Source: Candidatus Thiodiazotropha endoloripes
Lineage (GTDB): Bacteria; Pseudomonadota; Gammaproteobacteria; Chromatiales; Chromatiaceae
DNA: 64,000 nucleotides
Assembly (NCBI RefSeq): GCF_001708965.1
Contig: NZ_LVJW01000003.1
Span: forward strand, 806,001-870,000
Direction of reading: 5' to 3'
Shown piece by piece: positions 1-64,000 of the stretch. Position numbers and translations under genes: made by a program. The notes below the pieces were generated by a model, which ran no database searches, had not been told where the DNA came from, and saw nothing but the letters and a program-made list of their open reading frames with translations. Positions within the stretch are counted from its first letter, which is position 1. Each line of letters opens with the position of its first letter.

Positions 1-1
1 T

Positions 2-154
2 GCTGCTGCATACGAGGCAGTAGTATTGCAATATATATCTGAAGTGAAAATCAATAAACCTATGCAGGAAGTGATCGTTTCCCTTATCGAAGCCGGAGCC
101 CACAAGATGGGACACGTAAAGTCATTAGCAGATCTATTATCACTGAAGGCGTAG
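2..154 (+). CDS. C-terminal 50 residues of an unidentified protein (5' truncated by window edge)
   Basis: An open frame runs in from the left edge and ends at TAG 152-154. The visible 50 residues are mainly helical-looking and soluble, with no cysteine pairs, membrane segment or motif I recognise. The composition is normal for a coding end and there is no internal stop. It lies just upstream of a decayed transposase, so it could be a host gene interrupted by the element or part of the accessory segment. No function is proposed. Confidence 0.4.
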   Translation, partial: AAAYEAVVLQYISEVKINKPMQEVIVSLIEAGAHKMGHVKSLADLLSLKA

Positions 155-273
155 AAAGCATCAATGACTTGGAGTAGCCTAGGCCAAATCTGAACAATCC
201 CCTGAATAGATATGGGTTGCCGGTTTTGATTGAAGTCTGAACTTTTGTCAAAATAACTCAAGAGGTAACCCTC

Positions 274-1105
274 ATGATCAATAGTAACGAAAGAATCATT
301 AAACGCAACGTTGGTCTGCTGAATCTGGTTGAAGAACTCAATAAGGTCTCCCAGGCTTGCAAAGTCATGGGGCTGTCGAGAGACGCCTTTTATTGATATA
401 AAACGGTTGTAGAGGAAGGTGGTGTTGAAGTACTTTTGGATAAAAATGACACCAAGCCCAATATCAAGAATCACATCGATGAGGCCAGAGAGGCGGCTGC
501 CTGTCTGTGATTGATTCTCCTGCCCATGACAAGACTCGTACGAGTACCGAGATTAAGAAACTTGGTGTATTTGTATCCGGCCGTAGTGTTCGTCACATCT
601 GGTTGTTTCATGGTCTGTCGAATATCAAGTATCGTCTTAAGGTGCTGGAAGTGAAAATGGCTGAGGTAGGCCTGGTGTTAACGGAGGCCCAGTTGCAGGT
701 GCTGGAAGAGAAAAAGCTGGATGATGAAGCCTGTAATAAAGCAAAATGGCCCATCCAGGCTATCTAGGTTCACAAGACACTTTCTACCTCGGCACCCTGA
801 AAGGTGATGGACGGGTTTATCAGCAGGCCTTTGTGGATACCTAATCTGGTGATCAATGGCATTGAGCATGCCAAGACACGGGTCAAATCGCCGCAGACCG
901 ATGGTATCTGCGAGCGCTTCCACAAGCCATTCTGCAGGAGTTTTAACAGGTAACGTTACGTAAGAAGATCTATTCGGACCTCGAATCACTGCAGACGGAT
1001 CTGAACGAATGGCTCCAATGCTACAATTATGATCGCACCCATCAGGGGAAGATGTGCTGTGGTTGCACACCTATGATAACCTGGGAAAAAGGCAAACAAA
1101 TCTGA
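274..1105 (+). pseudogene. Decayed IS481-like transposase
   Basis: The reading frame starts at ATG 274 with an N-terminal helix-turn-helix region (AxxVMGLSRDAFY-like) typical of IS481-family integrase-fold transposases. It hits a stop at 394-396, and further pieces recover in other frames: a block around 507-767 (RSVRHIWLFHGL, then LTEAQLQVLEE) and a C-terminal block ending near 1105 with the SPQTDGICERFHK and YNRTHQG-like stretches of the rve catalytic core. Between about 770 and 870 much of the catalytic core is missing, so this is an inactivated copy with stops, frameshifts and an internal deletion. The family call rests on motif order that I recognise; a comparison with ISfinder would settle it. 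Confidence 0.75.
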
Positions 1106-1134
1106 CAGGAGAAGTTCTTGAATTGAACTTAAGA

Positions 1135-1168
1135 TGACAGTCACTTCCGGATAATCCGGTAACTGTCA
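1135..1168. repeat. Likely right terminal repeat of the IS481-like remnant
   Basis: TGACAGT at 1135-1141 pairs with ACTGTCA at 1162-1168, enclosing a 13-base palindrome CCGGATAATCCGG at 1147-1159. It sits about 30 bases after the last recognisable transposase codon, where the right end of such an element is expected. I found no matching left end between 155 and 273, so the element is not intact. Confidence 0.45.
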
Positions 1169-1231
1169 GATCAGGTCGCTATTACTACAAGCTCTGGAAA
1201 GTCAAGCATATCAAAGCAACATTGTAAGTAT

Positions 1232-1263
1232 TGTGGTCAAGTCATTTTGACCACAGTTTTTTG
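1232..1263 (+). terminator. Rho-independent terminator
   Basis: A perfect 9-bp stem (TGTGGTCAA at 1232-1240, TTGACCACA at 1247-1255) with a 6-base loop is followed by G and six T. It lies downstream of the IS remnant and reads on the + strand. Confidence 0.7.
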
Positions 1264-1603
1264 TTCTTTCCGGTACTGCTCATAACTACTCTGTGTGCTA
1301 TTCCTTCATTGTGAATATGCGGCCTCTAATTGACATATATAGAGAGTAATACAGCTTGATAACTAGTACTGTGCTTCCATCGTTGCCACGCAATCTAACA
1401 TATACCCTTAGAGTCAACACTAACGGAGTTTATCGGAACATGTGACTATAGCATTTACATTACCCCTACATCTCAGCCTCACATTATACAAGACCCTCAA
1501 CCCCTACCACTCTCCAATAGTATTATTATGGAACATGGTAAGGGTTTTGTACGACGAGTATTATCTGTCTGATTCGCAAATATGGGAGATAAGTCTTGTT
1601 ATC
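1264..1603. other. Gene-free AT-rich stretch
   Basis: No ORF with coding character, tRNA or clear hairpin was seen between the terminator and the end of the primase-helicase gene. It may contain the boundary between the IS remnant and the island, but I could not find a copy of the tRNA-Ile 3' end here that would mark an attachment site. Confidence 0.4.
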
Positions 1604-4396
1604 CTAATGGGCCTGATTTGACAGGGGTTTACGCCTAAGGAAAGATTGTCCATTTGAAGGTCTAGTCCACTCATATTGAAGCTTCTCTACTCGCTTTATT
1701 GCATCTCTCCAGGTACGACTATTTGTCTGTGTGATGCCAAGAAATTTTGTAATGCTCTTGATAGAGCACTTTCCTTCAGAATCAGGAAGAGAATTAAGAT
1801 AAGCAATTATCCTCTCTGCTATATCTAATACTGCATCAGAGATACCATGCAGAGCTAAGTGTTTTGGGGTGTATACCATCTTTTTTGCATTGGGCATGAC
1901 ACTTAGCAGGAGGTTCATTGCGTGTTCTTCTTTATGCAAAACCCAGCATATCATATTGCCTGCTTTTCCATTGATCACGTGCCGCATATTACCCCTGGAT
2001 AGCCCCTGATACAGAATGTCAGCCTGTAGACTATCAGATACTCTCTTGATCTCTTTATTGTCCACTGAATAGGCCAAATCTCTGCTTTGTCCAACTATTG
2101 AGGCAGCTATCTCGGAGGGATCACGATAGATCACCCCTAGAGTCACAGCATATTTGACATGTGAGTAGAGATTACTCCCTCGCTCGTTGCCCCAGGTAAT
2201 CACATGACAGCGCTCCCTGAATCCAAGTCCAAGGGTGTCTAAATATTCCAATATCTGGGTTTTGTAATTGACATCATTCCGGTCTTTGTACGTAAAAACC
2301 AGGAAGTCTTCCCCGGTAGGTATCAGCTTTGGCACAATATGCCCTAGCTCTTTCAAATAGAGGTTACTCTCAGCTGTTTGTCGGAATTCCTGACTCAGAT
2401 AGTCCCTACTGCTTTTCACGGGCGCATGATACAAAGTAACGTTCTCATAGTCTTTCTGAATATGTCCAATATCACCCAACTTGACGCTCTTGTCATACTG
2501 CATTAGCTGGTTTACTTCAGCGCTGGCATCCAACACTACTATCTTTTTCACTTCATCCGGTACAACCACTTCAAAGTTGATATAAGCCTTATTACTGTGC
2601 GCTCGAATCAGTTTCCCGCTGGAACCAGCTTGCTCAACTAATCGTTCCAGGTTTGTTGATCCACTCTTGCCAAGTATCGTTTTCAAACATCTGAGATAGA
2701 TCATTCGATCATCTGAAAAATCCGGCATATCTATCTCTGATTCATACTGTTCAGGATCCAATCGAACTTTTACTGTCTCAAGATAACTGTCCATATAATC
2801 ATACTGCTCTTCAAACCCTTTTCTAACACGTCCCTCGGCCTTTCTGGTCTGATAGATGTCTTTCCATTTAGCAATATCCCCTCTAACCTGATCAATATCC
2901 AGGTAGTTACCTTGGGTGGTAACCAGCGCTTCGTCCCATACGATCAGATCCCTTTTACGACCCTGAAAGTAGAGGTATCTATCAGGATTGGTGAATCTAT
3001 GTTGAACACGACCATGAGCTAACAGTAAGAATTGATACTCTTCAGCTTCTGTTATATCAATTGAGGGGATCTCTTTGTGTATATGTCCTGATGAATGCAA
3101 TAAACCTATGTCCGTTTCAGGTATCCCGTCTTCAATCATTGAGTTTTTGAGCGATGCCAGATCTTCGATTCGTTCAGCGCAATAGGCTACTGAGGTTTCT
3201 AGATCTTTGTGATAGATGGAGCTTACAAAGCTACGGAAAGTCGTGGTCTTACCCATCCCAGTAGGCAGTGGGTAAGCTACTCTAATGGGCTTACTCGAAT
3301 AAGCGGCATAGGCTAAGCCTTCTGTGATCGCCCAAATTGCTCTTGCGTGAGTAGTATTTACCTGATTATCGTATTTTGTAAGAAGGTTGCAAGTTCGCTC
3401 AAAAGTATTGTGAGTAAGTTCCAGCGCTTTAGATTGATACTCGTCCTCGACTAGTAGTGCCAGATCATCAGCGGTAATCCTGATATCCTGCTTTTTTTCG
3501 GGATCTGCAGTGGGATTTATCCCCGCAAGATATCGGAGCTTACCGATGCCAGCCTTGTTCGGATGGTCATCTCGGATACTTTCAACAACCCTGTAAAAGG
3601 TCTCTTGATCATACTTATCAGGTGCTTGTTGGCTCCACTCATCAAGCGTATCAATGACTTCTACAGAACGCCCATAGGTATTTAAGGCCGCAGCAATTGC
3701 CTCCACCCATTCTGCACGGGTGCAACTAGGGTCAATTTTTTCAAGATAAAGGCTCAGCTCATCTTTTTGCGGTGACCAAGTTGAAATCTGTGTTTGTTCT
3801 GGCTGCTCAGGAACAATTTTGTCAGGTATCTTCACCGTGTGAGGATTGAAACGGTGATTGCCTGGTGGCACCTCATGAAGAAATGATTCACCATCCAGAA
3901 TGTATTTGGGATACAACCATTTCTGGGCAGGATTCTTTCCTGCAGGATCCAGTGGACCGAGCAGATCGTTGAAGTGATCCCACACCGCTCTATGGTGTGC
4001 TACTGCATCTACACCAACCAGTGGTTCGAGATACGGGATGACTACCCTCATTCTTGGAATCGCCTGGGTATGCTTAGCTGTTGTGTGGATTAAGCACTCG
4101 ATGTCGAGTTCACTCAACACACCTCGAATCAGCTCAAAACTGGCATGGCCATCATCAATATCCAAAACCACTCCGTAGATCAAATCCATGTTTGAATGGG
4201 CAGCCGAATCCAAATCCTTGAACGTACAGAGGGTGTAAGCTTGTGTATTGTGTTCTTTTAAAGTCTGAGTCACTTCGTCTACGGGATGTATATCATCCAT
4301 AGAGATCAGGCTCTGGGCTAGATTATCCACTACTACCGCCTCATTGGGCTGAGAGTGGACATTGTTAAATACTGTTATAACTAATTGATTATTCAT
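1604..4396 (-). CDS. Primase-helicase fusion (AEP-type primase, PriCT-like region, SF2-like ATPase)
   Basis: 930 residues. Near the N-terminus GVVLDIDDG (residues 75-83) gives the acidic hhDhD motif I of archaeo-eukaryotic primases, followed by a basic HTTAKHTQ..PRMR stretch (104-117) like the second catalytic block. Residues about 215-295 (AEWVEAIAAALNTYG, DEWSQQAPDKYD) resemble the primase C-terminal PriCT_2 region. A Walker A (LPTGMGKTT, 377-385) and a Walker B of DEAx type (LIVWDEA, 484-490) then indicate a helicase/ATPase module, and the last 70 residues look like a winged-helix domain. Such fusions prime and open the element's own replication origin in satellites and plasmids. Length and domain order fit; exact family membership is inferred. 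It is transcribed in the same direction as the small gene and integrase. Confidence 0.65.
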   Translation of the reverse strand: MNNQLVITVFNNVHSQPNEAVVVDNLAQSLISMDDIHPVDEVTQTLKEHNTQAYTLCTFKDLDSAAHSNMDLIYGVVLDIDDGHASFELIRGVLSELDIECLIHTTAKHTQAIPRMRVVIPYLEPLVGVDAVAHHRAVWDHFNDLLGPLDPAGKNPAQKWLYPKYILDGESFLHEVPPGNHRFNPHTVKIPDKIVPEQPEQTQISTWSPQKDELSLYLEKIDPSCTRAEWVEAIAAALNTYGRSVEVIDTLDEWSQQAPDKYDQETFYRVVESIRDDHPNKAGIGKLRYLAGINPTADPEKKQDIRITADDLALLVEDEYQSKALELTHNTFERTCNLLTKYDNQVNTTHARAIWAITEGLAYAAYSSKPIRVAYPLPTGMGKTTTFRSFVSSIYHKDLETSVAYCAERIEDLASLKNSMIEDGIPETDIGLLHSSGHIHKEIPSIDITEAEEYQFLLLAHGRVQHRFTNPDRYLYFQGRKRDLIVWDEALVTTQGNYLDIDQVRGDIAKWKDIYQTRKAEGRVRKGFEEQYDYMDSYLETVKVRLDPEQYESEIDMPDFSDDRMIYLRCLKTILGKSGSTNLERLVEQAGSSGKLIRAHSNKAYINFEVVVPDEVKKIVVLDASAEVNQLMQYDKSVKLGDIGHIQKDYENVTLYHAPVKSSRDYLSQEFRQTAESNLYLKELGHIVPKLIPTGEDFLVFTYKDRNDVNYKTQILEYLDTLGLGFRERCHVITWGNERGSNLYSHVKYAVTLGVIYRDPSEIAASIVGQSRDLAYSVDNKEIKRVSDSLQADILYQGLSRGNMRHVINGKAGNMICWVLHKEEHAMNLLLSVMPNAKKMVYTPKHLALHGISDAVLDIAERIIAYLNSLPDSEGKCSIKSITKFLGITQTNSRTWRDAIKRVEKLQYEWTRPSNGQSFLRRKPLSNQAH

Positions 4397-4539
4397 ATAT
4401 TCTCCTTAGTTAGAACTCCTACATAAACGTCAGATAGCAGGCAAAAAACACTGTCTGTTATCTGTATTGAGGGTATGTGGAAGACATACCCCCATCATTA
4501 AAAAACATCCTGTTCCAAACTCCCTGATTAAGTGTGATT

Positions 4540-4767
4540 TCAAGCTACAAATTTTGTCTTTAGTCCGAGGCGTTTCATATATTGACTGACCTTGGGCTGA
4601 TTCCATCGAGTACCATTTATTGTGGTGATGCCTAGTGTATTTAGTCCTTCAGCTATTCCGTTCTGCCCATTCCCTAAATCAATCAGTTTCTGGATAGCAT
4701 CCTCGATAGCAGCCAATTTTTGATCGTTAATCTCACGTCGATGCTTCCAATAAAGTTCAAATCCCAT
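4540..4767 (-). CDS. Small recombinase-like DNA-binding protein, possible island regulator
   Basis: 75 residues from the ATG at 4767. I preferred this to the upstream start at 4866 because a GGGGGT ribosome site lies about seven bases before it, and the extra 33 residues look non-coding. The sequence has a helical N-terminus followed by a turn of the form GxAEGLNTLGITTxxGTRWNQPKVSQYMKR, which is like the recombinase/resolvase-type helix-turn-helix found in short regulators. Its position between integrase and primase suggests a regulator or excisionase of the element (inference). No other function is evident. Confidence 0.5.
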   Translation of the reverse strand: MGFELYWKHRREINDQKLAAIEDAIQKLIDLGNGQNGIAEGLNTLGITTINGTRWNQPKVSQYMKRLGLKTKFVA

Positions 4768-4983
4768 AATTACCCCCGTAATAAAATTAAAGTTGACAAA
4801 AGTATTGTATATGTGTAATCTACCGGTGAATAAGGACAAATGCGCCCTTAATGCAATTCTAATCAAACCTCAATATTATATCATAACATACTAATAATGT
4901 AAAGCTTTATGTATGGCTAATACGAGTAGTTTTATTCGTGTATGCCTGGCCCGTTGGGCGTGCGTATCATTTTCAGGGGGTTC

Positions 4984-6522
4984 TTATTCATTCCCGCGCC
5001 GTGGAGTTGGATGTGCTTGCGTCTCTGTCATTTGAGAAAATTCGTCATCGTAAGGTTCGAGGAATTCCAGATCGAATAGATCGTCAAGATAATGCTTGTC
5101 GTATTCGTCAATTGATAAGATCTTGTTGCGGTACAGAAAAGCATGTAAGTGCGTGTGGATATATGCGGCACCATCATTGCTCCAAGATTCTTCGAATTTT
5201 GCATAAATCTCAGATAGTTCAGGTGTAACTGCTCCAGTGCCTTCATAGAGGTTTTCTAGATCTAATCGGCTGATCCCTTTTCCGCTATCTCTGCTCCAGT
5301 CCCCTAGACTGGTAATCCAGGTGTAAAGACGGCTTGCTTCGTCTTTGTAGTTCGTAGCCTGGGATTTTATATAATGCTTCTTTGTGACGCCTTGCTGAGA
5401 GTGCCCTAATAGGCGGGATATCTGCGAATCCGATACATTCAGATCCTCTTCTAAATAAGTGGCATAGCTCCTTCTCAGGTCATGCGGGCTGAACTCTATA
5501 CCGGTTTTTTGAGTGATTTTTCTAAACTGCTTACGAAGATCGCCTATGTGTGAATAGTTGCCTCGGTTCGAGAAAACATAACCCGTTGGGGATTGGTCTG
5601 TGCTTCTAGCTAGTAGCATGGCATAGATCAGTGGTCCCATTGGAAGTGTATGATCTTTATTGCGCTTGGCTATAACAGTACAGGTTTTATCGTGAAAATT
5701 GACTTTATCCCATTTGAGTTTTTTAGCTTCACTATCACGGACGCCGGTAAACAGAAGGAATAGGAGGAGATCTCTGGCTGTCTCGTGGCATTCTGTAATG
5801 ATTGCCCGGATGAAATCAAAGAGTCGTTCTTGATTGACGAAACGCTCTTTAGGGGGAAGTGGTTTGCTTTCCTCTGCGGGGAGCTGGCTCATTGCTAAAA
5901 TGACGGGGTTTCGGTCCAATATGCCAATACCATTTATCTCTTTTCTTAGACCATGATTGCATATTGCCTTGAGGTATCGATTGCCTTTCTTGGCCTGCGC
6001 AGGATGGTTTTCTCTGATTGCTTTTTGGTAATAGATCTCGGCTATGTCTTCGGCGGTGATCGCTCGTACAGGGCGCCCTAGGAGGCCTGAAAAGAGGTTT
6101 TCAAGGACTGGTCGATACCATCTTTCTGTTGTCTCCGGTTTGTATTTGAAATAGTCCTCCATGAGTTCTCGCAACGTAAATTGTTGAACCGCATGCTGAG
6201 CGTTTAGTTGGTCTAGTTCTTGTTTTTGCTGAATTCTGTGTTGTACAGGATCTATCCCTGCTTTCATGAGTCTCTGGGTTTCTAAGGCCTTGTCTTTTGC
6301 GGAGTCGAGGGGTAGGGAAGGGTGGCGTCCCAAGGTGATCCTTCTGGACCTGCTGTTCTTGATACGTCCTTCGTAGATGAACGAAATCACGCCACTTTTT
6401 GAGACTTTAAGGCCAAACCCGGTTAGACCGCTATCGCGATAGAACGTATCTTTATCGGGTAACTCTTTCGCTCTGCCCTGAGTATTTGTCAGAGAGTTGA
6501 TGAAGGTCTTGTTGATATTCAT
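4984..6522 (-). CDS. P4-type tyrosine recombinase / integrase
   Basis: 512 residues. The N-terminus carries the DUF4102-like arm-binding domain (YRDSGLTGFGLKVSKSG, then RRITLGRHPSLPLDSAK). The catalytic core shows all expected residues: Arg262 (LLFTGVRDSEA), a Lys near 289, HxLR at 347-350, His374 (LLGHSQQGVT) and the nucleophile Tyr384 (KKHYIK). It therefore looks active. It begins 134 bases from the 3' end of tRNA-Ile, which is the likely attachment site. A C-terminal tail of about 120 residues after the catalytic Tyr, rich in acidic and aromatic residues, is longer than in most family members. The promoter should lie between 6523 and 6656. Confidence 0.9.
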   Translation of the reverse strand: MNINKTFINSLTNTQGRAKELPDKDTFYRDSGLTGFGLKVSKSGVISFIYEGRIKNSRSRRITLGRHPSLPLDSAKDKALETQRLMKAGIDPVQHRIQQKQELDQLNAQHAVQQFTLRELMEDYFKYKPETTERWYRPVLENLFSGLLGRPVRAITAEDIAEIYYQKAIRENHPAQAKKGNRYLKAICNHGLRKEINGIGILDRNPVILAMSQLPAEESKPLPPKERFVNQERLFDFIRAIITECHETARDLLLFLLFTGVRDSEAKKLKWDKVNFHDKTCTVIAKRNKDHTLPMGPLIYAMLLARSTDQSPTGYVFSNRGNYSHIGDLRKQFRKITQKTGIEFSPHDLRRSYATYLEEDLNVSDSQISRLLGHSQQGVTKKHYIKSQATNYKDEASRLYTWITSLGDWSRDSGKGISRLDLENLYEGTGAVTPELSEIYAKFEESWSNDGAAYIHTHLHAFLYRNKILSIDEYDKHYLDDLFDLEFLEPYDDEFSQMTETQAHPTPRRGNE

Positions 6523-6656
6523 CTGCGTCTACCAATATCCCGTGCTCTGGTGAGTAGAATAGCAGAAAAGTAGACGTTAAGTAGACAAAAAAGATGGATG
6601 ATAGGCCTTATGTGGTGGCCAAAGAGAGGCTAATTTAGACTTAACCACTTGATTTT

Positions 6657-6733
<77 letters not shown>

Positions 6734-6759
6734 GAAAACGGCAGGATTCTAACAGATCA

Positions 6760-6785
6760 CATCACCGCCGGTATAGCTGGTGATG
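6760..6785 (-). terminator. Possible weak terminator after rpoD
   Basis: CATCACC (6760-6766) and GGTGATG (6779-6785) form a 7-bp stem around a 12-base loop between the end of rpoD and the tRNA. There is no convincing T-run on the minus strand, so this may be only a transcript-end stabiliser. Confidence 0.3.
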
Positions 6786-6804
6786 ACCTATCTCCAATCC
6801 AGGT

Positions 6805-8655
6805 TTAATCGTTGTCGAGGAAGCTGCGGAGTCTGTCGGAGCGGGAAGGGTGACGCAGTTTGCGCAACGCCTTGGCTTCGATCTGACGGATACGCTCACG
6901 GGTGACGTCGAACTGTTTGCCCACCTCTTCCAGGGTGTGGTCGGTATTCATGTCGATGCCGAAGCGCATGCGCAATACTTTCGCTTCGCGGCTGGTGAGA
7001 CCGGCAAGCATGTTTTGGGTGGCTTCTCCCAGTCCCTCGGCGGTGGCCGATTCGATGGGGGATACCACACCGGAATCTTCGATGAAGTCGCCAAGATGGG
7101 AGTCTTCATCGTCACCGATGGGGGTCTCCATGGAGATCGGCTCTTTGGCGATCTTCAGTACCTTGCGGATCTTGTCTTCCGGCATCTCCATGCGTTCCGC
7201 CAGCTCTTCCGGAGTGGCTTCGCGGCCCATCTCCTGGATCATCTGGCGCGAAATACGGTTCAGCTTGTTGATCGTCTCGATCATGTGTACCGGAATACGG
7301 ATAGTACGGGCCTGGTCCGCAATGGAGCGGGTGATGGCCTGACGGATCCACCAGGTGGCGTAGGTCGAGAATTTGTAGCCGCGACGATATTCGAACTTAT
7401 CCACCGCCTTCATCAGGCCGATATTGCCTTCCTGGATCAGGTCGAGGAACTGCAGGCCCCGGTTGGTGTACTTCTTGGCGATCGAGATCACCAGTCGAAG
7501 GTTGGCTTCGACCATCTCTTTTTTAGCACGGCGGGCTTTCGCTTCACCGATCGACATCTTGCGATTGGTCTCTTTGACCTCACCGATGCTCAGCTGGCAA
7601 TCGGCTTCGATGGCAACCAGACGCTTCTGGGTGCGCAGAATCTCTTCTTTGTGCTCTTGCAGGGCTTCCGCATAGGATTTGCCGCTGTTCAGCTGGTCTT
7701 CGATCCACTCCAGATTGGTCTCGTTGTCCGGGAAGGAGGCGATGAACTCTTTACGTGGCATGCGCGCCTTGTCCACGCAGAGATGCATGATAATGCGTTC
7801 CTGGTTACGGATGCGCTCGATGATGTCTCTCAGGGTGGCGACCAGGAGATTGAAGGTAGCGGGCACCAGTTTGAATTCGAGGAATGTCTCGGAGACGCTA
7901 TCCACCGTTTTCTGGGTTTTGCTGTTGGCCCGGCCGTTCTTTTTCAGTGAGGTGCAGAGGGCGTTGTAGCGCTTGCGCAGCTCTTTGGCCTTGGCAGCGA
8001 CTTCCTCCGGGTCCGGACCGGTATTCTCCGGTTCGTCATCTTCAGAGTCGTCGTCATCGTTGTTGTTTGCCTGGTTGTCCCCGTTGGCTTCCTCTTTCAG
8101 GGCCTGGGGCTGTACCGGGGTGGGGATCTCATCCGGTTCGTTGGGATCGATGAAACCACTGGTGATATCTGCCAGACGGGCCTCACCCTCTTCAACCTTT
8201 TCCAGCTGGGTGCAGAGCAGATCGACAGTGGGAGGGAAGGTGGCCAGGGCGGCGGAGACCTGATTCAGGCCCTCTTCAATACGTTTGGCGATACGCAGTT
8301 CGCCTTCACGGGTGAGCAGTTCCACGGTACCCATCTCACGCATATACATGCGTACCGGGTCGGTGGTGCGGCCAAATTCGCTGTCGACGCTGGCCAGGGC
8401 GGCTGCAGCAGCCTCTGCGGCATCCTCGTCGGTGGTGACAGCCGAGTCGCTCAGGGTGTTGTCTTCAAGGTCAGGTGCAGACTCATGGACAGTGATGCCC
8501 ATGTCATTGATCATCCTAATGATATCCTCGATTTGTTCAGGCTCAACGATGCCTTCAGGAAGGTGATCATTAACTTCCGCGTAAGTAAGGAAACCCTGTT
8601 CTTTACCTTTTGCAATCAGTTGTTTTAATTGAGATTGCTGCTGTTCCTGGTTCAT
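6805..8655 (-). CDS. rpoD: RNA polymerase primary sigma factor (sigma-70)
   Basis: 616 residues, the usual size of gammaproteobacterial RpoD. Region 1.1 is at the N-terminus. Region 1.2 starts near [17 protein letters not shown], followed by the non-conserved region with a strongly acidic N/D/E stretch. Regions 2.1-2.4 ([41 protein letters not shown]) and region 4.2 ([20 protein letters not shown]) are well preserved. It directs core RNA polymerase to housekeeping promoters. It is the last gene of the macromolecular synthesis operon after dnaG, 103 bases downstream of that gene, a gap that may hold its own promoter. Confidence 0.98.
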
Positions 8656-8758
8656 CTTCTACCTTGTTGTGAGACGAGGTTGGTTATGCCGAGACTGAAC
8701 TCGCCATATTAGCACATTTTCATATTGTTGCACTAGCTACAGATTGGGATGCTCTGGT

Positions 8759-10516
8759 TTACGATTTGTTTTCATCCTGTTGTATCTTTCCCGGGTAACG
8801 CTGTTTTATCTCTTCAAGCTGCTGTTCAGACAATTCACTTGGGGGAATATTCCCCAATTGAGGGCGTTTCTGTTTATGAAACTGCTCATTCAATCTGTGA
8901 AGTGCATCACGAAACTCTGTGGCCTGATCCATCCCAGGCAGGTCAAATTGGTAGTTCGCCTGAGCCAGTTTGTTGAGATGGGCAAAGTAGTCTGTGTCCC
9001 GCCAGCGCTCGATCAGAGCTGCTTTACTAAGCGTAGGTTGAGTTCTAATAATTTCAAGTAGTTGCTTGAGAATTGTGATGCCCGGATTATCCCATTCCTG
9101 CCAGTCTGCGGAGACCTCATCGGCCACTTCATAGAGATGGGGGTGGTCGAGTAAAAGTGCAATAGCGGTGCGGATCGGAGTGGGTGCCTGAGGCTTATTT
9201 GGTGTCGGTTTGACCGCTTTCCGCTGGGGTGTGGTTGGGCTGTTGTCCAGATGCCCCGCTTTCAGGCCGACCAGCTCTTCAAGTCGCTCAAACATCATCT
9301 GCCGGAATACCCCTTTGGGCAGCTTCTCCAGGTGGGGTTTGGCCAGTTGGGCCAGTTTGGCGCGGCCGTCGATGCTCTCCATGTGTACCTGAGATGAAAG
9401 GTGTTGCAGGAGGAATTCGGAGAGAGGTGTGGATGCTTCGATACGCCGTAGGAAGGCCTCGCTGCCCTCTTTGCGTACCTGGGTATCCGGATCTTCGCCC
9501 TGGGGCAGAAACAGAAACCTGACTTCCCGGCCATCCCGCATCAGCGGCAGGCTGGTGTTGAGCGCCTTCCAGGCCGCATCACGGCCGGCCCGATCCCCAT
9601 CGAAGCAGAAGATGACTTCCGGGCAGTTGCGGAAGATCAGCTCCAGGTGTTCGTGGGTGGTGGCGGTTCCCAGGGTTGCCACGGCATTGTGGATGTTGTG
9701 TTGCGCCAACGCCACCACATCCATATAGCCCTCGACCACCAGCAGGTTGCTGATCTCCCGGTTGGCCTGTCGGGCTTCGTATAGGCCGTAGAGTTCCCGG
9801 CCTTTATGAAACAGGGGGGTTTCCGGAGAGTTCAGGTATTTGGGCTTGTCGTCGCCCAGCACCCGGCCGCCAAAGCCGATGGTTCTGCCGCGTGGATCCC
9901 GGATCGGAAATATGATGCGGTTTCTGAAACGGTCGTACTGTTTTCCGTTGCTTTCACTCAGCAGGCCGCACTTGTTGAGCCTCTCCAGACTCGTTTTTTT
10001 ATCGCTGCCCAATGTACTGGTCAGGTTGTCCCAGCCGGGTGGGGCGAAGCCGATCCCGTAGCTGGCGGCGATCTGGCCGCTCATGCCTCTCGATTTCAAA
10101 TAGTCCACCGCAGCGGGGCTCTCCGCATGGTGTTTGAGCTGGTGCTGGTAGAAGCGAGCGGCATTTTCCATCAGCTCATAGAGTGGCCTTAAGTCGGGGC
10201 CCTGCTCATGTCCTCCCTCTCTGGGGACCTCCAGTCCGGCGGACTGGGCCAGCTCTTCAACCGCTTCGACAAATCCCAGGTTGTCATACTCCATGAGAAA
10301 GCCGATCGCCGAACCGTGGGCGCCACAACCGAAGCAGTGGTAGAACTGTTTACTGGGGCTGACGGTGAAGGAGGGGGTTTTTTCGTCGTGAAAAGGGCAG
10401 CAGGCCTGGAACTCCTTGCCGGCCTTCTTAAGTGGCACACGTCGGTTGATGACATCGACGATGTCAACCCGATTGAGCAACTGATCGATAAAGTGTGTGG
10501 GGATCTTGCCTGCCAT
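8759..10516 (-). CDS. dnaG: DNA primase
   Basis: 585 residues. An N-terminal CHC2-type zinc-binding domain is visible (CCPFHDEKTPSF ... YHCFGCGAHG, about residues 38-66), then the DNA-binding core with FGGRVLGDDKPKYLNS, and a Toprim domain (LLVVEGYMDVVAL; FCFDGDRAGRDAA) that binds the catalytic metals. The C-terminal part, which binds DnaB helicase, is weaker in sequence, as is normal for the family. It synthesises RNA primers for lagging-strand replication. It follows yqeY by about 80 bases and precedes rpoD. Confidence 0.97.
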   Translation of the reverse strand: MAGKIPTHFIDQLLNRVDIVDVINRRVPLKKAGKEFQACCPFHDEKTPSFTVSPSKQFYHCFGCGAHGSAIGFLMEYDNLGFVEAVEELAQSAGLEVPREGGHEQGPDLRPLYELMENAARFYQHQLKHHAESPAAVDYLKSRGMSGQIAASYGIGFAPPGWDNLTSTLGSDKKTSLERLNKCGLLSESNGKQYDRFRNRIIFPIRDPRGRTIGFGGRVLGDDKPKYLNSPETPLFHKGRELYGLYEARQANREISNLLVVEGYMDVVALAQHNIHNAVATLGTATTHEHLELIFRNCPEVIFCFDGDRAGRDAAWKALNTSLPLMRDGREVRFLFLPQGEDPDTQVRKEGSEAFLRRIEASTPLSEFLLQHLSSQVHMESIDGRAKLAQLAKPHLEKLPKGVFRQMMFERLEELVGLKAGHLDNSPTTPQRKAVKPTPNKPQAPTPIRTAIALLLDHPHLYEVADEVSADWQEWDNPGITILKQLLEIIRTQPTLSKAALIERWRDTDYFAHLNKLAQANYQFDLPGMDQATEFRDALHRLNEQFHKQKRPQLGNIPPSELSEQQLEEIKQRYPGKIQQDENKS

Positions 10517-10594
10517 AGTAGTCAGTCGGCCATTCCAGTGGAGGCCCTGACAGCAAGGATAACCGAATCTTGAGAGAACTGCCTCAGAGGGGTG

Positions 10595-11038
10595 TTATCC
10601 GGCCAGCTTTTGTTTGACCAGGCCGCTGACCTTGCCCATGTCAGCCCGCCCCTGCATCTCTGGCTTGAGCTTGCCCATCACCTTGCCCATATCCTGCATA
10701 CCGGCCGCACCGACTTCCTGAATGGCGCTTTCGATCATGCTGGCGACCTCCTCGTCACTCAGACCGGCAGGGAGATAGTCTTCGATGATGGCGATTTCGC
10801 TTTTTTCCTGGTCTGCCAGCTCCTGACGACCGGCGGATTCGTACTGTTCCACCGAATCCCGGCGCTGTTTGATCATCTTGTCCAGGATGGCCAGAACCTG
10901 ACTGTCGTCAAGTTCTGTCCGTTCGTCGACCTCACGTTGTTTGATTGCCGCAGTGATCAGCCTCAAGGTGCCTAAACGCTCCTTGTCCTTGGCTTTCATG
11001 GCCGCCTTGACATCATCTTGGATGCGCTGTTTCAACAT
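10595..11038 (-). CDS. yqeY: GatB/YqeY domain protein
   Basis: 147 residues, the full YqeY length. Typical features are the N-terminal LKQRIQDDVKAAMKAKDKERLGTLR block, and the C-terminal AAGMQDMGKVMGKLKPEMQGRAD...VSGLVKQKL helical tail shared with GatB and GatE. The family is thought to bind tRNA or act with amidotransferases, but its biochemical role is not established. Placement between rpsU and dnaG is common in gammaproteobacteria and supports the call. Confidence 0.93.
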   Translation of the reverse strand: MLKQRIQDDVKAAMKAKDKERLGTLRLITAAIKQREVDERTELDDSQVLAILDKMIKQRRDSVEQYESAGRQELADQEKSEIAIIEDYLPAGLSDEEVASMIESAIQEVGAAGMQDMGKVMGKLKPEMQGRADMGKVSGLVKQKLAG

Positions 11039-11072
11039 GGAGGAGTCCGTGAGGGTCTGACTGGATCAGCGA

Positions 11073-11288
11073 TCAGTACTGACGTTCGAACCGACGGCTC
11101 TCGCGAGAGACCTTTTTCAGGTTGCGCTTTACGGCAGCAGCAGCTTTGCGCTTACGTTCCCAGGTGGGCTTTTCATAGAACTCACGGCGACGGACTTCGG
11201 CAAGGATACCGGCCTTTTCGCAGGAGCGCTTGAAACGGCGCATGGCAACTTCAAATGGTTCGTTCTCTTTAACGTGTACGTTTGGCAT
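11073..11288 (-). CDS. rpsU: 30S ribosomal protein S21
   Basis: 71 residues, highly conserved: the [30 protein letters not shown] core and basic tail match bacterial S21 throughout. S21 helps the small subunit engage mRNA at initiation. It is the first gene of the rpsU-yqeY-dnaG-rpoD operon; the operon promoter should lie in the 119-base space shared with divergent tsaD. Confidence 0.98.
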
Positions 11289-11407
11289 CTATGCTGTATC
11301 CTCGCTACTTTTAGCTTCGCCGACAATCGAAAGGCGGGAATTCTACTCATTGCCACCCCAGTTTGCAAAGGTGTGGCGTAAAAAAATCGGTTTAAATCCA
11401 CATCACT

Positions 11408-12451
11408 ATGCGAATTCTAGGTATTGAGACCTCCTGTGACGAGACCGGGGTTGCTATATATGACCATGATCAGGGGTTGCTGGCGGAAGCCCTGCACAGT
11501 CAGATTGCGATTCATCAGGAGTATGGTGGGGTGGTTCCGGAACTGGCTTCCCGGGACCATGTGCGGAAGCTGCTGCCGTTGATCCGGCAGCTGTTCGCGG
11601 ATGCGGATATCGGCCCGGAGAGCCTCGACGGAGTAGCATTTACCACAGGACCCGGCTTGGTCGGGGCGCTGATGGTCGGTGCTTCGGTGGGGCGCAGTCT
11701 GGCCTGGGCCTGGGGTGTTCCTGCCATCGGTGTACACCATATGGAGGGGCATCTGCTGGCGCCGATGCTGGAGGCAGAGCCTCCGGAGTTTCCCTTCATC
11801 GCCATGCTGGTCTCCGGGGGGCACACCCAGCTGGTGGAGGTGCAGGGTGTCGGCCACTACCATTTGATGGGGGATTCCCTGGACGATGCGGCCGGCGAGG
11901 CCTTCGATAAGACCGCTAAACTGCTGGATCTGCCCTATCCGGGTGGGCCGGAGCTCTCCAGACTGGCGACCCAGGGGAATCCTGAGCGTTATCGGTTTCC
12001 CCGCCCGATGACCGATCGTCCCGGTCTCGATTTCAGTTTCAGTGGTTTGAAGACCTTTGCCCTGAACACCTTACAGGATGCTGCCAAAACGGAGGGGGAG
12101 CCGGTACCAGAGCAGACCCGGGCCGATATCGCCCGTGCCTTCGAGGAGGCGGTGGTGGACACCTTGATGATCAAGTGCCGGCGTGCGGTACGCGAGACCG
12201 GCATCAAGCGCCTGATCATGGCGGGGGGGGTCAGTGCCAATCAACGTTTACGTGAACGGATTGGCGAGATGATGGCCAAGGAGGGTGGGGCAGCCTACTA
12301 CCCCAGACTGAAGTTCTGCACCGACAATGGGGCGATGATCGCCTATGCGGGGTGCCAGCGGCTGATGGCCGGTGAGAATGACGGATTGAGCTTCTCGGTT
12401 ACTCCGAGGTGGCCGATGGAGGAGCTTAACGGGTTGTCGCAGGCCGGATAG
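11408..12451 (+). CDS. tsaD: tRNA N6-threonylcarbamoyladenosine transferase TsaD
   Basis: 347 residues, the normal length. It shows the ASKHA nucleotide-binding fold start ([19 protein letters not shown]), the metal-binding histidines in [28 protein letters not shown] and the late [11 protein letters not shown] motif. With TsaB and TsaE it transfers the threonylcarbamoyl group to A37 of tRNAs that read ANN codons. It is divergent from rpsU, an arrangement conserved in many gammaproteobacteria. Confidence 0.98.
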
Positions 12452-12527
12452 CTGCAAGGTTGAACTAGGTGATTGGAGTCACGGTTATCCTGTTATTTCT
12501 CAATTGATTCAGAAGTGACCTTAAAAG

Positions 12528-12636
12528 CCCCTCTCCCTTGATGGGAGAGGGGTTGGGGAGAGGGTGAAGCTCAGGTGATTGATGGAGCTGTCGGGTACTC
12601 CCCCTCTCCCCCGGCCCCTCTCCCGCGAGGGGAGCT
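12528..12636. repeat. Intergenic C/T-G/A-rich inverted repeat (dispersed-repeat type)
   Basis: A perfect 10-bp stem CCCCTCTCCC (12528-12537) / GGGAGAGGGG (12543-12552) is followed by TTGGGGAGAGGG. After about 35 bases comes the roughly complementary CCCCCTCTCCCCCGGCCCCT and a second small hairpin near 12616-12632. This is the familiar composition of dispersed intergenic repeats seen in many proteobacteria. It lies between convergent tsaD and epmB and could fold as one long hairpin that ends both transcripts. Confidence 0.6.
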
Positions 12637-12719
12637 ACACTCTCTCCTGATTGGTAGTCTGATTATTCTTTCGTTCTTTTCTCAAATCTTTATCAGAATA
12701 AGTCAGCAGTGAATTGGGA

Positions 12720-13760
12720 TTAAACCGGGGTTTTTGAAGCCTCCCCGGCAATCTCCCTGACCATCCTCGGTACCAGGTAGCCCGGCAGTTGTTGCAGCAA
12801 CTGCCGTTTAAGTAGCTCGATCCGATCGGGCTCAACTTCGAAGTGGCCCGCTCCGGAGACCCGGTCGAGCAGATGCAGGTAGTAGGGCATGACACCGATC
12901 TCAAACAGTCTTTCACTCAGCCTGACCAGGGTCTCTGCATCGTCATTCACCCCCTTCAGCAGCACGGACTGGTTGAGCAGGGTGATTCCGGCGGCACGCA
13001 TTTTCTCACACGCCTCTGCAAGTTCCGGTGAAATCTCATTGGGGTGGTTGGCATGCAGCACCATGACGCCCTGCAGTCGGTTGCTGCTCAGTAACTCAAG
13101 CAGCTCCGGGGTAATCCGCTGAGGCAGCACCACCGGCAGGCGGCTGTGCAGGCGCAGGCGCTTGAGTTGCGGCAACGCTTGCAGTTCGGCCAACATCTTC
13201 TCCAACCGCTGGTCATTGATCATCAGTGGGTCTCCACCGCTGAGAATCACCTCCTGGATCGTGGCTTGACGTCGGATGGTGTCGAGGATGCTTTGCCACT
13301 GTCCTGGGGTTGCGGTGCCATTCTGATAGGGATAGTGGCGCCGGAAGCAGTAGCGACAGTGCACCCCACAGGCGCCGGTGGTCAGGATCAGTACCCGACC
13401 CTGGTATTTGTGTAGCAGCCCTGGCTGCTGCTTCGCCTGCAGGTCCCCCACCGGATCGTCGATGAATCCTGGTGTATCGACCATCTCTTCACGGCAGGGC
13501 AGTACCTGGCGCAGTAGCGGGTCGTGCGGATCCCCTTTGGTCATCAGATTGGCGTAGTGTCGTGGCACCTTGAGGCTGAATTGACGCTGTGCGAGCTGGC
13601 GGTCGGCCAGGTTCTCCGGCTTGAGCTGCAGATGGCTGAGCAGGCCCTGAGGGTCTTTGAATGCCTCCGCCAGGGCCGTTTGCCAGGCAGGCAACTGCAC
13701 ACCGGCCCTCGTCTCAGGTATGATGTGCGCCGCAATTAAAATGTTTCGTGAGGATGACAT
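12720..13760 (-). CDS. epmB: EF-P beta-lysine maturation enzyme EpmB (lysine 2,3-aminomutase family)
   Basis: 346 residues at the listed start. The radical-SAM iron-sulfur motif CxxxCxxC is seen as CGVHCRYC in [17 protein letters not shown], followed by the KamA-family [10 protein letters not shown] and [15 protein letters not shown] blocks. EpmB turns alpha-lysine into beta-lysine for attachment to EF-P. The listed ATG (13758-13760) overlaps the efp start codon on the opposite strand. Homology to other EpmB proteins begins only about 20 residues later, so a start at the GTG codon for Val21 is possible. It is divergent from efp-epmA, so the three genes form one functional cassette. Confidence 0.92.
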
Positions 13761-14331
13761 GGCTAGCTATAGCACCAATGAGTTTAAGGGTGGTCTGAAA
13801 ATCATGCTGGATGGCGACCCCTGCTCTATTATTGAAAACGAATTCGTCAAGCCTGGCAAAGGGCAGGCTTTCAACCGGGTCAAGATTCGCAATCTGAAGA
13901 CCGGCCGGGTTCTGGAAAAGACCTTCAAATCGGGTGAATCCGTGGAAGGTGCCGATGTGCATGAGACCGACATGCAGTATCTCTATAACGATGGTGAGTT
14001 CTGGTACTTCATGGATCCGGAGAGCTTCGAGCAGGTGAGTGCAGACAGTGCTGCGGTGAGCGAAAGCGCCAAATGGCTCAAGGAGCAGGATCTCTGCATG
14101 GTGACCCTGTGGAATGGCACACCGCTCATCGTCGAGCCGCCGAAGTTCGTGGTGTTGAGTGTTTCAGACACCGACCCGGGTCTGAAAGGCGATACCTCAG
14201 GCAGTGGCGGCAAGCCGGCCACCCTGGAGACCGGTGCTGTGGTTCGGGTGCCGCTGTTCGTGCAGATTGGTGAGTCGATCAAGGTGGATACCCGCTCGGG
14301 TGAGTATGTCTCCCGAGCCAAGGATGATTAG
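13759..14331 (+). CDS. efp: Translation elongation factor P
   Basis: 190 residues from ATG 13759, chosen because the family begins at MASYSTNEF and a GAGGA ribosome site lies just upstream; an upstream in-frame extension to 13657 is antisense to epmB. The modification loop [11 protein letters not shown] places the target lysine at residue 34, and the C-terminal [16 protein letters not shown] is canonical. EF-P relieves ribosome stalling at polyproline. The Lys34 loop fits the lysylated type, in agreement with epmA and epmB next door. Confidence 0.98.
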
Positions 14332-14350
14332 GTCGATCTGATTTCCTGCC

Positions 14351-15331
14351 ATGAGCCAATTGGATCAATGGCGACCCTCTGCCTCCCTTGGCATGATGCG
14401 TCGCCGGGCAAAATTGCTGCGGGAGATCAGAGAATTTTTCTGGCAGGCCGGGGTGCTCGAGGTCGAGACCCCGGTCTGTTCCCGTTTCGCCACCACCGAT
14501 CCCGCCATCGACAGTTTCAAGACCCGATACACAGGTCCGCAAGCCGCGTACGGTCTTCCCCTCTACCTGCACACATCCCCTGAGTTTCCGATGAAACGTC
14601 TGCTGTGTGCCGACAGCGGGCCGATCTATCAGATCTGTAAGGTCTTTCGGGAAGGTGAACTGGGGGATCGACACAACCCGGAGTTCACGCTGCTGGAGTG
14701 GTATCGCCCCGGTTTTGACCATCATAAACTGATCGACGAGGTGGCTGAACTGGTCAACCTGCTCAGTGATGAAGTGCTTCCTGTTGAGAGGTTGAGCTAT
14801 GCAGAAGCCTTCCAGCGAAGTCTGAAGGTGGATCCTCACAATGCTACCATCGAGCAGTTGAGAGCAGCGGCCATCGATCATCGTCTGCCCGGCATTGAGA
14901 CGCTGGTATTGGACCGGGATGGTTGGCTCAATCTGTTGCTGAGTCATCTGATCGAACCTGGCCTGGGTCAGCAGAAGATGACTTTTCTCTATGACTATCC
15001 GGCCAGTCAGGCGGCGTTGGCAAAAGTCAGTGGCGATTCACCCGCAGTGGCCGAACGCTTTGAACTCTATATCTCGGGAATAGAGATTGCCAATGGCTTT
15101 CATGAGTTGGATGATTCTGCAGAGCAACAGCGTCGTTTTGAACAGGATAATAATCAGCGCATGGAGGAGGGACGGTCAAGCGTCCCCATGGATGAATGGT
15201 TGCTGCAGGCACTTGCACAAGGTCTGCCCCCCTGTGCCGGAGTGGCACTGGGTATCGATCGGTTGATGATGGTGCTGACAGAAAGTGACAACATCCGGGA
15301 TGTGATCAGTTTCGATCTTGATCGGTCCTGA
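14351..15331 (+). CDS. epmA: EF-P lysine-lysyltransferase EpmA (GenX/PoxA)
   Basis: 326 residues. It looks like the catalytic domain of class II lysyl-tRNA synthetase without the anticodon domain: motif 2 ICKVFREGELGDRHNPEFTLLEWY and motif 3 GVALGIDRLMMVL are clear. It attaches beta-lysine to Lys34 of EF-P. It starts 19 bases after efp, consistent with one transcript. Confidence 0.96.
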   Translation: MSQLDQWRPSASLGMMRRRAKLLREIREFFWQAGVLEVETPVCSRFATTDPAIDSFKTRYTGPQAAYGLPLYLHTSPEFPMKRLLCADSGPIYQICKVFREGELGDRHNPEFTLLEWYRPGFDHHKLIDEVAELVNLLSDEVLPVERLSYAEAFQRSLKVDPHNATIEQLRAAAIDHRLPGIETLVLDRDGWLNLLLSHLIEPGLGQQKMTFLYDYPASQAALAKVSGDSPAVAERFELYISGIEIANGFHELDDSAEQQRRFEQDNNQRMEEGRSSVPMDEWLLQALAQGLPPCAGVALGIDRLMMVLTESDNIRDVISFDLDRS

Positions 15332-15646
15332 GTGCAATCTGTCAGCCCATTGACCCGGTTACCGGATAGTTCGCTTTCAGCCGTCGGGTAAATAAAAGCC
15401 GTGTGGATTGCAACCTGGTGCGCCTGTTTTATCGATTGATTCATCAACTCTACTCAATGAAACGGATGGGCTGCCGTTTAATATCCTGGTCGATTTATCG
15501 CGGATTGCCTGCTTTGTTTGTGCGATCCATATTTACGGAACTCCTGACTTCATTCACTCTCCGCATCCCAGTGAATGCCGGATTGATTGATTCATCAGAG
15601 GCGCTCCGTTTCTCAATTCGTAACAGGCAAACTGCAAGGTAATGCA
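15332..15646. other. Intergenic stretch without a recognised feature
   Basis: No convincing gene, tRNA or strong terminator was seen. A short CCGGT/ACCGG palindrome at about 15355-15366 is the only symmetry. The region presumably ends the efp-epmA transcript and starts the lipase transcript. Confidence 0.35.
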
Positions 15647-16564
15647 ATGGCTTCTGAAAATGACATCCGCAAGTTGAATGCCGAACGTATTGAACTTCTG
15701 ATCGAATGCAGTATCCAGGCCTATAACGCTCTTTCAGAATCTCAGCGTGCCCAGTGTGCGGTGGACAAGGTAACTCCGCCAGGGGGCTTTGAGCTGATCG
15801 ATTCCTGGAGTGGTGTGGATTCCCTGTTCGGGCGGGATAAGAGCGTTGAAACCTACGGTGTGGTGTTTCGTACCACATCCGCCCCCTGGCGCTATGTGTT
15901 TGCCTTCCGTGGTACCGACAGTATACTCGACATGCTCGATGACTGCGGGGTGGAACCACAAGCTTTTGTCCCCTTTGAATCGAATACTCCAGTGCCGGAT
16001 CGGGTCCGGGTAGAGTCGGGTTTCAACGATATTTATAGAATCGGGAATGGATCTGACGCTTCAATGCAGACTCAGCTGTTTGCCTTGATTGATAAGTATC
16101 GGCACGCATCCAGGCCGCTCAGTAAGGTCTATATAACGGGGCATAGTCTGGGTGGTGCACTCTGTCAGCTGTTCACTCTGGACCTGGCCCTCTCCAGGCC
16201 TGACATCCGCACTGAGAATATCAACTTTGCATCGCCCCGGGTTGGCAACCAGGCGTTTGTCGACTTCTATGGTGCACAAACTCACCATCCAATCCTGCGC
16301 GTGGTGAATGTGCATGATGCTGTTCCCCATCTGCCGCCGACCGAGCTGGGTTTCAGACACCATCCTTCAGCCTATCTGGTCGCCTTTCACGCCACAGACA
16401 TCCTCGGCAAAATGGATCTCAAGGTGGCTCACTCAAGTGACAACTACCAGGCGGTGATCAGCTGTGCCAGCAGCAGCGGTGCCGGTACCTGCAGCAACAA
16501 GCAGTTACAGGTCGCTGAAGATCTGACGATCAGCTCTGAGATACCGGCACTGGATGATCGTTGA
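15647..16564 (+). CDS. Class 3 lipase-like alpha/beta hydrolase
   Basis: 305 residues from ATG 15647, preferred over an upstream start at 15587 because an AAGGT ribosome site lies 6-7 bases before it. The nucleophile elbow GHSLGGALCQLF is the hallmark of class 3 lipases. NFASPRVGNQAFVDFY, VVNVHDAVPHLPP (likely Asp) and a late His (AHSSDNYQ) complete the expected triad layout. VFAFRGTDSI gives the oxyanion region. There is no signal peptide, so it acts in the cytoplasm or leaves by a specialised route. The substrate is unknown. The next gene, 75 bases downstream, encodes another putative lipid- or peptide-acting hydrolase. Confidence 0.8.
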   Translation: MASENDIRKLNAERIELLIECSIQAYNALSESQRAQCAVDKVTPPGGFELIDSWSGVDSLFGRDKSVETYGVVFRTTSAPWRYVFAFRGTDSILDMLDDCGVEPQAFVPFESNTPVPDRVRVESGFNDIYRIGNGSDASMQTQLFALIDKYRHASRPLSKVYITGHSLGGALCQLFTLDLALSRPDIRTENINFASPRVGNQAFVDFYGAQTHHPILRVVNVHDAVPHLPPTELGFRHHPSAYLVAFHATDILGKMDLKVAHSSDNYQAVISCASSSGAGTCSNKQLQVAEDLTISSEIPALDDR

Positions 16565-16639
16565 GCGGAGCGGACTCCGGCTGAACCCGACATACTCAGT
16601 CGCCAAGATCATCAATCACGGCCCTGTATCAGGAATGTG

Positions 16640-17488
16640 ATGGCAATAATTAATCAAAACCTTCCTAAACTATCAGCGAGTATGGCCGCAAAGCTGACAT
16701 GGCTTGAGGCTCGGAGCGCCCGAATAAGGGAGTTTCACCACCGCCATTTTTGCAACCCAAAGGAGCTTGATATGGCGATAATGAAAGATGTGTTGGATGC
16801 AGCGGAAGAGGTTGCGGTTAAGTTGCATAAACAGCCGGAAAGTTACGATCCGGCAACACTCAAAACGTTGGATGAAGTGAGTCCGGCAATTACCTGCGGG
16901 TCTGTTCTGCTCTGCAGCGGAACGGCTGCTGAAAGCCGTTTGATTGAAGAGGTGGACCATACCGATTTCAGCCATTCGGCAATGATTGTCCGCTTTCATG
17001 ATGATCCCCGGCTCTATCTGTGGACTGCCGACACGGTGGATAAGATGGATGATCAGATCGACAAGGAGTCAAACCCGGACCATCCCGGAACCCATCTGCT
17101 GGTGCTCAGAGACTATCTGGCCAATCTGGATAAATACTATCCATCCCCTGACGGCTCCAAATACCGTTTTGCCTTTGCCGGGTTGCAGGATGTGGAGATT
17201 GATGAAAAACAGCTCTGGACGGTGATGTATGAGTATGACGGTACCCCGTTTCCGCCGACCAAGCAGGAGTTCCTCCACTGGATAGAGGGCCAGGCGGATA
17301 TCGACAGCGGCATGCTGAACTCATTCTGTGCCCAGATGGTCGCCAATACCTATCAGAAAATGGGCTGGCTCAAAACCGATCACCCACCCAATCACTATAA
17401 TCCCGGTTCTTTTGCCAAGACCGTTTCAATCAATCGGGAACTGACCGGGGGGATAAGCCTTGATAGACCGATCTATTTCAAACTTTGA
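16640..17488 (+). CDS. Permuted papain-fold (YiiX/YaeF-like) putative hydrolase
   Basis: 282 residues from ATG 16640; an AGGA ribosome site at 16631-16634 supports this over GTG 16637. Two blocks match a circularly permuted NlpC/P60-papain fold: an early catalytic-type His in DHTDFSHSAMIVRF and a late Cys in NSFCAQMVANTYQKMGW, with the His-before-Cys order of the YiiX/YaeF group. No signal peptide is seen. Members are proposed amidases or acyl hydrolases, but the substrate is unknown. It is probably co-transcribed with the lipase. Confidence 0.55.
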   Translation: MAIINQNLPKLSASMAAKLTWLEARSARIREFHHRHFCNPKELDMAIMKDVLDAAEEVAVKLHKQPESYDPATLKTLDEVSPAITCGSVLLCSGTAAESRLIEEVDHTDFSHSAMIVRFHDDPRLYLWTADTVDKMDDQIDKESNPDHPGTHLLVLRDYLANLDKYYPSPDGSKYRFAFAGLQDVEIDEKQLWTVMYEYDGTPFPPTKQEFLHWIEGQADIDSGMLNSFCAQMVANTYQKMGWLKTDHPPNHYNPGSFAKTVSINRELTGGISLDRPIYFKL

Positions 17489-17696
17489 TGGATGACAGGA
17501 GTGGATGGTTTGCGCTTGGATTAGAGAAATACCACCGGGACTGCACGCCTGGTGCTTCTGTTGGAGCCTGAAGGGTTCGTCTTAATTTCTGTTAATGTGG
17601 GTGCTTTTCAACTAAGATGCGATCAAGCGAGGGATGCGCTTTGTTGTTGAATTGCGTTTTATTTTTTAGTCGAGAGCAAACCTGATCTGACCTCGC

Positions 17697-18869
17697 ATGA
17701 CACTCGATATTCCATCCATCTATTTCGTCAGCATCGTCACCAATCTGTCGATGACACTCGCGGTGATGATCGTTGCGTTGCGCCAATCCATACCCGGATT
17801 GAAGCTGCTTGCATGGGGATTGGTGACCAATAGCGGCTACTATCTTGTACTGGGTGCGAAAGGGATCCTTCCCGATCTGTTGGCGATCGGTGTCGGCAAC
17901 ATGCTGGGGGCGCTGACCCTGACCCTGGTTTTGAAAGCGGTACTCAGCAGTCGGCGGGCACAGATGGAGCCGGCCCTCTACATCACACCGGTTGCTCTGA
18001 TGCTGATCGTCAGTCTGATACTGATCGATGACAGGCACTCAAGACTGATCATCGCTTCATTCATTATCAGTTATCAGATTGCGCTGATCCTTTGGGCACT
18101 GATTAGGCCGGGCAATACCTTTGTCGGGCGGGGGCGGATGATCATGTCCCTCGCCTGTGTTGTCGGTATGGTGACCATGGCCTATCGGGGATTCTCTTTT
18201 CTGCTGGGCTGGCATGAGGTTACGCCGTTTCAATCCAGGGATGTTTTGACAACCCTGTTCTACATGATCAACTACCTGGGGATGTTCTTTCTCGCCTTCG
18301 GCTTTGTGTTGACAACCGTGGAGCAGGGGGCCGAGCAGAATCGCAGAATGGCGCTGATCGATCCACTGACCGGGATGTTCAATCGTCGCGCCCTGTTTGA
18401 GTCGATGGATAAGCTGTTCACCAAAGCTGAAGCGGAAGGCCAGCCGTTGAGTCTGATGATCATGGATGTCGACCTGTTCAAACAGGTTAATGATCGTTAT
18501 GGACATCAGGCCGGTGATTTTGTCCTGAAGCGGGTTGCGAATACCATCAAGGGACGCCTGCGCCAGGAGGACATCGTCGGTCGTATTGGTGGTGAGGAGT
18601 TTCTCGCTGTGTTGCCCGATACACCCCCTGAGGGTGCATTACGGCTGGCGGAAGAGTTGCGACAGACCTTGGCGTCAGAGTCGGTGGTTTTCAAAGAGGA
18701 GAAGATTCAGGTGACCATCAGTGTCGGGCTCTACAGTTCGGTAAGCCTGGCGCCCTCCCAGACCCCGGATTCAGTCATCGCCTCTGCGGACAAGGCGCTC
18801 TACCTGGCCAAAACCAACGGTCGTAATCGGGTTGAGGTGAATAAGGTGATAACGGCGATTTCGGCCTGA
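17697..18869 (+). CDS. Membrane diguanylate cyclase (GGDEF)
   Basis: 390 residues. The first about 205 are hydrophobic, with roughly six to seven transmembrane segments forming an integral sensor domain of unknown ligand. The GGDEF domain follows: DPLTGMFNRRALF, MDVDLFKQVNDRYGHQAGD and active-site GGEEF at 298-302. An RQED inhibitory I-site lies five residues before it, so product feedback is expected. It should make c-di-GMP. The ends of this gene and the following outer-membrane gene converge with an 8-base gap. Confidence 0.9.
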   Translation: MTLDIPSIYFVSIVTNLSMTLAVMIVALRQSIPGLKLLAWGLVTNSGYYLVLGAKGILPDLLAIGVGNMLGALTLTLVLKAVLSSRRAQMEPALYITPVALMLIVSLILIDDRHSRLIIASFIISYQIALILWALIRPGNTFVGRGRMIMSLACVVGMVTMAYRGFSFLLGWHEVTPFQSRDVLTTLFYMINYLGMFFLAFGFVLTTVEQGAEQNRRMALIDPLTGMFNRRALFESMDKLFTKAEAEGQPLSLMIMDVDLFKQVNDRYGHQAGDFVLKRVANTIKGRLRQEDIVGRIGGEEFLAVLPDTPPEGALRLAEELRQTLASESVVFKEEKIQVTISVGLYSSVSLAPSQTPDSVIASADKALYLAKTNGRNRVEVNKVITAISA

Positions 18870-18877
18870 CTCAAACC

Positions 18878-20092
18878 TTACACCCCCATCTTGAAGTGTA
18901 TGCTCCCGCCCCGCTCAATGTAGTTATGTTGTGGATGGTTGTATTGCTGATCCTCTCGTGTGGAGTGGTAGAAGGATAGGTCGGCGGTGATATTCTCGAT
19001 CACCGGCAGGGAGAGCGAAATGGTCCATTTGTCTTCATCCCGCTTGTTGTTATAAGGGCCGAAACCACCAAGAATGGCGGCATACAGGGGATCGGCTATC
19101 CGTGCATTGGCCTTGTGGGTGGATTTGACATTCTCAACGGTCAGACTCCACTCCTCCCAGCTCAATCCGATGCTCAGTTGATTGCTCTCTTTCATTTCGG
19201 TCAGGTTTTCAGTTGCTGGAAGATAGGGGCGATTACCTTCACCATCGTGCCGTACAAAAGTCAGCTCGATATCGACTCCCTTCAGTCGTCCTGCCAGCTC
19301 GATACCTTTCAGCAGATCGTCACCCTCCAATGGATTGAATGAGCCCCGATAGGATCCACCGCCAAAGATCGGCGCGATCAACGTCAATCCATCAGCTTCC
19401 GGTGTCAGCAGAATGCCCAGAGCGACGTCGGTATGATCGAACTCAAAGCTGTTGGCGGGAAAGACCGGGGTGGTATAGACATTATCCTTGTTGCCGCTGA
19501 GATGTTTACCGTGGAGATATAAATGTCGGTATTTAACGGTCGTTTCTGTGGTGTTTTCAGCAAAGTCGATCAGACTGTCGTAGTCGATAAAAGAGGATTG
19601 ATTCTGGAGTGTGTAGTCGTGGACGGCCCGTTGCCAGGATAGATCGACATCAAATTGATCGCTGTCGTAGGCAATCAGAGCACCAATGCCTTCAATACTG
19701 ATATGTTTACCGCCAGGTTCGTCATCCGTTTTTCCAAGATAGTCACGCAAACCGATACCTGCTTTGAGGTTTCCTCCAAAACCCTGCCATTTTGCGCCGT
19801 AACGGCATTCCAGGTCATGGGCTGAGAAATCTTTCCACTCTGCGTTGCGGACATCGGAGATTCCGATGATGTTGTTGAATGAATCGATTCGGGTTTCACC
19901 TCGCAGCAGCCCCGGTTTGCATTGGAACAGTCCTGCCGGGGTGATCAGTGAGACGGAAGCACCCAATGTATTGAGCTGGTAATCGATATCCTGCCGGGTG
20001 TTGGCAAATACCCCAACAGTTGACCCTTCAGTGGCTTGAGCATCCATTGCGATAAGCAGCGTGAATAAAACGATAAATCTGGATTTGTTCAA
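18878..20092 (-). CDS. Putative outer-membrane beta-barrel protein
   Basis: 404 residues. A signal peptide (MNKSRFIVLF...DAQA) is likely cleaved after AQA. The mature protein alternates short polar turns and amphipathic strands with many aromatic residues (GNLKAGIGLRDYLG, VDIELTFVRHD, LSIGLSWEEWSLTVEN), which suggests a beta-barrel. I recognise no named family. It is divergent from arsR with a 236-base spacer, which could carry both promoters. Confidence 0.5.
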   Translation of the reverse strand: MNKSRFIVLFTLLIAMDAQATEGSTVGVFANTRQDIDYQLNTLGASVSLITPAGLFQCKPGLLRGETRIDSFNNIIGISDVRNAEWKDFSAHDLECRYGAKWQGFGGNLKAGIGLRDYLGKTDDEPGGKHISIEGIGALIAYDSDQFDVDLSWQRAVHDYTLQNQSSFIDYDSLIDFAENTTETTVKYRHLYLHGKHLSGNKDNVYTTPVFPANSFEFDHTDVALGILLTPEADGLTLIAPIFGGGSYRGSFNPLEGDDLLKGIELAGRLKGVDIELTFVRHDGEGNRPYLPATENLTEMKESNQLSIGLSWEEWSLTVENVKSTHKANARIADPLYAAILGGFGPYNNKRDEDKWTISLSLPVIENITADLSFYHSTREDQQYNHPQHNYIERGGSIHFKMGV

Positions 20093-20320
20093 TGATATGG
20101 CCGGTAGGAGTGATTATGTGGGTATGGCTGATGCAACTGGAGATTTATGGACGTAATTAATTTAGAACTATCCTACTGCCGATCACAGTGTGAAGGAAAG
20201 TGATTCATATCAGGCAGAGTGATTTTTTTATAGTCACCAGTGACGTTGGTAGAAGAGCTGGAAATCTGAGTGCAATTTTTTTCTCAAGGCTATTGTCTAT
20301 CCCGGACAACTGTTCTATAG

Positions 20321-20336
20321 TTCGAAATATGTCGAA
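20321..20336. promoter_or_regulatory. Dyad over the arsR start, possible ArsR operator
   Basis: TTCGA (20321-20325) and TCGAA (20332-20336) flank a 6-base spacer that contains the likely arsR ATG, with CTAT/ATAG symmetry partly extending outward. ArsR-family repressors bind such short dyads at their own promoters. Overlap with the start codon is unusual. Confidence 0.3.
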
Positions 20337-20655
20337 TAGTAAAATCGAAGATGATCAGCTAACAGAGATGTTCAAGGCGCTGGGCAACACCCACCGTTTA
20401 ATGATATTCAAGCGATTGAGCAGTTGCTGTCAGCCAGGCACTCAGTGTGATCTGGAGCAGGCCATTGCCTACAGTGTGGGTGAGCTGGGTGAGGGGCTGG
20501 ATATCGCGTCATCCACCCTGTCTCACCACCTGAAAGAGCTGCATCGATCAGGCTTGATTGAAATGGAACGCCAGGGAAAAAGGGTGGTCTGCTGGATTGC
20601 CCCTGAGACCTTGAACAGCCTCAGTAATTTTTTCAACGCTGACATCAAAAGCTGA
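20329..20655 (+). CDS. ArsR-family transcriptional regulator
   Basis: 108 residues from ATG 20329; an upstream in-frame start at 20200 would add 43 residues with no family likeness. The winged-helix motif is clear: MFKALGNTHRLMIFKRL, then STLSHHLKELHRSGLIEMERQGKRVVCW. Cysteines in SSCCQPGTQC just after the first helices could bind As(III), though the layout differs from the E. coli CVCDLC site. It lies 15 bases before arsM, so it most likely represses this two-gene operon until arsenite is present. No strong ribosome site precedes the chosen start. Confidence 0.82.
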   Translation: MSNSKIEDDQLTEMFKALGNTHRLMIFKRLSSCCQPGTQCDLEQAIAYSVGELGEGLDIASSTLSHHLKELHRSGLIEMERQGKRVVCWIAPETLNSLSNFFNADIKS

Positions 20656-20670
20656 ATATCCGGAGGGATT

Positions 20671-21540
20671 ATGACTGATAAAACGAATTGTTGTGATACG
20701 GATTGCTGCAGCACGGGTCCTCAGGTGGAAGTTGGTGAAGACAATCATCGTCAGCAGGTACGTTTAGCCTATGCCCAGGTGGCCATTGCCAACAACGAGG
20801 GTAGTGGATGCGGTGTGGAGTCGAGCTGCTGCGGTGTCTCAGACGATGCCGCGATCAATACACTGATCTCAACCCGACTGGGTTACAGCGAGTCGGATCT
20901 TCAGGTGGTACCCGAGGGTGCAGACATGGGATTGGGTTGTGGCAATCCTAAAGCCATCGCTGCACTGCAAGTGGGCGAAACGGTGGTCGATCTGGGTTCG
21001 GGCGGCGGTTTCGATTGCTTCCTGGCTGCCGCGGAAGTGGGTAGCGAAGGGGCGGTGATCGGTGTTGATATGACCCCGGACATGCTTTCAAAAGCGCGAG
21101 GGAATGCTGCAAAGGGCAACTACACCAATGTGGAGTTCCGGCTTGGAGAGATTGAAGCGTTACCGGTTGCTGACAATACGGCGGATGTGATCATCTCCAA
21201 CTGTGTGATCAATCTGTCACCTGATAAGGCGCGGGTTTTCAGAGAGGCCTTCCGGGTATTGAAACCGGGTGGCCGTCTGGCCATTTCCGATGTGGTGGCG
21301 ACCATCGAGCTGCCTGAAGAGATGCGCAACGATCCGCAGCTGATTGCCGGCTGCATGGGTAACGCGTCATTGATTGAAACCTTGCAGCAGTGGATCGATG
21401 AGGCAGGTTTTACCTCAATTCGAATTCAGCCGAAGGACGATTCGAAGGCGTTCATACGTGATTGGGCGCCGGGACGTGGTGTGGAGGACTATGTGGTCTC
21501 GGCAACCATCGAGGCGATCAAACCTGATGGGGCCGTTTGA
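20671..21540 (+). CDS. arsM: Arsenite S-adenosylmethionine methyltransferase
   Basis: 289 residues. The SAM-binding motif VVDLGSGGGFDCFLAA and GVDMTPDMLSKAR are followed by ISNCVINLSPDK and LIAGCMGNASL, which carry the conserved ArsM cysteines; an upstream SSCCG pair supplies a further one. An extra N-terminal cysteine cluster (CCDTDCC) may bind metal. It methylates As(III) to less toxic or volatile forms. GGAGG upstream supports the ATG at 20671. It is preceded by arsR in one operon. Confidence 0.93.
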   Translation: MTDKTNCCDTDCCSTGPQVEVGEDNHRQQVRLAYAQVAIANNEGSGCGVESSCCGVSDDAAINTLISTRLGYSESDLQVVPEGADMGLGCGNPKAIAALQVGETVVDLGSGGGFDCFLAAAEVGSEGAVIGVDMTPDMLSKARGNAAKGNYTNVEFRLGEIEALPVADNTADVIISNCVINLSPDKARVFREAFRVLKPGGRLAISDVVATIELPEEMRNDPQLIAGCMGNASLIETLQQWIDEAGFTSIRIQPKDDSKAFIRDWAPGRGVEDYVVSATIEAIKPDGAV

Positions 21541-21565
21541 GCCGGCTGGATTCAAGCCTGGATCA

Positions 21566-22468
21566 TCAGGTCAATTCGGCGATGGCCCTGCCCATCTTGA
21601 CCGGTGATCCCGGGGTAAAGGTTTCAGACCACTCCACCGCATCCTTGCCAAACAGCAGGATCACGGTGGAGCCCATGTTGAACCGTCCCATCTCTTCCCC
21701 TTTCTCCAGATCTACTGAATCAGGCTGCTGTTGCTGGTTGTAGTCCCAGCTGGAGACCCTGAGTCGGGTGGGGGTCACCGTACCGGCCCAAACGGTTTCA
21801 ATACTGGATACGAAGATCGCGCCGACCAGAATCATGGCCATCGGACCCGCTTCGGTATCGAACAGGCAGATGACCCGTTCGTTGCGGGCAAACAGCCGCG
21901 GCACTTTCCGACAGGTGGTCTCATTGACACTGAACAGCCGTCCGGGGACATGGACCATTTTGCGCAGTTTTCCAGCCAATGGCATATGCAAGCGGTGGTA
22001 GTCCCTGGGCGAAAGATAGATGGTGGCGAAATGGCCCTCCTCGAACAGGCTGGTCATCTCCTGATCACCGCCAAGCAGTTCAAACAGGGCGTAGTCGTGT
22101 CCCTTGGCTTGAAACAGATAGCCCGACTCGATATCACCGGCCTGACTCAGGGTGCCGTCAGCCGGAGAGGCAATCTCATGCGCCAGCTGTGTCACCGGGC
22201 GGGCATCCGGACGCAGCGCCCGGGTAAAGAAGTCGTTGAAGCTGCGATAGCGGCTGGGATCGCTCTCCATGGCTTCCTGCAGATTCACATTGTACCAGTC
22301 CACGATGCTGCGGATGATCATATCCTTGACCGGCTTCAACTCGACCCGGGTCAGCTTATGCATCAGAGCGGATAGAAAGTGGTGGGGCAGCAGATACTGA
22401 AGCGCGACGAACAGCCCTTCCAGCAGCTTTTGTGGAAACTCTTTTCGCGACGGTTCAGTTTGATTCAT
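21566..22468 (-). CDS. psd: Phosphatidylserine decarboxylase proenzyme
   Basis: 300 residues. The self-cleavage site that makes the pyruvoyl group is at 265-268, here MGST rather than the usual LGST, in FNMGSTVILLF. Other family blocks are RSFNDFFTRALRPDARP, ASPADGTLSQ and YLSPRDYHRLHMPLAG. It makes phosphatidylethanolamine at the inner membrane. It is the last gene of a leftward operon, 7 bases after the SCO-like gene. Confidence 0.95.
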   Translation of the reverse strand: MNQTEPSRKEFPQKLLEGLFVALQYLLPHHFLSALMHKLTRVELKPVKDMIIRSIVDWYNVNLQEAMESDPSRYRSFNDFFTRALRPDARPVTQLAHEIASPADGTLSQAGDIESGYLFQAKGHDYALFELLGGDQEMTSLFEEGHFATIYLSPRDYHRLHMPLAGKLRKMVHVPGRLFSVNETTCRKVPRLFARNERVICLFDTEAGPMAMILVGAIFVSSIETVWAGTVTPTRLRVSSWDYNQQQQPDSVDLEKGEEMGRFNMGSTVILLFGKDAVEWSETFTPGSPVKMGRAIAELT

Positions 22469-22475
22469 GGTTCGA

Positions 22476-23063
22476 CTACGGGTTTGAATGGATCAGCTTG
22501 ACTAAATCCCTGGCGATAGTAGCGGCATCTACCGCATCGGTAAATAGGGCATGCAGATTTCCTTGCGGACCAATCAGGTAGAGAGTCGGTTGTCCGGTTT
22601 CCTCGGTGACCGCAAAACTGAGAAAAGTCTCTTCTGTCTGTTCGACGCTACCCTGCAAACCAAACAGGTTGCCACTCAGGTAGGAGGTTGAGCTCTCCAG
22701 GCTGGCAGTACTGAATTTCGGCAAATAGAGAAAATGGGTCTGTTTCTGCAGCTCAGGGTGGGATGCCAGACGGTTGTGCACCTTCATCAGTCTGTAGAGG
22801 GCGGGGGCTGGCTGGGCCTGACCGGTTGGGTCGAGCATCAACAGGCTCCAATGGCCGATCAGACGCTGCTGATCATAGTCCGCACCTGTATGATCCTGCA
22901 GCTTGAATGTCGGGGCAGGGGTGGGCGGTACGATACTGACACCCTGGATATCCGGTATATTGCGATCTTTCTGGGTGAAGCCGGCATAGTAGGCCAGACC
23001 GAAGGTCAGCAGGGCCAGGGTCAGGATAACGAAACGGCGTTGCCGGGTGGAGGGACGTCTCAT
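22476..23063 (-). CDS. SCO/thioredoxin-fold-like membrane-anchored protein without active cysteines
   Basis: 195 residues from the ATG at 23061-23063, which overlaps the stop of the preceding rhodanese gene (ATGA), so translational coupling is likely; a longer start at 23099 is inside that gene. One N-terminal membrane segment (FVILTLALLTFGLAYYAGF) anchors a periplasmic domain. The strand pattern APTFKLQDHTGADYDQQRLIGHWSLLML resembles SCO1/SenC proteins, but the CxxxC copper or redox pair is absent. The function is unknown; a structural or scaffold role is possible. Confidence 0.55.
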   Translation of the reverse strand: MRRPSTRQRRFVILTLALLTFGLAYYAGFTQKDRNIPDIQGVSIVPPTPAPTFKLQDHTGADYDQQRLIGHWSLLMLDPTGQAQPAPALYRLMKVHNRLASHPELQKQTHFLYLPKFSTASLESSTSYLSGNLFGLQGSVEQTEETFLSFAVTEETGQPTLYLIGPQGNLHALFTDAVDAATIARDLVKLIHSNP

Positions 23064-23884
23064 GGCATGGCTTTCGGGGTGTCGTCCCGGTTTCCCCAAT
23101 CTGACCAGGAGCCCGGATAGCCTTTGCAGTTCTCAAACTCAAGATAGCGCAGCACCAGCCAGGTCAGGGAGGAGCGGTGGTGGGTCTGGCAGTAGGTGAT
23201 CACCTCTTTGTCCCGGGTGATGCCCAGCCTGGCCAGCATCTCCTCCAGCTCGGCCTTTGGTTTCAGACGCAGATTGTGCTGCCGGTCCATCACCTCGAGC
23301 CAATCCAGATGAACAGCACCGGGAATATGGCCTGGAAACTGGGAGAATCTGGAGAGGCCGCGAAACTCATTGCGGCTGCGGGCGTCCCAGAGTGCCAGTT
23401 GCGGGGAATCGAGCCGGCTGAGAATGTAGGCTCTGCTGGCGACAGCGCTCTCATCCGCCGTCGCCTGAAAGCTGGCAGACGGAACAGAACTCATCTCCCG
23501 GCTGCAGGGATAGCCTTCATTGGCCCAGGCGTGCAGGCCTCCATCCAGCAGCGAGTAGCGCCGATGTCCCATGGCGTGCAGTGTCCAGAGCAGACGCGAG
23601 GCGTTGCCACCGCCTTCGTCATCGTAGGCGATAACATGGGTTTCATTACCAATGCCATGATCGGCAAACACCTGCTGTAACTGCTCAGGTTCAGGTAGCA
23701 GTCCATGGGTTGGGTGGTCAGAGGCGGTGATTGCTGCATAAGCGAGATGTACCGAACCCGGGATATGCAGCTCCCGGTAGGTACTCGCTTTACAGAGATC
23801 CACCAGGAGCAGGTTGGGTGCCTGCTCACTCAGGTGGTTTTGCAGATCGTCCGCCTGGACGAGCAGCGGTAGCTGAAGGCTCAA
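23060..23884 (-). CDS. Two-domain rhodanese-family sulfurtransferase
   Basis: 274 residues starting at a TTG that overlaps the stop of the preceding aminotransferase gene (TTGA). The N-terminal rhodanese-like domain (residues about 1-130: LLVDLCKASTYRELHIPGSVHL) is non-catalytic. The C-terminal one carries the active-loop Cys232 in ITYCQTHHR. It likely transfers sulfane sulfur. A rhodanese gene near psd is common in gammaproteobacteria. The loop CQTHHR differs from the CRxGxR of classic thiosulfate sulfurtransferases, so the donor is uncertain. Confidence 0.82.
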   Translation of the reverse strand: MSLQLPLLVQADDLQNHLSEQAPNLLLVDLCKASTYRELHIPGSVHLAYAAITASDHPTHGLLPEPEQLQQVFADHGIGNETHVIAYDDEGGGNASRLLWTLHAMGHRRYSLLDGGLHAWANEGYPCSREMSSVPSASFQATADESAVASRAYILSRLDSPQLALWDARSRNEFRGLSRFSQFPGHIPGAVHLDWLEVMDRQHNLRLKPKAELEEMLARLGITRDKEVITYCQTHHRSSLTWLVLRYLEFENCKGYPGSWSDWGNRDDTPKAMP

Positions 23885-25068
23885 CTTTCTGCGGAGAGGG
23901 ACTTCTGCACGGCAGCCAGTGCGACACCACGATTGATTGGTGCCTCCATCTCGCTCAATACCGCTTCCAGGGCACTGACGCAGAGCAGGATATTCTCGGC
24001 TCTGGCGCTATGACCCATCAGTCCGATACGCCAGACCTTACCGGCCAGCGCGCCAAGGCCGGCGCCGATTTCGAGATTGTACTCGTTCAGCAGGCGACTG
24101 CGCACCGTGGCGTCATCCACACCTTCCGGAATGGAGACTGCATTCAGCTGGGGCAGGCGGTGCGCCTCATCAACGATGAAACTGAGTCCCATCGCTTCCA
24201 GTCCGGCTTTCAGGGCGTTGTGCATCTTGCGGTGGCGTGCCCAGGCATTCTCCAGCCCTTCGTCCTGCAGTATGCAGAGAGCTTCATGCAGGCCATACAG
24301 TCCGTTCACCGGTGCGGTATGGTGGTAGGCGCGCTTCTGGCCGCCTCCCCAGTAACCCATCACCAGGTTCAGATCGAGGAACCAGCTTTGTACCTTGGAG
24401 CTGCGGTTTCTGACTTTATCCAGGGCCCGCTCACTAAAGCTGATGGGGGAAATGCCTGGCGCGCAGGAGAGACACTTTTGTGTGCCGGAGTAGATACTGT
24501 CGATTCCCCACTCATCCACTTTCAGTTCGCTGCCGCCCAGAGAGGTGACTGTATCCACGATGGTCAGACAGTCGTGACGATGGGCCAGCTCGACCAGCTC
24601 TTTGGCATCGGATCTGGCGCCGGTAGAGGTCTCGGCGTGGACAAAAGCCAGCACTTTTGCATCACTGTTGGATTGCAGGGCGGCTTCAACCTTTTCCAGG
24701 TCGACAGCTTTGCCCCACTCATCTTCCACCATGATCGGGGTGCCGCCACAGCGCTCCACATTCTCCTTCATGCGTCCGCCGAATACGCCATTCTGGCAGA
24801 CGATGACTTTGTCACCAGGCTCCACCAGATTGACAAAACAGGTCTCCATACCGGCTGAGCCAGGTGCGGAAACCGGCATAGTCAGTGCGTTTTCAGTTTG
24901 AAAAGCGTACTGAAGCAGGGACTTGGTCTGTTCCATCATATCGACGAAGACAGGATCCAGATGGCCAATGGTTGGGCGTGCCAGGGCTTGCAGAATCCTC
25001 GGGTGAACGTCTGAAGGGCCTGGACCCATCAGGGTGCGGACAGGTGGATTAAAGCTAGGAGTAGTCAT
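23881..25068 (-). CDS. Class V aminotransferase (alanine/serine-glyoxylate type)
   Basis: 395 residues. The start TLMGPGPSDVHPRIL and the PLP-lysine motif SIYSGTQKCL (Lys198) belong to the serine-pyruvate/alanine-glyoxylate aminotransferase group of fold type I; VDTVTSLGG holds the PLP-ring Asp. It converts glyoxylate to glycine using alanine or serine. It is the first gene of an apparent operon with the rhodanese, SCO-like and psd genes, coupled by 4-base overlaps. Substrate preference cannot be read from sequence alone. Confidence 0.88.
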   Translation of the reverse strand: MTTPSFNPPVRTLMGPGPSDVHPRILQALARPTIGHLDPVFVDMMEQTKSLLQYAFQTENALTMPVSAPGSAGMETCFVNLVEPGDKVIVCQNGVFGGRMKENVERCGGTPIMVEDEWGKAVDLEKVEAALQSNSDAKVLAFVHAETSTGARSDAKELVELAHRHDCLTIVDTVTSLGGSELKVDEWGIDSIYSGTQKCLSCAPGISPISFSERALDKVRNRSSKVQSWFLDLNLVMGYWGGGQKRAYHHTAPVNGLYGLHEALCILQDEGLENAWARHRKMHNALKAGLEAMGLSFIVDEAHRLPQLNAVSIPEGVDDATVRSRLLNEYNLEIGAGLGALAGKVWRIGLMGHSARAENILLCVSALEAVLSEMEAPINRGVALAAVQKSLSAES

Positions 25069-25499
25069 GAAGAACTGCCTTATTGTTGAAATGTGATATC
25101 AAAGTCGTTGTTTTCGGTTGCTGAGTATAAGTGGCGAGCCGATTCATCATCAAGCACCTACAGCCGGACGGGCTATAAGGTATTGGTGATTCGGTTGATC
25201 AAACCAGTGACCCAAAGGCGCTGCAGGAGGGGTTGTGCGATGGGTGACAGTCGTTTAATTCCGACTAAATCAGTCGACTAATTTCTCACCCTATGGGCCT
25301 AACAAAACCCTGCGGTGAGCTTTGTTTAATTAAAATTAGGAGCCTTGTATCTACATGAATTTGCAGTGTTTTTAAGCACTGAAAATCAGTTTTCAATAAT
25401 GAGACGAATGTCGTTCAGTTATGTGATCCAGTTCCTCAGGCTAGGCCAGTTCTTGCCGTACTCTATTGGCATATTGAGAGTGTCATTGAGGCCACATAA
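25069..25499. other. Divergent intergenic region
   Basis: It separates the divergent aminotransferase operon and the Ig-domain lipoprotein gene and must hold both promoters. Small inverted repeats such as GAAAATCAGTTTTC near 25382 are present, but I recognise no riboswitch, operator or small gene. Confidence 0.35.
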
Positions 25500-26762
25500 A
25501 TGAAATCATTACAGATCATAACATCAGCTTTCGCGCTAAGTTTCATTCTTAGTGCATGTGGTGGAAGTGGTGATCCAGAATCAAACGAAACTGCAAATAA
25601 TTCCGAGCAGGAGACCATCGTATCCAATGATGGAGAAACCTCCCAAACACCTGCTGACGGAGATAACGGCGATAGTGGCCAGCAAGAGAATACCGAAACT
25701 CAGAATCCAGTCATCGTGCCACCCGCACCCGTTGTAGAGTCAAACCCAACACCTCCGGCTGAAACTGTAAACCCAAGCCAGCCTTCGGATCCGGTTCAGA
25801 CCACACCTGTCGTGGATGAGGCACCTGCCGATCCTGCACCAGAAGAGAATGCTGGTACAACCGATCCTGTTGAAGAACCGGTTGCCGACAACACCGATCC
25901 TGCACCTGAAGAGCCAGCAGCACCTGCCGCGAATACCGGTGCAGCCCGCCTGAATTCAGCAACCGTCTCCGGCGACCGGGTGATTCTCTCCTGGAGCAAC
26001 GATTTTGACGCACCTGAAGGCGGCTTCGATGTAGTCATCGACTCCACAGATACCGGCGCTGACCGCACTCACGCCCTGACAGCGACCATCAGTGGTCTCG
26101 ATCTGACCACCCAGCACTGCTTTCTGATTGAGTCCCGCTACACCGATAGCGCAGAGTTTCTACTCTCCAATCAGGTCTGTAGTGAAGCGCAGGCTGCGGC
26201 AAATGAAGCGCCGACCATCAGTGGCACGCCAGCAGCATCAGTTGATGCCGGTGTGGCCTACAGTTTTACTCCGGCGGCAGATGATGCGGATAACGACAGT
26301 TTGACCTTCTCCGTTTCCAATCTGCCTGCATGGGCCAACTTCAATAGTTCAAATGGCAGACTGAGCGGTACACCATCCGCCCAGGACGTGGGCGATTACA
26401 ACAACATCCGGATTACCGTCAGTGACGGCACCGACAGCGCAAATCTGGCCTCGTTCAACATTCGCGTCAACAGTGTACAGGTAGCCGCAACCACCGGTTC
26501 CATGTCACTTAACTGGACAGCACCGACAACCAGGACTGATGGCTCCTCACTGAACCTTTCAGACATCAATGGTTATCAGATCTTTATCGGAACAACACCA
26601 TCCAATCTGCAGATGCATGTCGATCTGAGCCAGGGTGATCTTTCCAGTTACACCATTGATAATATGGATCTTGGTAACTACTACGTCGCTATCACCGCCT
26701 ATGATCGCAGCGGTAACTCAAGCGATTTGTCAAACATAGTTCAGAAGAGCGTAGTCAACTAA
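25500..26762 (+). CDS. Lipoprotein with Ig/cadherin-like and fibronectin-type domains
   Basis: 420 residues. A lipoprotein signal ends in LSACGG (Cys20). Next comes a long low-complexity Pro/Glu/Thr/Asp stretch (about 25-145) that would stretch across or out from the envelope. A fibronectin-III-like strand set (RVILSWSNDFDAP) follows, then a putative Ig (He_PIG-like) domain (FTPAADDADNDSLTFSVSNLPAWANF ... GTPSAQDVGDYNNIRITVSDG). A second FN3-like domain ends the protein. It is likely a surface or periplasmic adhesion or matrix protein. A strong terminator follows. Confidence 0.7.
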   Translation: MKSLQIITSAFALSFILSACGGSGDPESNETANNSEQETIVSNDGETSQTPADGDNGDSGQQENTETQNPVIVPPAPVVESNPTPPAETVNPSQPSDPVQTTPVVDEAPADPAPEENAGTTDPVEEPVADNTDPAPEEPAAPAANTGAARLNSATVSGDRVILSWSNDFDAPEGGFDVVIDSTDTGADRTHALTATISGLDLTTQHCFLIESRYTDSAEFLLSNQVCSEAQAAANEAPTISGTPAASVDAGVAYSFTPAADDADNDSLTFSVSNLPAWANFNSSNGRLSGTPSAQDVGDYNNIRITVSDGTDSANLASFNIRVNSVQVAATTGSMSLNWTAPTTRTDGSSLNLSDINGYQIFIGTTPSNLQMHVDLSQGDLSSYTIDNMDLGNYYVAITAYDRSGNSSDLSNIVQKSVVN

Positions 26763-26817
26763 TCGAGAATAAGTGTTAATCAGCCATTCGGCTAAATAAC
26801 AGTTATCTGGATCGCGT

Positions 26818-26866
26818 AATCCTGAGGATTGATGGTCAACATCAATCCTCAGGATTTTTCTTTTTT
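26818..26866 (+). terminator. Strong rho-independent terminator
   Basis: A perfect 17-bp stem (26818-26834 and 26840-26856) with a GTCAA loop is followed by a T-rich tract TTTCTTTTTT. It ends the transcript of the Ig-domain lipoprotein. Confidence 0.9.
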
Positions 26867-27107
26867 GGAAAGTTTAAACGGCTTAGGGATAGTCAAATCA
26901 TTATTTAAACGCTGAAATGTGAAGTTCACAGGCCATCCCCGGTTTGTGAATATTTATCAGGGGTAGTGGAAATAGGGTAATTTCAATCACATTCTCACCG
27001 GTCGCCATTGGCAGAGAGCTTCCTTGCGGTTCGATTATGTGTTTTGATGCCCCATAGTAATCAGAGGGATTTCTGAATGACGGACCATGATAGGGATAGC
27101 GGCGGCT

Positions 27108-29426
27108 ATGTATGAGTCGTTTTTTGGATTCAAGGACACACCATTTCGCCTGAGTGCGGACGAAAAATTTCGCTACGCCCACAAGAACTATCTCCGGGCA
27201 TCCGCCTATCTGGCATATGCGCTGCAGCAGAGCGAAGGCTTTGTGATGATCACCGGGCAACCCGGATCGGGTAAAACGACTCTGGTCAGAGACGTAATAT
27301 CTGAAATCGATAACTCTAAATTCAACGCACTCAATCTGGTAACCAGTCAGCTCCAGGCGGAAGAGCTATTGAGAAAGGTTGCGCTTGAGTACGGTTTGCC
27401 TGCCGAGACTTATAACAAGGCAACTCTGCTGACCAGTATCAGCAAACATCTTTCTGACCTATATGATCGTGGACAACGCTCAATTCTTTTCCTGGATGAG
27501 GCCCAGAATCTGTCGATGAATGGCCTTGAAGAGTTGCGGTTGCTTTCGAATCTGCAAAAGGGAAACTGCTCACTGCTGCAAATTGTGTTGATCGGTCATG
27601 ATGAGTTAAGGGAACTGGTCCTTAACCCAAAAATGGAACACATACAGCAGCGTCTCATTGCTACCTGCCAGATGAAACCCATGTCGGCTGAGCAGAGTCG
27701 TGAATACATTATCCACCGGTTGAACATTGTCGGCTGGCAACAGGACCCAAAACTGGATGATGAAGTCTATGGTTTAATCCATCAGGCCGCACAGGGTGTA
27801 CCAAGAAAGATTAACCATCTGATGAGTCGACTGCTGCTCTTTGCCTCTCTGGAAGAGAAGCATCTATTAACGGATGAAGATGTGCTGGTGATCCTCGAAG
27901 AGCTGGTGGAAGAGCAACGCATTACCTTGGCTGAGAATGCATCCTTCACAGACTTTGCCGAACGATATCGAACTGAGAAACAACAGCATTCGATAGATCA
28001 GCAGGCTGCCATGCAAAAGGCGGTTGTACACGACATATTTGAAAACCGTCCTCTGCAGGAACAGTACTTCACTGAAGAAGATACCGAGAAGCGCCAGGCG
28101 TTGATCGCCAGTACAAATCAGATCACTGCCAATCTGCTTTCAGCCATTGACGATGCCGGACAGAGTATTGAAGAAGCCTGGGATCTTCCGGACTCCGATT
28201 GGGGATCCTGGGAGAGTGACCTGACTGTAAAAAGACCGTTGCAATCACCAAACCTGGAGTTGAGCCAGGTCTCGTTGTTTGAAAACAGTGCGATCGAGGA
28301 TCGCGCTGATGATGAGATTGCAACGGATATCGAACTGTCTGTTAAGTTTCCGAGTGCGGATGAGATATGGAATAGCGATTTGGATAGTAACGCTCTGGAT
28401 AGTTTGATTTCGGAGCAGCATAAGCAACACAACATCAGCGATTCTCAGGTTGAGCAGACAGCAAAACATCAAGATTCAAAACTGATGGATGATGAACATC
28501 GCTGGGGCGGTGTATGGTGGATGTCGAGTGGTAGAAGTGAGAGTTCATCAGCCACAACCAGGAGTCCGGTTGAGCAAAACAGTAAAGCTGTCGTTCAAAC
28601 GTCTCTACCCTCGGATAGGGTGGTCAACAGAATCAATGTTGATGAGAATCTGAGTATGCCCTCGATGTGGGTCGACTCTTGTCCGGATGTGGCGATGGCA
28701 GGTGTCGCCACGCAACCGTTTGCCAAACCAGCTCAAGGTAAATTGGGCCGATTCATCTTCCGCTTGGTATCGTGGTTGGGCATCATACTGTTGATGGCCT
28801 TGTTCTATGGTCTGTTTGCCAAGCAGATCAATCAATCCTTCAGTAATCTGCAGGGGCGGATAACCGACATGGGGGCTGAGAATCAGCAGGCACCCAAGGT
28901 ATTGGAAAGTGAGACGATGATTGGGTCGCAACCGGATGATTCGAATCAACAGACGATACAAGCACTAACTGAAGAGAGCGGTGGGGTGGGCACACAGCAA
29001 CTGTTCGATGAGCCTTCAAGTCTTCGGCCGAGTGACATCAGTCACTATCCGCAGGATCTCTCTGGTGAAGTTTCTGAAAAAATAGAATTGGCGACACGCT
29101 ATGCTGTCTTCTTTGAGTTTAACAAAGCCTCCATACCGACTGAATACATCGCATTATTAAAAGCAGTTCAATATAAGATGCTGACTGAAGAGGCGACCTT
29201 TCTCAGGATTATCGGATATGCGGATACCCAGGGCGACAGGCAATATAACTATCAGCTCTCGTTAAAACGGGCCGATGAGGTTAAACAGCATTTTATCAAA
29301 CGTGGCATCTCCGGCAGTCGCCTTCATGTGGCCGCTGTGGGAACAGCTGAGGATGAGATTAAGGTTCTGACACTGAGTGAGTCTGCCAAACGAAGACGGG
29401 TTGAGATGATACTGTTTCCGAATTGA
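27108..29426 (+). CDS. ExeA/XrtA-associated AAA ATPase fused to an OmpA C-terminal domain
   Basis: 772 residues from ATG 27108; the family begins at MYESFFGFKDTPF, so the ATG at 27087 adds seven unlikely residues. Residues 1-265 are an ExeA/GspA-type AAA module with Walker A GQPGSGKTT (50-58) and Walker B ILFLDEAQ (127-133). A long acidic, low-complexity linker follows. One membrane segment (FIFRLVSWLGIILLMALFYGLF, about 548-571) and an OmpA-like peptidoglycan-binding domain (about 661-770: FFEFNKASIP, GYADTQGDRQYNYQLSLKRA) end the protein. The expected topology is a cytoplasmic ATPase tied to the cell wall. ATPases of this group sit beside exosortase (XrtA) genes and exopolysaccharide clusters; a PEP-CTERM gene is next door here. 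The fused OmpA domain is unusual. Confidence 0.8.
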   Translation: MYESFFGFKDTPFRLSADEKFRYAHKNYLRASAYLAYALQQSEGFVMITGQPGSGKTTLVRDVISEIDNSKFNALNLVTSQLQAEELLRKVALEYGLPAETYNKATLLTSISKHLSDLYDRGQRSILFLDEAQNLSMNGLEELRLLSNLQKGNCSLLQIVLIGHDELRELVLNPKMEHIQQRLIATCQMKPMSAEQSREYIIHRLNIVGWQQDPKLDDEVYGLIHQAAQGVPRKINHLMSRLLLFASLEEKHLLTDEDVLVILEELVEEQRITLAENASFTDFAERYRTEKQQHSIDQQAAMQKAVVHDIFENRPLQEQYFTEEDTEKRQALIASTNQITANLLSAIDDAGQSIEEAWDLPDSDWGSWESDLTVKRPLQSPNLELSQVSLFENSAIEDRADDEIATDIELSVKFPSADEIWNSDLDSNALDSLISEQHKQHNISDSQVEQTAKHQDSKLMDDEHRWGGVWWMSSGRSESSSATTRSPVEQNSKAVVQTSLPSDRVVNRINVDENLSMPSMWVDSCPDVAMAGVATQPFAKPAQGKLGRFIFRLVSWLGIILLMALFYGLFAKQINQSFSNLQGRITDMGAENQQAPKVLESETMIGSQPDDSNQQTIQALTEESGGVGTQQLFDEPSSLRPSDISHYPQDLSGEVSEKIELATRYAVFFEFNKASIPTEYIALLKAVQYKMLTEEATFLRIIGYADTQGDRQYNYQLSLKRADEVKQHFIKRGISGSRLHVAAVGTAEDEIKVLTLSESAKRRRVEMILFPN

Positions 29427-29564
29427 GCCCGCCATGCACATTAAATATTGTTCAAATATCGCCAGTTGCTGAGGACTATTTGATAATTTGTAACTCACTT
29501 TGCAAAAGCTCAAGGTATAGGATTTTACTTATTGTTTAGATCCGATATAAATGATAGCGTCATA

Positions 29565-29580
29565 TGGTAGGTGCATTGGA
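29565..29580 (+). promoter_or_regulatory. Degenerate sigma-54-like promoter upstream of PEP-CTERM gene
   Basis: TGGTAGG at 29565-29571 and TTGGA at 29576-29580 have the GG and G elements at the -24/-12 spacing, although the -12 C is G here. PEP-CTERM genes are often under RpoN with the PrsK/PrsR pair. It lies 41 bases before the start codon. The mismatch keeps confidence low. Confidence 0.25.
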
Positions 29581-29621
29581 AGAATTGCATCTATATCAAC
29601 AATCATTTAAGGATGAAGATA

Positions 29622-30095
29622 ATGAAGAAGTTACTTATACGTTCAATTGCCTTGGTTGCCTTTCTGGCATTTTCAACGGTAGGTGCTCAGGCGGCGTCGT
29701 ATGATGCAGGTGTCTTTTCCGGTCATGGAGATAGCTATGGAACTCCTCAGCCAAATGGAAATTTTCTTGATTCCTACAGTCTGACTGTGGACACAGCATT
29801 ACTTGATATTACGATTGCCGGTACTCATGAAGGTATGTTTGGCGATGACCTTTTGCTAACCAACATCACCACCAATGAGCAGTACCACCTGGGTACTACA
29901 TTCTCCGAAACTCTGAGTCTTGGTGCCGGAGACTACATCTTTACCATTTCCGGTTTTGCTCTGAATGCAATCGATACCAAAATAAGCTCGGATTATGATC
30001 TGACCATGAGTGCAGTACCGCTTCCAGCTGCTGCCTGGTTGTTTGGTTCTGCTCTCCTCGGCTTCGTCTCATACAGCAGACGCCGTAAAGTATAA
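29622..30095 (+). CDS. PEP-CTERM domain protein
   Basis: 157 residues from ATG 29622, eight bases after an AAGGA site. A signal peptide (MKKLLIRSIALVAFLAFSTV..AQA) is followed by an acidic beta-rich domain with aromatic turns. The C-terminus has the exosortase signature: VPLPAAAWLF, a hydrophobic stretch GSALLGFVSY and a basic RRRK tail. Exosortase should cut after the motif and attach the protein to the surface or exopolysaccharide. No exosortase gene is in this window, but the adjacent AAA protein belongs to the same system. Confidence 0.9.
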   Translation: MKKLLIRSIALVAFLAFSTVGAQAASYDAGVFSGHGDSYGTPQPNGNFLDSYSLTVDTALLDITIAGTHEGMFGDDLLLTNITTNEQYHLGTTFSETLSLGAGDYIFTISGFALNAIDTKISSDYDLTMSAVPLPAAAWLFGSALLGFVSYSRRRKV

Positions 30096-30126
30096 GAAAT
30101 TCCGAAATACATAGCATTTCGGCAAG

Positions 30127-30158
30127 GCCATGGAGGGTCTTCCTCCATGGCTTCTTTA
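30127..30158 (+). terminator. Terminator of the PEP-CTERM gene
   Basis: GCCATGGAGG (30127-30136) and CCTCCATGGC (30142-30151) form a 10-bp stem with a GTCTT loop, followed by TTCTTTAT. It lies between convergent genes. Confidence 0.6.
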
Positions 30159-31367
30159 TATCTCCCTGAGACCCTCCGATGGCTCTATGTGGGCTGCCTT
30201 GTATCCAGCCAGGGATGCGGCAAAGATGGAGGATCCCAGGGTTAGTAAAAGGGCTATTGCTAAATGTTCCGGCAGCAGATGGCAAACTTTTTCACTGTTG
30301 TTGAGTTGAGAGGCGAACATCTGATTGATCGTGATGCTGACACCAAAATAGATCAGGCTGGCACAGAGCCAGCCGAGTATGGCAGTGAAACTTGATTGTA
30401 AAACCGGAAACCAGACGATCTCTGCAGTACGGAAACCAACCAACCGCAAGACACTCAACTCTTTTCGTTTGCGATCCACATTGGCCCATAGGCTGGCTCC
30501 CAGGGAGAGGGAGAATCCTACCAGACCGATAATTGCTATCAACCAAAATACCAGGCTCAAATTACGGTCCATATTACGTACGATCTCAATATCCGCTGCA
30601 CGGGTTCTGACCTCGATGCCGATTTTATCCAGTGCATCACTGATCCGGCCCACATTGTAGATAGAGTCTGTGTAGAGACGAAAACTCGGGTAGTTACGGT
30701 TGCCTGGGTCAACCTGATTACCTTGCCAGCCGAATTCGGCGACAGCCCGTCCATCTCTGAAATCCTCTGCACTTTCGACCAGGCCGATCGGGGCAAAAGC
30801 GCCGTCTCTGGCGAAGCTGGCAGTCGATGCAATATCCACGACTTTGAGCTTCAGGTGAACCCGTTCACTGCGCCCTTTAAAACGCCGCGCCAGGCTGCCA
30901 GTGATCTCGTCACCGACATTTACATTCAGCTTTTTTGCCGCGTTACTGGAGAGAACCAGTTCGGTGGCAGAGGCTGGGATTTGTTTGTTTTTCAGTAAAG
31001 GATCACCGCTGCCTGTCGGGATCATCTCAACCGAAATGATGCGTTTCGCAGTTTCACTTTTCAGATCGATGGTGGCGGCAATGGCTCTTGTTCTCGGGAC
31101 GATAAACAGAACTTCCGGTCGCTCATTCAGCTGCTCGATCCAGGCTTGGTCATAACGCCCACTGCCGATGGGTCGGATCTCCCGATTACGGGGGTCCTCG
31201 ATCAGGTTGTTGAGCATACTGCCGACAATGCCGAATTTAAGCGCGAACAGAATCAGCATCGGTCCGAGCACGGCCGCAAGTGACAGAATGAAGAAACCGG
31301 ACATCTGCCACTCGTTGCGGTAGTCCTTGCCGGCCAGCCAGATAATATCTTTGAGTCGATGTCGCAT
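30156..31367 (-). CDS. ABC transporter permease, FtsX/MacB type (TagS-like)
   Basis: 403 residues. One N-terminal membrane segment (about 22-45), a large periplasmic domain, and three C-terminal segments (LVFWLIAIIGLVGFSLSLGASLW; the rest after WFPVLQSSF and in LAIALLLTLGSSIFA) match the FtsX/MacB fold. The family moves lipoproteins or transmits mechanical signals across the inner membrane rather than importing substrates. Its start overlaps the stop of the ATPase gene by one base, and it is the last gene of the four-gene operon. It resembles TagS in layout; identity is not proven. Confidence 0.82.
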   Translation of the reverse strand: MRHRLKDIIWLAGKDYRNEWQMSGFFILSLAAVLGPMLILFALKFGIVGSMLNNLIEDPRNREIRPIGSGRYDQAWIEQLNERPEVLFIVPRTRAIAATIDLKSETAKRIISVEMIPTGSGDPLLKNKQIPASATELVLSSNAAKKLNVNVGDEITGSLARRFKGRSERVHLKLKVVDIASTASFARDGAFAPIGLVESAEDFRDGRAVAEFGWQGNQVDPGNRNYPSFRLYTDSIYNVGRISDALDKIGIEVRTRAADIEIVRNMDRNLSLVFWLIAIIGLVGFSLSLGASLWANVDRKRKELSVLRLVGFRTAEIVWFPVLQSSFTAILGWLCASLIYFGVSITINQMFASQLNNSEKVCHLLPEHLAIALLLTLGSSIFAASLAGYKAAHIEPSEGLREI

Positions 31368-32140
31368 CAGCCGCTCACCACGGTTTCTGTCATGGATCCA
31401 TCCTCTTTGCGCTCCGTATGGTGTTCCAGGTGTCGCAGCCCCAGTCGGTTGATGTGACGCCAGGCATGACTGGCCAGGATGACAGTGATATGTAACTCAT
31501 CCACCAGCTCAATGAACAACGACATGATCCGTTCAGCGGCTATGGGATCAAGTGAGGCTGTCGGTTCATCAGCGATTACGATGGAGGGTCGATGTGCCAG
31601 TGCTCGACCGATGGCGACCCGCTGGCGTTCGCCGACAGAGAGTTTGTGGGGTAGCTTATCCAGGTGCTGCCTGATTCCCAGGTCCTTGGTCAGCTCCTCA
31701 ACCAGACCATCGTCACTCATATCGAGTAATCGACGGGACAGGTTGATATTCTCCCGTACCGTGAGATAGGGCAACAGACCGCCGGTCTGCATCACATAAC
31801 CGATACGCTGACGACGCAGATCACCCAACTGGTTCAGACGTCTTTTATGCCACATGTTGGTGATATCCACCGGCTCTGCACCCTGTTCGGGGCGAAAGCG
31901 GAATGAGCCGATCTCGGTTGGACGCAGTACCATCGACAACATGTCGAGCAGGGTGCTTTTGCCACAGCCGCTTTCACCGATCAGAGCAATCTTCTCTCCC
32001 AGTGCAATCTGCAAGCTGGGTACACGAAGACGAAAGGCGGTCCCTTCGGCCTCACGGGTTTTGATTACATCACGCAGATGGTAGATAAGGACGCGATCAC
32101 CTGTCAGGCTCGCTCCTGCTTGAGCTTCAGGATTTACCAT
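31367..32140 (-). CDS. ABC transporter ATP-binding protein (LolD/MacB type, TagT-like)
   Basis: 257 residues. Walker A is GESGCGKST, the Q-loop lies in YVMQTGGLLPYLTVRENI, the signature is LSVGERQRVAIGRAL, and Walker B is SIVIADEPTASLDP, all in the MacB/LolD style. It drives the FtsX-type permease encoded immediately downstream. The periplasmic vWA protein just upstream probably belongs to the same complex. Confidence 0.92.
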   Translation of the reverse strand: MVNPEAQAGASLTGDRVLIYHLRDVIKTREAEGTAFRLRVPSLQIALGEKIALIGESGCGKSTLLDMLSMVLRPTEIGSFRFRPEQGAEPVDITNMWHKRRLNQLGDLRRQRIGYVMQTGGLLPYLTVRENINLSRRLLDMSDDGLVEELTKDLGIRQHLDKLPHKLSVGERQRVAIGRALAHRPSIVIADEPTASLDPIAAERIMSLFIELVDELHITVILASHAWRHINRLGLRHLEHHTERKEDGSMTETVVSG

Positions 32141-32161
32141 TTCTATTCGTGCTAACAGGCC

Positions 32162-34171
32162 CTAAGGCAACATTTCCAGGCCGATTGGAAATACAGAGTC
32201 TCCAGAGACCGGGCCGCCATCCAGCGAGACCCAGAGGTCTGTGTGGTCATGCAGAACCTGGTAGTAGTTGATCTTCTCTTCCAGTCGATTGATAAACTCA
32301 ATCTGGTCTTTGGCTGGCCAGTCCTGCCAGTGCTCAAGTGAGAGATTCATCACTTCGCCGGTGTAGGGAAGGTCTTCTATATACTCCCGCATGAAACCCA
32401 TATCGGCCAGATTTCCCTCCCTGGCGCCGGTAGCCCGGGTGGTCGTGCCAAGTTGATCGGGATCACGGGCGATGGTTGCAGCAAGACTCTTCAGGTCGTT
32501 GAGAAAGCTGCGTGGTGAGAGCAATCCCTCTTCAGCGGTTATCAGTACCTGTCTCATGATGCTGTGCAGGTCGCTGAGCTGATCACGGGTCAGCAGTACT
32601 CTGACATCCAGGGTTTGGCGTTGCGGGTTCTGAATATCCCGGTCCACCAGCCAGGCATTGAAAATACTCGGGATCTGCTGCTTTTCATCCTGTTGCAGGT
32701 AGCGCATTCTCAAGGCATATCCGAGTTTGGCCACTTTCGCCTGAAATTGAGCCAGTTGATCATTGTTGGCGTCAGCCTGTTCCATCTCTGTCTGTTTTGC
32801 CTGACGCTCTTCTGCCAGCATTTTGCCGGCTGCGGCCATGGCCGCTAATTTAACCTGTTCAGTGATCTGCTGGGCCAGTGCATCTAGCACCCGGCCAAAG
32901 CGTTCCACATTGCCTGTCTCTACGCCAAAATAGAAACTGCCGATACCGGGATAGTAGGAGAGGTCACGATAGGTCTCTTCCGCGTCGGCATGATCCGCCA
33001 TTACGCTGGGGGTCAACAGATGCAGTACAGACAGGGCGATACCTTTGTTCTGCGCCAGACTTCTCAATGCGCTGCTCGATAAGCCGGTTCCGGAGAGTGG
33101 GTCACCAGCCTCACGGGGACCCGCATCGGTGATCAATACCACATATCGGGCATCCTGATTCTGCCAATCGATTCCGGCGATGGCTTCATTGACACCGGCA
33201 TAACTGTCCTCTTTGAAGTCCCGACTGGAGACAGTGGCCGCTTTCAGGGTGGAGACCTGAGAGAAAAAACTGTCGGCGTTCTGGCCCTGTTCAAGATCCA
33301 CGTAGGTTTCAGTCAGATACTCCAGTCCTGGTGCGGCATCCGGATTGTCACGAAAGGCAACCAGACCAAAGCTCACATCGCCAGTCAGATCCTCTTTGGT
33401 TATGGTGTCGTAAATCTTCCTGACAGCTTCCCGGGTTCGATCGATATAGGGATCCATGGAGAGTGTTGAGTCGATCACGAACACCACGGCAGAGCGGAAG
33501 GCTTGCCTTTTGGGTTCGCTCTTGGTTGCTGTTGCTTTCTTTTTGGCTGGCTGCTCGATAGGCTGCAGCGGTACGCTGGAGATTTGCAGCATTCTTGCCT
33601 GCTCACTACCAATATAGATATCTTCATGGTCACGGATAGGCACCAGGTAGAAGTCCTTGAGGATATCGATATGGGTTCTGGGCTGGATCGCAACCACCGG
33701 AGAATCCGCTGTCAGTTCGCCGGTTTCCGCCGCCGTGTAGAGCTCCCGGTAATTGGCTGAGTTCTGATCCTCGATGATCGCTTTCAGGGATTGCTTTTCA
33801 TTGAAGAGTAGTACCCGGTCACTTCCCAGGGGATCCCTGAATGCAACGGTGAGACCCTGATTCCAGGGTATTGTGTCAATTTCAGGCATCCAGCCTTCAA
33901 TCATCCCGTGGCGGCTTAATCCAACCTGTATCCAATCGGAACCCTGCTGTTGTTTGCGATCGTAGACGTAGTAGACGGAAAACGGAGCCGTTGTGGAGCC
34001 GTTACCCTGTTGGATCTGGCTGAATATCTGTGCACCCGGCTTACTCAGTACCCGTTGAAAGAGTGACTGTTTTCCTTCCATCAGGAGTGGACGTGCCTGG
34101 GGAGCGGCGAGGGTGGTTGCAGAGAAGAGTATCGCTGCAATGATGATTGATACCGATTTAAACCATGACAT
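32162..34171 (-). CDS. Exported von Willebrand factor A domain protein (PpkA C-terminal-like)
   Basis: 669 residues from ATG 34171, eight bases after AGGA; a start three codons earlier has no proper spacing. A signal peptide (MSWFKSVSIIIAAILFSATTLAA) exports it. Residues about 35-110 look like an SH3-type binding domain (VLSKPGAQIF ... GMIEGWM). The vWA domain begins near 228 with a DSTLS metal site (D-x-T-x-S MIDAS). The C-terminal half contains FMREYIEDLPY and coiled-coil stretches. The whole layout recalls the periplasmic part of the type VI-associated kinase PpkA, but there is no kinase domain. It sits in an operon with an FtsX-type ABC transporter and a SEL1 protein. Confidence 0.7.
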   Translation of the reverse strand: MSWFKSVSIIIAAILFSATTLAAPQARPLLMEGKQSLFQRVLSKPGAQIFSQIQQGNGSTTAPFSVYYVYDRKQQQGSDWIQVGLSRHGMIEGWMPEIDTIPWNQGLTVAFRDPLGSDRVLLFNEKQSLKAIIEDQNSANYRELYTAAETGELTADSPVVAIQPRTHIDILKDFYLVPIRDHEDIYIGSEQARMLQISSVPLQPIEQPAKKKATATKSEPKRQAFRSAVVFVIDSTLSMDPYIDRTREAVRKIYDTITKEDLTGDVSFGLVAFRDNPDAAPGLEYLTETYVDLEQGQNADSFFSQVSTLKAATVSSRDFKEDSYAGVNEAIAGIDWQNQDARYVVLITDAGPREAGDPLSGTGLSSSALRSLAQNKGIALSVLHLLTPSVMADHADAEETYRDLSYYPGIGSFYFGVETGNVERFGRVLDALAQQITEQVKLAAMAAAGKMLAEERQAKQTEMEQADANNDQLAQFQAKVAKLGYALRMRYLQQDEKQQIPSIFNAWLVDRDIQNPQRQTLDVRVLLTRDQLSDLHSIMRQVLITAEEGLLSPRSFLNDLKSLAATIARDPDQLGTTTRATGAREGNLADMGFMREYIEDLPYTGEVMNLSLEHWQDWPAKDQIEFINRLEEKINYYQVLHDHTDLWVSLDGGPVSGDSVFPIGLEMLP

Positions 34172-34195
34172 CGGAAGCATCCTGATTAGTGTGGA

Positions 34196-34957
34196 TCATT
34201 GCCAGTTCAATAACAGACGCCGGGCAGCCGGATCTCCTGCTTCAGCCTGCTTCTCAATCTCATTGCGCAGTGTCTCGAGACGAAGCTGGGCATCCGGAAC
34301 CTGTTGTTTCGCTGCTTTGCTGTACCATTTGTAGGCCTGGAAAACATCCGCTTTCTCCAGTAAGGCGTTGCCGGGTTGAAAGTGCCTGGGATCATAGAGG
34401 CTGGCCAGTGCAAAAGCGGCCTGACCGTCACCTTCCCGGGCGGCATAGAACAGCAGCAGGTAGGTGTCAGTATGTCGACCCTGCTGACTGAATTGCTCAG
34501 ATTTTTCCATAATTTCAGTGGAACTCAGCACCAGATCACCACGGCGTATTTCAGCGATCATCTGGCGTGCATCGGTTTGCGATTGGGCCGTGGTGACAGG
34601 TTCTGCGGTTTCTGCAGCCGGGGGTGAGGTGAGGGCTGACATATCTGAGCTTTGTGGCTCATCGGGCAGGGTTGCTGCCGGTGCCTCCTCTACTGGGGGC
34701 TGGCCAGACAGTGTCTCCTCAGCACTTTGATCTGTTTTGGCGGCCTCGATTCGGTCACGAATCACCGGATCGATCTGAGCCTCATCGATCGGTGGTGCCA
34801 ATTCGATGGTCTCTTCCGGTGCGAAAATATAGTAGATTCCGACCAGTATCAATGCAGCAATGGCAATCTCAATGGCTACCCTGAGATAGCCTGAGGTGTT
34901 GGTGACCTCCAGATCGTCCGGAGTATCTTCAGGTTGTGTTGAATCCGAATTGGTCAT
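34196..34957 (-). CDS. Membrane-anchored SEL1/TPR-like repeat protein
   Basis: 253 residues. One membrane segment (VAIEIAIAALILVGIYYIF, about 25-45) is followed by an acidic Pro/Glu/Thr linker and a C-terminal helical repeat domain with SEL1 features (AAREGDGQAAFALASLYDP, AYKWYSKAAKQQVPDAQLRLE, AGDPAARRLLL). SEL1 proteins act as protein-binding scaffolds. It is the first gene of the operon, 24 bases before the vWA gene, so it is likely a partner of the vWA/ABC complex. Confidence 0.72.
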   Translation of the reverse strand: MTNSDSTQPEDTPDDLEVTNTSGYLRVAIEIAIAALILVGIYYIFAPEETIELAPPIDEAQIDPVIRDRIEAAKTDQSAEETLSGQPPVEEAPAATLPDEPQSSDMSALTSPPAAETAEPVTTAQSQTDARQMIAEIRRGDLVLSSTEIMEKSEQFSQQGRHTDTYLLLFYAAREGDGQAAFALASLYDPRHFQPGNALLEKADVFQAYKWYSKAAKQQVPDAQLRLETLRNEIEKQAEAGDPAARRLLLNWQ

Positions 34958-35236
34958 ACTGCCGTGTTTTTCTAGGTTTCTGGCTGTCGAGCCTCACCGG
35001 TGATCGATGAGGACCTGAACTGCTCATTTCACCAGAACGGAGATTTAAAATCTACTCGGGTGGTGAAACAGCCAGAGCTCAAACCGGTGCTTACTGCACA
35101 AACTGATTAGAAGCGATTCGTGGACATGATGAGTGTCCAATGAAATTAACACCCAGGTGAGATCAGGCTCGCTGCAGTCTGAAAAAGCGGTCTTAGGTGG
35201 ACGTGACTTAAGCGTTTGTCCCAGCTGGGAAAGGAG

Positions 35237-35323
35237 TGGTACCAGAGGCCGGACTCGAACCGGCACGCCCGTGAAGGCAACGGATTTTGAATCCGTCATG
35301 TCTACCAATTTCATCACTCTGGC
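35237..35323 (-). tRNA. tRNA-Leu(CAA)
   Basis: On the minus strand an 87-base tRNA runs from GCCAGAGTGATG to an encoded CCA at 35237-35239. Stem ACGGA/TCCGT closes a TTCAAAA loop with anticodon CAA, and a long variable arm marks tRNA-Leu. The T-arm GGTTCGAGTCC is standard. No integrase is nearby. Confidence 0.93.
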
Positions 35324-35437
35324 ATACAGCGAATATTACCATTTTAACCCGGCCAGCCAAATCACTAAGGACTACATAAGCCATTGATTTTAGGTGGCTG
35401 GGCCTGGAAGCGGCACAGTATACCTGGAAATTATGGG

Positions 35438-37678
35438 TTATGCAGAAAAATTTAAGGCGTGTTTATAGTCCTGTTTTGCGGGGATCTGTGCCTTCGGTTT
35501 ACCGAAATAGTATCCCTGGCCATAGCGGAATCCAAGCTGTCTCAACTGGGTTGCGGCTGACCGGGTTTCGATCCCTTCTGCCACCAGCAGGTGACCTGAT
35601 TCGTTGATCATCTGTGCCAGATGATCGAGGATGGGATTGGACTCCGGCTCATCCAGTAACCTGGTCAGGGTGATATCAAACTTGACTACATCCACCGGCA
35701 TCGTGCCGAGGTAGCGGATTGAGGAGTAGCCGCTGCCAAAGTCATCCAGCGCGATGTGGAACCCCATTGATCTCAGTTTGTTGAGGTTTTTTCGAGCCGT
35801 CTCAAGTTGCGTGATCAGTGCGGTTTCAGTGACCTCGATCAGCAGCTTGTATTGACCTGTGTAGGGGATTAATGCTTCCAGCCAATTGGTTAAATCGCTA
35901 TCGACGATCGTGGGAGCGGATAGATTGATCGATACACCGGAACCGGCGGGTATTTTGTCAGCTTTCAGATCGGCGCAGATTTTCCGGATTACCTGGCGGT
36001 CCAGGTCGAGCTCAAGGCTTCTTGCTTCCACCAGCGGGAAGATGTGGGACGGCATGATCAGCTGATCTTCATGAGAGATACGCACCAGGGCCTCATAATA
36101 CTCGGCGTGCCCGGTTTCCAGGTTGACAATGGGTTGGTAGAACAGCACCAGTCCACGGCCGTTGTCTATGGCATCGAAAACGACGCTCTGGTTACGGTTG
36201 GAAAAGAGTCCCTGGGCATGTTGCGCCAGTTCTGCCGAAAAACTGACAATATTCGAATAACCGGGACGTTTTGCAAAGTGGACTGCCACATCCGCTTGCC
36301 AGAGCAACGTATTGAGATTTGAATCATCTTCAGTCGAGCTTTGAGCCAGACCGATACTCATTCGCACAGGCTCCAGGATCCCCAGCTTTTCAAACGGGTA
36401 GTTTGAAATTGCCAGGTGGCACTGTTTGGCAAGTTGCATCGCCTTACGGTGATTGTCTCCAATCAAAATGGTTGCAAACTCATCGCCGCCCAAGCGAAAC
36501 AGCTGTTCACGTCCTCGCAACATACTGTTGATGAGTTGAGCGATGGTGATCAGCACATCATCCCCAGCCTGATGACCATAGCTGTCATTGAGCGCCTTGA
36601 AGTGATTGATGTCAAACAGCATCAGGAAAGTTTGCAGTTTCTTGCTGCCGGTCAGCTGGCTGATCTCGTTCCAGTAATCGTCGAACGCGCTGCGGTTGAG
36701 TACCCCGGTTAGGTTATCCCGCTGGGTCAGATGTTGCAGCTGCTGATTTCTTTCATCGAGAGTGGTATTCACCTGGTTCAACTGATTGTGATAACTGTCG
36801 AGAGATTGTCGGATGGTATCCAGTTCGGTAATCAACAAGGGTGCATCCTTGACTGGGTCGAACTTCTTGTAAGGATACTGCTTCAGCTCATTGATATGAT
36901 AAGTGATGGCCATAATCGGGCGGCTCACAAGCCAGGCGGCCAAGGGGAATATCAGCAGCGTGAGACTCGCCGTGATAGCAGCAAGCCTGAACAGGAAATC
37001 GGCCAACTCTGACTGAATGGCTTGACTGTATGGCATGCTGATCAAACGGTAGTGCAGATGTTGTTTGAATTGCTCACTCGAAAGATGCCCCGACTGTTCG
37101 ATGTCGATGTTGAGTGTTGCCGGATCAGCATTGCTGAAGTGATGTGATTCAATGATCGGCATCAATTGATTGAGTGTGGAAATATAACCCAGTAGCTGGT
37201 TGGTCTGTCGATTGACGACTGGTTTGATAACGGTTACAAACGGCTGGTATTCACTGATCTTTATCGTTAGACCCAACTGATCGCTCTGAATGTGATCAGG
37301 TAACAGCGAGGTGTCGATCGACGCCAGCACATTACCCTCGGCATCATACAGGGCCAGATCGAGGATGTAGTCGGAGGTAAAGCGGTTTTGTTTGGCCCGG
37401 TGACGGTACCAATAGGTATAATAGGTCGGTTGTAGCAGTTGCTGAATTACCTCTTCCCAGCTAGCCAGCTGGACTGCTTTCTGGTCGATGATATTCAGGG
37501 ATTCAGTCAATGCTGAAGCGACCTCCTGATCTCCCAGTTGTTGGTTGGCGTTGCGGAAACGCTCGTTCAGCTTTTCAATTTCCAGGTAGGTAAGGCGCCC
37601 CAGACCAAACAGCAGGAGTAGGAAGACAGCAACAAAAAATGTTGTAAAGAGGCTTAATGGTATCGGTCTGAATCGCAT
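35438..37678 (-). CDS. Membrane GGDEF-EAL dual-domain c-di-GMP protein
   Basis: 746 residues. Two membrane segments (about 8-28 and 228-250) flank a periplasmic sensor domain of CHASE4-like size. The GGDEF domain keeps RLGGDEFATIL and the metal residues, while its I-site is degenerate (RGRE). The EAL domain shows YEALVR, SINLSAPTI, LLIEVTETALI, DDFGSGYSS and VAEGIET, so phosphodiesterase activity is expected. It could make or break c-di-GMP depending on the signal. It stands alone between tRNA-Leu and a hydrolase gene. Confidence 0.9.
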   Translation of the reverse strand: MRFRPIPLSLFTTFFVAVFLLLLFGLGRLTYLEIEKLNERFRNANQQLGDQEVASALTESLNIIDQKAVQLASWEEVIQQLLQPTYYTYWYRHRAKQNRFTSDYILDLALYDAEGNVLASIDTSLLPDHIQSDQLGLTIKISEYQPFVTVIKPVVNRQTNQLLGYISTLNQLMPIIESHHFSNADPATLNIDIEQSGHLSSEQFKQHLHYRLISMPYSQAIQSELADFLFRLAAITASLTLLIFPLAAWLVSRPIMAITYHINELKQYPYKKFDPVKDAPLLITELDTIRQSLDSYHNQLNQVNTTLDERNQQLQHLTQRDNLTGVLNRSAFDDYWNEISQLTGSKKLQTFLMLFDINHFKALNDSYGHQAGDDVLITIAQLINSMLRGREQLFRLGGDEFATILIGDNHRKAMQLAKQCHLAISNYPFEKLGILEPVRMSIGLAQSSTEDDSNLNTLLWQADVAVHFAKRPGYSNIVSFSAELAQHAQGLFSNRNQSVVFDAIDNGRGLVLFYQPIVNLETGHAEYYEALVRISHEDQLIMPSHIFPLVEARSLELDLDRQVIRKICADLKADKIPAGSGVSINLSAPTIVDSDLTNWLEALIPYTGQYKLLIEVTETALITQLETARKNLNKLRSMGFHIALDDFGSGYSSIRYLGTMPVDVVKFDITLTRLLDEPESNPILDHLAQMINESGHLLVAEGIETRSAATQLRQLGFRYGQGYYFGKPKAQIPAKQDYKHALNFSA

Positions 37679-37710
37679 GCCTATGACAACTTATTGATCT
37701 TTTTTTCCAA

Positions 37711-38580
37711 TCAAAGCATCTGAATTATGTTATCCAATAGATCAAATTCATGTGAGTGATCAAAAAAATGGTTGGCGCCTTCGACCTCAATTACGTTGGC
37801 TTTTAATTCCATGAGTATCGGTTTCCATTCCGGGCTAAGACGATTGTCTCTGCTACCTAAGATAATACTCGGTTTTTTTGATAAACCAAGTAATGCACTG
37901 CTGGCACGGGTCTGATCCCAGTTGAGGTAGGAGAGGTAGTGGTCAGGCTGGGATGGATAGCTGTCACAAAAAGCCAGTCGATAGTTATATATGCGATTAG
38001 GACCCATAATCAGGTCTTGTTGCGCACGGTGTTTATCCGTTGAGTTCGCTTTTGCAATCGGGCCCTGTGCGAATGTGATAAGACTGATCAATATCGCCTG
38101 ATTGATGGAATCCTGGTCAGGCTGAGAGTGTAGATAGGCCAAAAGTGTCAAGCTACCCATGCTGTGACCGATCAGGGTGACTGGCTTTGAACTTTTTTCA
38201 TTTAGCCAATCGACCCATTGGGCCACCTCATCCCGGTCCTGCTCCATGCTGTGGGTATGTATCGCTTCACAGGGCAGGCTCTGATGGCGCTGATCAATGC
38301 CCAAGGAGAGATTGGGCAGCAGAACACTATACCCTTCATCGTGTAACGCATCGGCTATTCGTCGTACGGTGAAAAAGTCCCGGGTCTGTAGAAAACCGTG
38401 CAGGATCAGGATCGGCGATTTTTCATCTCCCGCATCCAGATAGTCCGCCGTGGCGAGCAGGCCGTTCTGCATGCGCAGTTGGATGGTCTCCGCAGCACAG
38501 TAGTGACTGACCAGCAGCAGGAGCGTCAAAAGCAGTTTTGGCAGTGGACGAGCGATCGATTTCAACATTATGGTAAACAT
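37711..38580 (-). CDS. Exported alpha/beta hydrolase
   Basis: 289 residues from ATG 38580, which has a GGAGG ribosome site seven bases before it. A signal peptide (PLPKLLLTLLLLVSHYCAA) precedes an alpha/beta hydrolase fold with LILHGFLQTRDFF (oxyanion region), nucleophile elbow GHSMGS, an Asp in LGSRDNRLSP and a final His in EGANHFFD. It is likely a periplasmic esterase or lipase; the substrate is unknown. Confidence 0.78.
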   Translation of the reverse strand: MFTIMLKSIARPLPKLLLTLLLLVSHYCAAETIQLRMQNGLLATADYLDAGDEKSPILILHGFLQTRDFFTVRRIADALHDEGYSVLLPNLSLGIDQRHQSLPCEAIHTHSMEQDRDEVAQWVDWLNEKSSKPVTLIGHSMGSLTLLAYLHSQPDQDSINQAILISLITFAQGPIAKANSTDKHRAQQDLIMGPNRIYNYRLAFCDSYPSQPDHYLSYLNWDQTRASSALLGLSKKPSIILGSRDNRLSPEWKPILMELKANVIEVEGANHFFDHSHEFDLLDNIIQML

Positions 38581-38742
38581 CCTTTACCTCCGATCTTTTC
38601 CCTTTTTTATAGTCAATTGTCAAATATCTCGGTGAACGGTTATATGAGTGAGGTCAATAAAGTAGAACAAGCAGTCAGACCATCGTTGTGACAAGTCGAT
38701 AATCGATACATCGAACGCTGCTCGTGTTAACATCCGCGCCCT

Positions 38743-39780
38743 ATGCGTTTGTCAGACTTCGATTACTTTCTGCCGGATGAGCTTATCGCCCAATACCCTC
38801 CAGAGGAGCGTGGGTCCAGCCGTCTGTTGGTGCTTCCGCCAAACCAGTCATCGCCTGAGGATCGGCAGTTTTCCGAACTGCCAGGGTTGCTCTCCGCAGG
38901 CGATCTGCTGATCTTCAACGATACCCGGGTGATGAAAGCCAGGTTGCATGGTAAAAAGGAGACAGGTGGGCGGGTCGAAGTGCTGATTGAGCGGGTTACC
39001 GAGCCCCGCCGGGCTCTCGCTCAGGTGCGGGCGAGTAAATCACCCAAAATCAACAGTAAAATTCTGTTGGATGATGATGCCCGTGTCGAAGTGATCGGTA
39101 GGGAGGGGGAGTTTTTTCAACTGCGTGCCCTCGATAGGGATTTCCATGCCTTAATGGATCAACAGGGTCATATGCCGCTACCTCCCTACATAACCCGTCA
39201 GGACGAAGGGGTGGATGAGAGCCGATATCAGACCGTATATGCCGAGAAGAGAGGTGCAGTTGCCGCTCCCACGGCAGGTCTCCACTTCTCCAATGAGATG
39301 TTGGCAGAGTTGGCGGAAAAGGGTGTCAATCAGGCAACAGTGACCCTGCATGTTGGAGCCGGTACATTTCAACCGGTACGGGTGGATGACCTGGATCAGC
39401 ATGTGATGCATCGGGAGTATGCGGAGGTTGATCGGGCCGTTTGTGATCTCATTTCCAAGACCAAACAACAGGATGGGCGGGTAATTGCGGTTGGTACAAC
39501 CAGTGTGCGAAGTCTGGAGTCTGCCGCTCAAACCGGTGTTCTGCAACCCTTTCATGGTGATACCCGGCTGTTCATCCGTCCGGGCTTTCAGTTCAATGTG
39601 GTTGACGCCATGATCACCAATTTCCACCTGCCCCAGTCAACCCTGATGATGCTGGTTTCCGCATTTTCCGGATATGAGCGGCTGATGGGTGCTTATCGGC
39701 ATGCTGTTGAACAGCGTTATCGTTTCTTCAGCTACGGGGATGCGATGTTTCTCACGCCAGGTGAATCATCTTCGGCTTAA
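38743..39780 (+). CDS. queA: S-adenosylmethionine:tRNA ribosyltransferase-isomerase
   Basis: 345 residues, the usual length. The N-terminal MRLSDFDYFLPDELIAQYPPEERGSSRLLVL, the central AVAAPTAGLHFSNEML and TLHVGAGTFQPVR, and the C-terminal TNFHLPQSTLMMLVSAF are family signatures. It adds the epoxycyclopentane of queuosine using SAM as the ribosyl donor. It precedes tgt, as usual. Confidence 0.97.
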   Translation: MRLSDFDYFLPDELIAQYPPEERGSSRLLVLPPNQSSPEDRQFSELPGLLSAGDLLIFNDTRVMKARLHGKKETGGRVEVLIERVTEPRRALAQVRASKSPKINSKILLDDDARVEVIGREGEFFQLRALDRDFHALMDQQGHMPLPPYITRQDEGVDESRYQTVYAEKRGAVAAPTAGLHFSNEMLAELAEKGVNQATVTLHVGAGTFQPVRVDDLDQHVMHREYAEVDRAVCDLISKTKQQDGRVIAVGTTSVRSLESAAQTGVLQPFHGDTRLFIRPGFQFNVVDAMITNFHLPQSTLMMLVSAFSGYERLMGAYRHAVEQRYRFFSYGDAMFLTPGESSSA

Positions 39781-39832
39781 ATAGTCCGGGTATCATTTGG
39801 CAGTGGGTTGGGTAAGAGTCTGAATTCAAGGC

Positions 39833-39861
39833 AAAAAAAAGCGCGGCAGGGGTGCCGCGCT
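39833..39861 (-). terminator. Minus-strand terminator of the candidate small RNA
   Basis: AGCGCGGCA (39840-39848) and TGCCGCGCT (39853-39861) form a 9-bp GC-rich stem. On the minus strand it is followed by eight T (eight A at 39833-39840 on +). No annotated minus-strand gene ends here, so it must end an unannotated transcript. Confidence 0.85.
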
Positions 39862-39920
39862 GAAGTATTCCACCAAAGGAGGATGGAGGAGTGTGTGCTG
39901 ATGCATAATGATCAGCACAT
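39833..39920 (-). ncRNA. Candidate small RNA with tandem UCCUCC motifs
   Basis: About 88 bases on the minus strand between queA and tgt. From the predicted 5' end there is a 9-bp hairpin (TGTGCTGAT/ATCAGCACA, 39894-39919). Two anti-Shine-Dalgarno-like motifs follow, CUCCUCC (39885-39891) and UCCUCC (39878-39883), the second possibly displayed in the loop of a small CCAUC/GGUGG stem. The strong terminator closes the transcript. The overall plan resembles C-rich-loop regulators such as CUYCCUCC 'cuckoo' RNAs, which bind ribosome sites. A promoter fits just upstream. No coding potential is evident. Expression is not shown. Confidence 0.6.
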
Positions 39921-39926
39921 TTGTAT

Positions 39927-39954
39927 TTTCTAATATTATGAGCATTGAAGTCAA
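39927..39954 (-). promoter_or_regulatory. Predicted sigma-70 promoter of the small RNA
   Basis: Reading on the minus strand, TTGACT (39949-39954) is a near-consensus -35. Sixteen bases on is TAGAAA (39927-39932), a weaker -10. A start near 39920 would place the first hairpin at the very 5' end. Confidence 0.45.
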
Positions 39955-40011
39955 GAAACATTAGGGATTTCCCTAATACGAGTTCACAGAACATGACATT
40001 TCCTAGCATGA

Positions 40012-41154
<1,143 letters not shown>

Positions 41155-41168
41155 GGCCTATGGGATTC

Positions 41169-41198
41169 GTGTGAACAGGCCCTAGGACCTGTTCACAC
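41169..41198. terminator. Hairpin between convergent tgt and apbE
   Basis: GTGTGAACAGG (41169-41179) and CCTGTTCACAC (41188-41198) form a perfect 11-bp stem with an 8-base loop. No T-run is present on either strand, so it may be a transcript-end stabiliser rather than an intrinsic terminator. It touches the last base of apbE. Confidence 0.45.
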
Positions 41199-42172
41199 TA
41201 ATCCAGGTTATCCAATCCTGAGGATGTTAACAGCTCTCCATGCTGGTCGATGATAATCGCTTCCACATCATCAAGTCGGTTGATCAGGGCCATGCCGGCC
41301 TCGGCCCCCAGGACAAAAATACTGGTTGACAGGGCATCGGTACGCAGGGCATTTGCACCGAGAATGGTGACGCTCTGAACGTCCTTTGCGGAGTGGCCGG
41401 TTTTCGGACTGAGGATGTGGTGATATCGGACGCCATCGGTCTCAAAAAAGCGCTCATAATCACCGGAGGTTGAAACCGCACTGTTGGAGAGGGGGAGCAC
41501 GGCAGCCATGGCTTGCTTTTTTCTTGGCGCCTGGATGCCGATATGCCAGGGCCTGCCGCGGTGATCACCGATCAGCCGACTGTCACCGCCGGCACTGATC
41601 AGGGCATGTTCAATCGCTCTTTCACGTAGCAGTGCAATGCCCCGGTCAACTGCATAGCCTTTGGCGATTCCCCCCAGATCGATCTTCACCCCCTTGCGCA
41701 GGAAGCGGACCGTATTGCGCTTGGGATCGAGCTCAATGTGTCGATAGTCGACGAGCGGCAGGGTTTGCCGGGTGCGCTGTTGGTCGGGCTTTTCGCCTGT
41801 CCGGTAGTCGTACTGGTGACCGATTGAGGCAAAGGTGATATCGAATGCGCCGCCAGTCAATTCAGCATAGTGGTGGGATTCCTGCAGCAGATGAAACAAC
41901 TCACTTGAAATATCGATGGCTGACTCTGCCGCCATCCGGTTCACCAGGGTGAGTTCACTGTCGCTTTTGTAGGGACTCAGTTTTTCATCCAGTCGTTTGA
42001 ACTCATCGAGAACGTCTGCAATTGCCAGCTCACCCAGTGTCGGATCTTCATGCCACAATTCGATGCTTATCCGGGTGCCCATGATGTCGGCCTGCTCACT
42101 GAGCCATTCAGCCTGGCTGATGGCCGGTAGCAGCCACCACAGCAGAAGCAGACCCGTTACTATCCTTACCAT
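41198..42172 (-). CDS. apbE: FAD:protein FMN transferase
   Basis: 324 residues. A signal peptide (MVRIVTGLLLLWWLLPAISQA) leads to an ApbE domain: MGTRISIEL, DLGGIAKGYAVDRG, LISAGGDSRLIG and the conserved late block RTDALSTSIFVLG. It attaches FMN to threonine residues of partner proteins in the periplasm. It lies 40 bases after the TonB-like gene, so it may be the last gene of that operon; no obvious FMN-acceptor is in the window. Confidence 0.93.
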   Translation of the reverse strand: MVRIVTGLLLLWWLLPAISQAEWLSEQADIMGTRISIELWHEDPTLGELAIADVLDEFKRLDEKLSPYKSDSELTLVNRMAAESAIDISSELFHLLQESHHYAELTGGAFDITFASIGHQYDYRTGEKPDQQRTRQTLPLVDYRHIELDPKRNTVRFLRKGVKIDLGGIAKGYAVDRGIALLRERAIEHALISAGGDSRLIGDHRGRPWHIGIQAPRKKQAMAAVLPLSNSAVSTSGDYERFFETDGVRYHHILSPKTGHSAKDVQSVTILGANALRTDALSTSIFVLGAEAGMALINRLDDVEAIIIDQHGELLTSSGLDNLD

Positions 42173-42212
42173 GGTTTACCGGTTGAGCGGTGTGCCGAGC
42201 AACCGGTTTGGC

Positions 42213-43184
42213 TCAAGAGGGCAGGAAGTCGATCGGATAGGATACAACGGCGGTCTCCACATCCTTACTGGCAAACTTGAACAGTTTGATGCGTGAGACC
42301 AACTTGCGTTCCAGTTTCGGATTGTTGAGTTCCGAAGAGATGATCCGGCACTTGCTCACCTTACCTGCTGGGGTGATGGTCAACTCCAGGACGACTTTGC
42401 CGCGCAATGAGGGGTCTTTACGCAGTGCCCGATTGTAGAGGGCATAGACGGCCCCTTTGTTCTGGTCAAATACCAGTTGAATCTCTTCCCTGGTTCGATT
42501 GCCCTTGTGGTCTTTACCCTTGGCTCCGCGATTGTATGCCGCGGCCTCACTGCCCTGGGTGATATCTTTGCTCTCAACCTGGGTGGTGGCACGGTTGCTC
42601 AGACCACTGCCCCCTGTCTCACGACTGAGCGCTGCCGTATTGATACCGCCACTGCCTTTGGTCGCGCCAGAGGAGATGATCGAGCGTTGACTGGTGTAGG
42701 TCTTGCGTCCCTCTTTGGAGAGTTTCTGAGCACCACGGACACTCGATACCACCGGATCTTCACGCAGATCGGCCAGTTGATCGGCGAAAGCCAGCAAGCC
42801 TGAGCTGGCCGCTTTTTTACGCACCTCTTCCGTCGAGGGCTTTTTCTTCGCGATCTTCTCGACTGGTTTCTTCTCCGGTTCAGGTTTTTTCTTGACCTCC
42901 GGCTTCTTCTCCTTTTTAGGCTTCGGTTTGGGCAGCTCCTTTTTGACTATTTTTTTCGGTTTTGGTGGTGGTGCCTGTTTCTGTTCCAGTATCAATCGTG
43001 CCAGGCGGGGCGGCAGGGTCTGTTTCTTGAAGCGCTCCTTTTCCGGTAGCTGAATCATAGGAACCAATAGCCCCAGTATCAGCGCAATCATCAGGGCGGA
43101 TACGATAATCAGATGAAAGCGGCGCTCATCAGCGCTGGTATTGTTCCAGGGCAGATTAGAGGAATGACGGTAAGAGACGCTCAC
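42213..43184 (-). CDS. TonB-like energy transducer with AgmX/PglI-type C-terminus
   Basis: 323 residues. A short cytoplasmic N-terminus and one membrane segment (FHLIIVSALMIALILGLLVPM, about 23-43) are followed by a long Lys/Pro/Glu-rich periplasmic linker like that of TonB. A C-terminal domain (about 235-320: VFDQNKGAVYALYNRALRKDPSLRGKVVLELTITPAG) matches the AgmX/PglI C-terminus found in the Myxococcus gliding protein GltJ and in TonB-type carriers. It should carry force or signal from the ExbB/D-like motor to outer partners. It overlaps the second exbD by 4 bases. Confidence 0.8.
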   Translation of the reverse strand: MSVSYRHSSNLPWNNTSADERRFHLIIVSALMIALILGLLVPMIQLPEKERFKKQTLPPRLARLILEQKQAPPPKPKKIVKKELPKPKPKKEKKPEVKKKPEPEKKPVEKIAKKKPSTEEVRKKAASSGLLAFADQLADLREDPVVSSVRGAQKLSKEGRKTYTSQRSIISSGATKGSGGINTAALSRETGGSGLSNRATTQVESKDITQGSEAAAYNRGAKGKDHKGNRTREEIQLVFDQNKGAVYALYNRALRKDPSLRGKVVLELTITPAGKVSKCRIISSELNNPKLERKLVSRIKLFKFASKDVETAVVSYPIDFLPS

Positions 43185-43693
43185 AGGGTCTGCCCTCCCT
43201 CTTTCTGCTCTGCTTTTCTAAGCACAGCCAGGGAGACACGGGGATACTCGGATTGAGCACAGGTTGCCATGACCCGCTTCAGTAAGGTGTAGGGAATACC
43301 TTTATCACCCATGATGGTGATCGATCCTTTGAAAGGTTCAATGCTACTGTTTTTGGAGCGCTCGGCATGACGTTGCAGTTCGTTCTGCAAGGCCGGCAGC
43401 AGGTTACCTTCCGGCAGTGGCTGGGAGAGGTCGATGACCCGATGTCCCTGTACCAGTATCTCTCGCTGGTTGACCATCACCACCAGATTTTCCTTGGGTT
43501 TCACTTCCGCCAGTGATTCAGGCAGGCTCAGGGCCTTGGCATTGGGCAAAACCTGGACCTCACCGGAATTGACCAGCAGAAAGAACACCAGGATGGTGAA
43601 GATATCCATCAGTGAGACCAGATTCAGAACCGCTGATCCTTTGTTCCTTCGGTGGTGGCGATCCATGCGTTTAGCACGACGCGACATCTTCAT
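43181..43693 (-). CDS. ExbD/TolR-family proton channel protein (second copy)
   Basis: 170 residues. After a basic N-terminus, one membrane helix (LNLVSLMDIFTILVFFLLVNSG) carries the conserved Asp for proton flow in SLMDIF. A periplasmic domain follows. It overlaps its neighbours by 4 bases on both sides, so it is translated with them. It is one of two ExbD-like subunits in the motor. Confidence 0.88.
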   Translation of the reverse strand: MKMSRRAKRMDRHHRRNKGSAVLNLVSLMDIFTILVFFLLVNSGEVQVLPNAKALSLPESLAEVKPKENLVVMVNQREILVQGHRVIDLSQPLPEGNLLPALQNELQRHAERSKNSSIEPFKGSITIMGDKGIPYTLLKRVMATCAQSEYPRVSLAVLRKAEQKEGGQTL

Positions 43694-44208
43694 GAGGCGT
43701 TACCTTCATCCATTTTTGGAGCCTGGGAGGGTGGTGCGTCTCCCAGAGAGATCTCTGGAAAAAGCTCATATTGGACCACCGATCCAGACTCGACATTTTC
43801 AGTCATGCGTACAGCATCCATGACTTGAACCATGGTTTCATAGTTGGTTTCCGGTTCAGAGAGAATGAATACACTGCGCTTGTCCTGAAAACGGACTTTG
43901 ATCTGTACCAGCAGTTCATTCAGTGCCTTCACGTCATATCCATCGGCGTTATTCTGGATACGACGGATCAAGCCTCCCTGTCGGTCGGCAACTTCCAGAC
44001 TCTCTTTTCGGATGATCACTTCCAACTGAAGCTCTTTGATCTGTTTCAGCGTACCTTCACTGGCAGGCGGCAGATAGAGCTCGATAATGGAAAAGCGGGA
44101 AAACGCTGCCGTGATCAGCAGAAAAGGGATCAGGATCACCATCAGATTGAGAAAAGCGGTGATATTCAGCTCCGCTTCTTTGTGATGATGGCGAAACCGG
44201 CCTCTCAT
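43690..44208 (-). CDS. ExbD/TolR-family protein (first copy)
   Basis: 172 residues. A single membrane helix (ITAFLNLMVILIPFLLITAAF) has Asn in the position usually taken by the proton-carrying Asp (FLNLMV rather than xxDxx), while the periplasmic domain keeps the ExbD pattern. The two ExbD copies thus differ at this key residue, which suggests only one is proton-conducting. It overlaps the exbB-like gene by 4 bases. Confidence 0.85.
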   Translation of the reverse strand: MRGRFRHHHKEAELNITAFLNLMVILIPFLLITAAFSRFSIIELYLPPASEGTLKQIKELQLEVIIRKESLEVADRQGGLIRRIQNNADGYDVKALNELLVQIKVRFQDKRSVFILSEPETNYETMVQVMDAVRMTENVESGSVVQYELFPEISLGDAPPSQAPKMDEGNAS

Positions 44209-44855
44209 GCCTTACTCCTGGAGTAGGCCTTCTCGTTGAAGATGTTGAGGAATTTCACAGAGGCCATCTCCAGGCTGTCGACGATGGCTGTGGTTTTACT
44301 CTGCAGCAGGGCGTAGACCAGCAGTAGCGGAATCGCTGCCATCAGGCCGAAGGCGGTGGTGTTCATGGCCACCGAAATACTGGCGGACAAAAGGTCGGCC
44401 TTCTCTGCCGGATCCGCATTGGAGACCGCGGTAAAGGCCTGGATCAGACCGATGATGGTACCCAGCAGTCCAAGCAGGGTGGCGATATTGGCCAGGGTGC
44501 TCAGATAGTGCGTGCGCTTCTCCATCCGCGGGATGGCTTCCATCAAACCCTCTTCCATGGCGACTTCCACATCATCCCGGCGACGGGCTGTGCGTGCCCT
44601 GGCCAGGCCATAGGTGAGCATGGTGCCGATGGCAGTCTTCGATTTGTTCGCCGTCTCCATGGCTGTTTTGAAATCCCCGTCATTGAGATGCGGCAGTACC
44701 TGCTTCCAGGTGCGTTTGTTACTGCCGGTCGCCAGCGTCAGATAGATCCAACGCTCAATGGCAATGGCGATACCACCTGCAAAAATAAGCAGTATCGGGT
44801 ACATAAAGAGTCCGCCTTCCTGGAAGAAACGGATGATTGTGTCGATGAGTTCCAT
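44205..44855 (-). CDS. MotA/TolQ/ExbB-family proton channel
   Basis: 216 residues. Three membrane segments: GGLFMYPILLIFAGGIAIAIERW, LSTLANIATLLGLLGTIIGLIQAF and TTAFGLMAAIPLLLVYALL. The conserved TolQ/ExbB core (LLGLLGTIIGL; NTTAFGLMAAIP) is intact. With the two ExbD-like proteins it forms a proton-driven stator. The gap of about 100 bases to the next upstream gene may include a secondary promoter. Confidence 0.92.
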   Translation of the reverse strand: MELIDTIIRFFQEGGLFMYPILLIFAGGIAIAIERWIYLTLATGSNKRTWKQVLPHLNDGDFKTAMETANKSKTAIGTMLTYGLARARTARRRDDVEVAMEEGLMEAIPRMEKRTHYLSTLANIATLLGLLGTIIGLIQAFTAVSNADPAEKADLLSASISVAMNTTAFGLMAAIPLLLVYALLQSKTTAIVDSLEMASVKFLNIFNEKAYSRSKA

Positions 44856-44953
44856 AGGGTTCTCCGTTAGTATTCGACGAGGTTTATAAGACCTGATGAC
44901 AGGTCAAAACAAAATCAGGGTTGTTTGCCATAGGGTGTTCGCAGTCAATATCT

Positions 44954-45241
44954 TTAGGGCTTTTCACCATATCTCTGATACCAATCGATCTGTCTGCGAA
45001 ACACATCACGGTCCAGCGGAGAGAGCAGTTCATCCCGCCGGCCGGTTTCCGGTGGCATCATGCCGGTTAATCGTTTTGCGGATCGCCATGGCACCACATA
45101 GAGTACGTTGGGCGACTCCTTGTTGCCGAAAATCGCTGTGCCTTCCAGGTCGAGGCGCTGTTCTGCAAGGCAGCCCCAGGAGCTGAGCATCAGCAGGCTC
45201 AGCAGTAGAGCGATTAAGCTTGTATGTTTCTTCATCAGCAT
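44954..45241 (-). CDS. Small lipoprotein of the Exb/TPR operon
   Basis: 95 residues from ATG 45241, nine bases after an AGAGGT site; a GTG at 45250 is the alternative. The signal ends in a lipobox-like LSSWGC. The short mature part (RLDLEGTAIFGNKESPNVLYVVPWR) has no family I recognise. Its place in the operon suggests an envelope partner of the motor. Confidence 0.6.
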   Translation of the reverse strand: MLMKKHTSLIALLLSLLMLSSWGCLAEQRLDLEGTAIFGNKESPNVLYVVPWRSAKRLTGMMPPETGRRDELLSPLDRDVFRRQIDWYQRYGEKP

Positions 45242-45252
45242 CCTGGTCACCT

Positions 45253-45873
45253 CTATTTACCGACCCGGCGTTGCAGGTCGATGATCCAGTTCTCCAACTC
45301 TTTGTCTTTGCTGCCCAGCATGGTTTGATACTGCTGATAGTGCTGTAAAGCCTGCTTCGGCTTGGCCAGATAGAGATCGTAGAGAATCCCGAGATTACGA
45401 TGGGCAAGCAGGTAGTCCGGTTGATGGGACAGGGCAGCCTGATAGGCCTGTTCAGCCTGTTTGAATTTGCCCTGCATTCTCAACGCCACCCCTAGCAGAT
45501 TGTGCGCAGTTGAACTCTCTTCATCAATTGCCAGGGCCGCATTAAAGGATTGCTCTGCTGCCTGGGGTGTCTGTTCATCGAGTTGAATGATGCCAAGATC
45601 GATATGGGGAGCTGTCTGTTTCGGGTACGCTTTGATCAACGTCTGAAGTTCCTGCTTGGCCTGCTCCAGTTTGTTCTTCTTGTAGAGTCGATGGATCGAC
45701 TGAAGCGCCTTGGTCAGTTGCGGATCCTTGCTTACACTGGGTTGCGTCGTAGCGGCAACGGCGCTGCTGTTGCTCTCATCACTCTGTTGCTGTTGTGGTG
45801 TGGTCATACTGCTGCAACCGACTGTCAGCAGAATCAACCCAAGCGTGGCCAGTTGGATTTTAATTGATCGCAT
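45253..45873 (-). CDS. TPR lipoprotein
   Basis: 206 residues from ATG 45873, which has a GGAGGGG ribosome site; the longer start at 45906 lacks one. The lipobox is LTVGCSS. TPR units cover about 55-200 (SIHRLYKKNKLEQAKQEL, APHIDLGIIQLDEQTPQAAEQSF, AHNLLGVALRMQGKFKQAEQAY, AHRNLGILYDLYLAKPKQAL). It is likely a periplasmic scaffold on the inner or outer membrane. The start overlaps the end of the large TPR gene. Confidence 0.82.
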   Translation of the reverse strand: MRSIKIQLATLGLILLTVGCSSMTTPQQQQSDESNSSAVAATTQPSVSKDPQLTKALQSIHRLYKKNKLEQAKQELQTLIKAYPKQTAPHIDLGIIQLDEQTPQAAEQSFNAALAIDEESSTAHNLLGVALRMQGKFKQAEQAYQAALSHQPDYLLAHRNLGILYDLYLAKPKQALQHYQQYQTMLGSKDKELENWIIDLQRRVGK

Positions 45874-48688
45874 CGATCCACCCCTCCCACTTTTCCTGCT
45901 TGGCATATCGACCGGGAATCAACTTCGCAAGTTCTGCAAAACTCCTTTTCACCCACTCATCATAGATGCCTTGAGGCGCTCTTTCGATATTCGATTCATA
46001 GAGGGTGATCGCCTTCTCTTCGAATGGATAGGCCTGCTCTTCCAGAAGGATCTCATACTGTTCGAGCTCTTCCTCATTCAGCCCTTTGGGGCGCTCGGAC
46101 GCCATCAATGCGGCACCGAACTGCTGGTAGATTTCACCAATTCGATGGGTGGCCGCCGTGGTCACTTCAGCCACACCATACTCGGCAGCTCTCTTGTAGG
46201 CATTGATCGCTTCCTGCATTTTGCTTTTCTTCGATTTCAGACTCTTTTCAATCGGAGCTTTGAGTTTTACCTTACGGAATGCACGACGTGGCGGATCGGC
46301 CAACTGAATGCTTGAGGTTGCCGCCAGATAGCGGCTTCGGTCGGTGCGCTGCTTACCGGCTTTGGCATCGACTTTGATGATCTGCCTCATCCACCACTCC
46401 CGTTTACCCCACTCACCGCTCTTTTCATAGAGTTCAACCAGACGCTGTCTTGCCTCAAGGGCGGGATCATAGGGATTGGGAAAACGTTTTATGTAGCTTT
46501 TGTAGGCGCTGATGGCCTGTTTGTTTTTGCCCGCTTTGTCGTACAGCTCAGCGGCCTGCCAGCCAGCTTCCCGCTGCAACTGTTTATCGCCGCTCTGTTT
46601 CGAGATCAAGGCGAGTTGGGAGGCGGCCTTCAGGGACTGCCCGGACTCCATGTAGGCAACAGCCAGTTTACTGTCCACCTCTGGAATCAACTCACTTTTC
46701 GGGTAGCGCTTCTTATAGGATTCGAGAATGGTGACCGCACCGGCCCAGTCGCCTGCCGCGATCAGGCTGGCGGCGGCATCATATTCAGCGGTTGCGAGGA
46801 TGGTGGATGCCGGGGCCAGTGCGGCGATGCGCAGAAACTGTTTGGCGGCACCGCTGTGATCCCCGGTGGCGCGCTGGTCAGATCCCTGTTGATAGATACT
46901 GGCAGCCAATCGCTCTTCCAGTTTGCCACGCTGTTTGTCTTTACCTGAGGTCAGTGCAAGTGCCTGTTGGTAGGCCTGTTCGGCTGCCTTGAAATCCTTC
47001 TGTTCAAAGGCGGCATGGGCCGCGATGATCCAGGCGGTACGGCGCAGTTTTTTCTCCGCTGCCGGTTTCAGATTGGCGACCTGAAGGGCGGCTCCCCGGG
47101 CACGTCCCAGATCCTTCAGATCGAGCAGTTGATCAGCCGCCTCGGTCAGTACCCTGGCGCGACGGGAATCCTGTGGAAAGGCATCGCAAAATTTCAGGGC
47201 GCTCTCAACGCCCTGCTTACGCCAGACGTCACCGGGATCCTTAGTCAGCTGCTTCTGTTGTGCCGCATAGGCGAGGAGGGCGGCATAGCCCGCTTCAGCC
47301 CGTTTCCCATGGTTGGGAAGTTGATAGGCGCTCTGTTCGTAGGCGGTCACCGCCTGTGGGTAGTTTTTCAACTCAAACAGCAGCTCGCCCAGCAGAAAGC
47401 TGATATTGCCTGCTTTGGGATCAGTCGGGAAGTTGTCCAGATAGAGCCGATACCAATGGGCCGCCTGCTGACCCTGCCTGGCCTGCTCAGCGGTGATTGC
47501 CTTACTCTTTTTATTGCGGTTTTTCTGTGCCAGTGCGTGGTGGTATTCCGCCAGATCCTTGAGGTAGACCCGCAGCTGCTCACTCAGCCAGGTCTGATCC
47601 TCGGAACCGAGTTTTTGCCAGGTGTCACCGGCAACGGCGTAGTGTTGCGTGAAGGCTTTTTTGCTTTCGATGGCCTTGGCTGGGAAACCGTTTTTGGTAT
47701 AGATCTCCACCACCTCCACCGACAGTCTTGGAGACTGGGGGTGGGCGGGGTTGAGGTTGACGAAAGCCTGGTAGGCATCGGCCGCATCCTGGATCCGTTC
47801 CTGTTTCAGATAGAGGTTACCCAGGCCCTGGTAGATCATATATTCATAGTTGCGATGACCGTGGCGATCGAAGTACTGGCTGATCCGCTGGGCGCCCCCC
47901 AGTTCGGAAAAGGTCAGGCTGATGACTCTGAGAGTCTCTTTCAGAAGCTCCTGGTCGGCCGGTGAGAGTTTACTGGTATCGATGGCTTGGGTATCACCCA
48001 GATTTCTATCGAGCAGCTGGGTGAAGGAGTCCAGGCCCTGTTCCACCTTACGCTGTTTGAAGAGTGACCAGCCATGCTTGAACAGTGAACGGTCATAGTA
48101 GGGGGTCTGCTGTTGCTGTTTGAGGATCTCCCCATAGGCCTGTTCCGCGTTGCTGAATCGCTGCTCAACAAAGAAACGTTCGCCTTGTCTGAAACGGGCC
48201 TCCTGCCAGTATTCGCTTTGCGGATATTTTCTGATCAGGGTGTCCAGAGTCTGCATCATCGCTGGCATCTCACCCTGTAGTTCGTAGGCTCTGGCCAACT
48301 GATAGAGCACCAGATCACTGGCGTTGTAGTCGGGATCGTTTTCCAGCAGTCCCTGATAGAGTTTGATTGACTGATTCAGCTCTTCACCGCTTGGTGCAGG
48401 CTCATCCTCGCTCAGCAGTTTGGTCTCGCTGCGTTCCAATTCCAGATCGGCAAGACGGCGGGTGGCTTCACTGTGCAGACGCTGATCCGGATTGAGTTTC
48501 AGCAGCGCCCGATAGTTTTCAATCACCTCATCCCGCTCAGACGGGGCGATGGCGCTCTGTTCAATCTTGACCGGCTCTGCCTCAAGATCCGCCAGTGTGG
48601 CCTCATTGGGGCCTCCCCCCTTCAATACCGGGGCGGAGCAGCCGTAGGCTGTCAGACTCAACAGGCCGAGGTAGAGAGCGGGTTTCAC
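45860..48688 (-). CDS. Large TPR lipoprotein
   Basis: 942 residues. A lipoprotein signal (LTAYGCSAP) precedes many degenerate TPR units spread through the whole length (for example NAEQAYGEILKQQQQTPY, DAADAYQAFVNLNP, KAAEQAYQQALALTS, KQAISAYKSYIKRFPNP). Such arrays bind partner proteins; here the likely partners are the motor, the transducer and the other TPR proteins. It overlaps the next upstream gene by 4 bases. Gliding and TonB-related operons often hold similar TPR lipoproteins. Confidence 0.82.
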   Translation of the reverse strand: MKPALYLGLLSLTAYGCSAPVLKGGGPNEATLADLEAEPVKIEQSAIAPSERDEVIENYRALLKLNPDQRLHSEATRRLADLELERSETKLLSEDEPAPSGEELNQSIKLYQGLLENDPDYNASDLVLYQLARAYELQGEMPAMMQTLDTLIRKYPQSEYWQEARFRQGERFFVEQRFSNAEQAYGEILKQQQQTPYYDRSLFKHGWSLFKQRKVEQGLDSFTQLLDRNLGDTQAIDTSKLSPADQELLKETLRVISLTFSELGGAQRISQYFDRHGHRNYEYMIYQGLGNLYLKQERIQDAADAYQAFVNLNPAHPQSPRLSVEVVEIYTKNGFPAKAIESKKAFTQHYAVAGDTWQKLGSEDQTWLSEQLRVYLKDLAEYHHALAQKNRNKKSKAITAEQARQGQQAAHWYRLYLDNFPTDPKAGNISFLLGELLFELKNYPQAVTAYEQSAYQLPNHGKRAEAGYAALLAYAAQQKQLTKDPGDVWRKQGVESALKFCDAFPQDSRRARVLTEAADQLLDLKDLGRARGAALQVANLKPAAEKKLRRTAWIIAAHAAFEQKDFKAAEQAYQQALALTSGKDKQRGKLEERLAASIYQQGSDQRATGDHSGAAKQFLRIAALAPASTILATAEYDAAASLIAAGDWAGAVTILESYKKRYPKSELIPEVDSKLAVAYMESGQSLKAASQLALISKQSGDKQLQREAGWQAAELYDKAGKNKQAISAYKSYIKRFPNPYDPALEARQRLVELYEKSGEWGKREWWMRQIIKVDAKAGKQRTDRSRYLAATSSIQLADPPRRAFRKVKLKAPIEKSLKSKKSKMQEAINAYKRAAEYGVAEVTTAATHRIGEIYQQFGAALMASERPKGLNEEELEQYEILLEEQAYPFEEKAITLYESNIERAPQGIYDEWVKRSFAELAKLIPGRYAKQEKWEGWIDAIN

Positions 48689-50523
48689 TGCTGCTGCACT
48701 CCTCTGTCCGTGCTGATGTCGAGTAGACTGGCAACCCCGAAGCGCGCCTGGATCAGGTAGTTGTTAACCAGTGTTTTGCGTTGTTCCAGCCTGGCCAATG
48801 CCATCTCCTGAAGGTTTTTTGCCTGTTGTCTGCGAAGCGCTGTAACCTGCTCCAGTAATTCGGGAATCTTCTCCTGCAGGCTGTCTATGCGTGTCGACAG
48901 ATCACCGAATCTGTTTTCTGCCTGCTCTGTTGAGGCCGCCAGCTCCGTCTGCTGGACTTTCACCGACTCGATGTTCTGGGTCAGCGCCTTCATCTGTTTT
49001 TTCAGATTCCAGACACGGGTCGGGTGTTCCGTAACGGTCCGCCAGATCAGGATCCCCTCCATCAATTGGGCAATCTCCTTTTGCACCTGGAACTGTTCTG
49101 GGGAGGCGGATTGGCTGATCAGAGTGTCGATACGCTGCAGACGTTCGATTAACCTCTTCTCCTCACCCGTTGCCAGAATAAAGGCCGGCTCTTCCTCCGA
49201 TACCGCTACGTTGTAGTGCGCATCCAGTTCCGCGTGCTGCTGCTCAAGCTGCTTCAGCTTGTCGCCCCTGAGGAAGGCTTCCACCCGGGGAAGCTGCTCT
49301 TGATAGGTCTGCTGCTGATTGTCGAGCATGGTGAGATAAGCGGTGATCTTTGTCTGCCACTCCTGCAGGTTTTTTTCCAGTTCCCGCAAGTCCCTGTAGT
49401 CCTGAAATCGTTCCTGGAAACGGTTGCCTGTGAGCAGAAACGGCAGCAGGGTATGCAGTTGTTGCTTATCTTCCTGGTTTTCCACCATCAGGCTGTCGGG
49501 GAAACCGCCCTGGTTGATCTGCTGTATGATCTGATCGACTGAGCCGAGGCTCTGATCGTAGGTTGTGATGGCGTTCTGATAGGCGTCCAGGGATTGCTGT
49601 TCTGCTTTCAGTTGGGCCAGCACATAGGGTATCGCCAGCTTGGCCTCCAAAACGGCTGGATCGCTTGGGTTGCGGTCGGCGAGAAGTTGCCAGGGAGCGA
49701 GTGCCTGCTGCTCCTTGCCCTGTTGCAACGATGCCCAGCCAAGCCCGAGCAGGGCCTGATTGCTTGAGGATCCTTTGAGTCGTACTTTTTGCAGCGAATC
49801 CTTGGCCGGTTGCGGCTGTTCTGCCTCCAACAGCAGATATCCACGGGTCAGATTGGCCCTGTCCCGTATCGCTTTGATCTCTTCGTTGTCCTGCTCGTTA
49901 TGGCCATCACCGATGGTTTTGAGGATCTCCAGGGCGGTACCGGACTGTTCACTCTGCAGCAGCGCCAATGCCCGGTTGAAATCACCATACAGCGACCACT
50001 CGCTGTCCCCGGAGATTTCCGTCAGCGACTCAACCGCATCCGTTGGTTTGTTCCGTTTCAGTGCGATCAGCCCTTCAAGGTGCTGTTTTTCATCTTTCGC
50101 ATCGATCGGCTGTTCAGCTCCGATCTGACTCAGTGCCTTGGCGGCGGCGGGATCCTCTCCCCGGCGGTAACGGGATTTGCCCAGCTGCAACCAGGCCTTG
50201 TTCTGTATTTTGGGGGTGGCGCTTGTCTTCAGTACCCGGTTGAACAGGTTTTCCGCCGTATCCGGCATGCCATAGGCTAGATAGAGTCCACCAAGCAGCA
50301 GCTCGGGTTCATCCGCATAGTTCTGCATCAGTCCCTGCTTTCTTGCCGAGAGCAGACGCACTATGGCTGGGAAGTAAGCCTCCTGGTAGAGTTGGAAGAG
50401 TGCCTCACCATAGTGCAGATCACGCAATTCCTGGGGCTCTCCCGGTTTTATCTCCGCGCTTGCGGTGATCGGGAGGGCCAGGCAGGTCGTGAGGAGCAGA
50501 CGGGGTATCAGACCGTGTGGCAC
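48685..50523 (-). CDS. Exported TPR and coiled-coil protein
   Basis: 612 residues from a GTG start. A signal peptide (LLLTTCLALPITASA) is followed by TPR-like repeats in the first half (about 35-330). The second half is predicted to be long helices with coiled coils (LREL EKNLQEW, EEKRLIERLQRIDTL, LKKQMKALTQNIESVKVQQ). It is likely a periplasmic scaffold with a rod-like part. It overlaps the following TPR lipoprotein gene by 4 bases. Confidence 0.75.
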   Translation of the reverse strand: MPHGLIPRLLLTTCLALPITASAEIKPGEPQELRDLHYGEALFQLYQEAYFPAIVRLLSARKQGLMQNYADEPELLLGGLYLAYGMPDTAENLFNRVLKTSATPKIQNKAWLQLGKSRYRRGEDPAAAKALSQIGAEQPIDAKDEKQHLEGLIALKRNKPTDAVESLTEISGDSEWSLYGDFNRALALLQSEQSGTALEILKTIGDGHNEQDNEEIKAIRDRANLTRGYLLLEAEQPQPAKDSLQKVRLKGSSSNQALLGLGWASLQQGKEQQALAPWQLLADRNPSDPAVLEAKLAIPYVLAQLKAEQQSLDAYQNAITTYDQSLGSVDQIIQQINQGGFPDSLMVENQEDKQQLHTLLPFLLTGNRFQERFQDYRDLRELEKNLQEWQTKITAYLTMLDNQQQTYQEQLPRVEAFLRGDKLKQLEQQHAELDAHYNVAVSEEEPAFILATGEEKRLIERLQRIDTLISQSASPEQFQVQKEIAQLMEGILIWRTVTEHPTRVWNLKKQMKALTQNIESVKVQQTELAASTEQAENRFGDLSTRIDSLQEKIPELLEQVTALRRQQAKNLQEMALARLEQRKTLVNNYLIQARFGVASLLDISTDRGVQQQ

Positions 50524-50528
50524 CTATC

Positions 50529-51056
50529 TCACTCCCACTCCCGGATCTCGAAATCCGGCTGCTGCAGTGCGGCGCTATCGACAATCTTGAGTTCCAGGTA
50601 CTTGGGTCCCAGACCCTTCTCGAAACTGACGGTCGCGCCTCGCTTGTAATCCCGGCCTTTTGGCCCGACGCCGGTAAAGAAGGCAACCAGTTCATGGGTG
50701 CCCGCTTTCAGATTCCCCAGATAGATCCGCTGTACACCACCCCGTTGCAGCGCTTTCAGTTCACGCTCTGTATAGAGGTGGTTGGAGAGCTCCTTGTTAT
50801 CGATCTGTAGTTGCACAGAATCGAGTTTGAAATAGGTGCCGATATCCAGGGAGAGAAATACCGAGACCTGGGTATTTCCCGGAAACAGCAGCTCTTCCTC
50901 TAGGATGAAGAGTTCTCGATTCAACTCGATCACTGCCTTTTTCAAGCTCTCGACCTGTTTGTCCAGTCCCTGGTCAGCCTGGGCAGGACCGGCGGCCCAC
51001 GTGGACAGACTGAGGCAGCAGGCGAGGAGAAATAGAGTGCGGAATAAGATCTTCAA
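50529..51056 (-). CDS. Exported protein, first gene of the Exb/AgmX/TPR operon
   Basis: 175 residues from a TTG start at 51056; an ATG 10 bases upstream is out of frame and soon hits a stop. A signal peptide (MKILFRTLFLLACCLSLSTWAA) precedes a helical coiled-coil stretch (LDKQVESLKKAVIELNRELF), then a beta-rich domain (VSVFLSLDIGTYFKLDSVQLQID). No family is recognised. Its position before two TPR genes suggests an accessory periplasmic part. Confidence 0.62.
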   Translation of the reverse strand: MKILFRTLFLLACCLSLSTWAAGPAQADQGLDKQVESLKKAVIELNRELFILEEELLFPGNTQVSVFLSLDIGTYFKLDSVQLQIDNKELSNHLYTERELKALQRGGVQRIYLGNLKAGTHELVAFFTGVGPKGRDYKRGATVSFEKGLGPKYLELKIVDSAALQQPDFEIREWE

Positions 51057-51448
51057 GATGTCATTTCCCGGGTCATGAATAAAACTGTGTAATGAAGAAA
51101 CAAATCTATATGAATTAGTGTGTTGCGTTTGCGATCATAGTCACAGGTTGATCTTGGAAGTTGGTAAAAAATGCCCAAACAGGTAAATCATATGTGATGT
51201 CGCAGTTTCTCGCTACGGTTTACTGATGATTTGGGGCTGCCGTTGAAGCTGAGTTAGGGCCTGTGCAATCTTACCTGATTGCCATCTCTCAAGTATTAAA
51301 TGAATTTATTATAAAAACTAGGGTCATAGCGGTTACTTACATTGTGGTTGTATGTCATATTGAGCAGACAGTCACTACTGAACAAGAATAAACGCCTTGT
51401 CGACCACCCTCATGCTGGTCGACCTAACACAATCTCTTGCTTTAGTTC
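51057..51448. other. Divergent regulatory region
   Basis: It separates the leftward Exb/AgmX/TPR operon and the rightward DUF3187 gene. AT-rich stretches near 51297-51320 could hold promoters. Apart from the hairpin at 51399-51423, no feature was recognised. Confidence 0.4.
51399..51423. promoter_or_regulatory. Hairpin in the DUF3187 leader
   Basis: GTCGACCA (51399-51406) and TGGTCGAC (51416-51423) form a perfect 8-bp stem with a 9-base loop, 26 bases before the start codon. It may be a regulatory-protein dyad or an RNA leader hairpin. No T-run follows. Confidence 0.35.
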
Positions 51449-52486
51449 ATGGGTAAAACTAACCAGTTCTGTCGATCCTGGGAAGGGCATTCCCTATTTT
51501 TGATCAATCTCTGGTCAATCCTGCTGCTGTCTCTGGCGGCAAGCGGGGTGGCTCTGGCCAGCCAGCCGGAACCCTTCCATGTGCGCAATATGAATCCCTT
51601 CACCCTGCTGCATGGTCTACCGGTGGCAACCCCGTCTGAAATACTCGATGATCAACAGACCAGCCTCAGTCTGCAGTTGGATGTGGCCAATACCTCGATG
51701 GAGACCGTCGAGGAGAATGAGCAGGTGACCCTGGATGGGGAGACCTACCGGCTGGCCGTGACCTGGCAGCGGGGAATCGGTTCAGGTTGGCAGGTCGGTG
51801 TCGAAGTGCCCTACCTGTCCCATCGGGGTGGTGGCTTGGACAGTCTGATCGAAAACTGGCACGACCTGTTCGGCTTTTCCAACTCAGACCGGGATGACTG
51901 GCAGCAGAACCAGTTGCGCTATCTCTATATCCGGGATGGGGTAACCGAAGTCAATATCCAGGAAGAGGTCAGCGGTATCGGTGATATACATCTGCAACTC
52001 TCACGGGAACTGATTCTGGCAGATGACGAGTTGAAGGCTTCCATGCATATGGGGTTGAAGCTGCCTACCGGAGATGAGGAGTCACTGCTGGGAAGTGGCG
52101 CACCTGACCTGTCGATCTGGCTTACCGGCTCTGATCGCAAGCTGATACCGGGTTGGCCCTTTGGCGGATACGGTCATCTCGGTGTGCTGCTGATGGGCAA
52201 GGCGGATGTGCTGGAGGAGGATCAGCGGGAGTTTGTGATGTTCGGTACCCTGGGACTCAACTGGCAGGCCTACCAATGGTTGGACCTGAAGGCCCAGATC
52301 GATGCGCATACCCCCTTTTATCACAGTAAATCAGATCAGCTGGGTGGCTCTGCCGTGATGCTGACGTTCGGTGGAACCATACCTTTGGAGGGTGGTGATC
52401 ATATCGATCTCTCTCTGGGGGAGAACATGACCACCGATATGGTTCCAGACCTGATTTTCAACATCCGCTATGAAGCCAGATTTTAA
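51449..52486 (+). CDS. DUF3187-family outer-membrane protein
   Basis: 345 residues. A signal sequence (LWSILLLSLAASGVALA) is followed by VRNMNPFTLLHGLPVA, then strands typical of DUF3187 beta-barrels (YRLAVTWQRGIGSGWQVGVEVPYLSHRGGGLDSLIENWHDLFG split over several turns). The final residue is Phe (YEARF), as required for BAM recognition of barrels. The function of the family is unknown. It is divergent from the Exb/AgmX/TPR operon. Confidence 0.75.
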   Translation: MGKTNQFCRSWEGHSLFLINLWSILLLSLAASGVALASQPEPFHVRNMNPFTLLHGLPVATPSEILDDQQTSLSLQLDVANTSMETVEENEQVTLDGETYRLAVTWQRGIGSGWQVGVEVPYLSHRGGGLDSLIENWHDLFGFSNSDRDDWQQNQLRYLYIRDGVTEVNIQEEVSGIGDIHLQLSRELILADDELKASMHMGLKLPTGDEESLLGSGAPDLSIWLTGSDRKLIPGWPFGGYGHLGVLLMGKADVLEEDQREFVMFGTLGLNWQAYQWLDLKAQIDAHTPFYHSKSDQLGGSAVMLTFGGTIPLEGGDHIDLSLGENMTTDMVPDLIFNIRYEARF

Positions 52487-52508
52487 TCCGGCATAGCGCT
52501 GACAGCCG

Positions 52509-53327
52509 TTAATCTGCCTGTTGATCCGGTTTGTCAGAGCGCTTTCTGAGCGCCAGTAGGATCAATACGATGCCGGCTGCGACAAAGGGCAGGCTGAGTA
52601 CCTGGCCTGTGCTCAACCAGACATCGGTGGTGTATGCTGCCTGCTTGGTTTTCACAAACTCAACCAAAAACCGGGTGGTGAATACGCCGACCAGAAACAT
52701 CCCGAAGATCAGTCCATCCTCGATCTTATGGCGCATGCGCCGGTAGAACAGCATCAGTATGACAAAAATCAGCCCATAACCTATTGCCTCATAGAGCTGT
52801 GCCGGGTGTCGGGGAATCTGGTCGATCCGTTCGAAGATGAAGGCCCAGGGGAGATTGGTCTGGGTGCCGTAAATTTCCGAATTAAACAGATTTCCCAGAC
52901 GAATCAGCATGCCAACCAGCGCGGTCGGGATGGCAAAGCGGTCGAGCAGCCAGAGAAAGGTCTCACCGGACTGGCGTTTGTGGATATAGAGCGCGAGGAT
53001 TACTCCGAGCCCACCGCCATGACTGGCCAATCCCCCCTCCCAGAAGGCGGGTATCTTCCACGGATGGGCTAGAAAGTAGGCTGGATCATAGAGCAGGCAG
53101 TGGCCCAGTCGGGCACCGGCAATCGTCGCAATCACCAGATAGATGGAGAGGCGTTCCAGGTGCGCGGCATCCCGGCCATCATTTTGGTAGATCCAAACGA
53201 TGGTCTGATAGCCCAGAAGATAGGCCAGTGCGAAGAGTGCGCCATACCAGCGAATCTCCAGTCCGGCAAAGGCAATCAGTGTGGGGTCGATATTCCAAAC
53301 GATGAAATCGAGGGCTTGTTGCTCCAT
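52509..53327 (-). CDS. lgt: Prolipoprotein diacylglyceryl transferase
   Basis: 272 residues. Seven membrane segments, the signature RLGNLFNSEIYGT(QT) and HPAQLYEAIGYG, together with GARLGHCLLYDP, identify Lgt. It adds diacylglycerol to the lipobox Cys of prolipoproteins, the first step in making the several lipoproteins in this window. A shorter internal ORF in the same place is a shadow. Confidence 0.97.
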   Translation of the reverse strand: MEQQALDFIVWNIDPTLIAFAGLEIRWYGALFALAYLLGYQTIVWIYQNDGRDAAHLERLSIYLVIATIAGARLGHCLLYDPAYFLAHPWKIPAFWEGGLASHGGGLGVILALYIHKRQSGETFLWLLDRFAIPTALVGMLIRLGNLFNSEIYGTQTNLPWAFIFERIDQIPRHPAQLYEAIGYGLIFVILMLFYRRMRHKIEDGLIFGMFLVGVFTTRFLVEFVKTKQAAYTTDVWLSTGQVLSLPFVAAGIVLILLALRKRSDKPDQQAD

Positions 53328-53453
53328 CTCGGGATTTTCCTGGGGGATAACTGCAGGTGTGAATTCTAATCAATCGCCGGCTGGATTGGCAGCTGTTTTT
53401 ATTTGTTTCAAATCCTCGGGATGCAGGGTCAGCTCAACGGGTCGGCCATCGAT

Positions 53454-55892
53454 CTAGTCAGGCTCAGCCGCATTGCCTGGAAATGTCATCAGTGTTGTCA
53501 GGTAGAGCAGGATTGCACAAAGTAAGACAGTTTTAAAACCATACTGGATGGCGATCACTGTGGAGAGTCCGGCGCTGATCACCGAAGCATAGCCATTGAT
53601 TCCCCAGGCCCAGGGGATCTGATCTGCCCGGTTCCGCTTCATGGCTGCGATCGCCAGCGGAAAAGGCATCCCCATGCAGATTGCCATGGGTGCAATCAGC
53701 AGGATGGTAATCGCGATTTTTATTGCCACCGGGAGGTGGGTGAGGGCGTCAAACAGGACAGGGAGTATCAGCATATAACCCAGACCGATTACGCACAGAG
53801 CGAGTATCGCCTTGGCCGTGCTCTGTTTGTAGCTTTGGTTTTGTGAGAGCCGTTCGCTCAGGTAGCTTCCCAGGCCAGAAAAACACAAAAAGGCTGTCAG
53901 GGATGCGGCGATGGCGTAGATCGGGTGATGCAGAAACAGCTGGAACTTTTGAATGGTACCGATCTCAATCAGCAGAAATGCCAGACCGATGGCGCCGAAA
54001 TAGCCGATGACGGATCCACTCTGGTTGCTGTTGGATGGCGATGGGTTCTTTGGCATCAACAGCAGCGGTAGCAGGATCAGCAAACCACTGAGCAGACCGG
54101 TGATCCCCAGGCTGAGCAGTAATACCACATAACCCCACTCAATCAGCGGCATACCTCCACTGCCGCGCAGCTTCAAGGCTTCGATAAAACTCTGCCATTT
54201 GAAGAAGTGATTGAAATAGGGACGATCGTCTGTTGCAGGTCGCAGTTCAAACTTATAGTTGTCGATCAGATTCTCCAGCTCTCCCGAGGCAATTTGTCGG
54301 GTCGCCCGATAGAAGTTGGCTTCGCTGAGCAGGTTGTAGCGATTGCTCTGCTCCGCTTTCAGTTGGTGGTGGTAAGCCTGATCAAACAGCCGGGTACGGC
54401 AGAACTGTTCCGTTTTCTCCAGCTCCCGGTTTGTGAACAGACCGTTCTTGATCAGCAGGGTACTGGTCTGCCAGTTACGAATCATCAGCAGACGTTTTTC
54501 GATGTTATCAAGCCGCATTGCCTGGAGTGCCTGGTGAGCGGTTGCAAAAAGCTTCAGGCTGTCCCTGGGAGGCAACTTGATCCATCGGGTGATCGACAGG
54601 ATGCCCTCCGGACGCAACCTGGAAAGATAGAGCTGCATCGCCTCCCGGGTATAGAGATAGCTCTCATTGAGTGCATAGAGCCCTGATGAAGAGGCGCTGG
54701 CACCCTCGGTCAGTGACAGTTTGATCAGGTCGTATTGCTGTTGACTCTCAAGCAGATAATCCCTGGCCTCTTTGATATGCAGCTGAGTGAACGGGTTATC
54801 GTATACCGGTCCGGCAAACGATCTGTAATCCTGGTTGACCAGCGCTATGATCTGCGGATTGAGCTCCAGGGCATCGATCGACTCAACCCGGTGATAGTGA
54901 GCCTGCAACAGGTCTGAGCCGGTACCGCTGCCGATCACCAGCAGCTTGTCAGGCGTTTTAAGATGGTAGGCCAGCGCTGAGGTGGTCTGGTCGAGATAAC
55001 TCAGCTCCTCCCGACGTTGCGGATAGCGGGTGATGGCGCTCAGATTATCCCCATCGACGAACAGGCCGATCTGCTCAAGAGGTTCAACTGTGTTGAGCAG
55101 GCTCAGTCCTGGCGCATGCCGGAAAGGTATCTGGGGATTCACAACCAGAGTCAGATGGCCGAGAGGACTGGTCCGTTGATCGATGATGCGGGCACCCTTG
55201 ATATTCAGGGTCTGGGCCAGCGATTTGTAGGGCGAGTAGTTGAGTTTGAGATCCGGGATGATGACGAAAAACAGTGCTGATATCGCAACGGTCAGCAACT
55301 GTAGGGTAGTTTTAGGCTTGATGGCCGTTTCCCAAATCGCGATGAGTGTGGCAACGACTCCGGTCAGGCTCAGGCCGATCAACAAGTTCTGCGGCATCAC
55401 ATAATAGATCGCGATCAAGGTGATGATTGCACCCAGGCCGGCGCCGATCAGATCAGCCGCATAGAGCTTAGAGACCGTGTCGCGGGGATAGTGCATGAAC
55501 GTCATACAGATCGCTGAGGCGGCAAAGGCAAAAGGCAGGGCCAACAACAGGAAGATCAGAATCAGTCTGAGAATCTGGGCGGGATTCCAAAACAACTCTT
55601 CGATATTGAAGCTGATCGATTGCGCAAGCATGAATCCGCTGATGCTGCTCAAGGCAAACAGCAGAAGCGCCAGGCTATAGAGTTGACTGAATCGGCGTAA
55701 TACGATGGCTGGTCTGAGATAGAGCAGACTGCCGCTGATACCGTAGCCCAGCAGCGCCAGAGCGATCACCAGATAGGCAAAATGGTGCCATTGAATGATC
55801 GAGAAGAGGCGCATCAGCAACAGTTCATATCCCAGTGCCGATGCAGAGAGCAGCATCAGCGAGAGATAGGGTGGCGAGCTGTTGTCGGTCAC
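53454..55892 (-). CDS. Membrane-embedded spermidine synthase-like protein
   Basis: 812 residues. About six N-terminal membrane segments precede a soluble spermidine-synthase-type Rossmann domain (LLVIGSGTGSDLLQAHYHRVESIDALELNP, about 320-350), and about six C-terminal segments follow. This architecture is known in fused membrane SpeE-like proteins of uncertain function. The canonical polyamine-site Asp is less clear, so the product is doubtful. It overlaps the start region of the exported PCMT gene by 4 bases, so the two are translationally coupled. Confidence 0.75.
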   Translation of the reverse strand: MTDNSSPPYLSLMLLSASALGYELLLMRLFSIIQWHHFAYLVIALALLGYGISGSLLYLRPAIVLRRFSQLYSLALLLFALSSISGFMLAQSISFNIEELFWNPAQILRLILIFLLLALPFAFAASAICMTFMHYPRDTVSKLYAADLIGAGLGAIITLIAIYYVMPQNLLIGLSLTGVVATLIAIWETAIKPKTTLQLLTVAISALFFVIIPDLKLNYSPYKSLAQTLNIKGARIIDQRTSPLGHLTLVVNPQIPFRHAPGLSLLNTVEPLEQIGLFVDGDNLSAITRYPQRREELSYLDQTTSALAYHLKTPDKLLVIGSGTGSDLLQAHYHRVESIDALELNPQIIALVNQDYRSFAGPVYDNPFTQLHIKEARDYLLESQQQYDLIKLSLTEGASASSSGLYALNESYLYTREAMQLYLSRLRPEGILSITRWIKLPPRDSLKLFATAHQALQAMRLDNIEKRLLMIRNWQTSTLLIKNGLFTNRELEKTEQFCRTRLFDQAYHHQLKAEQSNRYNLLSEANFYRATRQIASGELENLIDNYKFELRPATDDRPYFNHFFKWQSFIEALKLRGSGGMPLIEWGYVVLLLSLGITGLLSGLLILLPLLLMPKNPSPSNSNQSGSVIGYFGAIGLAFLLIEIGTIQKFQLFLHHPIYAIAASLTAFLCFSGLGSYLSERLSQNQSYKQSTAKAILALCVIGLGYMLILPVLFDALTHLPVAIKIAITILLIAPMAICMGMPFPLAIAAMKRNRADQIPWAWGINGYASVISAGLSTVIAIQYGFKTVLLCAILLYLTTLMTFPGNAAEPD

Positions 55893-56635
55893 AACTCGGA
55901 CTTGTTGATCAGCGGTACGAAGCGAACCGGCAGAACCTGCCGTACCGTCACTTCATTCTGCCGGTCCTTGTTCACCAGCAGCAGCTGTTGGGTCATGAAG
56001 CGGCTGCCCACAGGTATGATCATTTTGCCACCGGGTTTCAGTTGTTCGATCAGTGGAGGTGGAATGTGACTGGCTGCTGCGGTAACGATGATGATGTCGA
56101 AAGGCGCCTCTGATGCCCATCCGTGATAGCCATCCTCGATGGCCACCTCGATATTACGGTAGTCAAGCTTCTGCAGGCGTTCCCTGGCAAGCTTGCCCAA
56201 TGGCTCGACGATCTCCATGGAGAACACCTGCTCTACAAGACGCGACATCACCGCAGCCTGATAGCCGGAGCCGGTACCGATTTCCAACGCCTTGTGTTGC
56301 GCTTGCGGCGCGATCAGATCGGTCATGATGGCAACGATGTAGGGTTGGGAAATGGTCTGCCCGTAGCCGATCGGCAAGGGTCTGTTTTGATAGGCAGAAT
56401 CCCGTTGTGATTCTGGTACGAACAGATGCCGGGGAACTGTTTTCAAGGCTTCGATGACCCGTTCATCAAGCTGTTTCTTCTCCAGGTAGTCACTGGTTTG
56501 ATCTACCTCCCGCTGAATGGTTTGCACCATTCTCTGCCTGGCTTCGGTGTAACCCTGATCCGATTGTTGGGCAGTTAAGCCTGTGAACACCAGACTTAAC
56601 AGCAGTGCCGTGAATCGTTGTCGAGTCGTCAACAT
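55889..56635 (-). CDS. pcm: Exported protein-L-isoaspartate O-methyltransferase
   Basis: 248 residues. The PCMT core is clear: LPIGYGQTISQPYIVAIMTDL, ALEIGTGSGYQAAVMS and PFDIIIVTAAASHIPPPLIEQLKPGGKMIIPVG. Unlike the usual cytosolic enzyme it begins with a signal-like sequence (MLTTRQRFTALLLSLVFTGLTA). The enzyme repairs isoaspartyl damage using SAM, so a periplasmic form raises the question of its methyl donor. It is translationally coupled to the downstream membrane SpeE-like gene. Confidence 0.9.
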   Translation of the reverse strand: MLTTRQRFTALLLSLVFTGLTAQQSDQGYTEARQRMVQTIQREVDQTSDYLEKKQLDERVIEALKTVPRHLFVPESQRDSAYQNRPLPIGYGQTISQPYIVAIMTDLIAPQAQHKALEIGTGSGYQAAVMSRLVEQVFSMEIVEPLGKLARERLQKLDYRNIEVAIEDGYHGWASEAPFDIIIVTAAASHIPPPLIEQLKPGGKMIIPVGSRFMTQQLLLVNKDRQNEVTVRQVLPVRFVPLINKSEL

Positions 56636-56904
56636 GGTGCAGCTCCTACAGGCCGTGGTTTGTCAATCTGCGAAGCTTGAAATGAGCCTGATAGACCTAG
56701 AAATTGTCAGATTCCGACGGATTGAAATAGATTGAGAAAGCCTCTGGTCATTTCATTTTTTCGTCATCCCGGTGTACGCCGGGATCCAGGAAATCCTGCA
56801 GATGAATTCCGTTCTATCCAAAACGTGCAATCCTGATAATTTAAATATAGCTCGAAGTGAATCTGTGCAATGAATTTGTCTCAACAGTCTCTGGCAGTGT
56901 GGCG
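56636..56904. other. Intergenic region with a dispersed repeat
   Basis: About 270 bases without a gene. It contains a short inverted repeat of a widespread type at 56766-56785 and otherwise no recognised feature. Confidence 0.4.
56766..56785. repeat. Small dispersed inverted repeat (TCCCGG/CCGGGA type)
   Basis: ATCCCGG (56766-56772) and CCGGGAT (56779-56785) flank TGTACG, within CGTCATCCCGG...CCGGGATCCAG. This closely resembles the GTCATTCCCGC...GCGGGAATCCAG repeats scattered through many bacterial genomes. Other copies lie outside the window, if any. Confidence 0.55.
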
Positions 56905-58260
56905 CTATTGGTAAGCACAATTGGCGTCAATGGGTACTGTTTCCGATCTGAGCCAGGCCATGGCGCAAGCTTCAGGAGCATAATCGCTGCTTTGTTCGAC
57001 CAGCTGCAGCAACTCATCCATCGATGCCGCACTGCCGACATTGGCTAGGAAGAATTCTCTGAGGATCCGGTCGAGCAGATCCACACCCAGTGAAAACTCC
57101 AGGTGTTTGAAAAAGAAAGCCCCCTTCATATAGGGCGCGGTGCCGAACAGCCCATCCTGCAGAATATCGATCTGCTGGCATCCGGCCGGCCAGGCGATTT
57201 TGTTGCCACTGCTCTGTTGCAGTTGGGCCAGTCTTGCTGCATAAGATGCCCAGACCTGATCACCCGATGCCTCACCGGCAATTGCGCTGACAGCTCGCGC
57301 TGTAAGATATGAGGCGAGGCCTTCAGAGAGCACGAAATCCTCCCAGCAGGCGATGCGTACACCGTTGCCAAACCAGCCATGCGCGGCTTCGTGAACATGC
57401 ACCCATGGATCGGATATCGAGCTTGAGGCGATATGCCAGAAGGGGTGGTGCTCCATGCCGCCGAACTGGCCTGGACCCCAATCGACCGAGACACTGGCAA
57501 CAGCCTGACCGAACGGGTAAGGACCATAGGTCTGTTCATACCAATCAAACACATCACGCAGATAACGACTGCCGTCGAGCGCCTGCTGTTGCAGATCCGC
57601 TGGATAGTAGATGCCTACCTCAGTACCGGCTGCCGTCGTTCCCAGATTGCTGAACAGGTAATCGCCGACCACCCAGGCCAACATATACGCGGGTGCATCG
57701 CTGATGACCGATGCCGGGTAGATCACTTCAGAATCCGTTGGCGCGCCATTGATCTGCAGCTCATAGCCGCTCCCCTCTGCCGGTTCGGATTTGCATGGGA
57801 ACAGATTGCCACAATAGTAAGGCCAGGTGAAACTCATGCCGCCATCCAGTAAACCATTGAAATTACTCTGCAGGTTGAGGCTGTAATCGATGGAGAGTGT
57901 CACCTCATCAAGTGATGGAGGGACACCGATATGCAGAGTGCCGTTTTCGTTTTGGTAGTTGAGCTGACGGCCGTTCGCTGTGACCTGTGCGATGATTAGA
58001 TCACCCGTCTCAAAGGAGGCGCCGCTGGTGGTGGTTGAGCCTGACAGCAGGATGTCCGCACTGCCCTGCATTGTTTCCAAGTCGATGCTCAGACTGGTGA
58101 GCAGGATGTCCCGCTGCCAATCCTCTGTTGCCGGTGGTGTGGCGCTGTTCCCCGAGCCATCTCCGCCACCACAGGCGGATAGCCAAAATACGAGAGTGAC
58201 GGTTGCAGGGTAGAGTAATCGTTGTCTCTTGTCCGAGGTAGAATGCTTCGCCTTGTCCAC
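56905..58260 (-). CDS. M1-like zinc aminopeptidase lipoprotein
   Basis: 451 residues from the GTG at 58260. An upstream TTG frame to 58344 is possible, but its added residues do not fit a signal. The lipoprotein box is WLSACGGG. The catalytic centre is HEAAH with a second zinc Glu exactly 18 residues on (LSEG), the gluzincin/M1 spacing; the exopeptidase motif reads GGMEH where M1 enzymes usually have GAMEN/GGMEN. A Tyr in APYMKGAFFF matches the transition-state Tyr. It is likely anchored in the periplasm or outside. Activity may be altered by the Asn-to-His change. Confidence 0.7.
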   Translation of the reverse strand: MDKAKHSTSDKRQRLLYPATVTLVFWLSACGGGDGSGNSATPPATEDWQRDILLTSLSIDLETMQGSADILLSGSTTTSGASFETGDLIIAQVTANGRQLNYQNENGTLHIGVPPSLDEVTLSIDYSLNLQSNFNGLLDGGMSFTWPYYCGNLFPCKSEPAEGSGYELQINGAPTDSEVIYPASVISDAPAYMLAWVVGDYLFSNLGTTAAGTEVGIYYPADLQQQALDGSRYLRDVFDWYEQTYGPYPFGQAVASVSVDWGPGQFGGMEHHPFWHIASSSISDPWVHVHEAAHGWFGNGVRIACWEDFVLSEGLASYLTARAVSAIAGEASGDQVWASYAARLAQLQQSSGNKIAWPAGCQQIDILQDGLFGTAPYMKGAFFFKHLEFSLGVDLLDRILREFFLANVGSAASMDELLQLVEQSSDYAPEACAMAWLRSETVPIDANCAYQ

Positions 58261-58423
58261 TGGCAGATCTCTGAAATCAACTCTCCAGCATTCATCATAC
58301 CGTTTTAATAGAATAAAACCGCAAATGAACGTCAATCTCCGCAAAACGCAATAATAAAGTGTTAACTCTTATTTTTGCATTGATTTGCGGTGATTATCTT
58401 TACAGAGGTTTGCTGCGCCACAG

Positions 58424-59995
58424 CTACATGATCGGATTGAAAGCGGTCAGACTGTCGAGCATGGTTGCATTCCCCAGACTGGTGCCGAACAGGGAGCTGA
58501 ACTGACCCTGTTCGCCATGCAGCGCAAGGTAGTTGAGCGCAACGGTCAATACCAGCTGATTGACGTTGTTGGCCGCCGGGCTTGAGCCGTTGTCCACTGC
58601 ACCATCGGCGGTGAAGTAACCAATCTGCTGATGACGTAACTGCTCATCGGCGCTGGCGCCTGCCAGGGTGGGTTGGCCGGCCGGGTTGAATACCAGGAAG
58701 AAGGAGGCGGCAGTGGATTGGTTGTCGCCGGTCCAGACACCCTTGCCGCGACCGTCGGCCGAGTTATCCAAGGTGCCGTTACTGGAGACCGAGCCGTCAC
58801 TAAAGACATACAGCATCAACGGGGTGCCGATACGGGCGGCATACTCGATACAGGCCCCCATGCAGCGACCGGCGCGCAGATCCCGAATCTCTCCAACCGC
58901 ACGGTCACCGGTATGGTAGTCGTAGCCACCCATGGTGATGGTGCCGGCGCCGGCATAGCCGTTAATGACCAGCTTCATCACTGAGGCGGTTTTACGGAAT
59001 TCACCATCACCGTCGAACTCCTCCTGAGTGAAGATCGGGCCGATGATGTCCGGGTCAGCGGTGACATCCAACGCCGCCGGATCGCCATAACGATCCACCA
59101 GGTCGGCACTCTTCACATAACCGCAGCGGACCAGCTCTTTGACGATCTGGTCGGTGGAGATGCCGGTGTTGACACTGTCCAGCTTCATATCGGAGATCCG
59201 CTGGATCGCCTCCATCACCGCAACCGCATCGGACTGGTCGAGCATGCCGACCAGCTTGCCGGTATCCACCAGGCCGGTGGTGTCACTGGGACGGTCGACT
59301 TTGGTGGGTCGCACGGCAGGATCGACCTGGTCCGCCGGTGCCAGGGAGTTGCCGCCCGAGTCCGAGCTGCGGGAACCGATCAGAGTCAGCAGTTCCCCAT
59401 CGGCGCCGCAACGGTTGATCGCATACATCGGATTGTGGGGATTGTTGCCGGTATCGTTTTCAGAGCGGGCCGGAATGATAGCGCCATTGATGTTGGCCCG
59501 ATTCCCCACCGAGACCTTTTCCAGAATGCCCCGCAGAAATGCACTGTCGGAGTGGAAGGCAAGGCCCAGTTCGCTATTGATGAAGTCATTCAGGTTGGTG
59601 TCGGGGTTGACGATCGAGGGCACCATGTCACCCGGCAGACCGAGCCGGTTGTAACCCGCGGTGGTGAGGAAGTCGAGCTGACCTCCCTGTCTTCCGGCCA
59701 GAACATTTGATCCGGCGATATTCGCGCCGCCTGCCAGGTCGAAACAGATGAATGGTATCTTGCCGCCACCCAGGGTATCGATGCCGCAACTGTTCTTCAG
59801 CGTCTCAAGGTCCGGCGAGAGTGCCGCCCGGGCTTCTCCGGGATTGGCAAACAGCCCGAACAGGGAGGGGGTGGTGACAGCACCGAGGCCGGCCATCATG
59901 CCCTGACGGATAAAGTCCCTGCGGCTGACCGGACGAGGGTGGTCCGGGTGGAGCAGTGGGGCGTCCGGCGATAGGTTTTTCACTTTTCTACGCAT
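58424..59995 (-). CDS. Tat-exported DUF1501-like protein
   Basis: 523 residues. A twin-arginine signal (VSRRDFIRQGMMAGLGAVTTPSLFG) exports it. The mature part shows a DUF1501-like mix of Gly/Asp-rich loops (PFICFDLAGGANIAGSN, TITMGGYDYHTGD), distantly related to sulfatase-like folds. The enzymatic function is unknown. It is the last gene of a three-gene leftward module with two haem proteins, suggesting a joint extracellular or periplasmic role. Confidence 0.65.
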   Translation of the reverse strand: MRRKVKNLSPDAPLLHPDHPRPVSRRDFIRQGMMAGLGAVTTPSLFGLFANPGEARAALSPDLETLKNSCGIDTLGGGKIPFICFDLAGGANIAGSNVLAGRQGGQLDFLTTAGYNRLGLPGDMVPSIVNPDTNLNDFINSELGLAFHSDSAFLRGILEKVSVGNRANINGAIIPARSENDTGNNPHNPMYAINRCGADGELLTLIGSRSSDSGGNSLAPADQVDPAVRPTKVDRPSDTTGLVDTGKLVGMLDQSDAVAVMEAIQRISDMKLDSVNTGISTDQIVKELVRCGYVKSADLVDRYGDPAALDVTADPDIIGPIFTQEEFDGDGEFRKTASVMKLVINGYAGAGTITMGGYDYHTGDRAVGEIRDLRAGRCMGACIEYAARIGTPLMLYVFSDGSVSSNGTLDNSADGRGKGVWTGDNQSTAASFFLVFNPAGQPTLAGASADEQLRHQQIGYFTADGAVDNGSSPAANNVNQLVLTVALNYLALHGEQGQFSSLFGTSLGNATMLDSLTAFNPIM

Positions 59996-60017
59996 CTTAG
60001 TCTTTCCGTCTGGGTTT

Positions 60018-62495
60018 CTATTGCAGTAGCACTATGGCACTGCCCAGCAGTGAGGCACAGGCTGCCTTGGTTGCCTTTTCGGTTCGGTCTGCGGCACATT
60101 GACCGCTGCAGCGGGCCAGTCCGACGCTGCCGGTTAGCAAGCTCATCAATTCGCTCTCGACCATCGCAGGATCGGGTTGGGTGGTGAGGTTTTCACCCAT
60201 GAAATTGACGATCAGTGGGGATACCACCTGACTCTGCCAGGTCGCTGTGGCGATGTCGTTGGCGTTGACATTGAAATCGAAACCGGGGAAGAAGCCCGCT
60301 CTCAATGTGGTGTCGTCAACCATCGCGCTGCAGTATTCGATCGCCAGTTGCGAAACAGCCACCTGATGAGATGAGAGAAAGCCGTTGATCGCTTCCGCCG
60401 AGGGCAGTTGCTGCTTGATGGTGGTATAGGTGGTCTGTACCGCTTCAAGGGTCTGACTGACACCGGTGAGGGATGCCATGGTGACGTTGATCTCATCGAA
60501 TGTACGCAAGCCGACTGTGGAAACCGGTTCACCATCAGCCGGTTCTGCCGGGGGCAGTGCTTCAGGCTCTATGAAGACGTTGGTGTGTTCGCCCAGTCGC
60601 TCGAAGGTGAGGAAGAACTGATCGTTTTCCGAACCCTTTTCAGTGGCGATGGTGGTGCCGATGTTCGACAGCACCTGACCGTTGAGTGTGTATTCGGAGT
60701 CGTTGATGGTGGTATCGAGGGTGGCATAGGCCTGACCGATGGCCGCCTCTTTACCATTGATGCCGATACGCATGCCCTGAATCGGAATCGAACCCGGCAA
60801 CACGCTCTCATCCAGGCTGATGAACTTTGGCTGACGGAACAGGTAGCTGTAGTTGTCGAACTGGCTGACTTCGATCATCACATAGCTTTGAGGCAGGTTG
60901 AGCAGGCTGCTGACATTGAACAGCAGGAAATACTTTTCACCGACACCCGCTTCGAAATTCTGTTGGATCTGTGCCGCATTCAATGCCCGGTTATGGATTG
61001 CCAGCAGTCGCACCTTGCCCGCCCAGGGGCGATCGCCTGAGGCTTCATTTCCCAGTACCAGGGCGTAGGTGTCGTCCCAGTCGTTGAGATTGCCCGCTGC
61101 GGTCTCATCCAGATCATCGGTGTGGAGACCATTGACATAGACCTGGCGTCCATTCTCCGGGTCGAAAGTGACCACCACATGTTGCTCGGTGGCCTGAAGG
61201 TCCTCGTCATCATCCGAGGTGGAGTGGGCTGGCTCCCCGTTGCCGTCCGTGGTGCTGGAACGGTGCAGGAAGTCGTAGTTGTAGAGCGTTTGCCCCAGTG
61301 TGAAGTTACGATCATCCGTACCCGCAGAGTAACTGATGATTCTGGCCGGTCCCTCCTGGGTGACATTGCTTGGCACCACCCAGGCTTCCACCGTGTACTC
61401 GCCGGTTGCCTGGATCAGCTGGCTCAGCTTGCGGCTGTCGCTGGTACTGCCCTGGGCCTTGCCGGTTCTGAACTCCAGCCCCCAGCCTTCCACCCAGGTA
61501 GTATCCCCACTCAGGGTCAGATTGATTGAAGGATCCACACCGCTGGTGTCGTAGGCGGTATTGCCACTGCCGGTCTTGAATTCATACAGGGCGATGACAT
61601 CACTCTCCTGGCGACTGCCGCCACTGGCTACCGTACCTTCCGGCAGGGTCAGTGCGCGGCTGACCACCAGATCCGGATCGACCGGTGTCGGCGAAATGCC
61701 GCTGGCCATGTCGTTGATGGCGGTCTCCATCTCCTGCGCATTACTCGGGCAGTCATCCCAGCAGTTGTGCAGCTCGATCAGACGCTGTACCAGACGGGAG
61801 TTGGATGGGGTATCGAGATCGATCGAAGTCTTCACCGCCGCATAGGCGGTCTCCACATCCGCTGCGGCGAAATAGGGGGATTGAGGTGCGGCCGCATCCT
61901 CGACGTGACACTCGGTGCAGTAGTCGGTCAGCAGCGGATGGACGTGGCTGGCGAACAGGCTTGAATCGTCCGGGAAGACCTTGCTCTCACCAACCACGTT
62001 TTCAGGCGGTGCCTCCAGTTCGATCTGACGGCCCGCATTGGCGCCACCGCCAACCCATGATTCGATGTAGTTGGCGATGATGGTGGCACAGGCACTGTCG
62101 CTGGCTTCCCAGCAGTTGTGACCATTGGCGACCTTGGTGACCAGGGAAGACTCATCCGGCTCACTGCGATTGATGAAAGGATTGACCGCTTCATAGGCCT
62201 GATTGACGTCATCCTCGCGGACGAACAACGGTGCCTGACCGCCGGCGTTGTGGCAGGCGCCGCATCGGTTCTGTGCCCGCAGAGGCTCCCATACACTCAC
62301 CCTGAACCCCTGTATGTCACTGGTGCGGGCGGCCGGGCCGCTGTAGGTGCTGGAGGTGACCGTGGTCTCCTGCTGCGGATCGTTGGAGACCCCATCCTGG
62401 CACGCCTGCAGGCCGAACAGTGAGAGAATCGCCATCAGCAGCCAGGCAGATCCGTTGAATCCCCGACAGTTTTTATATCCGTTTAACATGTTCAC
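60018..62495 (-). CDS. Lipoprotein with two c-type haem motifs and a LamG domain
   Basis: 825 residues. A lipobox-like LFGLQAC ends the signal. Two tandem units of about 90 residues each contain a haem motif, CGACH and CTECH, and each ends with HNCW plus a pair of extra cysteines. A LamG/concanavalin-like domain (about 305-520: VIALYEFKTGSGNTAYD, YTVEAWVVPSN, HVVVTFDPENGRQVYVNG) follows, then a C-terminal region of unknown fold. It is probably exported and binds sugar or protein while carrying haem. It starts 3 bases after the preceding gene. Confidence 0.75.
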   Translation of the reverse strand: MNMLNGYKNCRGFNGSAWLLMAILSLFGLQACQDGVSNDPQQETTVTSSTYSGPAARTSDIQGFRVSVWEPLRAQNRCGACHNAGGQAPLFVREDDVNQAYEAVNPFINRSEPDESSLVTKVANGHNCWEASDSACATIIANYIESWVGGGANAGRQIELEAPPENVVGESKVFPDDSSLFASHVHPLLTDYCTECHVEDAAAPQSPYFAAADVETAYAAVKTSIDLDTPSNSRLVQRLIELHNCWDDCPSNAQEMETAINDMASGISPTPVDPDLVVSRALTLPEGTVASGGSRQESDVIALYEFKTGSGNTAYDTSGVDPSINLTLSGDTTWVEGWGLEFRTGKAQGSTSDSRKLSQLIQATGEYTVEAWVVPSNVTQEGPARIISYSAGTDDRNFTLGQTLYNYDFLHRSSTTDGNGEPAHSTSDDDEDLQATEQHVVVTFDPENGRQVYVNGLHTDDLDETAAGNLNDWDDTYALVLGNEASGDRPWAGKVRLLAIHNRALNAAQIQQNFEAGVGEKYFLLFNVSSLLNLPQSYVMIEVSQFDNYSYLFRQPKFISLDESVLPGSIPIQGMRIGINGKEAAIGQAYATLDTTINDSEYTLNGQVLSNIGTTIATEKGSENDQFFLTFERLGEHTNVFIEPEALPPAEPADGEPVSTVGLRTFDEINVTMASLTGVSQTLEAVQTTYTTIKQQLPSAEAINGFLSSHQVAVSQLAIEYCSAMVDDTTLRAGFFPGFDFNVNANDIATATWQSQVVSPLIVNFMGENLTTQPDPAMVESELMSLLTGSVGLARCSGQCAADRTEKATKAACASLLGSAIVLLQ

Positions 62496-62498
62496 TGA

Positions 62499-63689
62499 TC
62501 ACTCTCCCGCACAATGGACGGCCGCATGTGCGAACACGTGCTTCATGTTGTAACCGGATTTGAAACTGCTGGTGATTTCGGCGATCTTGTTGCGATCCGC
62601 ACGATCCACCGGTGCTCGCAGACAGACCGCCTGAAATGCCTTGGTGACCTGGCATTCGGCAAAGGCGTGGCTGTTGGCCAGCTCCTCGCCCATCGACTTG
62701 GCGCCGTAACCTGTACCCGGCAGGTTGCTGTCCCAGCCCAGGCTGGCATTCGGTCCCTCCCGCCAGTAGTTGTCCCAGCGGTCGTCCGGTGTGGTATAGC
62801 CATCCTTGAACACTGAGCTGTTGATCAGATACTTGGGCTGGACGCTGCCCGGGGTGTAGGCCAGAGTGCCGATTTCCGGATCATCGGTATATTCAAAGTT
62901 GTAGTAGGCGTAGGCCTGTCCGAGGGGTTCCATACCGGCGTGGCAACCCACGCAGTTGTTGAAATAGACGCGGCTGTCACCGCCCGGACTGCGGGAGGCA
63001 TCCTGGCGTACCCGATCGCTGGGGCGGGTCGGATCCTTGATCAGTTCCAGGTCCTTGCAGAGATGGTTGAGCATGGTGAAGCGGAACATGCTCCGGTTGG
63101 TGCCATCGATGAAGAAGGCCCGCGCCGAGGCACGGGTGGTGATCACTCCGGCGGTACCTTCAGGCGGTAGGCCAGTGACACTCGACTGGGTGTTTTGCTG
63201 TAACACCTGTTTCAGGTCGAGGCCCTGATTCTCCATCGTCTCATAGTGATCGTTGTTACTGTTGGAGTAGGCCGGTGAGTTACTGCCTGTGTAGATGATG
63301 TCCGCAGAGAGCAACTGATTGAATGGTACCTCATCGCGTACCATGCCGATCACGGTCGCCGTGTAGTCATTCAGGGGAGCAAAAGGGGTCTGGTCCTCAT
63401 TGGTCCAGGGGGTTGCCCAGTTTTTCAGGGTCACATTATAGAAACCCGGGTGTTCAATCGCCAGCATGGCGGCGGCAAGGGGATCGTTGTTGTTTTCGAT
63501 CTCGTCGACCATCTGTGCCAGGGTATCCGCACTTGGGGGGACCCCGGCGATACGATCGTGTATCCGCTTTGCCTGTTCCCGGGGGCCTGAGACCGCCGGC
63601 ATCATGGTGCCAAGCGCCAGGACCAGCGCAATCACCCTGATGGTTGTGTTATAGCTGTTTCGAGCCGCAGATGGGTGTGTTTCCGACAT
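62499..63689 (-). CDS. Exported mono-haem protein (cytochrome c-like)
   Basis: 396 residues. An N-terminal membrane or signal segment (IRVIALVLALGTMMPAVSG) leads to a mostly helical protein with one CxxCH haem motif (NNCVGCHAGMEPLGQAY). Similar blocks occur in planctomycete-type proteins that accompany DUF1501 proteins. It is the first gene of the module. The function is unknown; a haem-linked oxidative role is a guess. Confidence 0.68.
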   Translation of the reverse strand: MSETHPSAARNSYNTTIRVIALVLALGTMMPAVSGPREQAKRIHDRIAGVPPSADTLAQMVDEIENNNDPLAAAMLAIEHPGFYNVTLKNWATPWTNEDQTPFAPLNDYTATVIGMVRDEVPFNQLLSADIIYTGSNSPAYSNSNNDHYETMENQGLDLKQVLQQNTQSSVTGLPPEGTAGVITTRASARAFFIDGTNRSMFRFTMLNHLCKDLELIKDPTRPSDRVRQDASRSPGGDSRVYFNNCVGCHAGMEPLGQAYAYYNFEYTDDPEIGTLAYTPGSVQPKYLINSSVFKDGYTTPDDRWDNYWREGPNASLGWDSNLPGTGYGAKSMGEELANSHAFAECQVTKAFQAVCLRAPVDRADRNKIAEITSSFKSGYNMKHVFAHAAVHCAGE

Positions 63690-64000
63690 ATTGACTTGCC
63701 CCTGAATCCCTATTCTCTACACCGACGGCTGAAAGCTCGGCCGGCTGAATGCAACGCTTTCCCTTCCTTCTATATCAGCGGTTATTTTTGTCAATCCGAA
63801 GTCACGGATTCGTGAACACTGTTTCTCCAGGTTGTGAACTTGAGCACTGATTGGGGTTTTCGATCAGGTAGACTCTCAAGTCCATGATTTTATTAGTCGA
63901 TAGCAGAATTTAACTCTATCCAAAAGAGACCTCTGTCCGAGCTGCGACAATCATATTTAAGGGAACGGACTGTTTAATGAGACCAGTGAAATCCAAGTGG
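63690..64000. other. Upstream region of the haem module, with a possible gene start at its right end
   Basis: It presumably holds the promoter of the leftward module. Near its right end ATG 63977, 8 bases after a GGGAACGG-like site, could start a rightward gene, but only eight codons (M R P V K S K W) are visible, so no call is made. Confidence 0.3.

What the first reader, a model, noticed from the sequence alone, without database searches (positions are those of the whole stretch)
39833..39954. Candidate CCUCC-motif small RNA between queA and tgt
On the minus strand a near-consensus -35 (TTGACT) with a -10 16 bases on is followed by a 9-bp 5' hairpin. Two exposed UCCUCC anti-Shine-Dalgarno motifs come next, one possibly in a small loop, and then a 9-bp GC-rich terminator with eight T. 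No protein gene lies on this strand. The plan matches C-rich-loop riboregulators that block ribosome sites, and I know of no described RNA at this locus.
Basis: partly seen in the sequence, partly recalled or inferred. Interest (0 to 1): 0.8.

Follow-up and report, generated by a model that had tools for sequence, protein, structure and literature searches.

The report
Conserved ribosome-site-masking small RNA gene
Between two tRNA-modification genes of a bacterium related to clam symbionts lies a conserved small RNA gene whose exposed CU-rich loop should mask ribosome-binding sites of messenger RNAs; it appears to be a relative, not yet in the RNA family library, of small RNAs known from Burkholderia and Bordetella.

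Summary
The feature is real and more than chance. The minus-strand unit 39954-39833 (promoter, 5' hairpin, CUCCUCCAUCCUCCUUUGGUGG core, terminator) recurs between queA and tgt in 21 of 22 genomes of the genus. A paralogue scores in 20 of 22; its place before rplM was seen in 19. A model built from it hits 110 of 274 genomes of the class. The 5' hairpin co-varies; the second UCCUCCUU sits in a loop.

No Rfam family reaches its gathering score here. The nearest is RF02278 ("toxic sRNA": Burkholderia NcS27; Bordetella S17 is akin), 32.6 bits against 50. Intermediates pass both models. The rplM copies of relatives and the RF02278 members share coq7/osmC neighbours.

Best explanation: a trans-acting, probably Hfq-assisted RNA that masks Shine-Dalgarno sites, likely braking transport and catabolism. 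Shown: conservation, structure, kinship. Inferred: transcription, Hfq binding, targets, repression; my target search found nothing convincing.

The parts
39833..39920 (-). small RNA, about 88 nt (5' end about 39920-39917)
   Evidence: fold z -7.58; own model R1 95.6 bits, built partly from this sequence; conserved in 21 of 22 genomes of the genus between queA and tgt
39949..39954 (-). -35 box TTGACT
   Evidence: TTGACA in 114 and TTGACT in 10 of 128 unique homologous promoter stretches, which were selected for TTGAC
39925..39930 (-). -10 box GAAAAT (18-bp spacer here)
   Evidence: GAAACT, GAAAAT, GATAAT or GAAGAT in 86 of 128 homologues
39894..39919 (-). 5' hairpin (9-bp stem, extended in the predicted fold)
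   Evidence: arms co-vary: own pairs -12.29, swapped -5.65 +/- 0.37 kcal/mol, 0 of 500 swaps, 49 non-redundant segments
39885..39890 (-). first UCCUCC anti-Shine-Dalgarno motif, partly paired
   Evidence: mean unpaired probability 0.03-0.8 along it in 140 unique homologues; kept in 20 of 21 queA-tgt copies of the genus; absent from the rplM copies of the genus
39878..39883 (-). second UCCUCC motif, in the loop UCCUCCUU
   Evidence: mean unpaired probability 0.65-1.0; CCUCCUUUGGUGG invariant in the 40 aligned sequences, 38 of which were picked by that string or by BLAST to this one
39869..39890 (-). core hairpin UCCUCCA / UGGUGGA closing the loop
   Evidence: the pairs never vary within the family, so covariation says nothing; same layout as the first hairpin of RF02278
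39833..39861 (-). intrinsic terminator, 9-bp stem and T8
   Evidence: 6 of its 9 consensus pairs have changes on both sides with the pair kept
39961..39976 (.). palindrome TTAGGG-N4-CCCTAA, likely operator of the small RNA (or of divergent tgt)
   Evidence: exact in 12 and one mismatch in 9 of 21 queA-tgt copies of the genus, 6-7 bp before the -35; best match of 19 rplM copies has 4 or more mismatches; three sites within one mismatch in the own genome
38743..39780 (+). queA (context)
   Evidence: Pfam PF02547, 442.8 bits
40048..41154 (+). tgt (context)
   Evidence: Pfam PF01702, 555.1 bits

Best explanation
It is a gene for a free-standing trans-acting small RNA, the gammaproteobacterial counterpart of the Betaproteobacteria 'toxic' or double-hairpin RNAs (RF02278; NcS27, akin to S17). 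A sigma-70 promoter makes an RNA of about 88 nt. A 5' hairpin covers its start, a CU-rich stretch carries two anti-Shine-Dalgarno motifs, the second held open as the loop UCCUCCUU, and a terminator hairpin ends in U8, a usual Hfq landing site (recalled). The single-stranded CUCC and the loop pair with the Shine-Dalgarno region of selected mRNAs and stop ribosome entry. By analogy with NcS27 and S17 the targets are probably transporters and catabolic genes. The rplM copy is probably the older one and the queA-tgt copy a duplicate in the Chromatiales/Sedimenticola lineage, which in this genus carries its own operator. Shown: sequence, structure, conservation, paralogy, kinship. Inferred: transcription, Hfq binding, targets, sign of regulation, age of the copies.
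For: Conserved unit in 21 of 22 genomes of the genus and 110 of 274 of the class, 88 of 222 genera. 5' hairpin kept by compensating change, terminator too. Loop exposed in 140 unique homologues. RF02278 is the best-scoring Rfam model, full length 1-64; 12 of 20 relative loci match it at 30.4-38.5 bits; in the class 78 of 93 RF02278 places coincide with places of my model; L137 (Gallionellaceae) and L203 pass RF02278's cut-off (51.8, 50.5) and my model (64.7, 68.5 bits). The two RF02278 members over the cut-off lie beside osmC and coq7; 17 of 33 rplM-type loci with enough upstream DNA have coq7 or osmC within 6 kb upstream; S17 lies beside coq7 (PMC11722255). Hfq gene present, 104.6 bits. Function of the relatives: S17 represses BP2158 at its 5' region by base pairing, restored by compensating changes; NcS27 slows growth and catabolism (PMC10987360 and PMC5688073 passages).
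Against: The window RNA is below RF02278's cut-off (32.6 against 50), as are all 20 loci. At class scale my model missed the two RF02278 members over the cut-off at E <= 0.001; searched directly they score 37.3 and 25.2 bits. Those two genomes belong to one family (f108), and their osmC-coq7 pair is inverted relative to the RNA, with rplM 94 and 269 kb away. 16 of 33 rplM-type loci showed no coq7/osmC within reach, and how often coq7 neighbours rplM without the RNA was not tested. In the own genome the rplM copy has a Na/Ca-antiporter-like gene upstream, not coq7. No expression data. Target search unconvincing: of 7 plus 7 pattern places only 3 stand before an ORF of 40 aa or more, and the one followed is in 4 of 22 genomes, with the site kept in 2.
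Confidence: 0.78

Rival explanations
1. General translation brake: the RNA mimics the 3' end of 16S rRNA and competes for Shine-Dalgarno sequences at large (or binds a ribosomal factor), rather than controlling chosen mRNAs.
For: AUCCUCCUUU resembles the 16S tail (recalled). RF02278 RNAs were named for stopping E. coli growth and NcS27 overexpression slows growth. The core barely varies across very different genomes. No specific target emerged here.
Against: Its relative S17 did not impair exponential growth of E. coli and acts on about 92 genes, with site-specific compensation at BP2158.
Confidence: 0.1
2. Cis-acting leader: the original copy is an attenuator of rplM-rpsI, with the terminator controlled for L13 feedback.
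For: In 50 of 118 named stretches rplM starts within 1 kb downstream on the same strand, with the terminator in between.
Against: 28 of 118 lie in the queA/tgt region and 22 elsewhere (16 more too near an end, 2 with rplM 1-6 kb away). The window copy faces away from tgt into the 3' end of queA; the next minus-strand gene, a hydrolase, lies beyond queA, over 1 kb away. Control of rplM itself was not tested.
Confidence: 0.06
3. No RNA gene: the parts are the bidirectional terminator of queA and the tgt promoter region.
For: The plus strand of the 5' hairpin scores as a terminator after queA, and a plus-strand promoter-like site precedes tgt.
Against: The same promoter-hairpin-core-terminator unit stands before rplM and at other places without queA. 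The most conserved part is the CU-rich core, which neither a terminator nor a promoter needs.
Confidence: 0.03
4. The likeness to RF02278 is convergence: an unrelated CCUCC small RNA family of gammaproteobacteria that works alike.
For: Score below the cut-off; several unrelated anti-Shine-Dalgarno RNA families exist (NfeR1/alpha-r14, PMC10746234; NmsR, named); inverted gene order.
Against: Full-length alignment to both hairpins, intermediates over both thresholds, shared coq7/osmC neighbourhood.
Confidence: 0.15

Closest known systems
RF02278 Betaproteobacteria toxic small RNA / double-hairpin RNAs NcS03, NcS05, NcS27, NcS62 of Burkholderia cenocepacia
   Same: CUCC lead, hairpin with a CCUCC loop closed by UCCA/UGGA, then a GC terminator; full-length model match; several copies per genome
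   Different: Extra co-varying 5' hairpin, 4 nt shorter first hairpin, different loci (rplM, queA-tgt), below the gathering score
S17 of Bordetella pertussis (PMC11722255; abstract, results and discussion read)
   Same: Conserved CU-rich site and loop, terminator, coq7 neighbour as in some gamma rplM loci; proposed masking of ribosome sites
   Different: S17 is made as 190 nt and cut by RNase E to 67 nt; here the promoter sits directly before an RNA of about 88 nt
NfeR1 / alpha-r14 (RF02344) and mmgR (RF00519) of Sinorhizobium
   Same: Hairpins with CCUCC-type loops that silence mRNAs at the start site (PMC10746234 passages)
   Different: Defining CCUCCUCCC absent; model scores 13.5 (cut-off 58.8) and 23.4 (cut-off 41)
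NmsR of Neisseria (RF02877 for NmsRb)
   Same: Two CU-rich unpaired stretches complementary to ribosome sites (as described in PMC5688073 passages)
   Different: 20.3 bits against a cut-off of 52

Membership tests
RF02278 Betaproteobacteria toxic sRNA | score at or above Rfam's gathering cut-off (50 bits) | tested here: not met
   32.6 bits; 0 of 20 relative loci over it; 2 of 274 class genomes over it
RF02278 Betaproteobacteria toxic sRNA | double-hairpin layout with CCUCC loop, aligned over the whole model | tested here: met
   model positions 1-64 of 64 for the window; alignment of a near relative
RF02278 Betaproteobacteria toxic sRNA | continuity with accepted members through intermediates | tested here: met
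   L137 and L203 over both models; 78 of 93 RF02278 places coincide with R1 places
RF02278 / S17 | shared gene neighbourhood (coq7, osmC) | tested here: inconclusive
   17 of 33 rplM-type loci, 6 of 25 other loci, 0 of 21 queA/tgt loci with at least 2.5 kb upstream; the RF02278 members have it inverted; not at the window's own copies
RF02278 Betaproteobacteria toxic sRNA | growth inhibition when overexpressed | not testable with these tools
   bench test; S17 itself did not inhibit exponential growth
Hfq-dependent sRNA | Hfq binding | not testable with these tools
   hfq gene present and U8 tail only make it possible
NfeR1 / alpha-r14 | CCUCCUCCC motif in three hairpin loops | tested here: not met
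   absent from the RNA; 13.5 bits against 58.8
mmgR (RF00519) | gathering score 41 bits | tested here: not met
   23.4 bits
NmsR (RF02877) | gathering score 52 bits | tested here: not met
   20.3 bits

The most novel reading that the evidence does not exclude
One anti-Shine-Dalgarno RNA lineage, older than the split of Beta- and Gammaproteobacteria and born beside osmC-coq7-rplM, is a core post-transcriptional regulator of a large part of the class, in sulphur-oxidising and symbiotic lineages above all, though it was described only from betaproteobacterial RNAs called toxic. In clam-symbiont relatives a second copy under its own operator lets a separate signal call on the same regulon.
Probability: 0.45. 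Interest if true: 0.7.

Novelty: new variant of a known kind. Interest (0 to 1): 0.55.

Why it matters
If right, a regulator known from a few Burkholderia and Bordetella studies is a widespread RNA present in at least 110 of 274 sampled genomes of the class, including many sulphur oxidisers without any described small RNA of this kind in the papers I searched. It gives Rfam a basis to widen RF02278 or add a sister family, and gives experimenters defined loci, a fixed seed (UCCUCCUU) and a second, separately regulated copy to test.

Tried and rejected
Targets: exact AAAGGAGGA plus ATG spacing gave 7 places (two overlapping; reversed-pattern control 2), ATGGAGGAG plus ATG 7 places (control 0; one is the RNA gene itself, two overlap). 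Only three of the first set and none of the second start an ORF of 40 aa or more at that ATG. The one followed, an ABC-transporter substrate-binding-like protein (Pfam 34 bits), is in 4 of 22 genomes of the genus, with AAAGGAGGA kept in 2. Not a convincing target.

Operator regulon: two further near-palindromes in the own genome lie beside a catechol-dioxygenase-like region and a Nudix/NfeD-like region (names from reading the sequences, not from a search); no common theme.

Mobile elements: no plasmid match by distant blastn, no viral-contig match to the core-plus-T-run pattern.

The 140 transcripts were picked by core and TTGAC; I cut the 5' segments 9 nt before CCTCC, which removed the 3' arm of the rplM copies of the genus and gave them z near 0. 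The 65 sequences tabulated were picked for a stable 5' segment. The swap test is the fairer one. One search had too loose a threshold (34,071 papers) and says nothing on Thiodiazotropha.

Full report
What is there. On the minus strand between queA (38743-39780) and tgt (40048-41154; Pfam) stands a complete small RNA unit: -35 TTGACT (39954-39949), -10 GAAAAT (39930-39925), a 5' hairpin, the core CUCCUCCAUCCUCCUUUGGUGG, and a 9-bp GC-rich terminator with T8 ending at 39833. The 88-nt RNA folds at -37 kcal/mol, z -7.58, with 0 of 200 shuffles as good. Promoter and motif scans alone would not have convinced.

Conservation. A BLAST search of 56 relatives found matches in 34, in 13 of 35 genera. 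Among 22 genomes of the genus, 21 have the RNA between queA and tgt, in the same orientation. A second copy scores in 20 of 22; in 19 of these I saw the antiporter-like gene upstream and rplM-rpsI downstream, and in G013 the context was not checked because its core differs. The own genome holds exactly two exact TCCTCCTTTGGTGG: this one and C6:922590-922671.

Wider spread. Model R1, built from 40 sequences, matches 110 of 274 genomes of the class at E <= 0.001, 88 of 222 genera. Of the 118, 50 have rplM within 1 kb downstream, 2 have it 1-6 kb downstream, 28 lie in the queA/tgt region, 22 elsewhere and 16 too near an end to tell.

Structure. In 140 unique homologues the second motif UCCUCCUU is unpaired with mean probability 0.65-1.0, while CCA of the first motif pairs with UGG. 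The 5' segment folds with z below -1 in 120 of 140. In 49 non-redundant segments the two halves pair at -12.29 kcal/mol, against -5.65 +/- 0.37 when halves are swapped between sequences, 0 of 500 swaps reaching it. The terminator shows both-sided changes at 6 of its 9 consensus pairs; the core hairpin does not vary, so covariation says nothing about it.

Promoter and control. The best -10 lies 17 bp from the -35 in 111 of 128 unique stretches, within a strongly kept TATATTAGAAAAT-like context. In the 21 queA-tgt copies of the genus a palindrome TTAGGG-N4-CCCTAA lies 6-7 bp before the -35 (exact in 12, one mismatch in 9), and it is absent from 19 rplM copies. The own genome has three such sites within one mismatch (the reversed-pattern control gave 16 per strand, so the motif is rare rather than enriched). 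It looks like an operator specific to this copy.

Kinship. No family reaches its gathering score here. At relaxed thresholds RF02278 comes first: 32.6 bits against a cut-off of 50, over the whole model. Twelve of 20 relative loci match it at 30.4-38.5 bits, none over the cut-off. In 274 class genomes RF02278 finds 83 genomes, two of them over the cut-off, none of 14 control genomes, and 78 of its 93 places coincide with R1 places. The 15 that do not include both over-cut-off ones; searched directly these score 37.3 and 25.2 bits with R1. L137 (Gallionellaceae UBA2239) and L203 (title not shown) pass RF02278's cut-off at 51.8 and 50.5 bits and score 64.7 and 68.5 with R1; they were found through the gamma core string, so the RF02278 score is the independent part.

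Neighbourhood. The two over-cut-off members (G257 and G141, one family) lie beside osmC and coq7, with rplM 94 and 269 kb away. S17 lies beside coq7. Of 33 named rplM-type loci with at least 2.5 kb upstream, 17 have coq7 or osmC within 6 kb upstream, against 6 of 25 other loci and 0 of 21 queA/tgt loci. The module is inverted between the two groups, and the own genome's rplM copy lacks it. I take this as support for common descent, not proof.

Mechanism. From the relatives: S17 needs Hfq for its level, about 92 genes rise without it, 70 genes have complementarity at or near the ribosome site, and repression of BP2158 was lost and restored by matching changes (PMC11722255, abstract, results and discussion read). 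NcS27 overexpression attenuates growth and its predicted targets are transport and catabolism genes (PMC5688073 and PMC10987360, passages). The window genome has hfq (104.6 bits). I infer the same here: single-stranded CUCC and the UCCUCCUU loop mask Shine-Dalgarno sites. My own target search gave nothing convincing.

Novelty. I found no description of this RNA in Rfam at gathering scores or in the papers searched (uninformative). Seven papers name RF02278; one of them annotates such an RNA in Aeromonas salmonicida, a gammaproteobacterium (PMC8780938, one passage), so the gamma side is not wholly unmentioned. New variant of a known kind.

Noticed in passing
L295:2002-2082 (-) = G000:C3:1133901-1133981: A weaker R1 match (34.8 bits) begins inside the end of a phaB-like reductase gene and covers its 3' end: a hairpin with loop CUUCUCCCUC and a GC terminator, beside phasin and PHB-accumulation-regulator genes. 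Seen also in G012 and G001 (the three inspected; the reductase, phasin and regulator genes were checked by Pfam in the own genome only). Recalls mmgR.
   Followed up: partly
window 39961-39976: Palindrome TTAGGG-N4-CCCTAA before the small RNA promoter, kept within one mismatch in 21 of 21 queA-tgt copies of the genus; may control the small RNA, tgt or both.
   Followed up: partly
128 unique promoter stretches of homologues; window about 39943-39925: The stretch TATATTAGAAAAT around the -10 is kept more strictly than a sigma-70 promoter would need, across many genera; unexplained.
   Followed up: no
G210:C27, G178:C83, G102:C80, G205:C26, G296:C3: Two or three copies of the RNA (or of RF02278-like matches) in tandem within a few hundred bases.
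   Followed up: no
L003:3203-3330 and 3376-3503 (+): Two RtT RNA repeats (RF00391, 61.2 bits each) after a tRNA downstream of rplM-rpsI.
   Followed up: no
L166:6135-6193: In a Sedimenticola record a copy with a different terminator lies beside a polyphosphate kinase gene; similar sequences in L055, L118, L148.
   Followed up: no
L137:255-326 (+): Group II intron-like match (37.6 bits, cut-off 40) directly beside the Gallionellaceae copy.
   Followed up: no
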